A program made the position numbers and the translations under genes. From Stenomitos frigidus ULC18 (GTDB taxonomy: Bacteria; Cyanobacteriota; Cyanobacteriia; Leptolyngbyales; Leptolyngbyaceae), in contig NZ_PVWK01000109.1 of NCBI RefSeq assembly GCF_003003795.1, forward strand, positions 1-41,450: a stretch of 41,450 nucleotides of DNA, read 5' to 3'. Positions 1 to 41,450 of this stretch are shown here, one piece after another; position 1 is the first letter of the stretch; each line of letters opens with the position of its first letter. Under the pieces are notes generated by a model, which was not told the DNA's origin, searched no databases, and saw only the letters and a program-made list of their open reading frames with translations.

Positions 1-78
1 TGGATGGCCCCTCAAGACCAACCGCATGAACACTTTAGCTTCCCCGAAGAGGTACTCCCACGTGGTAACGCTCTCTAG
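1..78 (+). CDS. psbD: Photosystem II D2 protein PsbD, C-terminal end (partial)
   Basis: The first frame reads through 25 codons to a TAG at 76-78 and ends in [12 protein letters not shown], the conserved C-terminus of the photosystem II reaction-centre protein D2. The rest of the gene lies to the left of the window. D2 binds the P680 chlorophylls, pheophytin and plastoquinone QA in the thylakoid membrane, but none of those residues are in this fragment. The stop lies inside the start of psbC: the two genes overlap by 17 bases in different frames, as in other cyanobacteria and chloroplasts, so they are almost certainly co-transcribed. Confidence 0.95.
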
Positions 79-1444
79 TAATATCGTTGGCAGCAACCGC
101 GACCAGGAATCCTCTGGATTTGCCTGGTGGGCCGGTAACGCTCGCCTGATTAATCTCTCTGGTAAACTGCTGGGCGCTCACGTTGCTCATGCGGGACTGA
201 TTGTTTTCTGGGCAGGCGCGATGACTCTTTTTGAGGTCGCCCACTTTATCCCTGAAAAGCCCATGTATGAGCAGGGTTTAATCCTGCTACCTCACCTGGC
301 AAGCCAAGGTTGGGGCGTTGGTCCTGGCGGCGAAGTCATTGACATCTTCCCTTATTTTGTTGTTGGCGTCCTCCATTTGATCTCGTCTGCTGTACTCGGC
401 TTCGGCGGTATTTATCACGCCGTTCGTGGCCCTGAAGTGTTGGAAGATTACTCTTCTTTCTTCGGCTACGACTGGAAAGACAAGAACAAAATGACCAACA
501 TCATCGGGTTTCACCTGATCTTGCTTGGGCTTGGTGCTTTCTTGCTGGTAGCAAAAGCCATGTTCTTTGGTGGTCTTTACGACAGTTGGGCACCTGGTGG
601 TGGGGACGTTCGTGTCGTTACCAACCCAACCCTTAACCCTGCAGTCATCTTTGGCTATTTACTGAAGTCTCCCTTTGGTGGTGAAGGCTGGATTGTCAGC
701 GTCAATAACCTGGAAGATATTGTCGGTGGTCACATTTGGTTGGGTCTGATTCTGATTGCAGGCGGTATCTGGCACATCGTGACTAAGCCGTTTGGTTGGG
801 CTCGTCGCGCCTTGATCTGGTCTGGCGAAGCCTATCTTTCCTACAGCCTCGGTGCGTTGTCCTTGATGGGCTTTATCGCTGCGTGCTTTGTCTGGTTTAA
901 CAACACTGCATATCCCAGCGAATTCTACGGTCCGACGGGTCCTGAAGCGTCGCAAGCGCAAGCATTGACCTTCTTGATTCGTGACCAGCGTTTGGGTGCC
1001 AATGTGGCGTCTGCACAAGGCCCGACCGGTCTGGGTAAATACCTGATGCGCTCTCCGACTGGCGAAATTATTTTCGGTGGTGAAACGATGCGCTTCTGGG
1101 ATTTCCAAGGCCCCTGGTTGGAGCCTCTGCGTGGTCCTAATGGTCTTGATTTGAACAAAATCAAGTACGACATTCAACCCTGGCAAGCACGTCGGGCAGC
1201 CGAGTACATGACCCATGCGCCTTTGGGTTCATTGAACTCAGTGGGCGGCGTAGCAACGGAGATCAACTCCTTTAACTACGTGTCTCCTCGTTCCTGGCTG
1301 TCATGTTTCCACTTTGTGATGGGTTTCTTCTTCCTGGTGGGTCACCTCTGGCATGCGGGTCGTGCTCGTGCCGCGGTGGCTGGCTTTGAGAAGGGGATCG
1401 ATCGCGACACTGAGCCCGTGCTTTCCATGCCTAACCTCGACTAA
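62..1444 (+). CDS. psbC: Photosystem II CP43 chlorophyll-binding protein PsbC
   Basis: CP43 is the inner antenna of photosystem II. It binds chlorophyll a in the thylakoid membrane and supplies a ligand to the oxygen-evolving cluster. The 460-residue product matches the family from end to end, for example [20 protein letters not shown] near the N-terminus and the conserved lumenal loop with [11 protein letters not shown] place the start at GTG 62 rather than at the in-frame ATG at 26. The GTG gives the family N-terminus (VVTLSSN then RDQ), overlaps psbD by 17 bases, and has a Shine-Dalgarno-like GAAGAGG at 46-52. Translation is probably coupled to psbD. Canonical CP43 is favoured over the iron-stress paralogue IsiA because of the full-length lumenal loop and the psbD context. 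Confidence 0.97.
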
Positions 1445-1477
1445 CGCTTGAGCGTCAATCAAGGCTAGTTTGGGTTT

Positions 1478-1517
1478 AACTGAAAGGCCCCTACTGTGAA
1501 GTGGGAGCCTTTCAGTT
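1478..1517 (+). terminator. Terminator-like hairpin after psbC
   Basis: The arms AACTGAAAGGC (1478-1488) and GCCTTTCAGTT (1507-1517) are perfectly complementary over 11 bp, with further pairing possible inside the loop. The hairpin starts 33 bases after the psbC stop. No clear T-run follows, so it may protect the 3' end of the psbDC transcript rather than act as a strong intrinsic terminator. Confidence 0.6.
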
Positions 1518-1644
1518 TGATGGTGATAACTTTGATGGTCGTTAACTGACAAACGCACCAAAATCCATGCGCGGTCTCCAGCAACTGGGGTATTCTGAAC
1601 GTAATCACAATCGAAATTACGGCAAAAAAGGCTCTGAAAGCAGC

Positions 1645-2838
1645 ATGAAGTTGGCAAAGCGAGTTGAGCAGGTAACGCCCTCATTGACCTTGGCGATCGA
1701 TGCCAAAGCCAAGGCTCTGAAGGCATCGGGAGTGGATATTTGCAGTTTTAGCGCTGGGGAGCCTGATTTCCCAACACCAGATCATATTCTGGCAGCCGCA
1801 AAGCAAGCGCTTGATGACGGTAAGACTCGCTATGGTCCAGCCGCTGGTGAACCCCGCTTACGAGAGGCGATCGCCCAAAAGCTGCAGAAGGATAATGGGC
1901 TTTGCTTTGGTGCCGAAAATATTATTGTCACGAATGGCGGCAAGCATTCATTGTTTGACTTGATGCTGGCCATTATTGACGCTGGCGACGAAGTAATTAT
2001 TCCTTCCCCGTTTTGGGTCAGTTACCCCGAAATGGTGAAGCTAGCAGGTGGCATCCCGGTGATTGTACCAACCGATGAGAAAAGCCAGTTTAAAATCACA
2101 CCCGCGCAGCTCCAGCAAGCAATCACACCCAAAACGAAGCTTTTTATTATTAATTCGCCCTCCAACCCCACTGGGATGGTTTATACACCAGCGGAACTAG
2201 AGGCACTGGCGGCGATCGTGGTTGCCAATGATCTACTGGTTGTCTCTGACGAAATCTACGAAAAGCTGATTTACGACGGTGCCCAACACGTTAGTATTGG
2301 CGCACTCGGCCCAGAGATCTATGAGCGAACCCTGGTCAGCAGTGGCTTTGCGAAAGCCTATTCTATGACCGGGTGGCGAGTGGGTTGGTTAGCGGGACCA
2401 GTAGAGATTATTCGAGCGGCGACGTTGATTCAAGGGCACAGCACATCGAACGTTTGTACGTTTGCTCAATGGGGAGCGATCGCGGCGCTGGAAGGTTCTC
2501 AGGACTGCGTTGAGTCCATGCGAGTCGCCTTTGCCGAACGCCGTCAGTCTATGTTTGACCTCATCAACGCGATACCTGGATTGAGTTGTGCGAAACCAGA
2601 TGGTGCCTTTTACCTCTTGCCCAGCATCGCCCAAACAGGCATGACATCGCTAGAGTTTTGCGATGCCTTGTTAGAAGAACAAAAGGTTGCCTTGATTCCT
2701 GGCATTGCCTTTGGCGCTGATGACTTTATTCGCCTTTCCTACGCTACCGATATGGACACCATCAAGCGGGGCATGGAGCGATTGGATAAATTTGTGCGTT
2801 CACGAAGTGGCTCCATCGGAGCATCGAGAATCCAATAG
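1645..2838 (+). CDS. Pyridoxal-phosphate aminotransferase, class I (aspartate aminotransferase type)
   Basis: Fold type I PLP aminotransferase of 397 residues, the usual length for the bacterial aspartate/prephenate (AspAT 1b) group. Visible family motifs are [11 protein letters not shown] near the N-terminus, NSPSNPTG in the middle, and [16 protein letters not shown] containing the Schiff-base lysine. The likely reaction is transfer of an amino group between aspartate or another amino acid and 2-oxoglutarate in the cytoplasm. ATG 1645 is chosen because the family begins at about [13 protein letters not shown]; the frame is open back to 1567, but the extra 26 residues look non-coding. The ribosome-binding site is weak. 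The stop is 3 bases from the end of the convergent VOC gene. Specificity (aspartate, prephenate or aromatic) cannot be read from the sequence. Confidence 0.9.
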
Positions 2839-2841
2839 CGC

Positions 2842-3306
2842 TCAACAGTCGGCAGGATCGCAGCGAATTTCGATCAAAAAGCCATCCGGGTCATAGAAAT
2901 AAATGCCTCGTCCGGTCGGGCGCGTCACGGGGCCGTGATCAATGGTCACCTGGCTTTTTTGTAGTATGTCTACTACCTGGTCAAATCCATCAGGCGCAAC
3001 GTCGAAGGCCAGATGATTAGCACGGGTAAACTGTTGACATGGATCGAGATGAGGCGGCAACAACTCCGGCTCCCAAAACAAATCAATTACCGTACCATCA
3101 GGCGTCACAAAGTTGGCAACTTTGCCCTCGGCAACCAATGCCTTAAGGGTGGTTGGCACGGCATCGCCTGTCAACTCACGCAACCCCAGAAACATGCCAT
3201 AGAAGTGACGGGAGACCTGCATATCTTTCACATTGAAAGCGATATGATGCACCGATCGCAGTGCCCCTACAGCAAGACCACTGGTTAATTGAGATGTCGC
3301 TAACAT
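2842..3306 (-). CDS. VOC-superfamily protein (glyoxalase/dioxygenase fold)
   Basis: A 154-residue protein with the paired beta-alpha-beta-beta-beta modules of the vicinal oxygen chelate fold. SVHHIAFNVKDM opens the first module, and RANHLAFDV with a closing FYDPDGFLIEIRC forms the second. The two histidines and the final glutamate sit where VOC enzymes place their metal ligands. Single-copy proteins of this size usually dimerise. Its substrate is unknown; glyoxalase I, fosfomycin-resistance and extradiol dioxygenase relatives share this outline. It is tail-to-tail with the aminotransferase gene and shows no operon partner. The ATG at 3306 is the only good start before HHIAF. Confidence 0.82.
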   Translation of the reverse strand: MLATSQLTSGLAVGALRSVHHIAFNVKDMQVSRHFYGMFLGLRELTGDAVPTTLKALVAEGKVANFVTPDGTVIDLFWEPELLPPHLDPCQQFTRANHLAFDVAPDGFDQVVDILQKSQVTIDHGPVTRPTGRGIYFYDPDGFLIEIRCDPADC

Positions 3307-3410
3307 GGCACTGAGCCTATCGGTAGAGTATTGACTAAAACTGATTTTGACTGATCAAGACCTGAAACATCAAGCCTGCCAAGCTTTTATCGCGGCATCC
3401 CTTAGAGATG

Positions 3411-3457
3411 AGTGACCTGGAGTTCGAACCCAGAACCAGCAGCTTAAGGGTTCGAGA
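3411..3457 (-). pseudogene. 3'-half relic of a tRNA-Lys(CTT) gene
   Basis: These bases match the 3' half of the intact tRNA-Lys at 9151-9222. The shared parts are GTGACCTGG, the block TTCGAACCCAGAACCAGC (identical), and TTAAG from the anticodon loop. The T-arm can still fold. The D-arm and 5' acceptor strand are missing, so it cannot be a working tRNA. It lies in the 265-base gap between the VOC gene and the DevA-type gene. A tRNA 3' end left alone in this way is what a past integration or duplication at a tRNA gene can leave behind. Confidence 0.7.
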
Positions 3458-3571
3458 TCATCATTCGAGATGATAAAACCTGAAACCACAGCTTGCCTCC
3501 ATCATGAAGCAATCGCCGTAACTAACAAATGATTTCAGCATGCCTCATCATGTATCTCGCTGATTCAGTTG

Positions 3572-4282
3572 CTAGGTTAACGTTGGCGGATCAGCTAAAC
3601 GACCATCCTCCATATAAATAATACGATCGGCAATATCCAAAATACGGTTGTCGTGTGTCACCAGCAAAATGGCGCACGCCTGTTCCTTGGCGAGTTTTTG
3701 CATCAGTTCGACAATGTCGCGCCCGGATTGTTTGTCGAGTGCCGCTGTGGGTTCATCGGCAAGAATCAATTGAGGCTGGCTGACTAAGGCACGGGCGATC
3801 GCCACACGCTGCTTTTGCCCACCAGAAAGCGTTTCGGGATAGTAATCGACTCGGTCTGCCAGTCCAACGGCATGAAGCATGGCAGTGGCTTTGTGTCTCC
3901 GCTCTAGTGGTGGGATGGAGTGATGGAGCTTGAGTGACATCGCCACATTTTCCCAGGCAGTGAGGCACTTGAGTAGATTGTGCGATTGAAAGATAAAGCC
4001 AATTTGATTGCGCACCTGCATGAGCTTGCGTTGGCTGGCGCCATTCAATTCCTGGTTCAAAACCTTCAGGCTGCCGTGCTGCATTCCCCTCAGTGCGCCA
4101 ATCAGCGTTAGCAATGTGGTTTTGCCGCTGCCGGATGGACCGGTCAGGATGACGATTTCTCCGGGTTTTATCTCAAGATTGATATCAATGAGAACCGGTT
4201 TTTGCAGTATGCCTTTACCAAAGGTGTGATTCAGCTTGTGAATCGCAATCACCGACGTTTGCAACACAGTAGTTTGGAGCAT
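3572..4282 (-). CDS. devA: DevA-family ABC exporter ATP-binding protein
   Basis: ATPase subunit of a DevBCA/MacAB-like exporter. It shows Walker A GPSGSGKTT, the signature LSGGQKQRV, Walker B LILADEP and the switch histidine in LLVTHD. The phrase QVRNQIGFIFQSHNLL is characteristic of the DevA branch. The ATG at 4282 gives the usual N-terminus (a short lead into VIAIHKLNHTFG). A TTG at 4330 would add 16 residues and is less likely. It follows the permease gene by 66 bases and ends the set read DevB, DevC, DevA. In heterocyst formers DevBCA exports glycolipids; in other cyanobacteria homologues export other envelope lipids or toxic compounds, so the substrate here is open. Confidence 0.88.
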   Translation of the reverse strand: MLQTTVLQTSVIAIHKLNHTFGKGILQKPVLIDINLEIKPGEIVILTGPSGSGKTTLLTLIGALRGMQHGSLKVLNQELNGASQRKLMQVRNQIGFIFQSHNLLKCLTAWENVAMSLKLHHSIPPLERRHKATAMLHAVGLADRVDYYPETLSGGQKQRVAIARALVSQPQLILADEPTAALDKQSGRDIVELMQKLAKEQACAILLVTHDNRILDIADRIIYMEDGRLADPPTLT

Positions 4283-4348
4283 AGACTGGCAAGCAAAGTT
4301 TGCAGCGAGGTAAAGCTTGAACAGAGACAAAGGGTGGAAAGTAAAGGG

Positions 4349-5554
4349 CTAAAAAACATCTGCAGGATCGGCAGACCGTAGCTTGTTAGACGCGATCGCG
4401 GCTGACACCGTACACATCACAAACGTCAACACAAAAACCGTGAGGGCAATTTCTGGACTCATGAGCAGTTCCAGTCGAGTTAAACCACCGAGAAAGCCAT
4501 ACATCCAGACGGAGATCAACCATCCAGGGATAAACCCTAGAACAGCGAGAATCGTGGCTTCCTGAAAAATCACCATGAGTAAGGCGCGATCGGAGTAACC
4601 CATCGCTTTGAGCGTGGCGTATTCCGCCAAATGATCGTTCACATCGCTGTAAAGAACTTGATAAACAATCACTACGCCGACGATAAAGCCCATGATGGTG
4701 CCAAAGCTAAAGATTGGGCCTACAGCCGTGCTTTCCTGGAACGCCAATTCTTTCGCGACCAGCTCTGCGTGGGTGTATGCCTTGATGCCTGGGACGCTTT
4801 TCTCAATCCCAGCTTTCACCGCTTCAGGGTCTGCATCGGCTGCTAGTGTCACCACACCAACACTGACTTGATTGAGCAAATTGGCACCAAAGATATCAGC
4901 AAACGTTGCTTCGCTCATGATCACGTTGCCACCACCCAAAAAGAACGAGTTGCCGAGGTTAAAAAGCCCCTCAACAGTGACTCGACGGTTGTTTAGCATT
5001 GCCATGACAGTGCCTTTTTCGGCCAAAAGCTGGGGAATGGGGCCAAAATCAGGCTTGGCTTGTCGATCGAACAGCACGCTATTGGGCGTCGTCAGCCGTT
5101 GCTGCTGCTGGATGACCGCTGGAAGGTCAAACACGGTTTGCGTTGGGTTAAAGGCAAAAACTCGACCTTCAAAGGATTTCTTTTGCTCGGAATACGCCCA
5201 GGACGTTGGCGAAATGTACAGCGGCGTCGTAGAGAGCACGCCTTCAACGGCAGCCGCTTGATACAACCGAATGCGATCGAAGCCGTTCGATCCCAAAAAC
5301 TCGGTGCTGGGGTTGAGCAAAAACAAGTCCCCTTTTAGACTTTGAGGTAAGGCCGTTGCACCACCAGTAAAGAGCGACAGAAAACCTAACTGCATGAAAA
5401 TCAAGACATTAGCAAAGGAGATGCCACCCATCGCCACTGCCAGACGCACCTTTTGATGCGAAAGCTGTGCCCAGGCAAGCGGTCGCTGCATTTGCCAAGC
5501 ATTGAGCAACGACTTGAATGCTTTGAAATCCACTAGATGGTGTGCTTTGGTCAT
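4349..5554 (-). CDS. devC: DevC-family ABC exporter permease
   Basis: About 401 residues with the MacB/DevC layout: one membrane segment near the N-terminus (after QRPLAWAQLSHQKVRLAVAMGG), a large periplasmic domain of about 200 residues, then three C-terminal membrane segments. The family phrase HLAEYATLKAMGYSDRALL marks the cytoplasmic coupling loop before the second segment. I start it at ATG 5554 (MTKAHHLVDF). An open frame upstream to 5647 reads into a tandem-repeat region and is not family-like; an internal ATG before QRPLAW is also possible. It should work with the adapter encoded upstream and the ATPase downstream, pulling substrate from the inner membrane or periplasm rather than from the cytoplasm. 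Confidence 0.87.
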   Translation of the reverse strand: MTKAHHLVDFKAFKSLLNAWQMQRPLAWAQLSHQKVRLAVAMGGISFANVLIFMQLGFLSLFTGGATALPQSLKGDLFLLNPSTEFLGSNGFDRIRLYQAAAVEGVLSTTPLYISPTSWAYSEQKKSFEGRVFAFNPTQTVFDLPAVIQQQQRLTTPNSVLFDRQAKPDFGPIPQLLAEKGTVMAMLNNRRVTVEGLFNLGNSFFLGGGNVIMSEATFADIFGANLLNQVSVGVVTLAADADPEAVKAGIEKSVPGIKAYTHAELVAKELAFQESTAVGPIFSFGTIMGFIVGVVIVYQVLYSDVNDHLAEYATLKAMGYSDRALLMVIFQEATILAVLGFIPGWLISVWMYGFLGGLTRLELLMSPEIALTVFVLTFVMCTVSAAIASNKLRSADPADVF

Positions 5555-5642
5555 AGTGTTGATCCAGATGGGAACGGGGGGCAAGGGCAGGAGTAGAGGA
5601 CACCCAACGCAAAATGCTCTAGCTTGTCGGCGCAAAGCGCTA

Positions 5643-5670
5643 CTCAAAACTCAAAACTCAAAACTCAAAA
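5643..5670. repeat. Heptamer tandem repeat, four copies of CTCAAAA
   Basis: Four exact head-to-tail CTCAAAA units lie between the DevB and DevC genes, followed by TCAGCGG/TCAGCGG units that run into the end of the DevB gene. The same heptamer, or its complement TTTTGAG, recurs near 21361-21376, 32229-32250 and 34371-34385, always in gaps between transporter genes. These are short tandem repeats of the kind common in filamentous cyanobacteria. Confidence 0.85.
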
Positions 5671-5679
5671 CTCCAGCCA

Positions 5680-6954
5680 TCAGCGGTCAGCGGTCAGCCT
5701 GCTTCTAACCGCTAACAACCCCCTCTCCCTCTGGGTGAATGGTAAAAATGCAATAGCTCTACGGCTGGCTTGTTCACGTCTAGCATCCGTAAGCTTGACG
5801 CGCACTTGCATGTTGGTAAACGCAGCAACCTTAGCGTTATCGGTGGGATCAACCCGAATTTTGACGGCAATGGTGCGGGCATTGTTATCCGTGGTGGGGG
5901 TGTTAACGGCATTCGCTTCTTGCAGCGATCGGCGACCCACTTGTAGCCCAACGAACTCGACCGTGCCACGAACCTCGCCGCTAAACCCGCCATATTCGCT
6001 GGTAATCGTTGCCTGTTGCCCGTTCCGCACTCTGCTAACATCAATTTCTGAAACCTCAGCGGTGACAATCATCTGGGTCGTTTGTGCCAGTTCCATGATG
6101 CCCTGAGCTGTATTCACCTGTTCGCCAACGTGCGTGTTGATTCTGAGAATCTGCCCTGAGATGGGAGCGCGCACCTGCACATCTTCTAGCAGCGCTTGAC
6201 GTTGCTGGACGGCAATTTTGGCTTTGTCTAACTGCGCGGTGGCAATTTGCACATCCACCGGACGCACTTCTCGCAGTTCGGCTAATTTGGCGCGTTCTTG
6301 TGCAATTTCGGCAGGAAGCGTGGTGAGAGTTTGCTGCAATGTAGCGGTACGCTCTGCCAGATCAGCGCGAGCCGTGTTGAGTTCTCGCTGGGCAGTATCG
6401 AGATCGGCACGGGCGATCGCACCTTCCTGTTGCAAAGTTTGCCGTCGTTGATAGGTTAAAACAGCATTGTGGAGAGTTGCTTCGGCGCTGGCGATCGCTG
6501 CCTTGCGCTGCTGCGTTTCTGCTTTAAGCTGCGCTTCCAAGCGGGCGATCGTCGCCTGTTGAGCCACGCTTTGGGCTTGTTTAGCGTCTCCTTGCGTCAC
6601 TTTCGCCAGAGTCGCCTGTTGTAACCGCACATCGGCTCTGGCATCTTGCACATCGGCTTGTCGGCGATCGATGCCTTGCAGCAGGGCAATCAATTGTCCC
6701 GCCTGCACGCGATCGCCCTCTTTCACCAAAATGCGGTTCACTCGGCTGTCCTGAGCGTTGGGTACCGATAGCTTGATGACTTCACCCTCTGGCTCTAAGC
6801 GTCCGAGGGCAACCACTGCCGTTACAGGAGCTGCCTGCACTGCAGTCTGTGAAGAAGCCGTGGGATTGGGTAGACCGCAAGCCGCGCACAAACTGGCAAC
6901 TCCCACCAATACGGCAAACCTCCGTACCTGACCGATAGAATGGCGAATCCACAT
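5680..6954 (-). CDS. devB: DevB-family membrane-fusion (adapter) protein of an ABC exporter
   Basis: A 424-residue HlyD/DevB-type periplasmic adapter. It has an N-terminal hydrophobic segment ending SLCAACG, a possible lipoprotein site. A beta-barrel/lipoyl half begins VVALGRLEPEGEVIKLSVP, then a long Ala/Gln/Glu-rich coiled-coil hairpin (about residues 105-230), then the return lipoyl half with VRAPISGQILRINTHVGEQV. It is the first gene of the DevB-DevC-DevA set and would link the permease to an outer-membrane TolC-like protein. Oddly, the last residues (LTADR, then TGA) are encoded by TCAGCGG repeat units, so the C-terminus seems to have been set by repeat invasion. It is divergent from the sensor kinase gene. 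Confidence 0.87.
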   Translation of the reverse strand: MWIRHSIGQVRRFAVLVGVASLCAACGLPNPTASSQTAVQAAPVTAVVALGRLEPEGEVIKLSVPNAQDSRVNRILVKEGDRVQAGQLIALLQGIDRRQADVQDARADVRLQQATLAKVTQGDAKQAQSVAQQATIARLEAQLKAETQQRKAAIASAEATLHNAVLTYQRRQTLQQEGAIARADLDTAQRELNTARADLAERTATLQQTLTTLPAEIAQERAKLAELREVRPVDVQIATAQLDKAKIAVQQRQALLEDVQVRAPISGQILRINTHVGEQVNTAQGIMELAQTTQMIVTAEVSEIDVSRVRNGQQATITSEYGGFSGEVRGTVEFVGLQVGRRSLQEANAVNTPTTDNNARTIAVKIRVDPTDNAKVAAFTNMQVRVKLTDARREQASRRAIAFLPFTQRERGLLAVRSRLTADR

Positions 6955-7046
6955 AGACTTGCGACGCTTGAACTACACTCTTTGCAGCATACGCAAAGCA
7001 CAGGGCTGCTGACCCTACCAAACATCATCAAGCTGGGTTGCCATTA

Positions 7047-7074
7047 GTCATGTCATGGCAATGACGTTGGTCAT
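7047..7074. promoter_or_regulatory. Clustered GTCAT/ATGAC sites between devB and the kinase gene
   Basis: The divergent gap has an inverted repeat GTCAT-N4-ATGAC at 7052-7065 and two more GTCAT copies at 7047 and 7070. NarL-type regulators bind short, spaced, inverted or direct heptamer-like sites, so this may be where the neighbouring response regulator binds. That is inference from position. Confidence 0.4.
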
Positions 7075-7148
7075 GGTAGAAAAAAGGATGGATACTGCAA
7101 AATGTGGTAAGTATTGCGACAACACTCATTGTGGCTACTGATACGCCG

Positions 7149-8378
7149 ATGAAGCACTTGAAACAGTTTCCCTGGCTGCCTCGCGATCGTCCCACCACGA
7201 TCGCGCCTGCATCGGCACCGCTGCGGCAAATCATCCGGTACGCTGAATGGGTGCTGCTGTTGATGATGACGTTGTTGTATGCGATCGAGCGGTTTTTCCC
7301 TGTGACCTTTAATGCCGGAACGCTGCTGCCAAGGGTGATTGTGCTCAACAGTCTCTTTTTGCTGCTGAGCTTTTGGTTTCCGATCGAGCGTCCACTCTGG
7401 CAGCGCCGCGCTTATATTGCGATCGAGATGGGCCTGGTGCTGGTTGCCAGCTTTATGGGCATTGAATCCAGCATTCTGCTTTATTTTTTTCTCATCAAAA
7501 GCTGCTTCTTTCTCAGCCGTCGAGAAGTTGTGTTCCTCATGATTGCAGTAGGGGCAGGCTATCTCACCAGCGTAGTCGGCAATATCCGCCAACTACAACA
7601 ACAAACCCTGGAACAGCTTGCCAACTCGAAGCAACTGGGAGAACTCTTAAACCCGCTGGCTGTTCTCTCCTCGGCATCGATCGAGTACTTGGGCATTAGC
7701 ATTTTTGTCATCCTACTCGGCTTTGTCATCGTGGCTGAGCGCGAGAGTCGGCAACGGGCAGAAACATTGGCCCAGGAGGTAAAAACTCTAGCGGCAGCTG
7801 TGGAGCGCACCCGTATCGCGCGAGACATTCATGATGCGTTGGGACATACCCTCACTACCTTGGGCGTACAGTTGGAAGTGGCTCAGAAACTGCGCCAGCG
7901 CAATCCGGAGCAGGCATTGGATGCGATCGACATGGCGAAAGCCTTGACCGATCAATGCCTGGAAGATGTCAGACTGGCACTGCACACAACCAATAATTCT
8001 GAATTCAATTTTGACCAGGCGTTACGGGTGCTAATTGACCAGGTCAGGCAAAACACAACGTTGATGATTACCACTGAAATCAATCTCCCATCATTGCCAC
8101 CACAGACCAGCCAACAGCTTTATCGGATTGTGCAAGAAGGGTTAACCAACGTGCGCAAACATGCCAGTGCCTCCTGTGTCAAACTGCGGCTTTACAGCAC
8201 AGTAGAACGCATCCATCTGACACTCACCGATGATGGTAGGGGTTTTAATCCGACATTGCCCTGTAGTGGGTTTGGCTTACAGGGCATTCAGCAGCGAGTC
8301 AGTCTTCTTGCGGGAGATTTCACGGTCAAGAGCGCGATCGGTGAGGGCACTCAGCTTGAGGTCAGCATTCCACAATGA
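7149..8378 (+). CDS. NarL-type sensor histidine kinase
   Basis: About 409 residues. The N-terminal half has several hydrophobic membrane segments (roughly residues 30-50, 62-78, 88-145 and 180-197). A short linker leads to a HisKA_3 dimerisation domain with the phospho-acceptor His at about residue 228 (ARDIHDALGHTLT), then an HATPase domain with EGLTNVRKHA and DDGRGF. This is the class that pairs with LuxR/NarL response regulators, and the next gene, overlapping by 4 bases (ATGA), is one. No extracellular sensor domain is evident, so the signal is likely sensed in the membrane, as in LiaS/DesK. Start: ATG 7149; a GTG at 7104 is possible but its nearest purine-rich sequence is too distant. 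Confidence 0.88.
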   Translation: MKHLKQFPWLPRDRPTTIAPASAPLRQIIRYAEWVLLLMMTLLYAIERFFPVTFNAGTLLPRVIVLNSLFLLLSFWFPIERPLWQRRAYIAIEMGLVLVASFMGIESSILLYFFLIKSCFFLSRREVVFLMIAVGAGYLTSVVGNIRQLQQQTLEQLANSKQLGELLNPLAVLSSASIEYLGISIFVILLGFVIVAERESRQRAETLAQEVKTLAAAVERTRIARDIHDALGHTLTTLGVQLEVAQKLRQRNPEQALDAIDMAKALTDQCLEDVRLALHTTNNSEFNFDQALRVLIDQVRQNTTLMITTEINLPSLPPQTSQQLYRIVQEGLTNVRKHASASCVKLRLYSTVERIHLTLTDDGRGFNPTLPCSGFGLQGIQQRVSLLAGDFTVKSAIGEGTQLEVSIPQ

Positions 8379-9007
8379 TCAAATTGCTGCTGGCAGATGA
8401 CCAGGTTCTCTTTCGGCAAGGGTTAGCATTTTTACTCTCCCTGGAACCGGATTTGGCGATTGTTGGTGAGGCGAGCGATGGCAGAGAAGCGGTGGCCCTG
8501 GCTGAAACACTGCAGCCCGATGTGATTTTGATGGATGTGCGGATGCCGATCGCCGACGGGGTGAACGCCACTCGTGACATTCACCAACGGTATCCCCAGA
8601 TGCGGATTCTTGTGCTCACAACCTTTGATGAAGATGAGTATGTGTTCAAAGCGCTACAAGTCGGCGCAGCAGGGTATTTGCTCAAAAATACACCGTCCGA
8701 GCAACTCGCTGCTGCCATCCGACTCGTGCATGAGGGCTATAGCCAACTGGGACCCACGATCGCGCCTAAAGTATTTGCCCAGCTTCAGTCACCTGCAACG
8801 CTAGCAAAACGGACTGAATATTGGCTGTTGAGCGATCGCGAACGAGACGTGCTGAAACTGCTTGGCGAAGGCAACAGCAACCGCGAAATTGCTCAGAAGC
8901 TACATCTGACTGAAGGGACGGTCAAAAATCACATCACGCGGATTTTATGTCAGCTTGGGGTGCGCGATCGCTTGCAGGCAGCACTTTGGGCACAAAAGTG
9001 TTTGTGA
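8375..9007 (+). CDS. LuxR/NarL-family response regulator
   Basis: A 210-residue regulator: receiver domain with phosphorylated Asp54 (ILMDVRMP) and Lys104 (YLLKN), then a LuxR-type helix-turn-helix from about residue 150 (LSDRERDVLKLLGEG...SNREIA...TVKNH). It is the cognate partner of the kinase upstream: the genes overlap ATGA. The divergent DevBCA exporter is the most obvious target, with the pair sensing envelope stress or exporter substrate. That link is inferred from gene order. A hairpin follows the stop. Confidence 0.93.
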   Translation: MIKLLLADDQVLFRQGLAFLLSLEPDLAIVGEASDGREAVALAETLQPDVILMDVRMPIADGVNATRDIHQRYPQMRILVLTTFDEDEYVFKALQVGAAGYLLKNTPSEQLAAAIRLVHEGYSQLGPTIAPKVFAQLQSPATLAKRTEYWLLSDRERDVLKLLGEGNSNREIAQKLHLTEGTVKNHITRILCQLGVRDRLQAALWAQKCL

Positions 9008-9011
9008 CACT

Positions 9012-9045
9012 TTACCCGGTATTTTTGTGTGCGGATACCGGGTAA
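9012..9045 (+). terminator. Hairpin after the response regulator gene
   Basis: TTACCCGGTAT (9012-9022) and ATACCGGGTAA (9035-9045) form a perfect 11-bp stem with a 12-base loop, 4 bases after the stop codon. Only CCTTT follows, so it is a weak intrinsic terminator or an RNA-stabilising end. Confidence 0.55.
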
Positions 9046-9150
9046 CCTTTGAGCAATTGCATTGGTGAACCATGCCATTGTCAATTGCCCTTAGAATTGT
9101 TTCTTGAGGGCAAAGGCATAGTCATCAGCCTGTAAAAACAGCCTAGACAA

Positions 9151-9222
9151 TGGGTGACCTGGGATTCGAACCCAGAACCAGCGGATTAAGAGTCCGATGC
9201 GCTGCCATTGCGCCAGTCACCC
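9151..9222 (-). tRNA. tRNA-Lys (anticodon CTT)
   Basis: Read on the minus strand it folds as a complete cloverleaf. The 7-bp acceptor is GGGTGAC/GTCACCC, the D-stem GCGC/GCGC, the anticodon loop CTCTTAA with anticodon CTT (reads AAG, lysine), and the T-arm CTGGG-TTCGAAT-CCCAG. A is the discriminator base. CCA is not encoded. The outermost anticodon-stem pair is a T-C mismatch. A degraded copy of its 3' half lies at 3411-3457. Confidence 0.93.
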
Positions 9223-9368
9223 ATTAGTTAAGAGCCTATCATAGCAAACAAACGGTGTGCCTGCTATACACCCGCTTAGAGGGTTTTGGTTAGTTCGCCC
9301 AACGATAGTGAATAGCCGGATACGATTGCTCCAGAATAAAAAGCAAGACGCTATGAAACCATTGGCCA

Positions 9369-9746
9369 ATGACTAAACGCATTCTTGTCATCGATAACGA
9401 GCAGTACATTCAAGAAGTAACGCAGATTTGCTTGCGAGCGACTGCCGGTTGGCAAGTTTTGATGGCAAGCTCAGGACGCGAAGGCATTGCCAAAGCAGAA
9501 GCTGAACAGCCCGATGCGATTCTGCTGGATGTGATGATGCCCGATATGGATGGACCGACAACCTTTCAAAAATTGCAAGAGAATCCAGCCACCCAACAGA
9601 TTGCAGTCATCTTGCTCACCGCAAAAGTGCAAGCATCCGATCGCCGTCGCTATGATGAGATGGGTGTTAAAGGCGCGATCGCTAAGCCCTTCAATCCGCT
9701 ACAGCTAGCCAGTCAGGTTGCAAACGTTCTAGGCTGGAAGCTTTGA
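9369..9746 (+). CDS. Stand-alone response-regulator receiver protein
   Basis: A 125-residue CheY-like receiver with no output domain. It shows the acidic pair near residue 9, phosphorylated Asp54 (ILLDVMMPDMDG), Thr in LLTAK and Lys106 in AIAKPF. Such proteins relay phosphate from hybrid kinases or act by protein contact. No kinase gene is next to it, and there is no strong ribosome-binding site in front of ATG 9369. The next gene starts about 160 bases on, so the two may be co-transcribed. Confidence 0.92.
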   Translation: MTKRILVIDNEQYIQEVTQICLRATAGWQVLMASSGREGIAKAEAEQPDAILLDVMMPDMDGPTTFQKLQENPATQQIAVILLTAKVQASDRRRYDEMGVKGAIAKPFNPLQLASQVANVLGWKL

Positions 9747-9814
9747 AAAAACGATCAAGGTTGAGTGGCTTTCTGAATTCACACTATTCAACTCAATGCT
9801 CATCAGTTCCTACC

Positions 9815-9835
9815 ATCCTCACAAGTTTCTCAAGT
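9815..9835 (+). promoter_or_regulatory. CACAAGTT-type repeat motif, copy 1
   Basis: The site reads ATCCTCACAAGTTTCTCA, about 75 bases before the start of the phosphatase-fold gene. Near-identical copies occur at 10346 and 19722, each in front of another gene. Function unknown. Confidence 0.35.
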
Positions 9836-9907
9836 TGTTTGCCTAACCTGGGAGTAGAATCTCACGCCGCATGTAGTTGTGGTTGGCTTGGGAGGGATTC
9901 AGTGGAG

Positions 9908-10321
9908 ATGGTCAGGCAGATTAATGATGAGCTTGCAATTGCGGGACTCGTTACAGTTAAGCAGTTACAGCAGCTTCCCGAAGCAGGCTTTAAGTCTGTA
10001 TTGAATTTACGATCGCTGGACACGTATCGCCTGCGCGACGAGCAACGGTACGTTGAAAGTTTGGGCTTATGCTATGCCCACCTACCGATTGATCATGAAG
10101 TCATGAGTGCTGAGCTTGTACTCAGAGTCATTCAACAACTGAATGAATTAGCTAAGCCCACACTGGTCTATTGCAGCAATGAAATGCTTGCGGCTGCAAT
10201 GGTGTTAATGTACATTGCGATGCGTCAGGGCGAAACGTTCCCACAAGCCTTTAAGCGAGCGGAAAAAATTGGGCTCTTTAGAATCTCGGTTCAGCCAGTA
10301 CCGACGTCCTCTGCGAGGTGA
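9908..10321 (+). CDS. Phosphatase-fold protein (DUF442-like), probably inactive
   Basis: About 137 residues resembling the DUF442 / beta-lactamase-hydrolase-like branch of the dual-specificity phosphatase fold. It has INDELAIAGLVTVKQLQQL at the start, FKSVLNLRS in the core, LPIDHE, and a P-loop region TLVYCSNEMLAA. In active members the P-loop is Cys-X5-Arg; here the cysteine is present but the arginine is not, so phosphatase activity is doubtful. Start: ATG 9908 (or GTG 9902), because GGGAGGG at 9890-9896 is well placed and homologous sequence begins here. The frame is open back to 9743, but that part is Ser-rich and unlike the family. Its place after the receiver gene suggests a signalling or binding role. 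Confidence 0.7.
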   Translation: MVRQINDELAIAGLVTVKQLQQLPEAGFKSVLNLRSLDTYRLRDEQRYVESLGLCYAHLPIDHEVMSAELVLRVIQQLNELAKPTLVYCSNEMLAAAMVLMYIAMRQGETFPQAFKRAEKIGLFRISVQPVPTSSAR

Positions 10322-10345
10322 ATCTGTTCCCTGATGAGTCGTTGT

Positions 10346-10365
10346 ATCCTCACAAGTTCCTCATC
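10346..10365 (+). promoter_or_regulatory. CACAAGTT-type repeat motif, copy 2
   Basis: The site reads ATCCTCACAAGTTCCTCATC, about 90 bases before the DUF4327 gene. It matches copy 1 at 15 of the first 16 positions. Confidence 0.35.
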
Positions 10366-10452
10366 TTTGTCATCTATGTTTAGTTCTTAGACTCACGCTA
10401 AATTGCTACAGATGACGAAGGAGTATGCGCAAGCAGAATTGAGGGACAAGCC

Positions 10453-10689
10453 ATGAAACAAATGACTGCACATAAGGTGACTGCGTTTAGCATTGATGCA
10501 CTCAGAGATGATGTTCGACACCTGGTTGAAAAAGGCACTGTCAGCCGTTATCAACCCATCTATACACTCTGTCGGTATATTCCTTATCGTGAATGGCTCT
10601 GCGCAGAGCGTGAACTAGAAAGTAACAATTATTTACTCCGAGACCCCGTCATTGACCTGCTGGGGCGCGAGGACTGGACTAACGATTAA
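10453..10689 (+). CDS. DUF4327 family protein
   Basis: A 78-residue protein that matches the small cyanobacterial DUF4327 family over its whole length. The typical phrases are IDALRDDVRHLVEKGTVSR, QPIYTLCRYIP, REWLCAERELE and LLRDPVIDLLGREDW. It is predicted soluble and mostly helical, with no signal peptide. Its function is not known. ATG 10453 is preceded by a purine-rich GAGGGACAAGCC. It is a short monocistronic unit after the phosphatase-fold gene. Confidence 0.88.
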   Translation: MKQMTAHKVTAFSIDALRDDVRHLVEKGTVSRYQPIYTLCRYIPYREWLCAERELESNNYLLRDPVIDLLGREDWTND

Positions 10690-10718
10690 ATTCTATAGGC
10701 CTCAGTTATGAGGAGAGC

Positions 10719-10973
10719 ATGCATGAAAAACCAGAAAGTGAATCCATCGATCGCGCTGATGGAAATGCCTCTGGCCCTTATGTAGAGTCGCTAGTCATCC
10801 ATGCTCCCGATTCTCTTGTTTCATCGACCAATCAACGGGTACATATTTTCAATCCAGCGCTGAACGATCGTACAACCTGAACCAGCGACCAAACTGAGAT
10901 CCATATTCTTAAAGATGGCAGCCGCATTGTGACTGGCTATCGGAAGCTATTGACAGAAACCAATATGACATAG
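10719..10973 (+). pseudogene. Small unknown gene with an in-frame stop
   Basis: From ATG 10719 a frame of 53 codons (beginning MHEKPESESID) ends at TGA 10878-10880. The same frame then stays open for another 30 codons (beginning TSDQTEIHILKDGSR) to TAG 10973. Both halves have protein-like composition, so this looks like one gene of about 84 codons with one nonsense mutation, or a 53-residue protein followed by remnant sequence. AGGAG at 10711-10715 is rather close to the ATG. I do not recognise the family. Confidence 0.4.
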
Positions 10974-11039
10974 ACATTAGTCTCGTTTTCGCCGCTTCCG
11001 CCCCAGCCTTTGAGTCTAGAACTCAACTCAGAAAGGAGT

Positions 11040-11585
11040 CTAGCGTGCGGCAGCGTTCAAGCGGTACCCATCCTGAAGTGCAAAGTGCCCTGCTTCCCAA
11101 AGACATTCCAATTTCCAGAACTGCCCCGGTTTCGCCTGCGGTAAGAATCCGGAGACCTTGACCATAAACGGCTTTTCTAGACTATTGGCTCGGTTGCGAT
11201 GGATGCGCAACAGATGCTTACTGCCTTTGGTTGAGAACAGTTGTCCAGCGATAAGAAAGATGCCTGGCTCCGGCTCCGGTTCTTCAGTCTGAAAAGATTT
11301 AGCCCAGAAAACAGGGCCATTCCGGGTAGACCTGGGATACAAGCCGAAATAGCCTGAAGGGGAGTGATCCTGAGTGTCTAGCCAACGGCGCAACCGTTCG
11401 TCGAAACCTTGCAGAGTGAGCTTCTCACCGTCGTTAAGCAGTAAATAGGGCTCTCCCTGTTCACTCAAGGTTCCGGCCAAAAAGCCAAAAGCCTGATACT
11501 CAAACGCTGGCGGTGGCGGCAAGAAGGGGATAGCGCGCACCTGCGGGTTTGGCTGTCTCACTGAGTTCGGTGTTTTTTTGGGCAT
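11040..11585 (-). CDS. Hypothetical protein
   Basis: A 181-residue soluble protein with no signal peptide or membrane segment that I can see. The N-terminus is Pro-rich (FLPPPPAF). The body has FGFLAGTLSEQGEPYLLLNDGEKL, SGYFGLYPRS and PFMVKVSGFLPQ, suggesting a beta-rich, possibly OB-like fold. I do not recognise the family. ATG 11585 is chosen over ATG 11603 because AGGAA lies 8 bases before it; the upstream ATG would sit against a strong hairpin. It is the last gene on the strand of the nitrile hydratase cluster, 290 bases after the accessory gene, and that gap holds a foldback repeat and a hairpin, so co-transcription is uncertain. Confidence 0.65.
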   Translation of the reverse strand: MPKKTPNSVRQPNPQVRAIPFLPPPPAFEYQAFGFLAGTLSEQGEPYLLLNDGEKLTLQGFDERLRRWLDTQDHSPSGYFGLYPRSTRNGPVFWAKSFQTEEPEPEPGIFLIAGQLFSTKGSKHLLRIHRNRANSLEKPFMVKVSGFLPQAKPGQFWKLECLWEAGHFALQDGYRLNAAAR

Positions 11586-11604
11586 CAGCGTATTTCCTGG
11601 CATA

Positions 11605-11651
11605 GAAAAGCCCCTGGGCGTCTGTCCGTGTTTCGACTCCAGGGGCTTTTC
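11605..11651 (-). terminator. Strong hairpin just upstream of the hypothetical gene
   Basis: GAAAAGCCCCTGG (11605-11617) and CCAGGGGCTTTTC (11639-11651) are perfectly complementary over 13 bp around a 21-base loop. The A-tract on one side and the T-tract on the other give it the look of a bidirectional intrinsic terminator. On the minus strand it would end read-through from the nitrile hydratase genes, or act as an attenuator in the leader of the gene at 11040-11585. Confidence 0.6.
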
Positions 11652-11736
11652 AGTTCTACATAGCTCCTCACACCAATTAGTATAGCGCTTCAGGCCTTGC
11701 CCGTCTACTAACCTTAAGCTCGATCGCTCCGTTCCT

Positions 11737-11875
11737 TCCTTAGGCCTTGTTAAAAAATAACTGCATACTTTTGGATTAGCGATCAGCTATCAGCCATCAG
11801 CGGTCAGCTTTTCTCCAATGGCTGACCGCTGACGGCTGACCGCTACAGTCCATGACGTTATTTCTTTACGGCCCC
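11737..11875. repeat. Foldback (MITE-like) repeat, copy A
   Basis: Begins TCCTTAGG, then TTAAAAAATAACTGCATAC, TCAGCGGTCAGC-type units, and closes with TTATTTCTTTAC just before the accessory gene stop. Its two ends are complementary (TAAAAAATAAC against GTTATTTCTTTA). The centre forms a stem of about 24 bp from 11790-11813 and 11821-11844. Copy B at 12281-12410 is about 80% similar with one 15-base gap. No transposase is nearby. Confidence 0.75.
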
Positions 11876-12274
11876 TTAGTCAATCAGGCAGTTCTCTTGC
11901 CCCGGTGTATTAAGACTTCCACTGTTGAGCCCTACCGTCGCTGCTGCAAACTCTGCCATCTGTTGCTCTAACTCCTCTGGAGTAATTAACGCCGATTCCA
12001 GCGCTAGATGCTCCAGCGCAGCAAGCCATCGCTGATAGTAATTCCAGCTTGGGTCATCTAACGCATGCTCAGTTTCCCATGTAGCAATAGACGCAATGAG
12101 CTGCTGACGGAACTCTTCCCATTCGTAATGCCCCTTTTTAGAGAGCGCGATCGCCATACCAAAAGCACGGCTTTCCCACGAATCGTCAAAGCTCAGTTCC
12201 CCATTACACCGCGGTGGAGAGTCTTTAGCACCTAGCATACTGGTAGCGGCAAAGTGTTCAAACTTCGTTTGCAT
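11876..12274 (-). CDS. Nitrile hydratase accessory protein
   Basis: A 132-residue member of the nitrile hydratase accessory family (Rhodococcus NhlE/NhhG, Pseudomonas P14K type), which resembles the N-terminal part of the beta subunit. Key stretches are FDDSWESRAFGMAIALSKKGHYEWEEFRQQL and YYQRWLAALEHLALESALIT. In cobalt-type systems this protein forms a complex with the alpha subunit, inserts cobalt and supports cysteine oxidation by swapping with the apo-enzyme. The order beta, alpha, accessory is the cobalt-type order. AAGGAGGA 5 bases before ATG 12274 gives a strong ribosome-binding site, and it lies at the edge of repeat B. The gene is bracketed by two related repeats. Confidence 0.88.
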   Translation of the reverse strand: MQTKFEHFAATSMLGAKDSPPRCNGELSFDDSWESRAFGMAIALSKKGHYEWEEFRQQLIASIATWETEHALDDPSWNYYQRWLAALEHLALESALITPEELEQQMAEFAAATVGLNSGSLNTPGQENCLID

Positions 12275-12280
12275 TATTCC

Positions 12281-12410
12281 TCCTTAGGACTGGTTAAAAA
12301 ATAACTGCATACGTTTGGATTAGCGGTCAGCGATCAGCTTTTCTCTGACTGCTGACTGCTAATCGCTGGCCGCTGCAGTCCACGACATTATTTCTTTACA
12401 GTCTCTTACA
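12281..12410. repeat. Foldback (MITE-like) repeat, copy B
   Basis: Begins TCCTTAGGACTGG and shares TTAAAAAATAACTGCATAC with copy A. Its ends are complementary (GACTGGTTAAAAAATAA against TTATTTCTTTACAGTC). It fills the gap between the alpha-subunit stop and the accessory-gene start, and supplies that gene's Shine-Dalgarno sequence. Confidence 0.75.
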
Positions 12411-13034
12411 TCAAGCAACACTCACTTTCGCGACACCCATCATGGCTTCTGGGGTCAATAAAGAGGCTAGTTTGGCTTCGCTCATGCCAGCAGTACCTGC
12501 CGGACGTTCAGGCAGTACCCACCAGCGAATTTGGGAACTGCTATCCCAGACCTTAATTTCGACGGATGGAGCTAACGCCAAGCCAAATTCCTTCAGCACA
12601 GCCCTTGGCTCTCGCACTACACGGGATCGGAACGTTGGGTCTTTGAACCAGTAAGGCGGTAGCCCCAAGGTTGTCCAGGGATAGCAGGAACAGAGGGTAC
12701 AAACAATGACATTGTGCACTTTCGCCGTATTTTCAGCCACTTTCATGTGTTCCCCTTCAGCGCCTGACATACCGGGTGGAAACTTCATCTCAGCGATCGC
12801 GGCGTTGGCATCTGCCAAAAGGCGGGCTTTAAAAGCTGGATCAACCCAGGCACGAGCAACAATTTTGGCACCGTTAAAGGGGCCCATTTCCGTTTTGAAG
12901 TAGTTCAACACTTTATCAACAGTGTTGCCAGTAATGACTCCTTTCTTAATGAGCAATGCTTCCAGTGCCCGTACACGAGCCGCACTGTAAATTTCGCGAT
13001 CGGTATCGTAATCAAAATGGTCATAACTGCTCAT
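12411..13034 (-). CDS. nthA: Nitrile hydratase alpha subunit, cobalt type
   Basis: Catalytic subunit that hydrates nitriles to amides. The metal-binding motif VCTLCSCYPW places Cys112, Cys115, Ser116 and Cys117 as ligands. Threonine between the first Cys and Leu is the mark of cobalt enzymes; iron enzymes have serine. In the mature enzyme two of these cysteines are oxidised to sulfinic and sulfenic acids. SRVVREPRAVLKEFG and WDSSSQIRWWVLPERPAGT are further family blocks, and 207 residues is the normal length. ATG 13034 is chosen because AGGAG lies about 9 bases upstream; ATG 13040 and GTG 13049 are alternatives. It starts 11 bases after the beta-subunit stop. Cyanobacterial nitrile hydratase is uncommon, so lateral acquisition is plausible, though codon use looks ordinary. 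Confidence 0.95.
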   Translation of the reverse strand: MSSYDHFDYDTDREIYSAARVRALEALLIKKGVITGNTVDKVLNYFKTEMGPFNGAKIVARAWVDPAFKARLLADANAAIAEMKFPPGMSGAEGEHMKVAENTAKVHNVIVCTLCSCYPWTTLGLPPYWFKDPTFRSRVVREPRAVLKEFGLALAPSVEIKVWDSSSQIRWWVLPERPAGTAGMSEAKLASLLTPEAMMGVAKVSVA

Positions 13035-13045
13035 CAGCATTCTCC

Positions 13046-13795
13046 TCACACAGCTTCAAGGTAAGTTTCAAACAGGTCGTCGTAGTAGGTTGAGTTGAGT
13101 TCAGACAGTGCTTCGCCCCAAACATCTTTGGGCCGGAACGAGACGAGGTAGACCGGCATCGGAGTCCCGATACCATCTGGCCCTGTGGGGAAGAAGTAGG
13201 TGTAAGCATCGGGATAGACCGAATCAATCACCCCAACCTTGCCTCTTAAATGTCCGGGCAACCGAGTGTGGGCGACGGGTGGAATATTTTTCACCTTGAC
13301 CTTCATACCCGCTGCAAACTTGGGCTTCGCAGACACCTCTCGCTTCGGTGAATCGCCTTCGCGCAAGTACCGGATCACCTGGTCATCGATCGCGGGATTG
13401 CCACCCTTCGGTAGAGGCGCTTGACCCAGGTTGCCACTGGCCAGATACGCAGAGGTTTGGGCGTCCAATTCTGCGCGGGTGACATAACCCTTTTCGATAA
13501 AGAAACCAGAAATACCACCCAACCACTTTTCGTAGTAGCGCAACCGGAAGTAATCGAAGGGATTCATCCCCTCAGCACCCATGCGCAGATGCCCCCACGT
13601 CCAAAAGTCTTTGAAGGCGGTTGGCACTTTTTTGATGGGGTACTTCGGCAAGGTCTCATCTAGATGGTTACTCAATCCCATCATGGCAACATGGATACCA
13701 AAAATGCGCTCTTCCCACTCTTCAACAAAGACGCGCTTCTGAAAGGTAACGGGCCCCAAACCCTCAAGTCCGCCCAGCTGATGCTGTAATTTCAT
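13046..13795 (-). CDS. nthB: Nitrile hydratase beta subunit
   Basis: The 249-residue structural partner of the alpha subunit. The N-terminus LGGLEGLGPV and WEERIFGIHVAM match the family. The C-terminal SH3-like barrel starts near KFAAGMKVKVKNIPP and has HTRLPGHLRGKVGVID and VYLVSFRPKDVWG. Together the two subunits form an alpha-beta heterodimer with the metal at the interface. GAGGAGG lies 5 bases before ATG 13795. Beta before alpha is the gene order of cobalt-type nitrile hydratases. Confidence 0.94.
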   Translation of the reverse strand: MKLQHQLGGLEGLGPVTFQKRVFVEEWEERIFGIHVAMMGLSNHLDETLPKYPIKKVPTAFKDFWTWGHLRMGAEGMNPFDYFRLRYYEKWLGGISGFFIEKGYVTRAELDAQTSAYLASGNLGQAPLPKGGNPAIDDQVIRYLREGDSPKREVSAKPKFAAGMKVKVKNIPPVAHTRLPGHLRGKVGVIDSVYPDAYTYFFPTGPDGIGTPMPVYLVSFRPKDVWGEALSELNSTYYDDLFETYLEAV

Positions 13796-13855
13796 ACACT
13801 CCTCCTCTTGATGCTATGCAGTGTTTAATTGAGACCACGATCGCGGCATTGAAAC

Positions 13856-14818
13856 TTAAACCAGACAGGTGCGAAACTCATCCCGCAACGCGACTTCATC
13901 TAAGTCGCGTCCGATGAAAACCAATTCATTGCGGCGAGTTTCACTGGGTTTCCAGGGTTTGCCTGGTCTACCCTCTAGCGTCATGTGAACCCCTTGAAAG
14001 ACAAAGCGGCGATCCTCGTCATCCACATTCATAATTCCTTTCATCCGAAAGATGTTGGCACCTTGAGCTTGCACTAACTGATAGAGCCAGCGATTCAACT
14101 TGTCGCTACTCACCGTCCCTGATTCAGTAATAGCCACCGAAAAGACTGACTCATCATGTTCATGCGCCGCTTCCTCTAAAAATTGAGGGTCGATACTTAA
14201 CGCCTGCTTCAGGTCAAAGGCGTTGATCCCTAGAACAGCTTTCAGATCCACATCACAGTTTTGGGTGGAGTAGATTTTGGCGATCGCGTTCATGCTTCGT
14301 ACCCGGTGCTCTAGGATCTGAAGCACCTCAGGGGTAACGAGGTCAATTTTGTTGAGCAGAATCACATCAGCGAACGCAATTTGCTCCTGGACTTCACTGC
14401 TATCCCAGTGCTCCCAGATGTGTTTAGCATCGACAACAGTGACGATCGCATCCAGGGCTGTTTGAGTCTGCATCACCTCATCCATAAAGAACGATTGGAT
14501 CACCGGTGCGGGATCGGCAAGCCCCGTCGTTTCAATCAGCAGATGGTCAAACTGCTCCCGCCGATCGAGCAGTTTGCCGATGAGCCGGATCAAATCCCCG
14601 CGTACAGTGCAGCAAATGCAACCGTTATTCATCTCCAAAATTTCTTCATCGGCACCAACCACTAGCTGATGATCAATCCCGACTTCACCAAACTCATTCA
14701 CAATCACAGCCACTTTTTGACCGTGTTGGACGGTCAAAAGGCGATTCAGTAGGGTTGTTTTGCCTGCTCCCAGGTAACCAGTCAACACGGTGACAGGCAT
14801 TTTGTTAACCAGTGCCAT
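13856..14818 (-). CDS. COG0523/CobW-family G3E GTPase, probable metallochaperone
   Basis: A 320-residue P-loop GTPase with Walker [10 protein letters not shown] (residues 14-22), the family's metal-binding GCICC at 66-70, [10 protein letters not shown] and the guanine-specific NKIDL. The C-terminal CobW_C domain includes [24 protein letters not shown]0523 members feed zinc, cobalt or iron to target proteins; P47K/Nha3 activate iron-type nitrile hydratase. Here it lies 60 bases before a cobalt-type beta subunit, so it may help load or handle cobalt. AAGGAG precedes ATG 14818. A zinc or B12-related role unconnected with the neighbours is the alternative. Confidence 0.9.
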
Positions 14819-14833
14819 TTCTTCTCCTTCCCA

Positions 14834-15790
14834 CTAAGCGCAGCACACGCGAAACCCAATGATGCGATTCAAAGCAGCAGCCGGATAACCCGATCGCTTC
14901 GCAGAACGTGCTTGATCAGGGGTATCTGACCAGGCTCCACCCCGGAGCGATCGCCAATCAGACGTGCCACCGTTGACCCAGGCAACGCTACGACTCGATG
15001 CACCGCTATAGCTGTCATGCCAGGTATCGGCACACCATTCCCACACATTCCCATGCATATTGCCTAAACCAAACGCATTGTATGAGAAACCATCAACTGG
15101 CGCAGTTGACTGACGATAATCGCCTTCGGACTCTAAAGCGTAGGTAAAGGCGCTGCCATAGTTTGCCAACTGACTGGTAATGGTTTCACCAAAATGGAAG
15201 GGGGTCGTGGTACCCGCACGGCAGGCATATTCCCATTCTGCTTCACTGGGCAAGCGGTAGGTCGAGCCCGTGTGTTTGGAGAGGCGATCGCAAAATTCCA
15301 CAGCATCAAACCAGGACACCGATTCCACAGGAAGATCATTGCCTTTAAAGTGAGATGGATTCAGAGGCAACCCGCGTTTCACTCGCGGCAAGGTAGCAAC
15401 CATACGCCACTGTGCTTGCGTCACAGGCTGCTGACTCATGAAGAAAGCGGGAACCGTCACCCGACGTCGTGGCCTCTCACTGTCCAGGCTAGAACGCTCG
15501 GTGGTGGCTGCACCCATCAAAAAGCGACCTTTGGAAATGGCGACCATATCTATGGTTAGCCCAGCCTCCAGGGCTTCCGCAAAAAATTGGGCTTGATGGG
15601 AACGACGGTCGTTCTCCTGACCATCACGACCCACGTTGATGGCTTCAAACGCAAACGTTTGGAGATTCGATCGGGTACTACCTAAATCCAGGTTGGTAGG
15701 TGACAACGCCGCCAGCGAACGATTTCCCAGCCCTACCGCCAATCCAACGCCGCCAAACCCCGCATACTGAACAAACCGCCGTCGTCGCAT
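14834..15790 (-). CDS. Tat-exported SUMF1/FGE-domain protein without catalytic cysteines
   Basis: About 318 residues. The N-terminus RRRRFVQYAGFGG followed by a hydrophobic stretch is a twin-arginine signal, so the protein should be folded inside and exported. The body is a formylglycine-generating-enzyme sulfatase (SUMF1) domain: FLMGAATTE, VPAFFMSQQPVTQAQWR, YRLPSEAEWEYACRAG, GNVWEWCADTW and a closing IGFRVCCA. The segment after SLRGGAW lacks the paired cysteines of true formylglycine generators, so cysteine oxidation is not expected; binding or other SUMF1-fold roles are likelier. GGAGGAATG upstream supports ATG 15790 rather than GTG 15805. It lies 15 bases before the COG0523 gene and probably heads the nitrile hydratase operon. 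Confidence 0.82.
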   Translation of the reverse strand: MRRRRFVQYAGFGGVGLAVGLGNRSLAALSPTNLDLGSTRSNLQTFAFEAINVGRDGQENDRRSHQAQFFAEALEAGLTIDMVAISKGRFLMGAATTERSSLDSERPRRRVTVPAFFMSQQPVTQAQWRMVATLPRVKRGLPLNPSHFKGNDLPVESVSWFDAVEFCDRLSKHTGSTYRLPSEAEWEYACRAGTTTPFHFGETITSQLANYGSAFTYALESEGDYRQSTAPVDGFSYNAFGLGNMHGNVWEWCADTWHDSYSGASSRSVAWVNGGTSDWRSLRGGAWSDTPDQARSAKRSGYPAAALNRIIGFRVCCA

Positions 15791-16409
15791 GTTGCATTCC
15801 TCCACCGATAATTTTATTTCATAGCGTCTTTGTTTTTACCAGCATGAAAACTTGCCAGATCAAACTCAGGACAGAGAACAGTGATGGATCTACAAAACTC
15901 GAAGTCTAAAACTCTCTCAAAAAAACTATTGAGGCTAAGTCACAGCTTAAACATAAAGCAATCTCTAACCGCATTCTTGAAACGCTTACCGTTTAGAAAA
16001 CCTGAAAACTAGGAGCAGATGGATAGTGACTCTTAGTCGGTTTAACGAGATAACACTGAGACACTGAATCACTAAGCTTGCAAATAATTCATAAGCGAAA
16101 ACACTGAATTAGATAATCTTTAGAGACGATAAAGCTAAAATACAGGCAGGAATAGTGCCTGGGAATACAAATTACAGTCGTGTGATGAAATGCCATCAAT
16201 CACAACAAACTGTGTCAATCTATACGAAACCATTCTCGATTGTCTGTACAGTTAAGCTTGCCATCTTCGACAATCTTCAGAGTTAGAGACGCTATGATTT
16301 TTTTCCAACCTGTACACGCTTCAACAAAGTAGTATGAGATGGCTTGCGGTCGAGATTTTACAAAACATCGCGATGGGAAAGCTCGTGCACTACCTCTGGT
16401 TAATTCTGC
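15791..16409. other. Gene-free AT-rich stretch upstream of the nitrile hydratase operon
   Basis: Over 600 bases with no credible reading frame. It must carry the promoter of the minus-strand operon, but I could not identify convincing -35/-10 elements or a riboswitch. The right end runs into the dehydrogenase fragment. Confidence 0.5.
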
Positions 16410-16757
16410 ATGGAATGGATTGGGCCAGTCGATACTGGTATCTCAGCAATGAGGCGCGGCGATTTAGGCATAAATTTGCAAGAAGTTGCCAACAGTGCGT
16501 CTAAGTTTGGGTTGCGGGGTGTGGTGCATGCATTGCGCGAAGAATTGCGTTCGCAACAAATCGGTGTGACGGTGATTAATCCTGATAATGTCGGCACACC
16601 TGAAGTTTTGGCTGATCTCGCAGCAGATAATCTATTGAGTGCTGAGGCAATTCCTCTAACGGATCTTTTGAGCATTCTTGATTGCATTCTCTCCTTGTCG
16701 CGAGCCACCTGCCTTAAAGAGATCGGTGTGCCTGCAATGTTAGGGAAGGGAGACTAA
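16410..16757 (+). pseudogene. C-terminal fragment of a short-chain dehydrogenase/reductase
   Basis: The 115 codons read as the second half of an SDR protein: SASKFGLRGVVHALREELRSQQIGVTVINPDNVGTPE is the region around and after the active-site YxxxK and the following strand. The N-terminal NAD(P)-binding Rossmann half with TGxxxGxG is absent, a stop lies just upstream in frame (16401-16403), and the catalytic tyrosine is replaced (NSASK for YSASK). It is therefore almost certainly a decayed, non-functional remnant. It is convergent with the large kinase gene. Confidence 0.7.
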
Positions 16758-16853
16758 TGCATCTTAGTTTGCTGTCCTTGATGGTTAGCGGCTGCGACGA
16801 TTGAATTAGTTGCGAGCCAGAGCCACCTCTGCCTTTTGCCGTTAGCGCTTCAA

Positions 16854-19658
16854 TCAGTGAGTAGGGGCGATCGCCCCACCCTCTTTTCCATCAACTGGTA
16901 ACGTAAAGTAAAACGTGCTGCCCTCTCCTAACGTACTTTCGACCCAGATACGGCCTCCGTGCTGTTGCACAATATTGCGACAGATTGCCAGACCTAAACC
17001 AGTGCCATCCTGATTGCGAGAATCGGAGGCATCGACTTGCTGGAAGCGTTCAAAGATGGTTTCCAATTTGTCTGCCGGAATGCCACGCCCTTGATCGTTG
17101 ACCTGGAGTAAAACGTGATCATTTTGTTGGGTTGCTGATAGGCAAACCGTAGCACCTTGAGCTGAAAACTTAATGGCGTTGCTCAACAGGTTGGTTAAGG
17201 TTTGGATGATGCGATCGCCATCCGCCCATACATGAATCGATAAGGGTGAAAACGATAATGTTACCCCAAACTTTTCTGCCATTGCTTGCATGACATCCGT
17301 AGCATTGGTCATCAAAGCGGCAATATTGCAGCGGTGTTTGTCCATCGTGACTTTGCCCGATTCAATCCGTTCCACATCAAGAACGTCATTCAGCAAGCGG
17401 ATCAAACGTTCGGTGCCATCAACTGCAATGTCGAGTAGGCGTTTTCCAGTTTCAGGTTCGGCATCCAGCAAGCCACTTGCCAGCATGCCCAGCGATCCAT
17501 GAATAGAGGTCAAAGGGGTACGGAGTTCGTGGCTGACCACTGAAATAAATTCATCTTTCATGCGTTCAATCACTTTGCGATCGCTTGTATCACGCAGAAT
17601 CACTGTAAACACCGCTTCGCCCTTAAGCTGCAACTTAGAGATGGAGGCTTCCGCTGGAAACTCTTCCCCATTCTGGCGACGACCCACAATCTCGCGGCGT
17701 TCACCCATTTTGCGTGCTTCACCGGGCGATGTGGCAAAAGCAGCCACGTGCTGCTGGTGGGGTACTGCAAAGCGAAGCGGCAAGAGCAGATCCAACGGCT
17801 GACCGATCGCCGCTTGAGCCGTATAGCCAAAAATCCGTTCCGCTCCGTGATTAAACAACGTAATCCGTTGGTTAGCATCCACCGAAATCACTGCATCATC
17901 GGCAATTTCTAGAATGCCAGCAAACCGAGCCTGCGACACCCGCAGTTCTTCCTCAATTTGTTTGCGTTCACTTAATTCAGCCCGGAGTTGCTCATTCACG
18001 CTGACCAACTCAGCCGTTCGTTCGGCAACACGCAGTTCCAATTCATCTTTCGCTTTCTGGAGAGTCGCCTCGGTGTGCTGGCGCTCTGACTGCTCAGACT
18101 GGCGCAACGTGCCCAGGTTTTTGAGCAGTTTCACTCGTTCCAGACGATTGAGAATGCGAGTCACTAGTTCAGGGCCAACAATAGGCTTACTGACAAAATC
18201 ATCGGCACCAGCGGCAAACACCTGATTCACAAGCTCGGCATTGGTATGAGCCGTGAGAAACAGAATGGGCAAGCCACTCCAACGCGAATCATGCCGCACG
18301 GCCTGACAGAGTTCAATGCCGTTGCTGTAGGGCATTTCAACATCCAGAATCAGTAAGTCAGGGGCACTCGTTTCCAGGATTTCCCAGAACTGGCGCGGGT
18401 CTTCCAGCGTTGTTAGCGCCAGTCCCCAGGGTGCCAGAATTTTCTGTAAAAGAGCGAGGATCTTGGGGTCATCATCGACTACCATCACGCTAACTTGGGC
18501 TGTCTGCGCTGGCGGACGATCGCACTCACTCGCCGCCAACAACATTGATGAAGCTTGAGTTGATGGAGCTTGAGTTAATGGGGTTGGATCAGCAGGCGAT
18601 CGCTCAACGGTTTGTCGCAATGCCATAACTAATTGCCGCAACGCCTTAACCTGGCTCTGCTTTAAAGCGTGCTTTGACTTCAACAATTGCTCAATTTGTC
18701 GTGCTAAATCAGAGCCTCCTGGTAAGCCAAAAGTGCCCAACGCCCCTGCTAACGTATGGGCTTCCTGAATGGCCTGTTGCTTGAGTGCTGGCTCCAGCGA
18801 TCTCGCCTCCAGAGATGTTATGGCCGCTTCTAAGACGGCAACCTGCTGGTGAATCCGTGCTTGAAATTTTTCCCATACGCCAGCGATCGCAGCGAGTGTT
18901 TGTTGCCCCACTTGTTTGCCACTGCTGGCGAAGGTAGCATCAGGTGGATCACCGGCACCGTCGATCGTTCGCTTTTCGCCTTGCGGCTTCCCTGCATGCA
19001 GCCGATAGCCAATGCCATAGACCGTCTCGACCAAATGGCCTTCTGCAACTGCTTTTAGCTTCTGTCGCAACCCTTTAATATGAGTGCGAACGGCTTCTTC
19101 ACTAGGAATCTCTTCAAAAGTCCAGAGTTGCTCCAGGATCATGCCGCAGCTAAAAACTCGATGGGGATTGCGCAGAAATAATTCCAATAACGCATACTCT
19201 TTAGGCGTCAGCAGCAGCAGTTGATCAGCGTAGCTCACCTCACACACGCTTGGATCAAGCCGGAGCTTGCCCCACTCCAGCACAGGAGAGGTTGCCACGC
19301 CGCCTCGTCGCAGCAACGCCCGCACGCGAGCCGTTAGCTCCTCCGGTTCAAATGGCTTGACAACATAATCATCAGCTCCTGCATCGAGCCCAACTGCTTT
19401 GTCATGGCTGCTGTTGTGCGCTGTCAAGAGCAGAATCGGCATCTGATAACCGTGCGATCGCAGCCGCTGGCACAGGCTAATACCATCTAACCGAGGCAGC
19501 GTTACATCCAGCAAGATCAAATCGTAGACAAAGGCTTCCGCCAACGCCCATCCTGCCTGCCCATCAGAGGCAACCTCAACGGCATAGTTTTGATGCGTTA
19601 ACGTTGCAACGAGTGCTTCAGCCGTCAGTGCGTCATCTTCTACAACCAGGATTTTCAT
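16854..19658 (-). CDS. Hybrid kinase fused to an OmpR-type response regulator
   Basis: A 934-residue signalling protein. In order: receiver (1-118, Asp51, Lys101); OmpR/PhoB winged helix (about 127-222, DPSVCEVSYADQLLLLTPKEYALLELF and VYGIGYRL); an Hpt-like domain (about 255-350, His301 in AHTLAGALGTFGL); a second receiver (about 388-508, Asp439); a coiled coil (515-575); a PAS domain (about 575-695); HisKA with His710 (SVVSHELRTPL); and HATPase (about 810-920, NLLSNAIKFS, GTGLGLAI). No membrane segment is visible, so it is cytoplasmic. Kinase, phosphorelay parts and DNA-binding output sit on one chain, allowing internal relay from His710 to Asp439 to His301 to Asp51. ATG 19658 gives a standard receiver start. 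Targets are unknown. Confidence 0.92.
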   Translation of the reverse strand: MKILVVEDDALTAEALVATLTHQNYAVEVASDGQAGWALAEAFVYDLILLDVTLPRLDGISLCQRLRSHGYQMPILLLTAHNSSHDKAVGLDAGADDYVVKPFEPEELTARVRALLRRGGVATSPVLEWGKLRLDPSVCEVSYADQLLLLTPKEYALLELFLRNPHRVFSCGMILEQLWTFEEIPSEEAVRTHIKGLRQKLKAVAEGHLVETVYGIGYRLHAGKPQGEKRTIDGAGDPPDATFASSGKQVGQQTLAAIAGVWEKFQARIHQQVAVLEAAITSLEARSLEPALKQQAIQEAHTLAGALGTFGLPGGSDLARQIEQLLKSKHALKQSQVKALRQLVMALRQTVERSPADPTPLTQAPSTQASSMLLAASECDRPPAQTAQVSVMVVDDDPKILALLQKILAPWGLALTTLEDPRQFWEILETSAPDLLILDVEMPYSNGIELCQAVRHDSRWSGLPILFLTAHTNAELVNQVFAAGADDFVSKPIVGPELVTRILNRLERVKLLKNLGTLRQSEQSERQHTEATLQKAKDELELRVAERTAELVSVNEQLRAELSERKQIEEELRVSQARFAGILEIADDAVISVDANQRITLFNHGAERIFGYTAQAAIGQPLDLLLPLRFAVPHQQHVAAFATSPGEARKMGERREIVGRRQNGEEFPAEASISKLQLKGEAVFTVILRDTSDRKVIERMKDEFISVVSHELRTPLTSIHGSLGMLASGLLDAEPETGKRLLDIAVDGTERLIRLLNDVLDVERIESGKVTMDKHRCNIAALMTNATDVMQAMAEKFGVTLSFSPLSIHVWADGDRIIQTLTNLLSNAIKFSAQGATVCLSATQQNDHVLLQVNDQGRGIPADKLETIFERFQQVDASDSRNQDGTGLGLAICRNIVQQHGGRIWVESTLGEGSTFYFTLPVDGKEGGAIAPTH

Positions 19659-19721
19659 ATCACCGTGTTGAATAGCAGTCGATCGCAGCCTTACAGACTA
19701 TGGTACTGTCCCACACCCTCC

Positions 19722-19744
19722 TTCCCCACAAGTTCCTCAAATTG
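19722..19744 (+). promoter_or_regulatory. CACAAGTT-type repeat motif, copy 3
   Basis: The site reads TTCCCCACAAGTTCCTCAA, 64 bases upstream of the kinase gene, which runs on the other strand, so the motif is inverted relative to that gene. Copies 1 and 2 are at 9815 and 10346. Confidence 0.35.
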
Positions 19745-20220
19745 TGCCTCTAATGTGAGCTGAAGAATCATACTACTCGCTAACAGTAATAGCTGCATTA
19801 ACAACGAACGACTTGACGCTGCACTTGCGATAGAACGCTTATCTGACAGTCAAAGCGAATCTGTGCTGATCCCGGTTAATGACTTTGCCAGTGGTGCTGT
19901 CTCCTGCCGCCATGCCTTGAGTAAGTGAAGGGACAGCAAGATTTCTGCCAAGACGCGCTGAAAGGCGTAATACCAACCGGCTCGACCATCCAAAATACCG
20001 CGATGGAGGATCAATCATCCTTTATCCACAAGGGAATAGCGTTCTCCGGAACCTTTGAAAAGATCCATAAGCAAGCCTCAGCTCGACATGGAGCATGCCT
20101 GTTAGGGGATGCCTTCTAAGACCAAAGCATCGTCTCTAAGCACAGTAACGTTTCGAGAAGATGTTAAAGCTGGAGTCGTTAAATGCGACCAACTCAGCGA
20201 ACGATCTCTACAGATCCATC

Positions 20221-20312
20221 GTTAGATCCATCATGTATAGGGGCATGTCAATGCCATATCCCGACACAGATATAGTGTTAGATCCATCATTCTGTAGAGG
20301 CATGACATTAAC
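20221..20312. repeat. Direct repeats beginning GTTAGATCCATCAT
   Basis: Two copies of about 35 bases begin at 20221 and 20277 (GTTAGATCCATCAT, then a GTATAGGGGCATG or CTGTAGAGGCATG block), a 56-base period. A third partial copy (AGATCCATC) lies at 20212. No coding content. Confidence 0.7.
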
Positions 20313-20351
20313 AGGCTCTCTTTAGGAAGCTGCCCAAGTAATTAACAGAAT

Positions 20352-20450
20352 CATAGGTTGGGTTGAACAGCATGAAAACCCTAGCGCAGCCATGCCAAAT
20401 GCTTGACACCAGCATTCTGTTGGGTTTCGTTAGACTCAACCCAACCTATG
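20352..20450. repeat. Inverted repeat with CATAGGTTGGGTTGA ends
   Basis: CATAGGTTGGGTTGA at 20352-20366 and its exact complement at 20436-20450 enclose 69 bases. The TTGGGTTTCGTTAGACTCAACCCAACC core at the right end is of a type often scattered between genes in filamentous cyanobacteria. No transposase is present, so it is a non-autonomous or fossil element. Confidence 0.75.
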
Positions 20451-20476
20451 GCTCTCTACAGTTGCCATTGCTCTCA

Positions 20477-21316
20477 TTAATCGTCCGCTGTAAAGTAGCG
20501 ATCGAGGAAATTGAGTGCATGATTCCGCAACTCAAAATATTCAGGTGATTCTCGCAGCTGTTGGCGATCGCGAGGATGGGAAAAGGGCACTTCGAGAATT
20601 TCGCCGATTTTGGCAGAGGGGCCGTTCGTCATCATGACGATGCGATCGGACATATAAAGGGCTTCATCCACGTCATGAGTTACCATCAACACAGCCTGAC
20701 GCTGGCTCTCCCAGATATTCAGTACCTGTCGTTGCAACTTACCGCGAGTCAGGGCATCCAGTGCCCCAAAGGGTTCATCCATTAGCAGCATTTTGGGGCG
20801 GATGGCCAGCGCACGGGCAATGCCAACTCGCTGTTTCATACCGCCCGAAATTTCATCGGGATATTTATGCGCAGCGGCTGTCAAGTTCACCATTGCCAGA
20901 TGTTCATTCACGATTTGCGCTTTTTCGCTGCTGGAAAGCCCTTTCAGCACTTCATCTACCGCCAGGCGCACATTGTCTCGCACTGTCAGCCATGGTAACA
21001 GCGAATATTGTTGAAAGACCATCATGCGATCGCATCCCGGCTTGCGAACTTCTTTCCCTTCCAGCGTTACGAGCCCAGACGTCGATCGCTCTAACCCTGC
21101 CACGATTTTTAACAAGGTCGATTTACCACAGCCAGAATGCCCAATCAAGCAAACAAATTCATCTTCTCGCACGGTGAGATTAATGTTATCCAGCACGACA
21201 AATTCACCCTTGTCTGAAGTTGGATAGGCCTTAGTCAAATTTTCGATGACCAAAAAATCAACATTGACAGGCTTGTTTGGGTTTGTATCTGATGAGAAGA
21301 GCGTTGATTTAGTCAT
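20477..21316 (-). CDS. ABC importer ATP-binding protein, NrtD/SsuB type
   Basis: A 279-residue ATPase of the nitrate/sulfonate/bicarbonate importer family: Walker A GHSGCGKST, signature ISGGMKQRV, Walker B MLLMDEP, switch His in MVTHDVDEA. FQQYSLLPWLTVRDNVRLAVDEVL and MTNGPSAKIGEILEVPF are typical of NrtD/CmpD. AAGGAG lies 6 bases before ATG 21316. It is the third gene of a riboswitch-led set (permease, binding protein, ATPase) and would power that importer. It is separate from the CmpC/CmpD pair further right and resembles both. Confidence 0.9.
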   Translation of the reverse strand: MTKSTLFSSDTNPNKPVNVDFLVIENLTKAYPTSDKGEFVVLDNINLTVREDEFVCLIGHSGCGKSTLLKIVAGLERSTSGLVTLEGKEVRKPGCDRMMVFQQYSLLPWLTVRDNVRLAVDEVLKGLSSSEKAQIVNEHLAMVNLTAAAHKYPDEISGGMKQRVGIARALAIRPKMLLMDEPFGALDALTRGKLQRQVLNIWESQRQAVLMVTHDVDEALYMSDRIVMMTNGPSAKIGEILEVPFSHPRDRQQLRESPEYFELRNHALNFLDRYFTADD

Positions 21317-21360
21317 GATGGCTCCTTGGATGGAAGGGGAATGGGGGATGAGGGGGGAGA

Positions 21361-21485
21361 GTTTTGAGTTTTGAGTTTCAGGAGAGGGAAGAGGGGAGAG
21401 GGGAGAGGTGTAGGAGTTTTGAGTTCTTTAGCTTTCAGCCTTTAGCTTTCAGCCTTTAGCCTTCAGCCTTCAGCCCCCACTTTCA
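21361..21485. repeat. Short tandem repeats between ATPase and binding-protein genes
   Basis: GTTTTGAGTTTTGAGTTT (21361-21378) is a TTTTGAG heptamer tract. From about 21430 units of the form CTTTAGC/CTTTCAGC repeat head to tail. A similar CTTTAGC/CTTCAGC tract fills 22974-23010 in the next gap. These slippage-prone tracts separate genes of the operon without ending it. Confidence 0.75.
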
Positions 21486-21493
21486 GCCCTCCC

Positions 21494-22909
21494 CTAGCTC
21501 AGATAAATTCTCGTGGGACGATCGGCGCGAATTTCAAAGCTGTTGAGATAGCCAATGGGATCGCTGGGATCGAAGCCTTTTTTGTCGATAAAAACCTCTG
21601 GGGGTTCGACTTTGAAATCATCCTGAGGGCAAGCAATACCCAGTTCAGCAGCGACTTCGCGATAAATATCCGTTCGCCATGCTTTTTTGGCTAACTCCTC
21701 AGCGTTTTTAGGAAACGTTTTAATTTGACCCCAACGGGCCGCCTGCGTCATCAGCCAGAGGCTGCGCGATCGCCACATGAAGGTGGAATGTTCATTAGGC
21801 AGATGTGGAACGCTGTTAGGAATGTCGAAAAAGAGAGTGGTGTCATCTGCTTTGATAATGCGTTCTTTGCCATCAAAGCCGCCGTAGTTGTACTCACCCA
21901 CGATCGCGGGGCGAGTAAATTTATCAACAGGTCCTTTTTTGGGTTTGGCTCCGGTAAAGGATCGATCCGTAATTAATGTCGCCACTTCTTCTCGGTTTTC
22001 CGGTTTACTGCAATACTGACAGGCTTCAATCATGGCCTTCAGGAGCGATCGATAGGTTTTGGGGTAGTCGGTAATGAAGGATTCCATCACTCCCAGCAGG
22101 CGATCGGGGTGCCCTAACCAGATCTCTTTACCCTGGGCAAACGTGAACCCAACATTGTCGTTCCCGGTAATGGCACGGGTATTCCACGGTTCCGCTACCA
22201 TGTATCCCTGCATGGCACCGATGCGCACATTGGTCACCATTTGAGGTGGTGGAATGATGATGATGCGAAACTCCTTGTCTGGCTCTACGCCTGCTGCTGC
22301 CGCCAGATAGCGAATGAAGTATTCGTAAATAGCCGAACTCAGCACGACTGCCCAGACTCTTTTTTGGGGGGGTTGGCTTTCAAAGAAGTTACGGAACTGC
22401 CGGCCAAATTCCTCCAGGTTGCCGTTGTACTCGTGCCAGGGACGCAAGCCAAAATCCCACATGGCTTTATTCATGGTCATGGCGTTACCGTGACGATGAA
22501 TGGTCATCCCCGCACACAGAGGCGCATGGCGTGCGCCTTCGGCTCCAATTCTGGCGTTGGTCACTGCGCCTGATACTACCGGGGACGCATCCAAACGACC
22601 GAAAATGAGTCCATCGCGAGAGGTTGCCCAGCTTGCTTCACGGTTGAGATGGACGTTTAACCCATATTTGCGGAAAAACCCTTTCTTCCAGGCGATCGCA
22701 AAGGGTGCACAATCGTTCACGGGTACATAGCCAACCGTAATGTCCGGCTTTTCCAGCTCGCCAGGATTAACCACTTGTTTGATCGCTCTGGCTTCTTCCG
22801 TGAGACCCTTAGCAGAGCGATCGGCGTTAATTGCACAGGATGACAATGCGGCTCCCGCTGCCGTGACACCCATGCCCAGCACGAACTTTCGTCGCGTCCA
22901 GTGATTCAT
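21494..22909 (-). CDS. Tat-exported ABC substrate-binding protein, NrtA/CmpA family
   Basis: A 471-residue periplasmic binding protein. The N-terminus has a twin-arginine motif (RRKFVLGMG), a hydrophobic stretch and a lipobox-like LSSC, so it is probably a Tat-exported lipoprotein. The body follows the NrtA/CmpA fold: VGYVPVNDCAPFAIAWKKGFF, PPPQMVTNVRIGAMQGYMVAEPWNTRA and the closing DPIGYLNSFEIRAD. It resembles the solute-binding-like domain of NrtC/CmpC more than CmpA: AEPWN replaces the CmpA GDPWP motif. The ligand cannot be named with confidence; nitrate, bicarbonate, a sulfonate or another small anion is possible. ATG 22909 is chosen because an upstream frame reads into tandem repeats. 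Confidence 0.85.
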   Translation of the reverse strand: MNHWTRRKFVLGMGVTAAGAALSSCAINADRSAKGLTEEARAIKQVVNPGELEKPDITVGYVPVNDCAPFAIAWKKGFFRKYGLNVHLNREASWATSRDGLIFGRLDASPVVSGAVTNARIGAEGARHAPLCAGMTIHRHGNAMTMNKAMWDFGLRPWHEYNGNLEEFGRQFRNFFESQPPQKRVWAVVLSSAIYEYFIRYLAAAAGVEPDKEFRIIIIPPPQMVTNVRIGAMQGYMVAEPWNTRAITGNDNVGFTFAQGKEIWLGHPDRLLGVMESFITDYPKTYRSLLKAMIEACQYCSKPENREEVATLITDRSFTGAKPKKGPVDKFTRPAIVGEYNYGGFDGKERIIKADDTTLFFDIPNSVPHLPNEHSTFMWRSRSLWLMTQAARWGQIKTFPKNAEELAKKAWRTDIYREVAAELGIACPQDDFKVEPPEVFIDKKGFDPSDPIGYLNSFEIRADRPTRIYLS

Positions 22910-23011
22910 GGCGTTATTGATGGTGAGGTGTGAGGTGTGAGGTGTAAGGAAACCTAAAGGCTCAAAGCTCACTCTTTAGCTTTTAGCCTTCAGCCTTTAG
23001 CTTTTAGCCTT

Positions 23012-23869
23012 TTAAAGATTGGCTGCTGTCGGCCGTCGATGGGTAATCCAAATTTGCAATTGACCGATGGCCATGTCGAGCAACATGCCAGTGAAGCCAA
23101 TGACAAAGACTGCCAGAAAAACAGAACTCAAGTTTAGGCGGCTCCATTCATCCCACACAAAGAAACCGATCCCCACGCCACCAGTCAGCATTTCTACGGC
23201 AACAATAACGAGCCACGCAATGCCCAGGCTAATTCTCAGTCCGGTAAAAATGTAAGGCAGGCTGGCAGGCAAGATGATCTTAACAACCTGTCTCCACCGC
23301 GGCATTTCTAAGACCCGTGACACATCCAAATAGTCTTGAGGAACGCTAGAGACACCTAAAGCGGTATTGATGATGGTAGGCCATAGGGATGTGATAAAAA
23401 TCACGAAAATGGCAGATGGATCGGCAAGGTTGAAAATGGCCAAGGCAATGGGCAACCAGGCTAGTGGCGATACAGGCTTAAAAATTTGAATCATTGGATT
23501 CAAGGCCAGCATCACCGGGCGAGACATGCCGATCAAAAAACCAACTGGAATCGCGACTGCCGCTCCCAGCAGAAAGCCCAACAGCACTCGACGCAGGCTA
23601 GCTAGTAACAGCCAACCAATGCCCAGATCTCCCGGACCTCTCCGGTAGAAAGGGTGCAAAATCAAGTCCAGGTCATTCACCAAGGCTTCGGCTGGAGTCG
23701 GCATCAAGTCGCGCCGGAACAGCGCTAGCACCCACCACAGCAGAATAATACCAAAGAATCCTAGCGCTGGGAGAATCACCGTATCGCGAAGGAGCACAGG
23801 CTTGGTTCGTTGCCAGCTAGCCTGAGCTACAGCAGCAAACACCGCTGCCAAATTTATCTGAAAAATCAT
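23012..23869 (-). CDS. ABC importer permease, NrtB/SsuC type
   Basis: About 285 residues with six hydrophobic segments and the BPD_transp_1 coupling loop: QDYLDVSRVLEMPRWRQVVKIILPASLPYIFTGLRISLGIAW. LPTPAEAL-like and FKPVSPLAWLPIALAIF stretches match NrtB/CmpB. ATG 23869 gives the family length; a GTG at 23929 would add 20 residues and lies closer to the riboswitch. It is the first gene of the importer operon and sits directly behind the c-di-AMP-type leader. Confidence 0.87.
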   Translation of the reverse strand: MIFQINLAAVFAAVAQASWQRTKPVLLRDTVILPALGFFGIILLWWVLALFRRDLMPTPAEALVNDLDLILHPFYRRGPGDLGIGWLLLASLRRVLLGFLLGAAVAIPVGFLIGMSRPVMLALNPMIQIFKPVSPLAWLPIALAIFNLADPSAIFVIFITSLWPTIINTALGVSSVPQDYLDVSRVLEMPRWRQVVKIILPASLPYIFTGLRISLGIAWLVIVAVEMLTGGVGIGFFVWDEWSRLNLSSVFLAVFVIGFTGMLLDMAIGQLQIWITHRRPTAANL

Positions 23870-23964
23870 CTTCAGTGCCTCAGAGTCTAAAGCAGGTACA
23901 AAAAACTGAGCAGTACTAGCAAGAGACACCGATGAGCCTGAAGCATTTAAAATGCTGGCTTTTC

Positions 23965-24132
23965 AGTCCTCCCTCAATGCTGACGGGGTTAGCTGACGGG
24001 CTAGGGCTGAGAGATGCCCTCCATGGAAAGGATAAAGTATGAAGGATAAAGGATTATTTTGTGTACCTTTAGCCCTTAACCGTTTCAATGGTTCGCCCCA
24101 AGGTTTGGGTCCTCCGCTCCATTGCATGCCGA
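23965..24132 (-). promoter_or_regulatory. Probable c-di-AMP riboswitch (ydaO/yuaA leader)
   Basis: On the minus strand the leader of the importer operon carries, in order, the conserved blocks of the ydaO/yuaA class. GAGCGGAGGACCCA followed by TTGGGGCGAA is near 24079-24118, AAGGGC near 24070, and CCCGTCAGCTAACCCCGTCAGC plus a purine-rich GAGGGAGGA at 23967-24002. CAATG and CATTG flank the core and can pair as a closing stem. In this class c-di-AMP binding usually turns downstream genes off. The leader ends about 40 to 100 bases before the permease start, depending on which start is used. No U-tract terminator is seen, so control may be translational. Boundaries are approximate. Confidence 0.8.
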
Positions 24133-24369
24133 AGCCGCTCTGGCTCTGGCTCAAAATGGATTAAGCTGACTGGCTACAGTTATAGCTATGCAATGTAGCA
24201 TATGATCCTGGGGATCAGGCAATCTTTCTCCGGAAAGACGCTGCGAGGGAGGCAAATAATCACAAGCCATTCGCCCACAGCACTTATACCGATCGCTCGG
24301 GAAGGGTGATCGGTACGTCAAAAGAATATTTTTTCAGCGCTGTTGGACATTGGCTAAACGAGGCACTGA

Positions 24370-25041
24370 CTAAACCTTTGTTTCGGAAAAGGTCTGGTTC
24401 TTTTGAAAGTGAGGCTCATACCAAACGTGCCGATAAATTAATTCTAGCTTGCTGCCCACTTGAGCAAAGTAGTCCACCTGCTGACGTTGTAATCTTGAAA
24501 ACAAACGCAGAAGACTGGCTGCAATAATGGCAACAATCATGCCGCCAGCCGTTGTGATTAACGCTTCAGAGATGCCTACAGCAGCTTTAGATAAATCAAC
24601 ATTACTACCACCACCGCCAATATTCAAATTGTTGAAGGTGATAATGAGACCTGTAACCGTCCCAAGCAAGCCGAGCAAGGGTGCGATCGTCGTACTTGCT
24701 TCCAGTACTGTATTCCCTCGAGACATGTGCATAAATTCTTCGTCAGCAGCGGTTTCCATTGCCAAACGAAACGTTTCAGGACTGGGTTGTTTCAATTGCA
24801 AAGCAGCCAAGAGAAAGCGACTAATTGGAGAACTTTGAGCTTTTTCAGCAATGATGGCGGCCTCCCGCAAATCAACTCTAGCGGCAGCAAGAATATCGTG
24901 AACCAGTTGTTTTTCTTGGCTCAATAAGCGATGCCAAAACCAGGCTCTATCCAAGGCACAAGCGATCGTGCCTATGGATAGAAGCAAAATTGGCACCATA
25001 ATAACGCCACCTTTTTGAACCAGGCTGAACAATGTAACCAT
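24370..25041 (-). CDS. MotA/TolQ/ExbB proton-channel family protein
   Basis: A 223-residue inner-membrane protein with three hydrophobic segments (about residues 15-30, 115-135 and 150-175). The family region MSRGNTVLEASTTIAPLLGLLGTVTGLIITF and LITTAGGMIVAIIAASLL matches ExbB/TolQ. Such proteins use the proton gradient to energise outer-membrane transport through ExbD and TonB or TolR; no ExbD partner is visible on either side. It lies between the riboswitch-led importer and the porin gene, both on the same strand, and may supply energy for outer-membrane uptake. ATG 25041 has a weak ribosome-binding site. Confidence 0.85.
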   Translation of the reverse strand: MVTLFSLVQKGGVIMVPILLLSIGTIACALDRAWFWHRLLSQEKQLVHDILAAARVDLREAAIIAEKAQSSPISRFLLAALQLKQPSPETFRLAMETAADEEFMHMSRGNTVLEASTTIAPLLGLLGTVTGLIITFNNLNIGGGGSNVDLSKAAVGISEALITTAGGMIVAIIAASLLRLFSRLQRQQVDYFAQVGSKLELIYRHVWYEPHFQKNQTFSETKV

Positions 25042-25398
25042 AGTGAATGAACGTTTAATTGAGTGTACAGTTGCTAAGTTACAACATTGCGAGAAGCAAT
25101 GGCTTTGTTTGCTTTCTCTAGATGAGATCCTGGTAAAAAGCGCCTAACAACAGTACTACAAGAATTTCAGGAACACCTGGTGTGATTTCAACAGACCTCT
25201 TTTGCGCTGCCAACTCTCTGCCCTCACCTTAGGGCGTGTTTTAAAACCCTCGATCCTCCCCAACTCTCGCGCTTCGCGCCGCTGGCGCTAGTAAAAAGGA
25301 GGGAGCCAGACTGTTCAAAGTCCCCCTCTTGAAGAGGAGTTTAAGGGGGATCACCAGGAGTCAAGGAAACGACCCGAAGGTTTTAAAGCACTGCCTAA

Positions 25399-25424
25399 TC
25401 CTTCTCCCAAGCTTGGGAGAAGGA
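25399..25424. repeat. 26-bp perfect palindrome
   Basis: TCCTTCTCCCAAG followed by its exact complement CTTGGGAGAAGGA, with no loop bases. It lies in the 476-base gap between the ExbB-type gene and the end of the porin gene. The left part of the gap also has a CCCCCTCTTGAAG / AAGGGGGAT repeat, a common cyanobacterial intergenic type. Confidence 0.85.
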
Positions 25425-25430
25425 CTTCAA

Positions 25431-25480
25431 GCCCTCTAACGCCTTGTCTCTCAAGGCTGAGAGACAAGGCGTTAGAGGGC
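25431..25480 (-). terminator. 23-bp perfect hairpin downstream of the porin gene
   Basis: Arms at 25431-25453 and 25458-25480 are exact complements around a 4-base loop (AGGC), starting GCCCTCTAACGCC. This is an unusually long uninterrupted stem, 37 bases after the porin stop on the minus strand. No T-run follows, so it may stabilise the 3' end, act as a terminator with help, or be part of a mobile repeat. Confidence 0.6.
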
Positions 25481-25517
25481 AAAAGGGTGCTTGCAAAAGA
25501 GCTTTCCTGAACAGGCG

Positions 25518-27452
25518 CTAGAAACTAAACGTTGTGCGGATGACGGGAACAAACACCGTTGGGTTACCACTAAACCCTTCTGGATTGAAGACCACAAAGA
25601 GTCCGGGTGTGATACTGATATTGTCACTGAGGCGGTATTTGTAATACACCTCAAGATGGTAAGGTTTGGCGTTTTCGAGCGTGGGCAGTCGTGAGGCAAG
25701 ACCAGACGTATTCACACGAGAAGGCGGTTGCCCAAACAAAATGCCCGCCGTGCTGCCAGAACTCAGCACATCCTTAAAGTGAATACCACCCATATAACTC
25801 AGCAAGTCGGTTCCCGCGTCGGCACCGGATGCGGCATCCACCATGCTGTAAAAGAAGAAACCCGTGAGGCTAATTTTCGGTGTGAGGCGATAGGCCGCCG
25901 TCAAGCCAAACGAATCTAACTTGACAGAGGTTGTAGCCGCAACATTGGGAATCGCCCCGATCGCCACTGCCGATTCACCCAAGCCCAGAATGTTGATTTG
26001 ATGATAGCTGTGGGCATAGTTTAACGCCACGTCCAACGTCTTAAATGGCTTCAGCGTTAACTGTGCTGCTGCCACATAGCTGCCGCCAAACACGCCTGCC
26101 CCTAACGGTGTTCCTGGAAAACCCAGATTGCTTGGCAAGTTGGCGTTTACACTGCCATAGAGCGCTCGAATATCGATCGCATTGGAGACATTCCAAATCA
26201 AACCACCTGCTGCTGCTAAGCCAATACCTGACGTTCCACCAGAGATCCGCAAGATTGGATTCATCTGTCCAAAACGGGAAATGCCTTCCTGAGCATCGCC
26301 ATAGAAGGGGACGATCGTGGGGAATGCATCATCCACTTCTGCCCCTGTACCCACAAACGCCGTGAGGGTGGAAGCCACAGGAAAAATGTAGAGCAATTTA
26401 TACAAGCCGACAGAATTGTTGGCTCCTGGAGCGTTACCCAACGTTGATGGGTTGGTTGTGCCAAATTGAGGTTCATACGCCAACCGGACGTTACTCGCCG
26501 TGCCAAACACGCCATCACCATAGCCCAGCGTTCCCGACAGGCTACCCAAGCGAGAAGCAAGGCTACCTGCACCGCCGCCAAAGTTATAGGCTTGTAAGCC
26601 TGTAATCAACAAATCTTTGCCCGAAAAACTGGTGAGCAGCTTGAGCCGCACACGATCGTTGAAAACGACCTGTGCGTCTCTTCCAGGTGTTGTATCGGCT
26701 GCTGCACCGAGTCCCGTTCGGGCAGTGTTAAACGGTGCCGCATTCCGTCTGGGTCCAGGGTAGGCTCCATAGGCGGCTGCCAGACTAAAAAGGACTTCGC
26801 CACTCAGCTTGGTAGTAGTAGAAAATTGCTGCTTCTCCAATGTTGCCGTGCGGGCTTCTAGCGCACCCACTCGACCCCGCAGGGTTGCCAGTTCTGCCGC
26901 AAACTCCTCTTGCAGCTTTTGCACCGCCAGCAAGTCTTCTTTCTTAACAAGGTCAGCCGTACCTGCTGCAATCAACTCGTTAATGCGATCCATGCAGGCA
27001 TTCAGCCCAGCCGCAAACTCATAGCGGGTCAGTGCACGGTTGCCACGATAGGTTTTATCGGGATACCCCACAATACAACCGTAGCGCTCAACCAGGGATT
27101 GCAGCGCTTGAAACGCCCAATCGGTTGGTTTAACATCCGATAACTGAGAGACGGAGGTCACCTGAGCCATCGATTCTGGCGTTTGGAGGAGGGAATCTTC
27201 CAACTGGGAAGAGGCACGATCGCCCTGACCCTGAAGGCTTACCTGGGCAAGACGAAGCTGTTTCGCTTCAGGTACGATCGCCTGATCATCTGTTGCTTGT
27301 TGAGGAGAAGATGGCTCAACTGATAGTGATGAATTAGCAGTAGCCGCAGCATAAACAGGCAACAACCCTACTATTAAAGCACCAGCACATACACTCAAAA
27401 GGCTAGTGTGAAAGCGAAACACTAAAAGACTGAAACTTGAATTGATCTGCAC
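25518..27452 (-). CDS. SLH-domain OprB-type outer-membrane porin
   Basis: A 644-residue cyanobacterial major porin (SomA/OprB group). It has a signal peptide (about residues 1-36, hydrophobic to VYAAA), an SLH domain at 104-160 (SQLSDVKPTDWAFQALQSLVERYGCIVGYPDKTYRGNRALTRYEFAAGL) that grips peptidoglycan-linked polymer, a coiled coil at about 170-208, then a beta-barrel to the terminal phenylalanine (TTFSF). These porins are the main path for inorganic ions and small solutes through the cyanobacterial outer membrane. The start is GTG 27452: GAGGAG lies 6 bases upstream and the signal peptide begins there. The neighbours (carbonic anhydrase, bicarbonate transporter) suggest a role in carbon uptake, by inference. 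Confidence 0.92.
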   Translation of the reverse strand: MQINSSFSLLVFRFHTSLLSVCAGALIVGLLPVYAAATANSSLSVEPSSPQQATDDQAIVPEAKQLRLAQVSLQGQGDRASSQLEDSLLQTPESMAQVTSVSQLSDVKPTDWAFQALQSLVERYGCIVGYPDKTYRGNRALTRYEFAAGLNACMDRINELIAAGTADLVKKEDLLAVQKLQEEFAAELATLRGRVGALEARTATLEKQQFSTTTKLSGEVLFSLAAAYGAYPGPRRNAAPFNTARTGLGAAADTTPGRDAQVVFNDRVRLKLLTSFSGKDLLITGLQAYNFGGGAGSLASRLGSLSGTLGYGDGVFGTASNVRLAYEPQFGTTNPSTLGNAPGANNSVGLYKLLYIFPVASTLTAFVGTGAEVDDAFPTIVPFYGDAQEGISRFGQMNPILRISGGTSGIGLAAAGGLIWNVSNAIDIRALYGSVNANLPSNLGFPGTPLGAGVFGGSYVAAAQLTLKPFKTLDVALNYAHSYHQINILGLGESAVAIGAIPNVAATTSVKLDSFGLTAAYRLTPKISLTGFFFYSMVDAASGADAGTDLLSYMGGIHFKDVLSSGSTAGILFGQPPSRVNTSGLASRLPTLENAKPYHLEVYYKYRLSDNISITPGLFVVFNPEGFSGNPTVFVPVIRTTFSF

Positions 27453-27590
27453 AGTGACTCCTCACGCAAAATTTGAATTGTTTAGTGAAATGCAGCTCCT
27501 CATGGGCGATGCAATGGGTAAAATGGCTGACTGAGCGAGATCCATCATTGCCGCTATTGCTTTAAAGCCATCAGAGCTTGAAAAGTTGGC

Positions 27591-27788
27591 TTACTCATCA
27601 TCATGAGCAAAGCGGTTGTAGAGGTAATCCAGAATGTAGATCCGTAGTTTGTAGAACTCCGGATCTTCCATAATGCGATCGCGATCGCAGGGTCTGGGAA
27701 AGGGAATGTTGATGCTTTCGCCAATCTTGGCAGCAGCACCGTTGGTCATCATCACGAGGCGATCGGCTAGGAATAGTGCTTCATCAAT
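27591..27788 (-). pseudogene. C-terminal remnant of a second cmpD/nrtD gene
   Basis: On the minus strand 65 codons ending at TAA 27591-27593 read IDEALFLADRLVMMTNGAAAKIGE, then PFPRPCDRDRIMEDPEFYKLR and end YLYNRFAHDDE. This is nearly identical to the last quarter of the intact cmpD at 31345-32193. Walker A, signature and Walker B are all missing, so it is dead. It starts abruptly at 27788; a repeat-like GAGTGGGCATTGCCCACC block lies just beyond (27836-27853). Confidence 0.88.
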
Positions 27789-27872
27789 GAATTGCTTTGA
27801 GGCATTTGGCTGCTATAGCAACCAGATTTAGGCAGAGTGGGCATTGCCCACCTACCCTCACTGACGGCATGC

Positions 27873-28763
27873 TTAGGCAACTGATGTCTCGCCTTGCAGC
27901 ATCGCGAGATAATGATCACTGGTTACCCAGGCTTGTTTCTGTTCATTGAGCAGTTCAACCTTGCCGGTATCAAGGTCGTAGTAGGCAGGAATAATCTTCA
28001 ATTTGCCGTCTTTGACGAGCGAAGCCAGGATGGTGGATTTCGCCAGAGCATTAGCCTGATTCTTGGCATTCTGTTTGACCGTTAGCTCAACGTCATTGCC
28101 AACCTCGGCAATCCCTTTCGCTTTCGTTTCTGCCGCAACGGTATCGACCGCAGGCTTAATGTAAGGCACCAGGGTTGGAATCTTGCCTGGATCGGCGGGC
28201 AGCGTAATGCGACCCATCGAGGCGATGATTGCACCACACCGCTCATGCCCGACCGCCAGCAGGATTTTAGAACCAAGCACTAATGTGCCAAACTCTAAGC
28301 TACCAACCTGCTCAGGTGTGGCAATGTTACCCGCAACACGGGCGACAAAGCAGTCACCAATCCCCTGGTCAAAGATTTCTTCAACGGGTACGCGAGAGTC
28401 AGCGCAGCTCAAGAATGCCGCAAACGGAAACTGATCCGCACCCGTTTCAGCTAGACGCGCCCGGTTTTGGCGGGGATGAACCGTTTTGCCTTCTGTGAAG
28501 CGTTTATTGCCTTCCAGCAAAAGTTTGAGCGCCTGATCAGGCGTCATATTCTCTGCATCTGGTCGCTTGAGGGCTGCGGTGTCAGCAGCGGGACTGGTTG
28601 CGGCAACCGGGCTGGCAGCTGGTGCGGTCGCCTGACTGCCCGCTTGATTTGTAGGAGCAGAACTGCAAGCAGTTGTTGCCACGAAACCGACCCCAGCAGC
28701 ACCCAATGCCTTAATTAAATCTCGACGACCAAGACCCAAATTACCGTAAAATCGACGACCCAT
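27873..28763 (-). CDS. Tat-exported beta-carbonic anhydrase
   Basis: A 296-residue beta-class carbonic anhydrase that interconverts CO2 and bicarbonate. Zinc-site residues are Cys120, Asp122 and Arg124 (CADSRVP), His173 and Cys176 (HERCG). The N-terminus has a twin-arginine motif (GRRDLIKALG) and a lipobox-like TTAC, followed by an Ala/Pro/Ser-rich linker to about residue 65, so it should be exported and perhaps lipid-anchored, like the periplasmic EcaB of Synechocystis. GGAGG lies 8 bases before ATG 28763. Between the porin gene and the cmp operon it would fit a role in converting external CO2 to the bicarbonate taken up by CmpABCD, or in recapturing leaked CO2. Confidence 0.93.
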   Translation of the reverse strand: MGRRFYGNLGLGRRDLIKALGAAGVGFVATTACSSAPTNQAGSQATAPAASPVAATSPAADTAALKRPDAENMTPDQALKLLLEGNKRFTEGKTVHPRQNRARLAETGADQFPFAAFLSCADSRVPVEEIFDQGIGDCFVARVAGNIATPEQVGSLEFGTLVLGSKILLAVGHERCGAIIASMGRITLPADPGKIPTLVPYIKPAVDTVAAETKAKGIAEVGNDVELTVKQNAKNQANALAKSTILASLVKDGKLKIIPAYYDLDTGKVELLNEQKQAWVTSDHYLAMLQGETSVA

Positions 28764-29600
28764 ACCAATACCTCCAACTCAAAAGAGAACGATCGTTATG
28801 AAAGACATGAACCTTTACAAAACACATGAACTAAAGGCAAACTCTATGCTTTGCCGTTTGGATAGACACAACTAAATCGTGCAGCAAAGCCTAAAGATCT
28901 ATCAGCTAATATTGCATTTTCTTACTTTGCTAACTGCATCAATTGATGAATTATCTGAACATGGAATTAACTATACAGTGAAGTGTCTCATAAGACGATC
29001 GCTCGTAAAATTAATTTTATCAAGCTCACCAATAAGTTTTCTAAATGCAGCAACTTTTCGGTCTATTGCCCTGCCATAGTCTATCGATTCAGTAACTTAA
29101 GCGTCATGATTAGATCCCGCAATTAATCTCATTTCGCCTAATTAAACCCTTTCTGGGAGAAGGTTTCAGCTTTTAGTTTGAATTCTGAATAAAATCATCT
29201 TCTGCAAGTGCATAGAGACAATTCAATCATGTAAATAGCTTAACTTAGATACAAGAGCGCGCTATTTTTGTCAAAAAAATTTGGTCGTTAGAGGGCTCAA
29301 GTCTAAAAAAATAAAAGTGATGGAAAATCAATTTATAAATTTGGATGAATGACATCAATTTCTAGTAATAGTGATATTTAGTTTTATAATGAATAGATGG
29401 GAGAGAGCCTCATCTCAAAAATGGGCTTCGTAGACTTGAGGGGGGTAACTCAAATCTATTCTGACGGACTACTAATCGATTAGAGCCTATGACGATCTAG
29501 TTTGAATTGTGAGCAGAGATTCCTACAGAATCCTGACTTCCAACGGCTCTCCCTCTCATCAATCTTTAGCACTGCTAGATGCAAGCTTGGAGGTAACGGC
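28764..29600. other. Divergent AT-rich region without a gene
   Basis: Lies between the carbonic anhydrase start (minus) and the first propeller gene (plus), so it must hold both promoters. It is markedly AT-rich from 28870 to 29400. A frame at 28879-29079 has no ribosome-binding site and looks random. No riboswitch or RNA gene was recognised. Confidence 0.55.
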
Positions 29601-30383
29601 TTGACAGTCAATGTTTCTACGATCGCCACCGGGCTAAACTTATTTACGTTTCAAGGCGTTGTTGCGACGGCGGGTCGCGTCGTGGTCACAACCCTCGATA
29701 GTCGTCTCGTGCGAGTTTCAACGGATGGTAAGACAGAAACGCTGGCAGATCTTTCTCACTACGGTATTCCCTTTGGTCTGACTCAGTGCGCTGGGGACTT
29801 GGTTGTGGCGATTTCTGCGGAAGAATCTGGCGATGTTTTGGTGCGCGTTGCCCCTGACGGCAGAGTCTTAGGCGTGACAGATCTATCGGATATTTGCGGG
29901 AGCTTTGGAGCACCGTTTGGTGTGGCGATCGCCAAAGATGGCTACGCCGTGACGATCGCTACGGATGTCTCAGCTTCCACCGGATGCCTCATCAACGTAA
30001 ACCATGCTGGAGCCATCACCATCCTGGCTGACCTGTCGGCATATGGCATTCCCTTTGATGTAGCAGCGCTCAACGGTGGCTTTGTCGTCGCGCAAGAAAA
30101 GGGCAACCTGGTCAAAGTTGCTACGGATGGCACGGTGACATCGCTGGTAAATTTGGTTGATGCAGGTTATGGGATTCCCTTTGGTGTAGCAGTGAGTCAG
30201 TGTCAGTTGATTGTGACCACCAATACTGGACAACTGCTGCAAGTGACGCCCAGTGGAGCAGTGACGGCGATCGCTAACTTAACCGCCGATGGGTTTGGGA
30301 TTCCATCAGGGATTGCGGTCTGCGATCAGCGCTACCTGGTGACCACCACCGCCGGCAGCTTATTGGCAGTCAGCCTCGCTTAA
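29601..30383 (+). CDS. NHL/SMP-30-like beta-propeller protein, first of a tandem pair
   Basis: About 260 residues made of repeating units of 40-50 residues with the recurring phrase YGIPFGV or GAPFGVA followed by a VVxxTxxGxLLxVxxxG strand pair. Five to six units fit a single propeller ring. The start is TTG 29601: a perfect GGAGG at 29589-29593 lies 7 bases before it and the paralogue aligns from there (ATGLNLFTFQG against AQGLNIYTLQG). The upstream open frame to 29502 looks non-coding. There is no signal peptide. The closest named groups are SMP-30/NHL and ScyD/ScyE-like proteins; I cannot assign a ligand or reaction. The next gene begins 3 bases after the stop. Confidence 0.72.
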   Translation: MTVNVSTIATGLNLFTFQGVVATAGRVVVTTLDSRLVRVSTDGKTETLADLSHYGIPFGLTQCAGDLVVAISAEESGDVLVRVAPDGRVLGVTDLSDICGSFGAPFGVAIAKDGYAVTIATDVSASTGCLINVNHAGAITILADLSAYGIPFDVAALNGGFVVAQEKGNLVKVATDGTVTSLVNLVDAGYGIPFGVAVSQCQLIVTTNTGQLLQVTPSGAVTAIANLTADGFGIPSGIAVCDQRYLVTTTAGSLLAVSLA

Positions 30384-30386
30384 ACG

Positions 30387-31277
30387 ATGAACATTGAGCC
30401 ATCACCTGTTGCTTCACCGACTGACGCCAGCCCATTGGTGCCACCATCGCCATCGGCTTCACCATCACCAAAAGTTCAACCCAGCCCAAATCCGGCACCA
30501 AAGATGATCGCGATCGCCCAGGGCTTAAATATTTACACCTTGCAAGGGGTGGCGATCGACAAGCAGACGCTGATTGTACCGACTCTGGATGGGCAACTCC
30601 TGCAAGTTACCCCCAAAGGGAAGGTAACGGTGTTGGTGGATTTGCTCAAGGCAGAATTGGGTATTCCTTTCGGCATTACCGAAACCAACGGTGATGTTGT
30701 CGTTACGGTGTCCGGGTATCTGCCTGTGCACTATCTAGTGCGGGTCAAGCCAAACGGTGCCTTGACGATAATCGCTGATCTATCCAAAACAAGCGGCTTT
30801 TATGGTGCGCCCTTTGGGGTTGCGGCTTATAACGGGGAATATATTGTCACCGTCTCCACGGATGTAGTGGATTCTACCAGTGCATTGTTGAGGGTGAGTG
30901 CAACGGGCAAGGTGGGGGCGATCGCCAATCTCAGTGAGTTTGGTATTCCGTTTGGGGTGATTGCCACCCAACGAGGCTTTGTGGTAGCACAGCAGAATGG
31001 TCAACTGCTCCAAATCAGTCCCGGCGGCAAAGTAGCCGTGCTGGTTGATTTACTCAAGGGCGGGTTTGGTATTCCGTTTAATATGGCAGCGCGAAAGGAT
31101 GATCTGGTTGTTACGACGAATGCTGGGCTCATTGTTCGAGTTAACCCTCAAGGTGTACCGTCCCTATTGGTGGATTTGCTCAAGGCAAGGTTAGGCATTC
31201 CCTCGGGAATTGTTGTGAGCAATGGCAATTTGATTGTTACTACCAATGCGGGCTATCTGCTCCAGATTAATCTGTAA
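30387..31277 (+). CDS. NHL/SMP-30-like beta-propeller protein, second of a tandem pair
   Basis: A 296-residue paralogue of the preceding gene. An N-terminal Pro/Ser linker of about 38 residues (ASPLVPPSPSASPSPKVQ) precedes the same repeat set: GIPFGITE, GAPFGVAAYNG, FGIPFGVIA, FGIPFNMAA, LGIPSGIVV. It starts 3 bases after the upstream stop, so translation is probably coupled. It has no signal peptide, although the linker resembles those behind lipoprotein anchors. The pair lies between the carbonic anhydrase and cmpD, on the opposite strand to both, and converges on cmpD. Function unknown. Confidence 0.75.
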   Translation: MNIEPSPVASPTDASPLVPPSPSASPSPKVQPSPNPAPKMIAIAQGLNIYTLQGVAIDKQTLIVPTLDGQLLQVTPKGKVTVLVDLLKAELGIPFGITETNGDVVVTVSGYLPVHYLVRVKPNGALTIIADLSKTSGFYGAPFGVAAYNGEYIVTVSTDVVDSTSALLRVSATGKVGAIANLSEFGIPFGVIATQRGFVVAQQNGQLLQISPGGKVAVLVDLLKGGFGIPFNMAARKDDLVVTTNAGLIVRVNPQGVPSLLVDLLKARLGIPSGIVVSNGNLIVTTNAGYLLQINL

Positions 31278-31344
31278 AAAAGTAAGGAAAGCCTGCACTG
31301 CCGATACGCAGTATCGACAGTGCAAACCGGGCAACGACAGTTGC

Positions 31345-32193
31345 TTACTCTACATCGTCGTGGGCAAAGCGGTTGTAGAGGAAATCAAGGGCATAGTTCC
31401 GCAGATTGTAGAATTTTGGGTCTTCCATAATCCGAGCGCGATCGCGGGGGCGAGGGAACGGAATCGTCAACACTTCCCCAATGTTGGCAGAGGGGCCGTT
31501 GGTCATCATCACCAGACGATCGGCGAGGAACAGTGCCTCGTCGATGTCATGGGTGATCATCAACACGGTGCAGCGGTGTTCGTTCCAGATGGTCAGTAGC
31601 TCTTCCTGGAGTTCTTCTTTGGTGATGGCATCCAGCGCACCAAAGGGTTCATCCAAGATCAGCACTTCGGGACGAATGGCCAGGGCACGAGCGATCGACA
31701 CGCGCTGTTTCATACCACCAGAGAGTTGGGGTGGTTTTTTGTCAGCAGCTTCGGTCAAACCCACCATATTCAGGTGTTCTTTGACGATCAGAGTCTTTTC
31801 GGCTTTGGACTTTTGGGGATAAACTGAATCGACGCCCAGGTAGATATTCTCGAAGGCAGTGAGCCAGGGCAGCAGCGCATAGCCCTGAAACACGACCATG
31901 CGATCAGGTCCTGGCTCAGTAATCGGCTTGCCATGCAAGCAAACGCTGCCAATAGTAGGTTTAGAGAACCCACCCACCATATTCAACAAAGTGGTTTTGC
32001 CGCAGCCAGAGTGACCGATCACACAGATGAATTCACCTTCTTGAACGGTCAGGTTGACTTTTTCGAGCACCGTGTAGGTGCCCGTCGGCGTGGGATAGAT
32101 TTTGGACACATCCTCAATGACCAGAAAAGGAGCCTGACCACTTAGATGCTGGGATTGACTAGCTTGGTCTACTGTGTCGCTTAACGTTTGCAT
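31345..32193 (-). CDS. cmpD: Bicarbonate ABC transporter ATP-binding protein CmpD
   Basis: The 282-residue second ATPase of the BCT1 bicarbonate importer. Walker A is GHSGCGKTT, the signature LSGGMKQRV, Walker B LILDEP and the switch His ITHDIDEA; it ends YNRFAHDDVE. It pairs with the ATPase half of CmpC under the CmpB membrane ring. It is called Cmp rather than Nrt because the binding protein of the same operon is CmpA-like. It is the last gene of the operon, 93 bases after cmpC. A remnant of a near-copy is at 27591-27788. Confidence 0.9.
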   Translation of the reverse strand: MQTLSDTVDQASQSQHLSGQAPFLVIEDVSKIYPTPTGTYTVLEKVNLTVQEGEFICVIGHSGCGKTTLLNMVGGFSKPTIGSVCLHGKPITEPGPDRMVVFQGYALLPWLTAFENIYLGVDSVYPQKSKAEKTLIVKEHLNMVGLTEAADKKPPQLSGGMKQRVSIARALAIRPEVLILDEPFGALDAITKEELQEELLTIWNEHRCTVLMITHDIDEALFLADRLVMMTNGPSANIGEVLTIPFPRPRDRARIMEDPKFYNLRNYALDFLYNRFAHDDVE

Positions 32194-32286
32194 GGTTCAG
32201 AAGGTAAGGATGAATTTGGAAGAAAGAGTTTTGGGTTTTGAGTGATGAGTTTTGAAGTAGTGTCCTCAATTCAACACTCAAAATAA

Positions 32287-34281
32287 CTAACCCGCTTTTG
32301 CCAAAGCAGCGTCCAGCACCACTTCTGCCATGTAGACATCGTGCTTGATCGCCAAGCTATTCAAGTACCCGATCGGGTCTTCGGCGTTAAAGGTGACGCC
32401 ATCAAACAGTTGCACTGGCCCACGGCTATAGGTTATATCGCTCAGCCCCAGTTCCCGCGCTGCGGTGCTAAACACATTCACGCGGCAAACCCGCTCTAGA
32501 ATTTCGACCCAGTTGCGGGGGAAGGGGGTGTTCCCCCAACGCGCGAGCTGGGTCATGATCCAGAGGTGTTCGGTACGACTGGGGCGATTGACGCTGGTGC
32601 CGTAGAACTGATGGTGGGCGTATTCACGCTCGGTATGTTCGGTGAGCGAGGTCGGAATACCAAGCTGGATGTATTCCAAGTCCGTGCTGAGATATTCACG
32701 GCGGGAGAGAATCTGGCGAATTTCTTCGCTGTTGTTTTCATCCATGCAGTACTGGCAGGCTTCCAGCAGGGCTTTAACCAGTGCAATGTGGGTGTTGGGG
32801 TAGGCAAGCGCCCAGTCTTCCCGCACACCCAGCACTTTGCCGGGGTGACCCGACCAGATTTCGAGATCTGTGGCGATCGTATAACCAATCCCTTCCACGG
32901 CTGCCCGCAAGTTCCACGGTTCACCCACACAATAGCCATCAATGTTGCCGCTCTGGAGGTTGGACACCATCTGCGCCGGGGGAATCGTGTTGAGCGAAAC
33001 ATCGTGATCGGGGTCGATCGCGCCTGCTGCCAGCCAGTAGCGCAACAGTAAATTGTGCATAGAAGCGGGGTGCACCATGCCGAAGGTATGGCGCTTATCG
33101 GGGGTTTCCAACAACATGCGCTTCAGATCATTCAGAGTATGCACACCCTGTTCATAAAAGCGCTTATCGAGGGTGATGGCGTTGCCGTTGCGCGTCATGG
33201 TGAGCGAACTCACGATGGGCAACGGTTTGTTGTTCATTCCACCGAGAGTGAGCCACACGGGCATCCCGGAAGGCATTTGAGCGCCATCGAGGTGCCCACC
33301 CGCGATCCCATCTTGAATGCCACGCCAACTGGATTCACGCACCAGACTAACTTCATCTAGCCCATGCTTAGTGAAAAAGCCTTTTTCGTGGGCAACGGCG
33401 AGGGGGGCGCAGGCCGTCAGGGGGACAAAGCCAATCTCCAGGTTGATTTTCTCCAGTCCGTGGCGGGCAATGACGCCTTTTTTGCGGGCACGCAGTTGCT
33501 TGATCCGCTTTTGCTGGTTGAGAAAGTAGATGATTTCGCTGCGATAGCTGTAGTAACTGGGGTGGTTGATGACTTCCAGTCGCTTGCGGGGTCGTGGAAT
33601 ATCGACTTCCAGAATTTGCCCGATGTTGGAGGCTGGGCCGTTGGTGAGCATGACCACGCGATCGCTCAGCAGCAGCGCTTCATCCACATCGTGAGTCACC
33701 ATCAGGCAGGTGACTTTGCTTTCTTCGCAAATCTGCATCAACTGCTCTTGCATGTTGCCCCGTGTGAGCGCATCCAACGCACCAAAGGGTTCATCCAGCA
33801 GCAGCAGTTTGGGACGAATGGCTAGGGCACGGGCGATCGCCACCCGTTGCTTCATGCCACCCGACAGTTGAGCGGGTGGTTTATCCACAGCATGACTTAG
33901 ACCGACCATTTTAATGTGGTGGTCGATGATGTCTTGCCGCTCAGCCGCCGGTAGGTGGCTCAGCACTTCATCCACTGCGAGGGCAATATTCTGCCGCACG
34001 GTCATCCAGGGCAACAGTGAATAGTTTTGGAACACCACCATGCGATCGGGTCCCGGCCCTGTCACGGGCTGGTCACCTAGCATGACAGTGCCTTCTGTGG
34101 GGCGATCGAGACCAGCGAAAATATTCAGCAGGGTGGACTTACCGCAGCCAGAGTGACCAATGAGGGAAACAAATTCACCCTCTTTCATCTCTAGCCCAAT
34201 CCCTTCTAGGGCGACATAAGTGCCGCCGCCCGTTAGGGGAAAAATCTTATCAATTTTATCGACAGCAACGTAAACAGACAT
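32287..34281 (-). CDS. cmpC: Bicarbonate ABC transporter ATPase/solute-binding fusion CmpC
   Basis: A 664-residue two-part protein. Residues 1 to about 255 form an ABC ATPase (GHSGCGKST, LSGGMKQRV, LLLLDEP, MVTHDVDEA). After a basic linker (QQKRIKQLRARKKG), residues about 280-664 form a CmpA/NrtA-like domain: EIGFVPLTACAPLAVAHEKGFF, PPAQMVSNLQSGNIDGYCVGEPWN, DPIGYLNSLAIKHD. In NrtC the equivalent domain is cytoplasmic and mediates inhibition by ammonium or nitrogen status; in CmpC a regulatory role is likely but less defined. This ATPase-binding-domain fusion is the hallmark of Nrt/Cmp systems. Its C-terminal half resembles the stand-alone binding protein at 21494-22909. Confidence 0.92.
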   Translation of the reverse strand: MSVYVAVDKIDKIFPLTGGGTYVALEGIGLEMKEGEFVSLIGHSGCGKSTLLNIFAGLDRPTEGTVMLGDQPVTGPGPDRMVVFQNYSLLPWMTVRQNIALAVDEVLSHLPAAERQDIIDHHIKMVGLSHAVDKPPAQLSGGMKQRVAIARALAIRPKLLLLDEPFGALDALTRGNMQEQLMQICEESKVTCLMVTHDVDEALLLSDRVVMLTNGPASNIGQILEVDIPRPRKRLEVINHPSYYSYRSEIIYFLNQQKRIKQLRARKKGVIARHGLEKINLEIGFVPLTACAPLAVAHEKGFFTKHGLDEVSLVRESSWRGIQDGIAGGHLDGAQMPSGMPVWLTLGGMNNKPLPIVSSLTMTRNGNAITLDKRFYEQGVHTLNDLKRMLLETPDKRHTFGMVHPASMHNLLLRYWLAAGAIDPDHDVSLNTIPPAQMVSNLQSGNIDGYCVGEPWNLRAAVEGIGYTIATDLEIWSGHPGKVLGVREDWALAYPNTHIALVKALLEACQYCMDENNSEEIRQILSRREYLSTDLEYIQLGIPTSLTEHTEREYAHHQFYGTSVNRPSRTEHLWIMTQLARWGNTPFPRNWVEILERVCRVNVFSTAARELGLSDITYSRGPVQLFDGVTFNAEDPIGYLNSLAIKHDVYMAEVVLDAALAKAG

Positions 34282-34394
34282 GGCAGTTAAACTCAGTTAC
34301 TCGGTGGACAGGTGAACAAAATTAGAGCGATGCGTCATGAGTCATCGGTGATTGGAAATGAGCAGCCAATTCAAAACTCAAAACTTCTAACGTT

Positions 34395-35234
34395 CTACTT
34401 TTGCTCTGCTGGCACAACCAGGGTCGCGATAAACGACACAAGCCGATCAAGCACTAAACCGACCAAACCGATATAAACCAGAGCGATGATGATGTCGCCA
34501 ATTTTGTTGCTGTTGTAAGCGTCCCAAATAAAGAAGCCGATCCCAACACCACCGACTAGCATTTCAGCCGCAATAATCGCCAACCAAGACAAACCAATCC
34601 CAATTCTTAGACCGGTGAAGATATAAGGAACAGTAGCGGGGAAGACAATCTTCGTGAAGTACTTAAACCTGGACAGTTTCAACACCTTCGCAACGTTGTT
34701 GTAGTCTTGCGGAATTTGGCGCACACCCACAGCCGTGTTGATCAAGATCGGCCAAACAGCGGTAATGAAGATCACGAAGATCGCTGCAGGTTCGTTCTTT
34801 TGAATGGCTGCAAGTGAGAGGGGTAACCATGCCAAAGGCGGAATCGTCCGCAAGAGTTGGAAGATGGGGTCAAGCGCGCGATACATCAAGGAACTAACGC
34901 CAATGACCATACCCAGCGCAATACCCACAACGGCAGATAAGAAGTAGCCCTGAGCAACCCGACCAAGGCTCGCAAGTAGCTGTAAACCCAGCCCCTTGTT
35001 GATGTCGCCTTCGTCATAAAACGGATTGAAGATGAGCTTGCGGATATCTGGGTCGGATGCCATCTGTAGGGGCGAAGGCAAGGTTGCGCTTTCACCTTGT
35101 ATTCTGACAAACAGTTCCCACAACGCTAGCAAAACGAAGAGCGCGATCGCTGGCGGTGTGATGTTCTTCAGAATATTCTGAACGTGATCCGGCTTAAACG
35201 GATTCTTTGCCGGAGTTGCAGCATTAGCAGTCAT
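34395..35234 (-). CDS. cmpB: Bicarbonate ABC transporter permease CmpB
   Basis: The 279-residue inner-membrane subunit with about six hydrophobic segments and the coupling loop QDYNNVAKVLKLSRFKYFTKIVFPATVPYIFTGLRIGIGLSW. GGGAG lies 7 bases before ATG 35234. It forms the dimeric channel of BCT1. The gap to cmpA upstream is 297 bases and holds several hairpins, which may allow different expression of the abundant binding protein and this subunit. Confidence 0.92.
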   Translation of the reverse strand: MTANAATPAKNPFKPDHVQNILKNITPPAIALFVLLALWELFVRIQGESATLPSPLQMASDPDIRKLIFNPFYDEGDINKGLGLQLLASLGRVAQGYFLSAVVGIALGMVIGVSSLMYRALDPIFQLLRTIPPLAWLPLSLAAIQKNEPAAIFVIFITAVWPILINTAVGVRQIPQDYNNVAKVLKLSRFKYFTKIVFPATVPYIFTGLRIGIGLSWLAIIAAEMLVGGVGIGFFIWDAYNSNKIGDIIIALVYIGLVGLVLDRLVSFIATLVVPAEQK

Positions 35235-35287
35235 TTGAGTCTCCCTATCTTTGTGTTGCCCGTATGGTCTTTAACGTAAAAAATAAA

Positions 35288-35520
35288 GGCGTTGCTAAAA
35301 ACGCCAAACATCAGTCACCGTTGCGAATGCTGCGACAAACACGCCACTTGCCTCGTCATGTGGCTGAGTGAGCATCACCCACTCAGCCACACCGGATCGA
35401 CTAACTTTGGTTGCACTGTTGACAGCCCACGAGTGGGCTGTAGAGATCCCCCCTAGCCCCCCTTCAAAAGGGGGGAACCATCCGGAAGTCCCCCTTCTTA
35501 AGGGGGATTTAGGGGGATCT
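35288..35520 (-). repeat. Series of hairpins and a foldback repeat between cmpA and cmpB
   Basis: Four structures occur. GGCGTT/AACGCC lies at 35288-35305. GTGGCTGAGTG/CACTCAGCCAC lies at 35360-35390, an 11-bp perfect stem. ACAGCCCA/TGGGCTGT lies near 35422-35441. A foldback repeat from about 35445 to 35520 has arms AGATCCCCCC and GGGGGATCT and inner CCCCC/GGGGG pairs. The last is a common intergenic repeat type in cyanobacteria. Confidence 0.8.
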
Positions 35521-35531
35521 CCGAACCTTTC

Positions 35532-36878
35532 CTAAGCAACCTTCTTGACTTTGAGCGCCTTCAGATAAGCTGAAGGATCTTTCGGGTCAAACTTGACGCC
35601 ATCGTAGAAGGTTTCAACGCCGCGAGAAGTCTCGGTGGGAATATCCGCAGCGGCAATACCGGCTTCTTTCGCCGCTTCTTTCCACAGGTCTTCCCGGTTG
35701 ACCGCATCCACAATTTTCTTGGTATCAGTATCACCGGGCAGGAAGCCCCAGCGCACATTCTCAGTCAAGAACCACAAGTCATGACTCTTGTAGGGATAGG
35801 AAACACTGCCCTTGCCATCCTTCCAGTAGAGCGGTCCCTTGTTCTTGTCTTTGACATCCGGCTGACCATCGCCCATAGCGTAATTGCCTTCCATGGGGGG
35901 CAACATCAAGTCAGCTTTGACGTTGATATACTGCTTCTTCGCCAGAATTTCCACCGCTTCCTTGCGGTTCTCAGCAACATCCAGCCACTGTTGGGCTTCC
36001 ATGATTGCTTTCAACAAGGCTTTGGTGGTGTTGGGGTGCTTGTCTACCCAGTCTGCACGCATCGCAAAGTATTCTTCGGGGTGAAATTCCCACATCTGCG
36101 CGGTCAAGATTGCCATGTAGCCAATTTTGTCTGCCAGAATCCGGTAAGGCCATGGGTCGCCGGTGCTGAATCCATCCATCGTACCAACTTTCATGTTGGC
36201 AACGGTCTGAGCCGGTGGGATGACAATCAGCTTGACATCAGTGTCGGGATTAACGCCCAGGGAACCCAGAAAATAGCGAATCCAAAGCTCCTGGTTGGAT
36301 TGGGGGAAGGTGTGTGCTGCCGTAAAGGGCGTGCCAGCCGCTTTGAGGCTTTCGATATAAGCCTTGCCTTTTGCTTGACCATCTTTCATGTTGAAGCCTT
36401 TGCCAAGGTGTTTGTTGGCAATGGCAATCCCATTGGCGTGGGTGATCAACTGCGCCAAGGTGTACATCGGAATTTTCTTATTGCCCTTGGTGATTTTGCC
36501 TTCCGAAATCAGGTGAGGCATGGGCATTTGATATTGCCCACCATCGATGCCGCCGCCTTCGGTACCGATTTCGGTGTTGTCCCGCAGCACGCCCCAAGAG
36601 GATTGCTTGATGACCATGGCATCCTTCACCCCATGCTTCTCAAAAAAGCCTTTTTCTTTGGCAATAATCAGGGGTGCCGCTTCAAAAATGGGGATAAAGC
36701 CCAGACGCACCTCGGTTGTTTCCAATCCGCCGCCACCACCCGTCGCTGCGGCTGGGCTAGCAACTGGACTGGCACCACCGCTAGTTGACGGAGCACTGGC
36801 GCAACCCTTGATCGCCGCAGAACCCAGCGCTGCCACCCCGGCAGTATAAATAAACTTGCGTCTTGAAAATTGAGTCAT
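35532..36878 (-). CDS. cmpA: Bicarbonate-binding lipoprotein CmpA
   Basis: The 448-residue high-affinity binding protein of the BCT1 transporter. The N-terminus has a Tat motif (SRRKFIYTAG) and lipobox IKGC, then a Pro/Ala/Gly linker. CmpA-type signatures are GGGIDGGQYQMPMPHLISEG and FSTGDPWPYRI; NrtA proteins have other residues there. SYPYKSHDLWFLTENVRWG and SRGVETFYDGV close the family match. AGGAG lies 6 bases before ATG 36878. It heads the operon cmpA-cmpB-cmpC-cmpD, normally induced by low CO2 through the LysR-type regulator CmpR; no cmpR gene is in the window. Confidence 0.94.
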   Translation of the reverse strand: MTQFSRRKFIYTAGVAALGSAAIKGCASAPSTSGGASPVASPAAATGGGGGLETTEVRLGFIPIFEAAPLIIAKEKGFFEKHGVKDAMVIKQSSWGVLRDNTEIGTEGGGIDGGQYQMPMPHLISEGKITKGNKKIPMYTLAQLITHANGIAIANKHLGKGFNMKDGQAKGKAYIESLKAAGTPFTAAHTFPQSNQELWIRYFLGSLGVNPDTDVKLIVIPPAQTVANMKVGTMDGFSTGDPWPYRILADKIGYMAILTAQMWEFHPEEYFAMRADWVDKHPNTTKALLKAIMEAQQWLDVAENRKEAVEILAKKQYINVKADLMLPPMEGNYAMGDGQPDVKDKNKGPLYWKDGKGSVSYPYKSHDLWFLTENVRWGFLPGDTDTKKIVDAVNREDLWKEAAKEAGIAAADIPTETSRGVETFYDGVKFDPKDPSAYLKALKVKKVA

Positions 36879-37082
36879 GGAATCTCCTACCAGCCCGACA
36901 TAGAACTGCAAACAAAAAGGGGTTAAGACAAAACTTTCAGGTTCAAGATGAAACCATCAACCGCATGAGACCGTTGCCAGGTTGAGCCACCCGCAAACAC
37001 CCAAACGCTGAGGTTTACCCCCTAGAAGCAAGTAAAGCGATCAACAAAGATATCGATATTACTCTATTGATTCTATAAACTT

Positions 37083-37115
37083 GATAGTTAAAACTCTATC
37101 CTTAAATCACTTTAA
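37083..37115 (-). promoter_or_regulatory. Candidate CmpR-type sites upstream of cmpA
   Basis: Two dyads lie about 205-235 bases before cmpA: GATAG-N8-CTATC (37083-37100) and TTAAA-TCAC-TTTAA (37102-37115). The second fits TTA-N8-TAA, the form described for CmpR sites. A further TATC-N5-GATA dyad is near 37161. The region is very AT-rich, so chance matches are likely; the call rests on position and symmetry. Confidence 0.4.
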
Positions 37116-37300
37116 TAGCAGAAGGTTAAAAGATCAATTAGATCAGGTATACAGAGTTTCTATCCTATAGATAAAGATTTACTTATTTCGCCTGACTCAC
37201 CCCACGCAGCAAAGCCACATTTGCAACACGATCGCTACAGAACAATGACTGTAGTGGCACGACATGCCGCTGAAAACGTGTCGTCAACAGTCGTCCTTTC

Positions 37301-37314
37301 AGTACAAATGTATT
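37301..37314. promoter_or_regulatory. LexA-box-like site
   Basis: AGTACAAATGTATT matches the cyanobacterial LexA box AGTAC-WNW-TGTACT at all but one position. It lies behind the decayed dinB gene and about 420 bases upstream of cmpA. Confidence 0.45.
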
Positions 37315-37338
37315 AAAATATAGCTTAATTTCTGAATA

Positions 37339-37741
37339 TTAGGTCTGAAAGAGGCTTCTGAAGGGTGATTCGCAAGGATGGTGCGATCGCGCTGGCATGT
37401 TGTCAGTCACATCCAGATACCTCATCGAGCGCAAGCGGTTCTACCAGATCGGTATAGCGGTAGAAGATGCTGCGAATCTGCTCAGAAATAGCGCGATAAC
37501 CTTCAAACCGAGGTTTCACAAAGATCAGATGCGGGCAGCGCTGCACAGCCGTCCGCGAGGGCATTGCTGAATGAATGCCATACTGCCGTGCTTCGTAGCT
37601 GGCTGCTGCAACGGCACCACGCTTGTTGGAAAAACCGCCGACCACCAGAGGCTTGCCCCGGTAATGCGGATAATCCCGTTGTTCGACGGATGCAAAATAG
37701 GCATCCAGATCGACGTGGATGACTTTACGCTGCCCAGTCAT
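37339..37741 (-). pseudogene. dinB: Truncated and frameshifted dinB (DNA polymerase IV)
   Basis: The first 108 or so codons are a clean Pol IV N-terminus: VIHVDLDAYFASVEQRD, GKPLVVGG, RGAVAAASYEARQYGIHSAMPS and YRYTDLVEPLALDEV. At GATGAGG (37420-37426) two bases seem to be missing: shifting frame restores YLDVTDN, the normal continuation. After that the homology fades and the frame ends at 37339. A full Pol IV has about 350 residues, with thumb and little-finger domains, so this is a dead 5' fragment. Its own frame stops at 37403. A LexA-like box sits in front of its start codon. Confidence 0.88.
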
Positions 37742-37752
37742 AGCGCAATCAA

Positions 37753-37766
37753 CGTACAGATGTTCT
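37753..37766. promoter_or_regulatory. LexA-box-like site in front of the dinB remnant
   Basis: CGTACAGATGTTCT matches 12 of 14 positions of AGTAC-WNW-TGTACT and lies 12 bases upstream of the dinB ATG, where an SOS operator of dinB would be expected. Confidence 0.45.
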
Positions 37767-38003
37767 AGCTATAGCCGATCTTCTCTCTCTTCTTCGACAC
37801 GATTCGACACGAATGGAGGCACTTTCAAAACTGATCGAGTCATCTGCTGCTCAAGCCGTGCAGCCCACAAAATTACATCACAAGAAACAGATAGTCACAC
37901 ACATTGAATGTTCAGAGAATAGACTGATGCCGAATGCTTCCAGCCGTCAGCAAGCGTCAGGCTAAGAACGTTAAACTACTGAGTTGACAGCGGCAGTAAC
38001 GCC

Positions 38004-39089
38004 ATGATGAAAATGACAGATAGGGATCAGACAACTATTGTCTCAGCCGAGCCTGAACGCTGGGACGCGATCGTTCACCGCGTTCCCAGTGCGGATGGAA
38101 CCTTTCTCTACGCCGTTAAAACCACCGGCATTTATTGCCGCCCGACCTGTGCCTCGCGGCAGCCCAAACGCGCTCACGTCTTATTTTTTGACCGTTGTGA
38201 CGAAGCTGAAGCAGCTGGTTTTCGCCCTTGTAAGCGCTGTAGCCCTCGCTCCATCTCGCCACAGCAGCAACAGGCTAAAGTCATAGCCGCAGTCTGCCAA
38301 CAGATTGAAGCATCGGAGACACCGCCTTCTTTAGGCGTCATGGCACAGATGGCAGGGCTGAGTGCCTCCCATCTCCAGCGCGTCTTCAAAGCCATTGTGG
38401 GCATTACCCCCAGGCAATACGCGGCTGCCCATCGAGCTAACCGCATCCGACAACATTTACAGGAGAGTGCAACCGTGACTGAAGCCATCTACGAAGCTGG
38501 GTTTGAGACCAGCAGTACCTTCTACGACCAGTCGGCGGCTTTACTGGGAATGACCCCGTCGCAATACCAGAACGGGGCAAGCGGCGTTGAAATTCGCTAT
38601 ACCGTGCAGCCCTGTTGGTTGGGCTTGATCTTGGTTGCAGCCACAGCCAAAGGCATTTGCGCGATCGCCTTGGGTGACACGCCTGAGGCACTTACAAAGC
38701 AACTCCGGGTTGATTTCTCGAAGGCACGGTTCTGCGAGGGCGATCGTGCCTTTGAGCACTGGGTTACGCAGGTGCTCAGCCTTATTGAAACACCCCAACA
38801 AGCGTTTGACTTACCCCTCGATCTTCAGGGAACCGCCTTTCAGCAGCAGGTTTGGCAGTCGCTGCAAACCATTGCACCAGGCACAACGGTTAGCTATGCA
38901 GAAGTTGCCCAGAAAATCGGCAAACCTAAAGCCGTACGGGCAGTGGCAAATGCGTGCGCCCATAATCACATCGCCGTTGCCATTCCTTGTCACCGCGTTG
39001 TGGGCAGCGATGGCAGTCTGAGAGGCTATCGGTGGGGGCGCGATCGTAAACAGGCTCTACTGGACAGAGAAGCCACACTGACCGAGTAA
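38004..39089 (+). CDS. ada: Ada: methylphosphotriester/O6-methylguanine-DNA methyltransferase and AraC-type regulator
   Basis: A 361-residue bifunctional repair protein and regulator. The N-terminal Ada zinc domain has Cys45, Cys49, Cys76 and Cys79 (GIYCRPTC, FRPCKRC); one of these accepts methyl groups from phosphotriesters. An AraC helix-turn-helix pair follows (about 95-190, MAQMAGLSASHLQRVFKAIVGITPRQY). The C-terminal methyltransferase domain has the acceptor Cys329 in IPCHRVVGSDGSLRGYRWG. The length is that of E. coli Ada. It should repair alkylated DNA and activate its own regulon. ATG 38004 is the first of two close ATGs; the stop is 12 bases from the convergent TetR gene. Confidence 0.95.
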   Translation: MMKMTDRDQTTIVSAEPERWDAIVHRVPSADGTFLYAVKTTGIYCRPTCASRQPKRAHVLFFDRCDEAEAAGFRPCKRCSPRSISPQQQQAKVIAAVCQQIEASETPPSLGVMAQMAGLSASHLQRVFKAIVGITPRQYAAAHRANRIRQHLQESATVTEAIYEAGFETSSTFYDQSAALLGMTPSQYQNGASGVEIRYTVQPCWLGLILVAATAKGICAIALGDTPEALTKQLRVDFSKARFCEGDRAFEHWVTQVLSLIETPQQAFDLPLDLQGTAFQQQVWQSLQTIAPGTTVSYAEVAQKIGKPKAVRAVANACAHNHIAVAIPCHRVVGSDGSLRGYRWGRDRKQALLDREATLTE

Positions 39090-39101
39090 AAGGCTGCCTC
39101 T

Positions 39102-39752
39102 TTAGCTGTTGTGGCTGGTTGGTTGGGTTACTGACTCAGGTGGTATACCGGTTAGCACAGTCACTTGTACCAGGGAGGCGATCGCGGCTTCAATGCGTTG
39201 CCACCCGGCAGGAGACGTAAAATCAATCCCTAGAAATGTAGGGCTAACTTTGGTTCGCAAGACTAGATAAACCAGCCCTGCGATCAAAACGGCACTGATC
39301 GCAGGTACGTCTTTGTCTGGTGGGAACGAACACGTTTGTTCTAAAAATTCCAGGCTTTCAGTTGCCATACGATCGCGCACCTGAGCCAATGCCTGGGTTA
39401 GTTCATTCCCTTCCAGCAACTCCCAGCGCAGAATCTCTTGGGTAACGGGACGCTGTTGCAAGTCATGTAAAAAGCGAGTGAGCAGCAAAAGCATCCACTC
39501 ATCCAGCGATTCTGCCCCCGCAGTGCGTGTATCCCCGATTAAGGCGTCAGCCGTGAGCCAGTAATCACCTTCCCTGGCAAAGGTTTGCAACAGCGAGGGT
39601 AAATTCTCAAAATAACGGTAAATCAAAACCTTATCGACACCGGCTTCACGGGCGATCGCGTTGACCCCAAGTTGCTGAAACCCCGACTCCGCCAATAATT
39701 TGCCAACCGCTGCCAAAATACGAGCCTTCGTTTCTGCTTTGTCTCTTACCAT
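39102..39752 (-). CDS. TetR-family transcriptional regulator
   Basis: A 216-residue repressor. The N-terminal helix-turn-helix spans about residues 8-55 (ETKARILAAVGKLLAESGFQQLGVNAIAREAGVDKVLIYRYF); the rest is the helical ligand-binding and dimerisation domain. It is divergent from the thioesterase gene across 74 bases that contain two identical palindromes, so it very likely controls that gene and itself. The ligand is unknown; an acyl-CoA or fatty acid would fit the neighbour. Confidence 0.9.
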   Translation of the reverse strand: MVRDKAETKARILAAVGKLLAESGFQQLGVNAIAREAGVDKVLIYRYFENLPSLLQTFAREGDYWLTADALIGDTRTAGAESLDEWMLLLLTRFLHDLQQRPVTQEILRWELLEGNELTQALAQVRDRMATESLEFLEQTCSFPPDKDVPAISAVLIAGLVYLVLRTKVSPTFLGIDFTSPAGWQRIEAAIASLVQVTVLTGIPPESVTQPTSHNS

Positions 39753-39769
39753 GTCTCATCGCTCCACTT

Positions 39770-39785
39770 GTCACCAGCTAGTGAC
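39770..39785. promoter_or_regulatory. TetR operator-like palindrome 1
   Basis: GTCAC-N6-GTGAC. It is followed directly by TATGAT (39786-39791), a likely -10 element for the thioesterase gene; its complement TATCAT could serve the TetR gene. Confidence 0.65.
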
Positions 39786-39796
39786 TATGATACGTT

Positions 39797-39812
39797 GTCA
39801 CTTAGCGGTGAC
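39797..39812. promoter_or_regulatory. TetR operator-like palindrome 2
   Basis: The same GTCAC-N6-GTGAC, centred 27 bp from the first and 15 bases upstream of the thioesterase start. Two identical sites flanking the -10-like element fit repression of both divergent promoters. Confidence 0.65.
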
Positions 39813-39826
39813 TTCGAGGGCGAACG

Positions 39827-40261
39827 ATGGAGAAGATTAGCTTTGAGCTGGAAGTGTATTCATTTCACATCGACTTCATCGGCCATGTCAATAACATCGT
39901 CTACGTACAGTGGATGGAAATTGGACGGACAAAGCTACTCGAAGCGATCGGTATGCCAACGCAGGACATCTTTCAGCAAGGGTTTGCGCCTGTTCTGGTA
40001 CAAACTAACATCACGTACAAGTCACCACTGTATTTGGGCGATCGGGTGGGGGTCGAGCTGTGGCTTTCTGAATTACGACAGGCCTCTGCCGTCATGCAAT
40101 TTCGCTTTTACAACCAACAGCAAACGCTGACAGCAGAAGGTTGGCAAAAAGGCTTGTTTGTCGATCGCGACACCATGCGACCCAGACGCTTGCGTTCCGA
40201 GGAGCGTGCTCTGTTTGCGACTTATTTGCATTCAACCACGGCAGTCATTGAGATGGCGTGA
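39827..40261 (+). CDS. Acyl-CoA thioesterase, 4HBT hotdog fold
   Basis: A 144-residue hotdog-fold thioesterase. FHIDFIGHVNNIVYVQWMEIGRTKLLEAIGM is the 4-hydroxybenzoyl-CoA thioesterase/YbgC-type signature, with Asp16 and the HVNN turn at the active site. VLVQTNITYKSPLYLGDRVGVELW is the second family block. It would hydrolyse acyl-CoA or acyl-ACP in the cytoplasm. In cyanobacteria a related enzyme hydrolyses DHNA-CoA for phylloquinone synthesis, but no such genes are nearby. GAGGG lies 8 bases before ATG 39827. Regulation by the divergent TetR gene is likely. Confidence 0.88.
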   Translation: MEKISFELEVYSFHIDFIGHVNNIVYVQWMEIGRTKLLEAIGMPTQDIFQQGFAPVLVQTNITYKSPLYLGDRVGVELWLSELRQASAVMQFRFYNQQQTLTAEGWQKGLFVDRDTMRPRRLRSEERALFATYLHSTTAVIEMA

Positions 40262-41293
40262 GTCGCAAGATAGCACTCTAGGCTAGAAGACCGTTCACAA
40301 AAGGAAATCAAAAACGGGGAACGGCTCCACCATCCGGTCACAAAAAGGGCTTAAGGCTCGATCAAGCAAACTTTGAACCCATTGATATAAAGTTAAAGAT
40401 TTATTTGGGTAATTTATAGTGCGGCCCTCTTGCCGGCGGTGGCACAGCCTCTCCAGAGAAGAAACGAGGCATCTGTGGTACGCGCACGCTATGCAAACGC
40501 ACTACAGCGATGACCGGATTTAATTTTTAACTTCTATCAACAATTTTTTCTCGTTAGTCCGGCTTGCCAAGCACGAGCAAGTGGTGCCATAAGCGAGGGC
40601 TTTTCAACTATCCTCTCAAACCGTGATCCGAGTTATAACCCACATGCCTTGAGAAAGATTTTTTTAGTTTACAAAGAGCTTTTCAGTTAAACGGCTGAGT
40701 ACAACCAACGACAGTAGCACTTGTACTGACTTTTTTCAGCATTTGTACTGGTATACTTTTATAATGCGTTGGGTATGATAAGAAGTTTAAAGATTCGGTA
40801 AAACCTTGAGCCATTTCTTGTCAAACGATAAGTGAAATGTGGACGATGGACGGGAAGAGGCCGCAATCCAAAGGCCGCAACCAAACGGTGCTAAACCCAT
40901 GCTGCACGATCCACGGGGAGTGTAGCAGAGAGTTGTTTTTACATCTACCAGAGCCATATCTCAAGTGACCATCAAGTCTCCCAATCGCCTAGTACTTACA
41001 GATTGCTCAGACTTGATACGCTCTCACTCCTTCGTATCTACCACGCTTTGTTTTCATCGGTTGTGTTGCTCAAGTTGAAGCTAAGTTGCTGCTCAACACC
41101 AATGCTTGAACAACACTGGGTCATGGAAGCACATACACTCACAGATCGCGCTTGCCTTATAGGTAAGGGTTTCGTTCGCACACAAGCAAATTACAGTGTT
41201 AGCGCATCATCTTGACAACGCCGCTGAGGTTTTTTCTCCCGTGGTGCATCTAGCTGAACTTGAGGTTATGGGGCAAGCAGTCCCATCCGTTCA
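40262..41293. other. One kilobase without a recognisable gene
   Basis: No frame on either strand looks like a protein. A 70-codon plus-strand frame at 41003-41215 has no ribosome-binding site and random composition, and the minus strand has nothing longer than about 60 codons. TATAAT at 40759-40764 is promoter-like without a good -35. A GGCCGCAA(T/C)CCAAA-like direct repeat lies at 40859-40884. The stretch is downstream of the minus-strand riboswitch at the right edge. Confidence 0.55.
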
Positions 41294-41447
41294 CATTCGC
41301 TGTCGTAGGCAGGTCTCCTGCTTTCAATAGCTGCAAAAAAATAATTTGATTATTCTTCTAGTGTAGAGGCTAGTGGTCTGTCAATTAATTGTTGACGGGT
41401 CACAAGGGGGTAAAGTTGAGAAGGATTCCCTTGCCTTCAATTGAATG
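41294..41447 (-). promoter_or_regulatory. Probable cobalamin riboswitch without a visible target gene
   Basis: On the minus strand, in order: CATTC (P1 5'), AGGCA (P2 5') joined to AGGGAATCC, then CCCCCTTGTGA, then ACCACTAG...CTAGAAGAA, then AGCAGGAGACCTGCCT (consensus AGCCAGGAGACCTGCC), then GAATG (P1 3'). AGGCA pairs with TGCCT and CATTC with GAATG. The order and spacing fit the B12-sensing class, though at about 154 nt it is shorter than usual and the central arms are reduced. In this class B12 normally represses the downstream gene. None is recognisable for 1 kb downstream. Confidence 0.65.
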
Positions 41448-41450
41448 ACG

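Follow-up and report, generated by a model that had tools for sequence, protein, structure and literature searches.

The importer locus

The window analysed here is a stretch of 41,450 nucleotides from Stenomitos frigidus ULC18. On its minus strand a riboswitch is followed by permease, binding-protein and ATPase genes in one row. The permease gene (23012-23929, minus strand) is of the NrtB type, scoring 241.8 bits against model TIGR01183 (cut-off 209.05). The substrate-binding protein gene (21494-22972, minus strand) likely starts at ATG 22909, and its product, a PF13379 (NMT1_2) member of the family that includes NrtA, CmpA and the NrtC domain, has an N-terminus in which a twin-arginine motif (RRKF) and a lipobox (LSSC) can be read. 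The NrtD-type ATPase gene (20477-21316, minus strand) encodes 279 residues with no C-terminal regulatory domain and scores 373.1 bits against TIGR01184 (NrtC/D; cut-off 291.8); the next gene on the same strand encodes a response regulator/histidine kinase. Permease, ATPase and a predicted exported binding protein in one row make up the general gene set of an ABC importer, and the preliminary description of these genes as NrtABD-type agrees with the TIGR01183, PF13379 and TIGR01184 matches.

The cassette shares homologous permease, binding protein and ATPase, and the export of the binding protein (predicted here), with the NrtABCD and CmpABCD (BCT1) transporters. It differs from them in having the permease first and a single ATPase gene, where those systems have two, and in lacking the fused C-terminal regulatory domain. 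In the available part of PMC13249358 the regulatory domain of CmpC is reported to sense nitrate. As the cassette ATPase is without such an NrtC/CmpC control domain, control of this importer appears to have been placed in the RNA.

The window also contains a complete CmpABCD-type operon (31345-36911, minus strand), consisting of binding protein, permease, ATPase with regulatory domain, and second ATPase; its CmpA-type binding protein (35532-36911, minus strand) has CmpA as best PDB match (E 1e-167). In the same stretch as this operon lies a gene for a carbonic-anhydrase-like protein with a twin-arginine-like start (27873-28763, minus strand), which scores 157.8 bits against a subfamily model, below the cut-off of 221. 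Two further RNAs were found on the minus strand, IsrR, the antisense regulator of isiA (473-659, 169.8 bits), and Cyano-1 (11602-11677, 46.7 bits, narrowly over the cut-off of 41). Genome-wide, Stenomitos frigidus ULC18 has separate Nrt-type and Cmp-type operons and a diadenylate cyclase gene.

The riboswitch and its expression platform

The leader had been assigned to the ydaO/yuaA class from conserved blocks in the right order, and a search with the RF00379 covariance model had been proposed. Scanning against all of Rfam with cmscan gave a significant RF00379 (c-di-AMP, ydaO/yuaA) match at 23964-24146 of the minus strand, with 58.7 bits (gathering score 38 bits) and an E value of 3e-11, that spans the full model (1-134) and has the named blocks in the expected order. 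The leader is thus a riboswitch of this class, a known one, in a plausible place upstream of the permease. Alignment of the window leader with six others, five from relatives and one from the second copy in the same genome, located the conserved 5' strand of P1, GTCAGCTTAATC, at about 24170-24159 (minus strand), upstream of the Rfam 5' end, which falls some 25 nt short of the 5' edge of the aptamer. The aptamer therefore extends over about 23964-24172 and does not end at 24132, as first described. The likely P2 stem, TCCATT/AATGGA, was read off the same seven-leader alignment, and the aptamer core differs little from the Tildeniella one. Of the two RF00379 matches in the Stenomitos frigidus ULC18 genome, one lies before the importer and the other precedes a gene for a 223-residue universal stress protein (Usp); the genome search gave no match at the CmpABCD- or NrtABCD-type operons.

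In its full-length match above the cut-off, its conserved blocks and its site before transporter genes, the leader resembles other RF00379 members; the importer group differs in its expression platform. Leaders were compared for 48 of 50 cassette loci, the window included, these being the ones with a called permease (G237 and G229 were omitted), and 40 of the 48 entered the platform alignment. Those left out had an unresolved start or odd spacing (G145, G278, G332, G033, G045 and G191, with spacings of 408, 227, 145, 4, 4 and 36 nt), a long insertion or a deviating leader (G155 and G058). A conserved hairpin of 12 pairs (23924-23971, minus strand) has a 5' strand overlapping the purine-rich 3' tail of the aptamer. 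In the 40 leaders 94.3% of its cells are paired, and in six of the 12 pairs both partners have changed in a compensatory manner; the pairing percentages are biased upward because G332 and G058, whose own folds are without the hairpin, are among the eight omitted leaders. RNAalifold independently recovered ten of the twelve pairs. A second short helix of the GGUAC/GUACC type (23895-23917, minus strand; four pairs in the window) is paired in 87.2% of cells over the 40 leaders and is absent from the RNAalifold consensus. The two helices together have 92.2% of cells paired, and shifting the structure by 1 to 3 columns lowers this to 34.5-43.8%. This control leans toward the two-helix structure because that structure was drawn from one of the compared sequences.

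Downstream of these helices, a Shine-Dalgarno GAGG (23881-23878) precedes ATG 23869. From the comparison of the 48 leaders, this ATG (285 residues) is more probably the permease start than the GTG at 23929 (305 residues). For the window leader, both the minimum free energy fold and the centroid fold contain a predicted hairpin (23876-23894, minus strand) that would mask the GAGG; the leader fold as a whole is not unusually stable (z -1.41, with 10 of 100 shuffles as good). An alternative structure in which GUACC pairs with the Shine-Dalgarno was sketched as a possibility, and no claim is built on it.

Inspection of the 48 leaders by eye showed that the platform hairpin is never followed directly by five or more consecutive T; such runs, where present, are mostly found in loops. 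A pattern scan of the window likewise gave no terminator-like site on the minus strand between aptamer and permease, and on these two grounds the idea of transcription termination within the leader was set aside. Because a U-run is missing behind a hairpin that merges with the aptamer 3' tail, and a hairpin is predicted over the Shine-Dalgarno, control at the level of translation is favoured. Characterised members of the RF00379 class turn expression down when c-di-AMP rises. By analogy, c-di-AMP most likely lowers expression of the importer too.

Conservation of the pairing and its neighbours

The breadth of this arrangement was assessed in 386 cyanobacterial genomes drawn from the phylum, of which 93 contain RF00379, with 141 matches in all. 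A search with the binding protein found 55 genomes with E values of at most 1e-120. Fifty-four of these hold close relatives, namely the window's own protein and 53 at 62-82% identity, and all 54 fall within the 93 riboswitch-bearing genomes. The remaining one, G118, holds a more distant protein of 44% identity. In 49 of the 54 the binding-protein match is preceded, on its own strand, by a riboswitch at a distance of 904-1253 nt; 48 of these riboswitches score above the cut-off, and the one before the G233 cassette is below it, at 29.5 bits. Elsewhere the riboswitch is cut by the contig start (G070, 35.9 bits), or the cassette is divided between two contig ends, riboswitch and permease on one and the binding protein on the other (G039 and G008). 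Two genomes of one genus, G048 and G064, have the cassette with no RF00379 match; what remains in their leaders is the 5' P1 sequence, the core being lost. This reads as a recent loss, and since both keep the cassette, riboswitch control is not indispensable. Named relatives numbered 80, the closest being Tildeniella nuda with a binding protein 92% identical; among the 40 that were searched, every one has the riboswitch upstream. The two counts are not independent because some assemblies are common to both (by coordinates, for example, G403 is G300 and G410 is G185). The survey of other cyanobacteria that had been suggested thus revealed an old, conserved and near-strict pairing of riboswitch and importer, not one peculiar to Stenomitos frigidus ULC18.

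Decay of the arrangement does occur, and a window match that is itself a decayed, non-functional relic would fit with the remnants in G048 and G064 and with two riboswitches that stand before broken cassettes. One of the latter (L048, in G320) precedes a 116-residue frame that by eye resembles a permease remnant, and the other (L096, in G174) precedes an ATPase fragment, permease and binding protein being gone. The window aptamer, however, keeps its conserved blocks and scores 58.7 bits, with a core close to that of Tildeniella, and such decay is very improbable here.

The genes downstream of the riboswitch were analysed for 138 of the 141 matches; G233 and G129, both below the cut-off, were omitted, and G149:C14 (42.9 bits) was counted only in the tally of upstream riboswitches. 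With targets grouped by BLAST and family names taken from one representative each, the first recognised gene is this importer cassette behind 50 of the 138 matches, a Usp gene behind 41 and a CitMHS/ArsB-type carrier gene behind 30. A glycosyltransferase follows in four cases, a sodium/proton exchanger in three, and other genes or nothing in ten. The importer cassette is thus one of three main targets of the class in cyanobacteria. The four glycosyltransferase loci (L060, L104, L119 and L128) have a gene of about 425 codons whose family was checked for one of the four, and the enzyme presumably resembles the sucrose type. In two other loci, L037 (G300, 82 bits) and L103 (G334, 66.4 bits), no same-strand frame of at least 150 residues starts within 1.3 kb of the riboswitch, and small frames of 67 and 82 residues follow. 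A further riboswitch (L135, in G286) stands before a short C-terminal remnant that by eye resembles a CitMHS-type carrier. Matches to MIR5649 and MIR7504 in L243 and L244 were dismissed: they are below their gathering scores and on both strands, as when an inverted repeat hits a microRNA model.

The three target families also occur side by side. Of the 50 cassette loci, 22 have a same-strand Usp gene and eight a CitMHS-type carrier gene in the sequence that was fetched; in six of these eight, the permease, binding-protein and ATPase genes are followed by Usp and then CitMHS. A second riboswitch is found at most 4.5 kb past the binding-protein gene in 16 of the 54 numbered genomes and 25 of the 40 named records. 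This clustering suggests that the importer serves the same process as the Usp and CitMHS genes. The CitMHS link is not general, since the carrier is missing from the stretch in 42 of the 50 loci and a search of the Stenomitos frigidus ULC18 genome, run without a positive control, gave no match. In Synechocystis, slr0753, a putative chloride efflux transporter, is reported as a c-di-AMP riboswitch target in the part of PMC10117731 available; the importer belongs to a different gene family that would be regulated in parallel. The CitMHS-type carriers (PF03600) are assumed here to be perhaps relatives of that Synechocystis protein.

The binding pocket and the role of the importer

The best PDB matches of the binding protein are the C-terminal regulatory domains of NrtC and CmpC (8wm7, 9u9z and others; E 3e-69 to 8e-69), followed by NrtA (6e-47) and CmpA (1e-43). 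With these regulatory domains it shares GNA and EPWN stretches; it differs from them as a free, predicted exported protein in which the pocket His and Lys are replaced. In a tree of 16 proteins a branch supported at 100/100 separates the ten cassette proteins that were sampled from all others, NrtA, CmpA and the regulatory domains included, and the binding protein thus belongs to a clade of its own. Nearest to this clade is the G118 protein (90/87). That genome (locus L247) has a free binding protein, 43-44% identical, in an Nrt-like operon with the permease first and a full NrtC-type subunit; the protein keeps nitrate-type residues, and the operon possibly lies near the origin of the cassette. 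A structure predicted from a 16-row alignment had a mean pLDDT of 46.8, too poor for a fold search; L155 (stop codon), L177, L183, L213 and L219 had been dropped from the protein alignment.

Residues of the pocket could be compared by alignment. In the portion of PMC13204499 available, nitrate is contacted in NrtA by Trp102, Gln155, His196, Gly240 and Lys269. In the 54 orthologues these columns are invariably Trp, Asn, Tyr, Ala and Arg, so that only the Trp is kept and the other four are replaced. The NrtA-type protein of Stenomitos frigidus ULC18 has Trp, Gln, His, Gly and Lys, its CmpC and NrtC domains, like G118, have Trp, Asn, His, Gly and Lys, and the CmpA-type protein of the window has Trp, Asn, Gln, Gly and Glu. 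For CmpA, a calcium/bicarbonate site of Glu271, Gln155 and Gln198 is given in the accessible text of PMC13249358. The Glu and Gln of the CmpA-type protein in the window are matched by Arg and Tyr in the cassette proteins, in columns that presumably correspond to Glu271 and Gln198. The Gln155 column is uncertain because CmpA, said to use this residue too, shows Asn there. The Tyr, Ala and Arg columns fall in well-aligned motifs, and Tyr216, Ala260 and Arg291 are fixed in 54 of 54. A ligand other than that of CmpA had been proposed from the motif AEPWN; the idea gains from the three fixed residues, whereas AEPWN by itself is weak evidence because the NrtA-type protein of the same organism and the NrtC/CmpC regulatory domains carry GEPWN.

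These comparisons bear on what is carried. An auxiliary nitrate/nitrite or bicarbonate transporter, through which c-di-AMP would tune carbon or nitrogen uptake and not osmotic balance, would account for the NrtB and NrtC/D models being over their cut-offs and for the Nrt and Cmp proteins being the closest solved relatives. The CmpABCD-type operon and carbonic-anhydrase-like gene in the window could hint at inorganic carbon, and the review PMC10117731, in the part available, describes upregulation of bicarbonate transporters in a dacA mutant under high CO2. Against this, NrtA His196, Gly240 and Lys269 have become Tyr, Ala and Arg in every orthologue, and the Gln and Glu of CmpA at the first and last of these columns are missing from them. 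The genome, moreover, has its separate Nrt-type and Cmp-type operons, and the riboswitch has Usp and CitMHS genes as neighbours. Since the pocket set differs from that of NrtA in all 54, nitrate or bicarbonate as cargo is unlikely, and the nutritional reading as a whole is rather improbable. The fixed pocket, which keeps a positive charge, instead points to one conserved and probably anionic cargo that is neither of these, and the Arg that replaces the nitrate-contacting lysine speaks for an anion or for a solute bearing an acidic group.

In Firmicutes, c-di-AMP shuts off osmolyte uptake. A cargo of the taurine or betaine type, an organic compatible solute or a sulfonate whose uptake c-di-AMP would shut off in the same manner, would suit the glycosyltransferase found behind four of 138 riboswitches. 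Nelson 2013, according to the available parts of PMC5986932 and PMC4284465, also placed the cyanobacterial targets of these riboswitches among genes for making and transporting osmoprotectants, and transporters under the RF00379 class may all serve osmoregulation according to the part of PMC3766115 available. The binding protein, however, has SsuA_fam as its only NCBIfam match, and its score there (23 bits) is far below the cut-off of 163.5. Its relatives of solved structure bind inorganic anions, and replacement of Gly by Ala and of His by Tyr would be more likely to tighten the pocket. A compatible solute or sulfonate of this type is considered unlikely.

The reading that appears probable, if well short of certain, is that a c-di-AMP riboswitch sets translation of an anion-type ABC importer for osmotic and ion balance. 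The leader would adjust translation of the permease, the Tat-exported lipoprotein and the ATPase, most likely shutting it off as c-di-AMP goes up. The importer, of the Nrt/Cmp kind and in a separate clade, would most likely carry an anion or acidic-group solute, judged by homology and a few pocket positions, and not nitrate or bicarbonate. This cargo may add to the osmotic and ion balance of the cell, with its uptake set by the same signal as the Usp proteins and CitMHS-type carriers. A bolder proposal is a shared cyanobacterial c-di-AMP regulon for anion balance, in which a high-affinity ABC importer would be set against CitMHS-type efflux, with Usp partners, all under riboswitches; together with a cargo that is a small anion new to ABC importers, chloride being the boldest guess, this is speculative and, taken jointly, doubtful.

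In the literature searched, seen in partial texts and with Nelson 2013 and Mantovani 2022 outside it, the importer was not recognised as a c-di-AMP riboswitch target, and the near-strict pairing with this importer clade, the Usp/CitMHS linkage and the invariant pocket were not found. The pairing links a widespread cyanobacterial importer to one second messenger, c-di-AMP, and, being nearly strict, makes the riboswitch a functional clue to the cargo. Under the bolder regulon proposal, an Nrt/Cmp scaffold would have passed from a nutritional role to one in osmotic ion balance via three changes of pocket residues, and control of the importer would have moved from a nitrate-sensing protein domain to RNA. 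The invariant pocket makes the question of the cargo testable with one purified protein, and its identity would tell what c-di-AMP manages in phototrophs beyond potassium.
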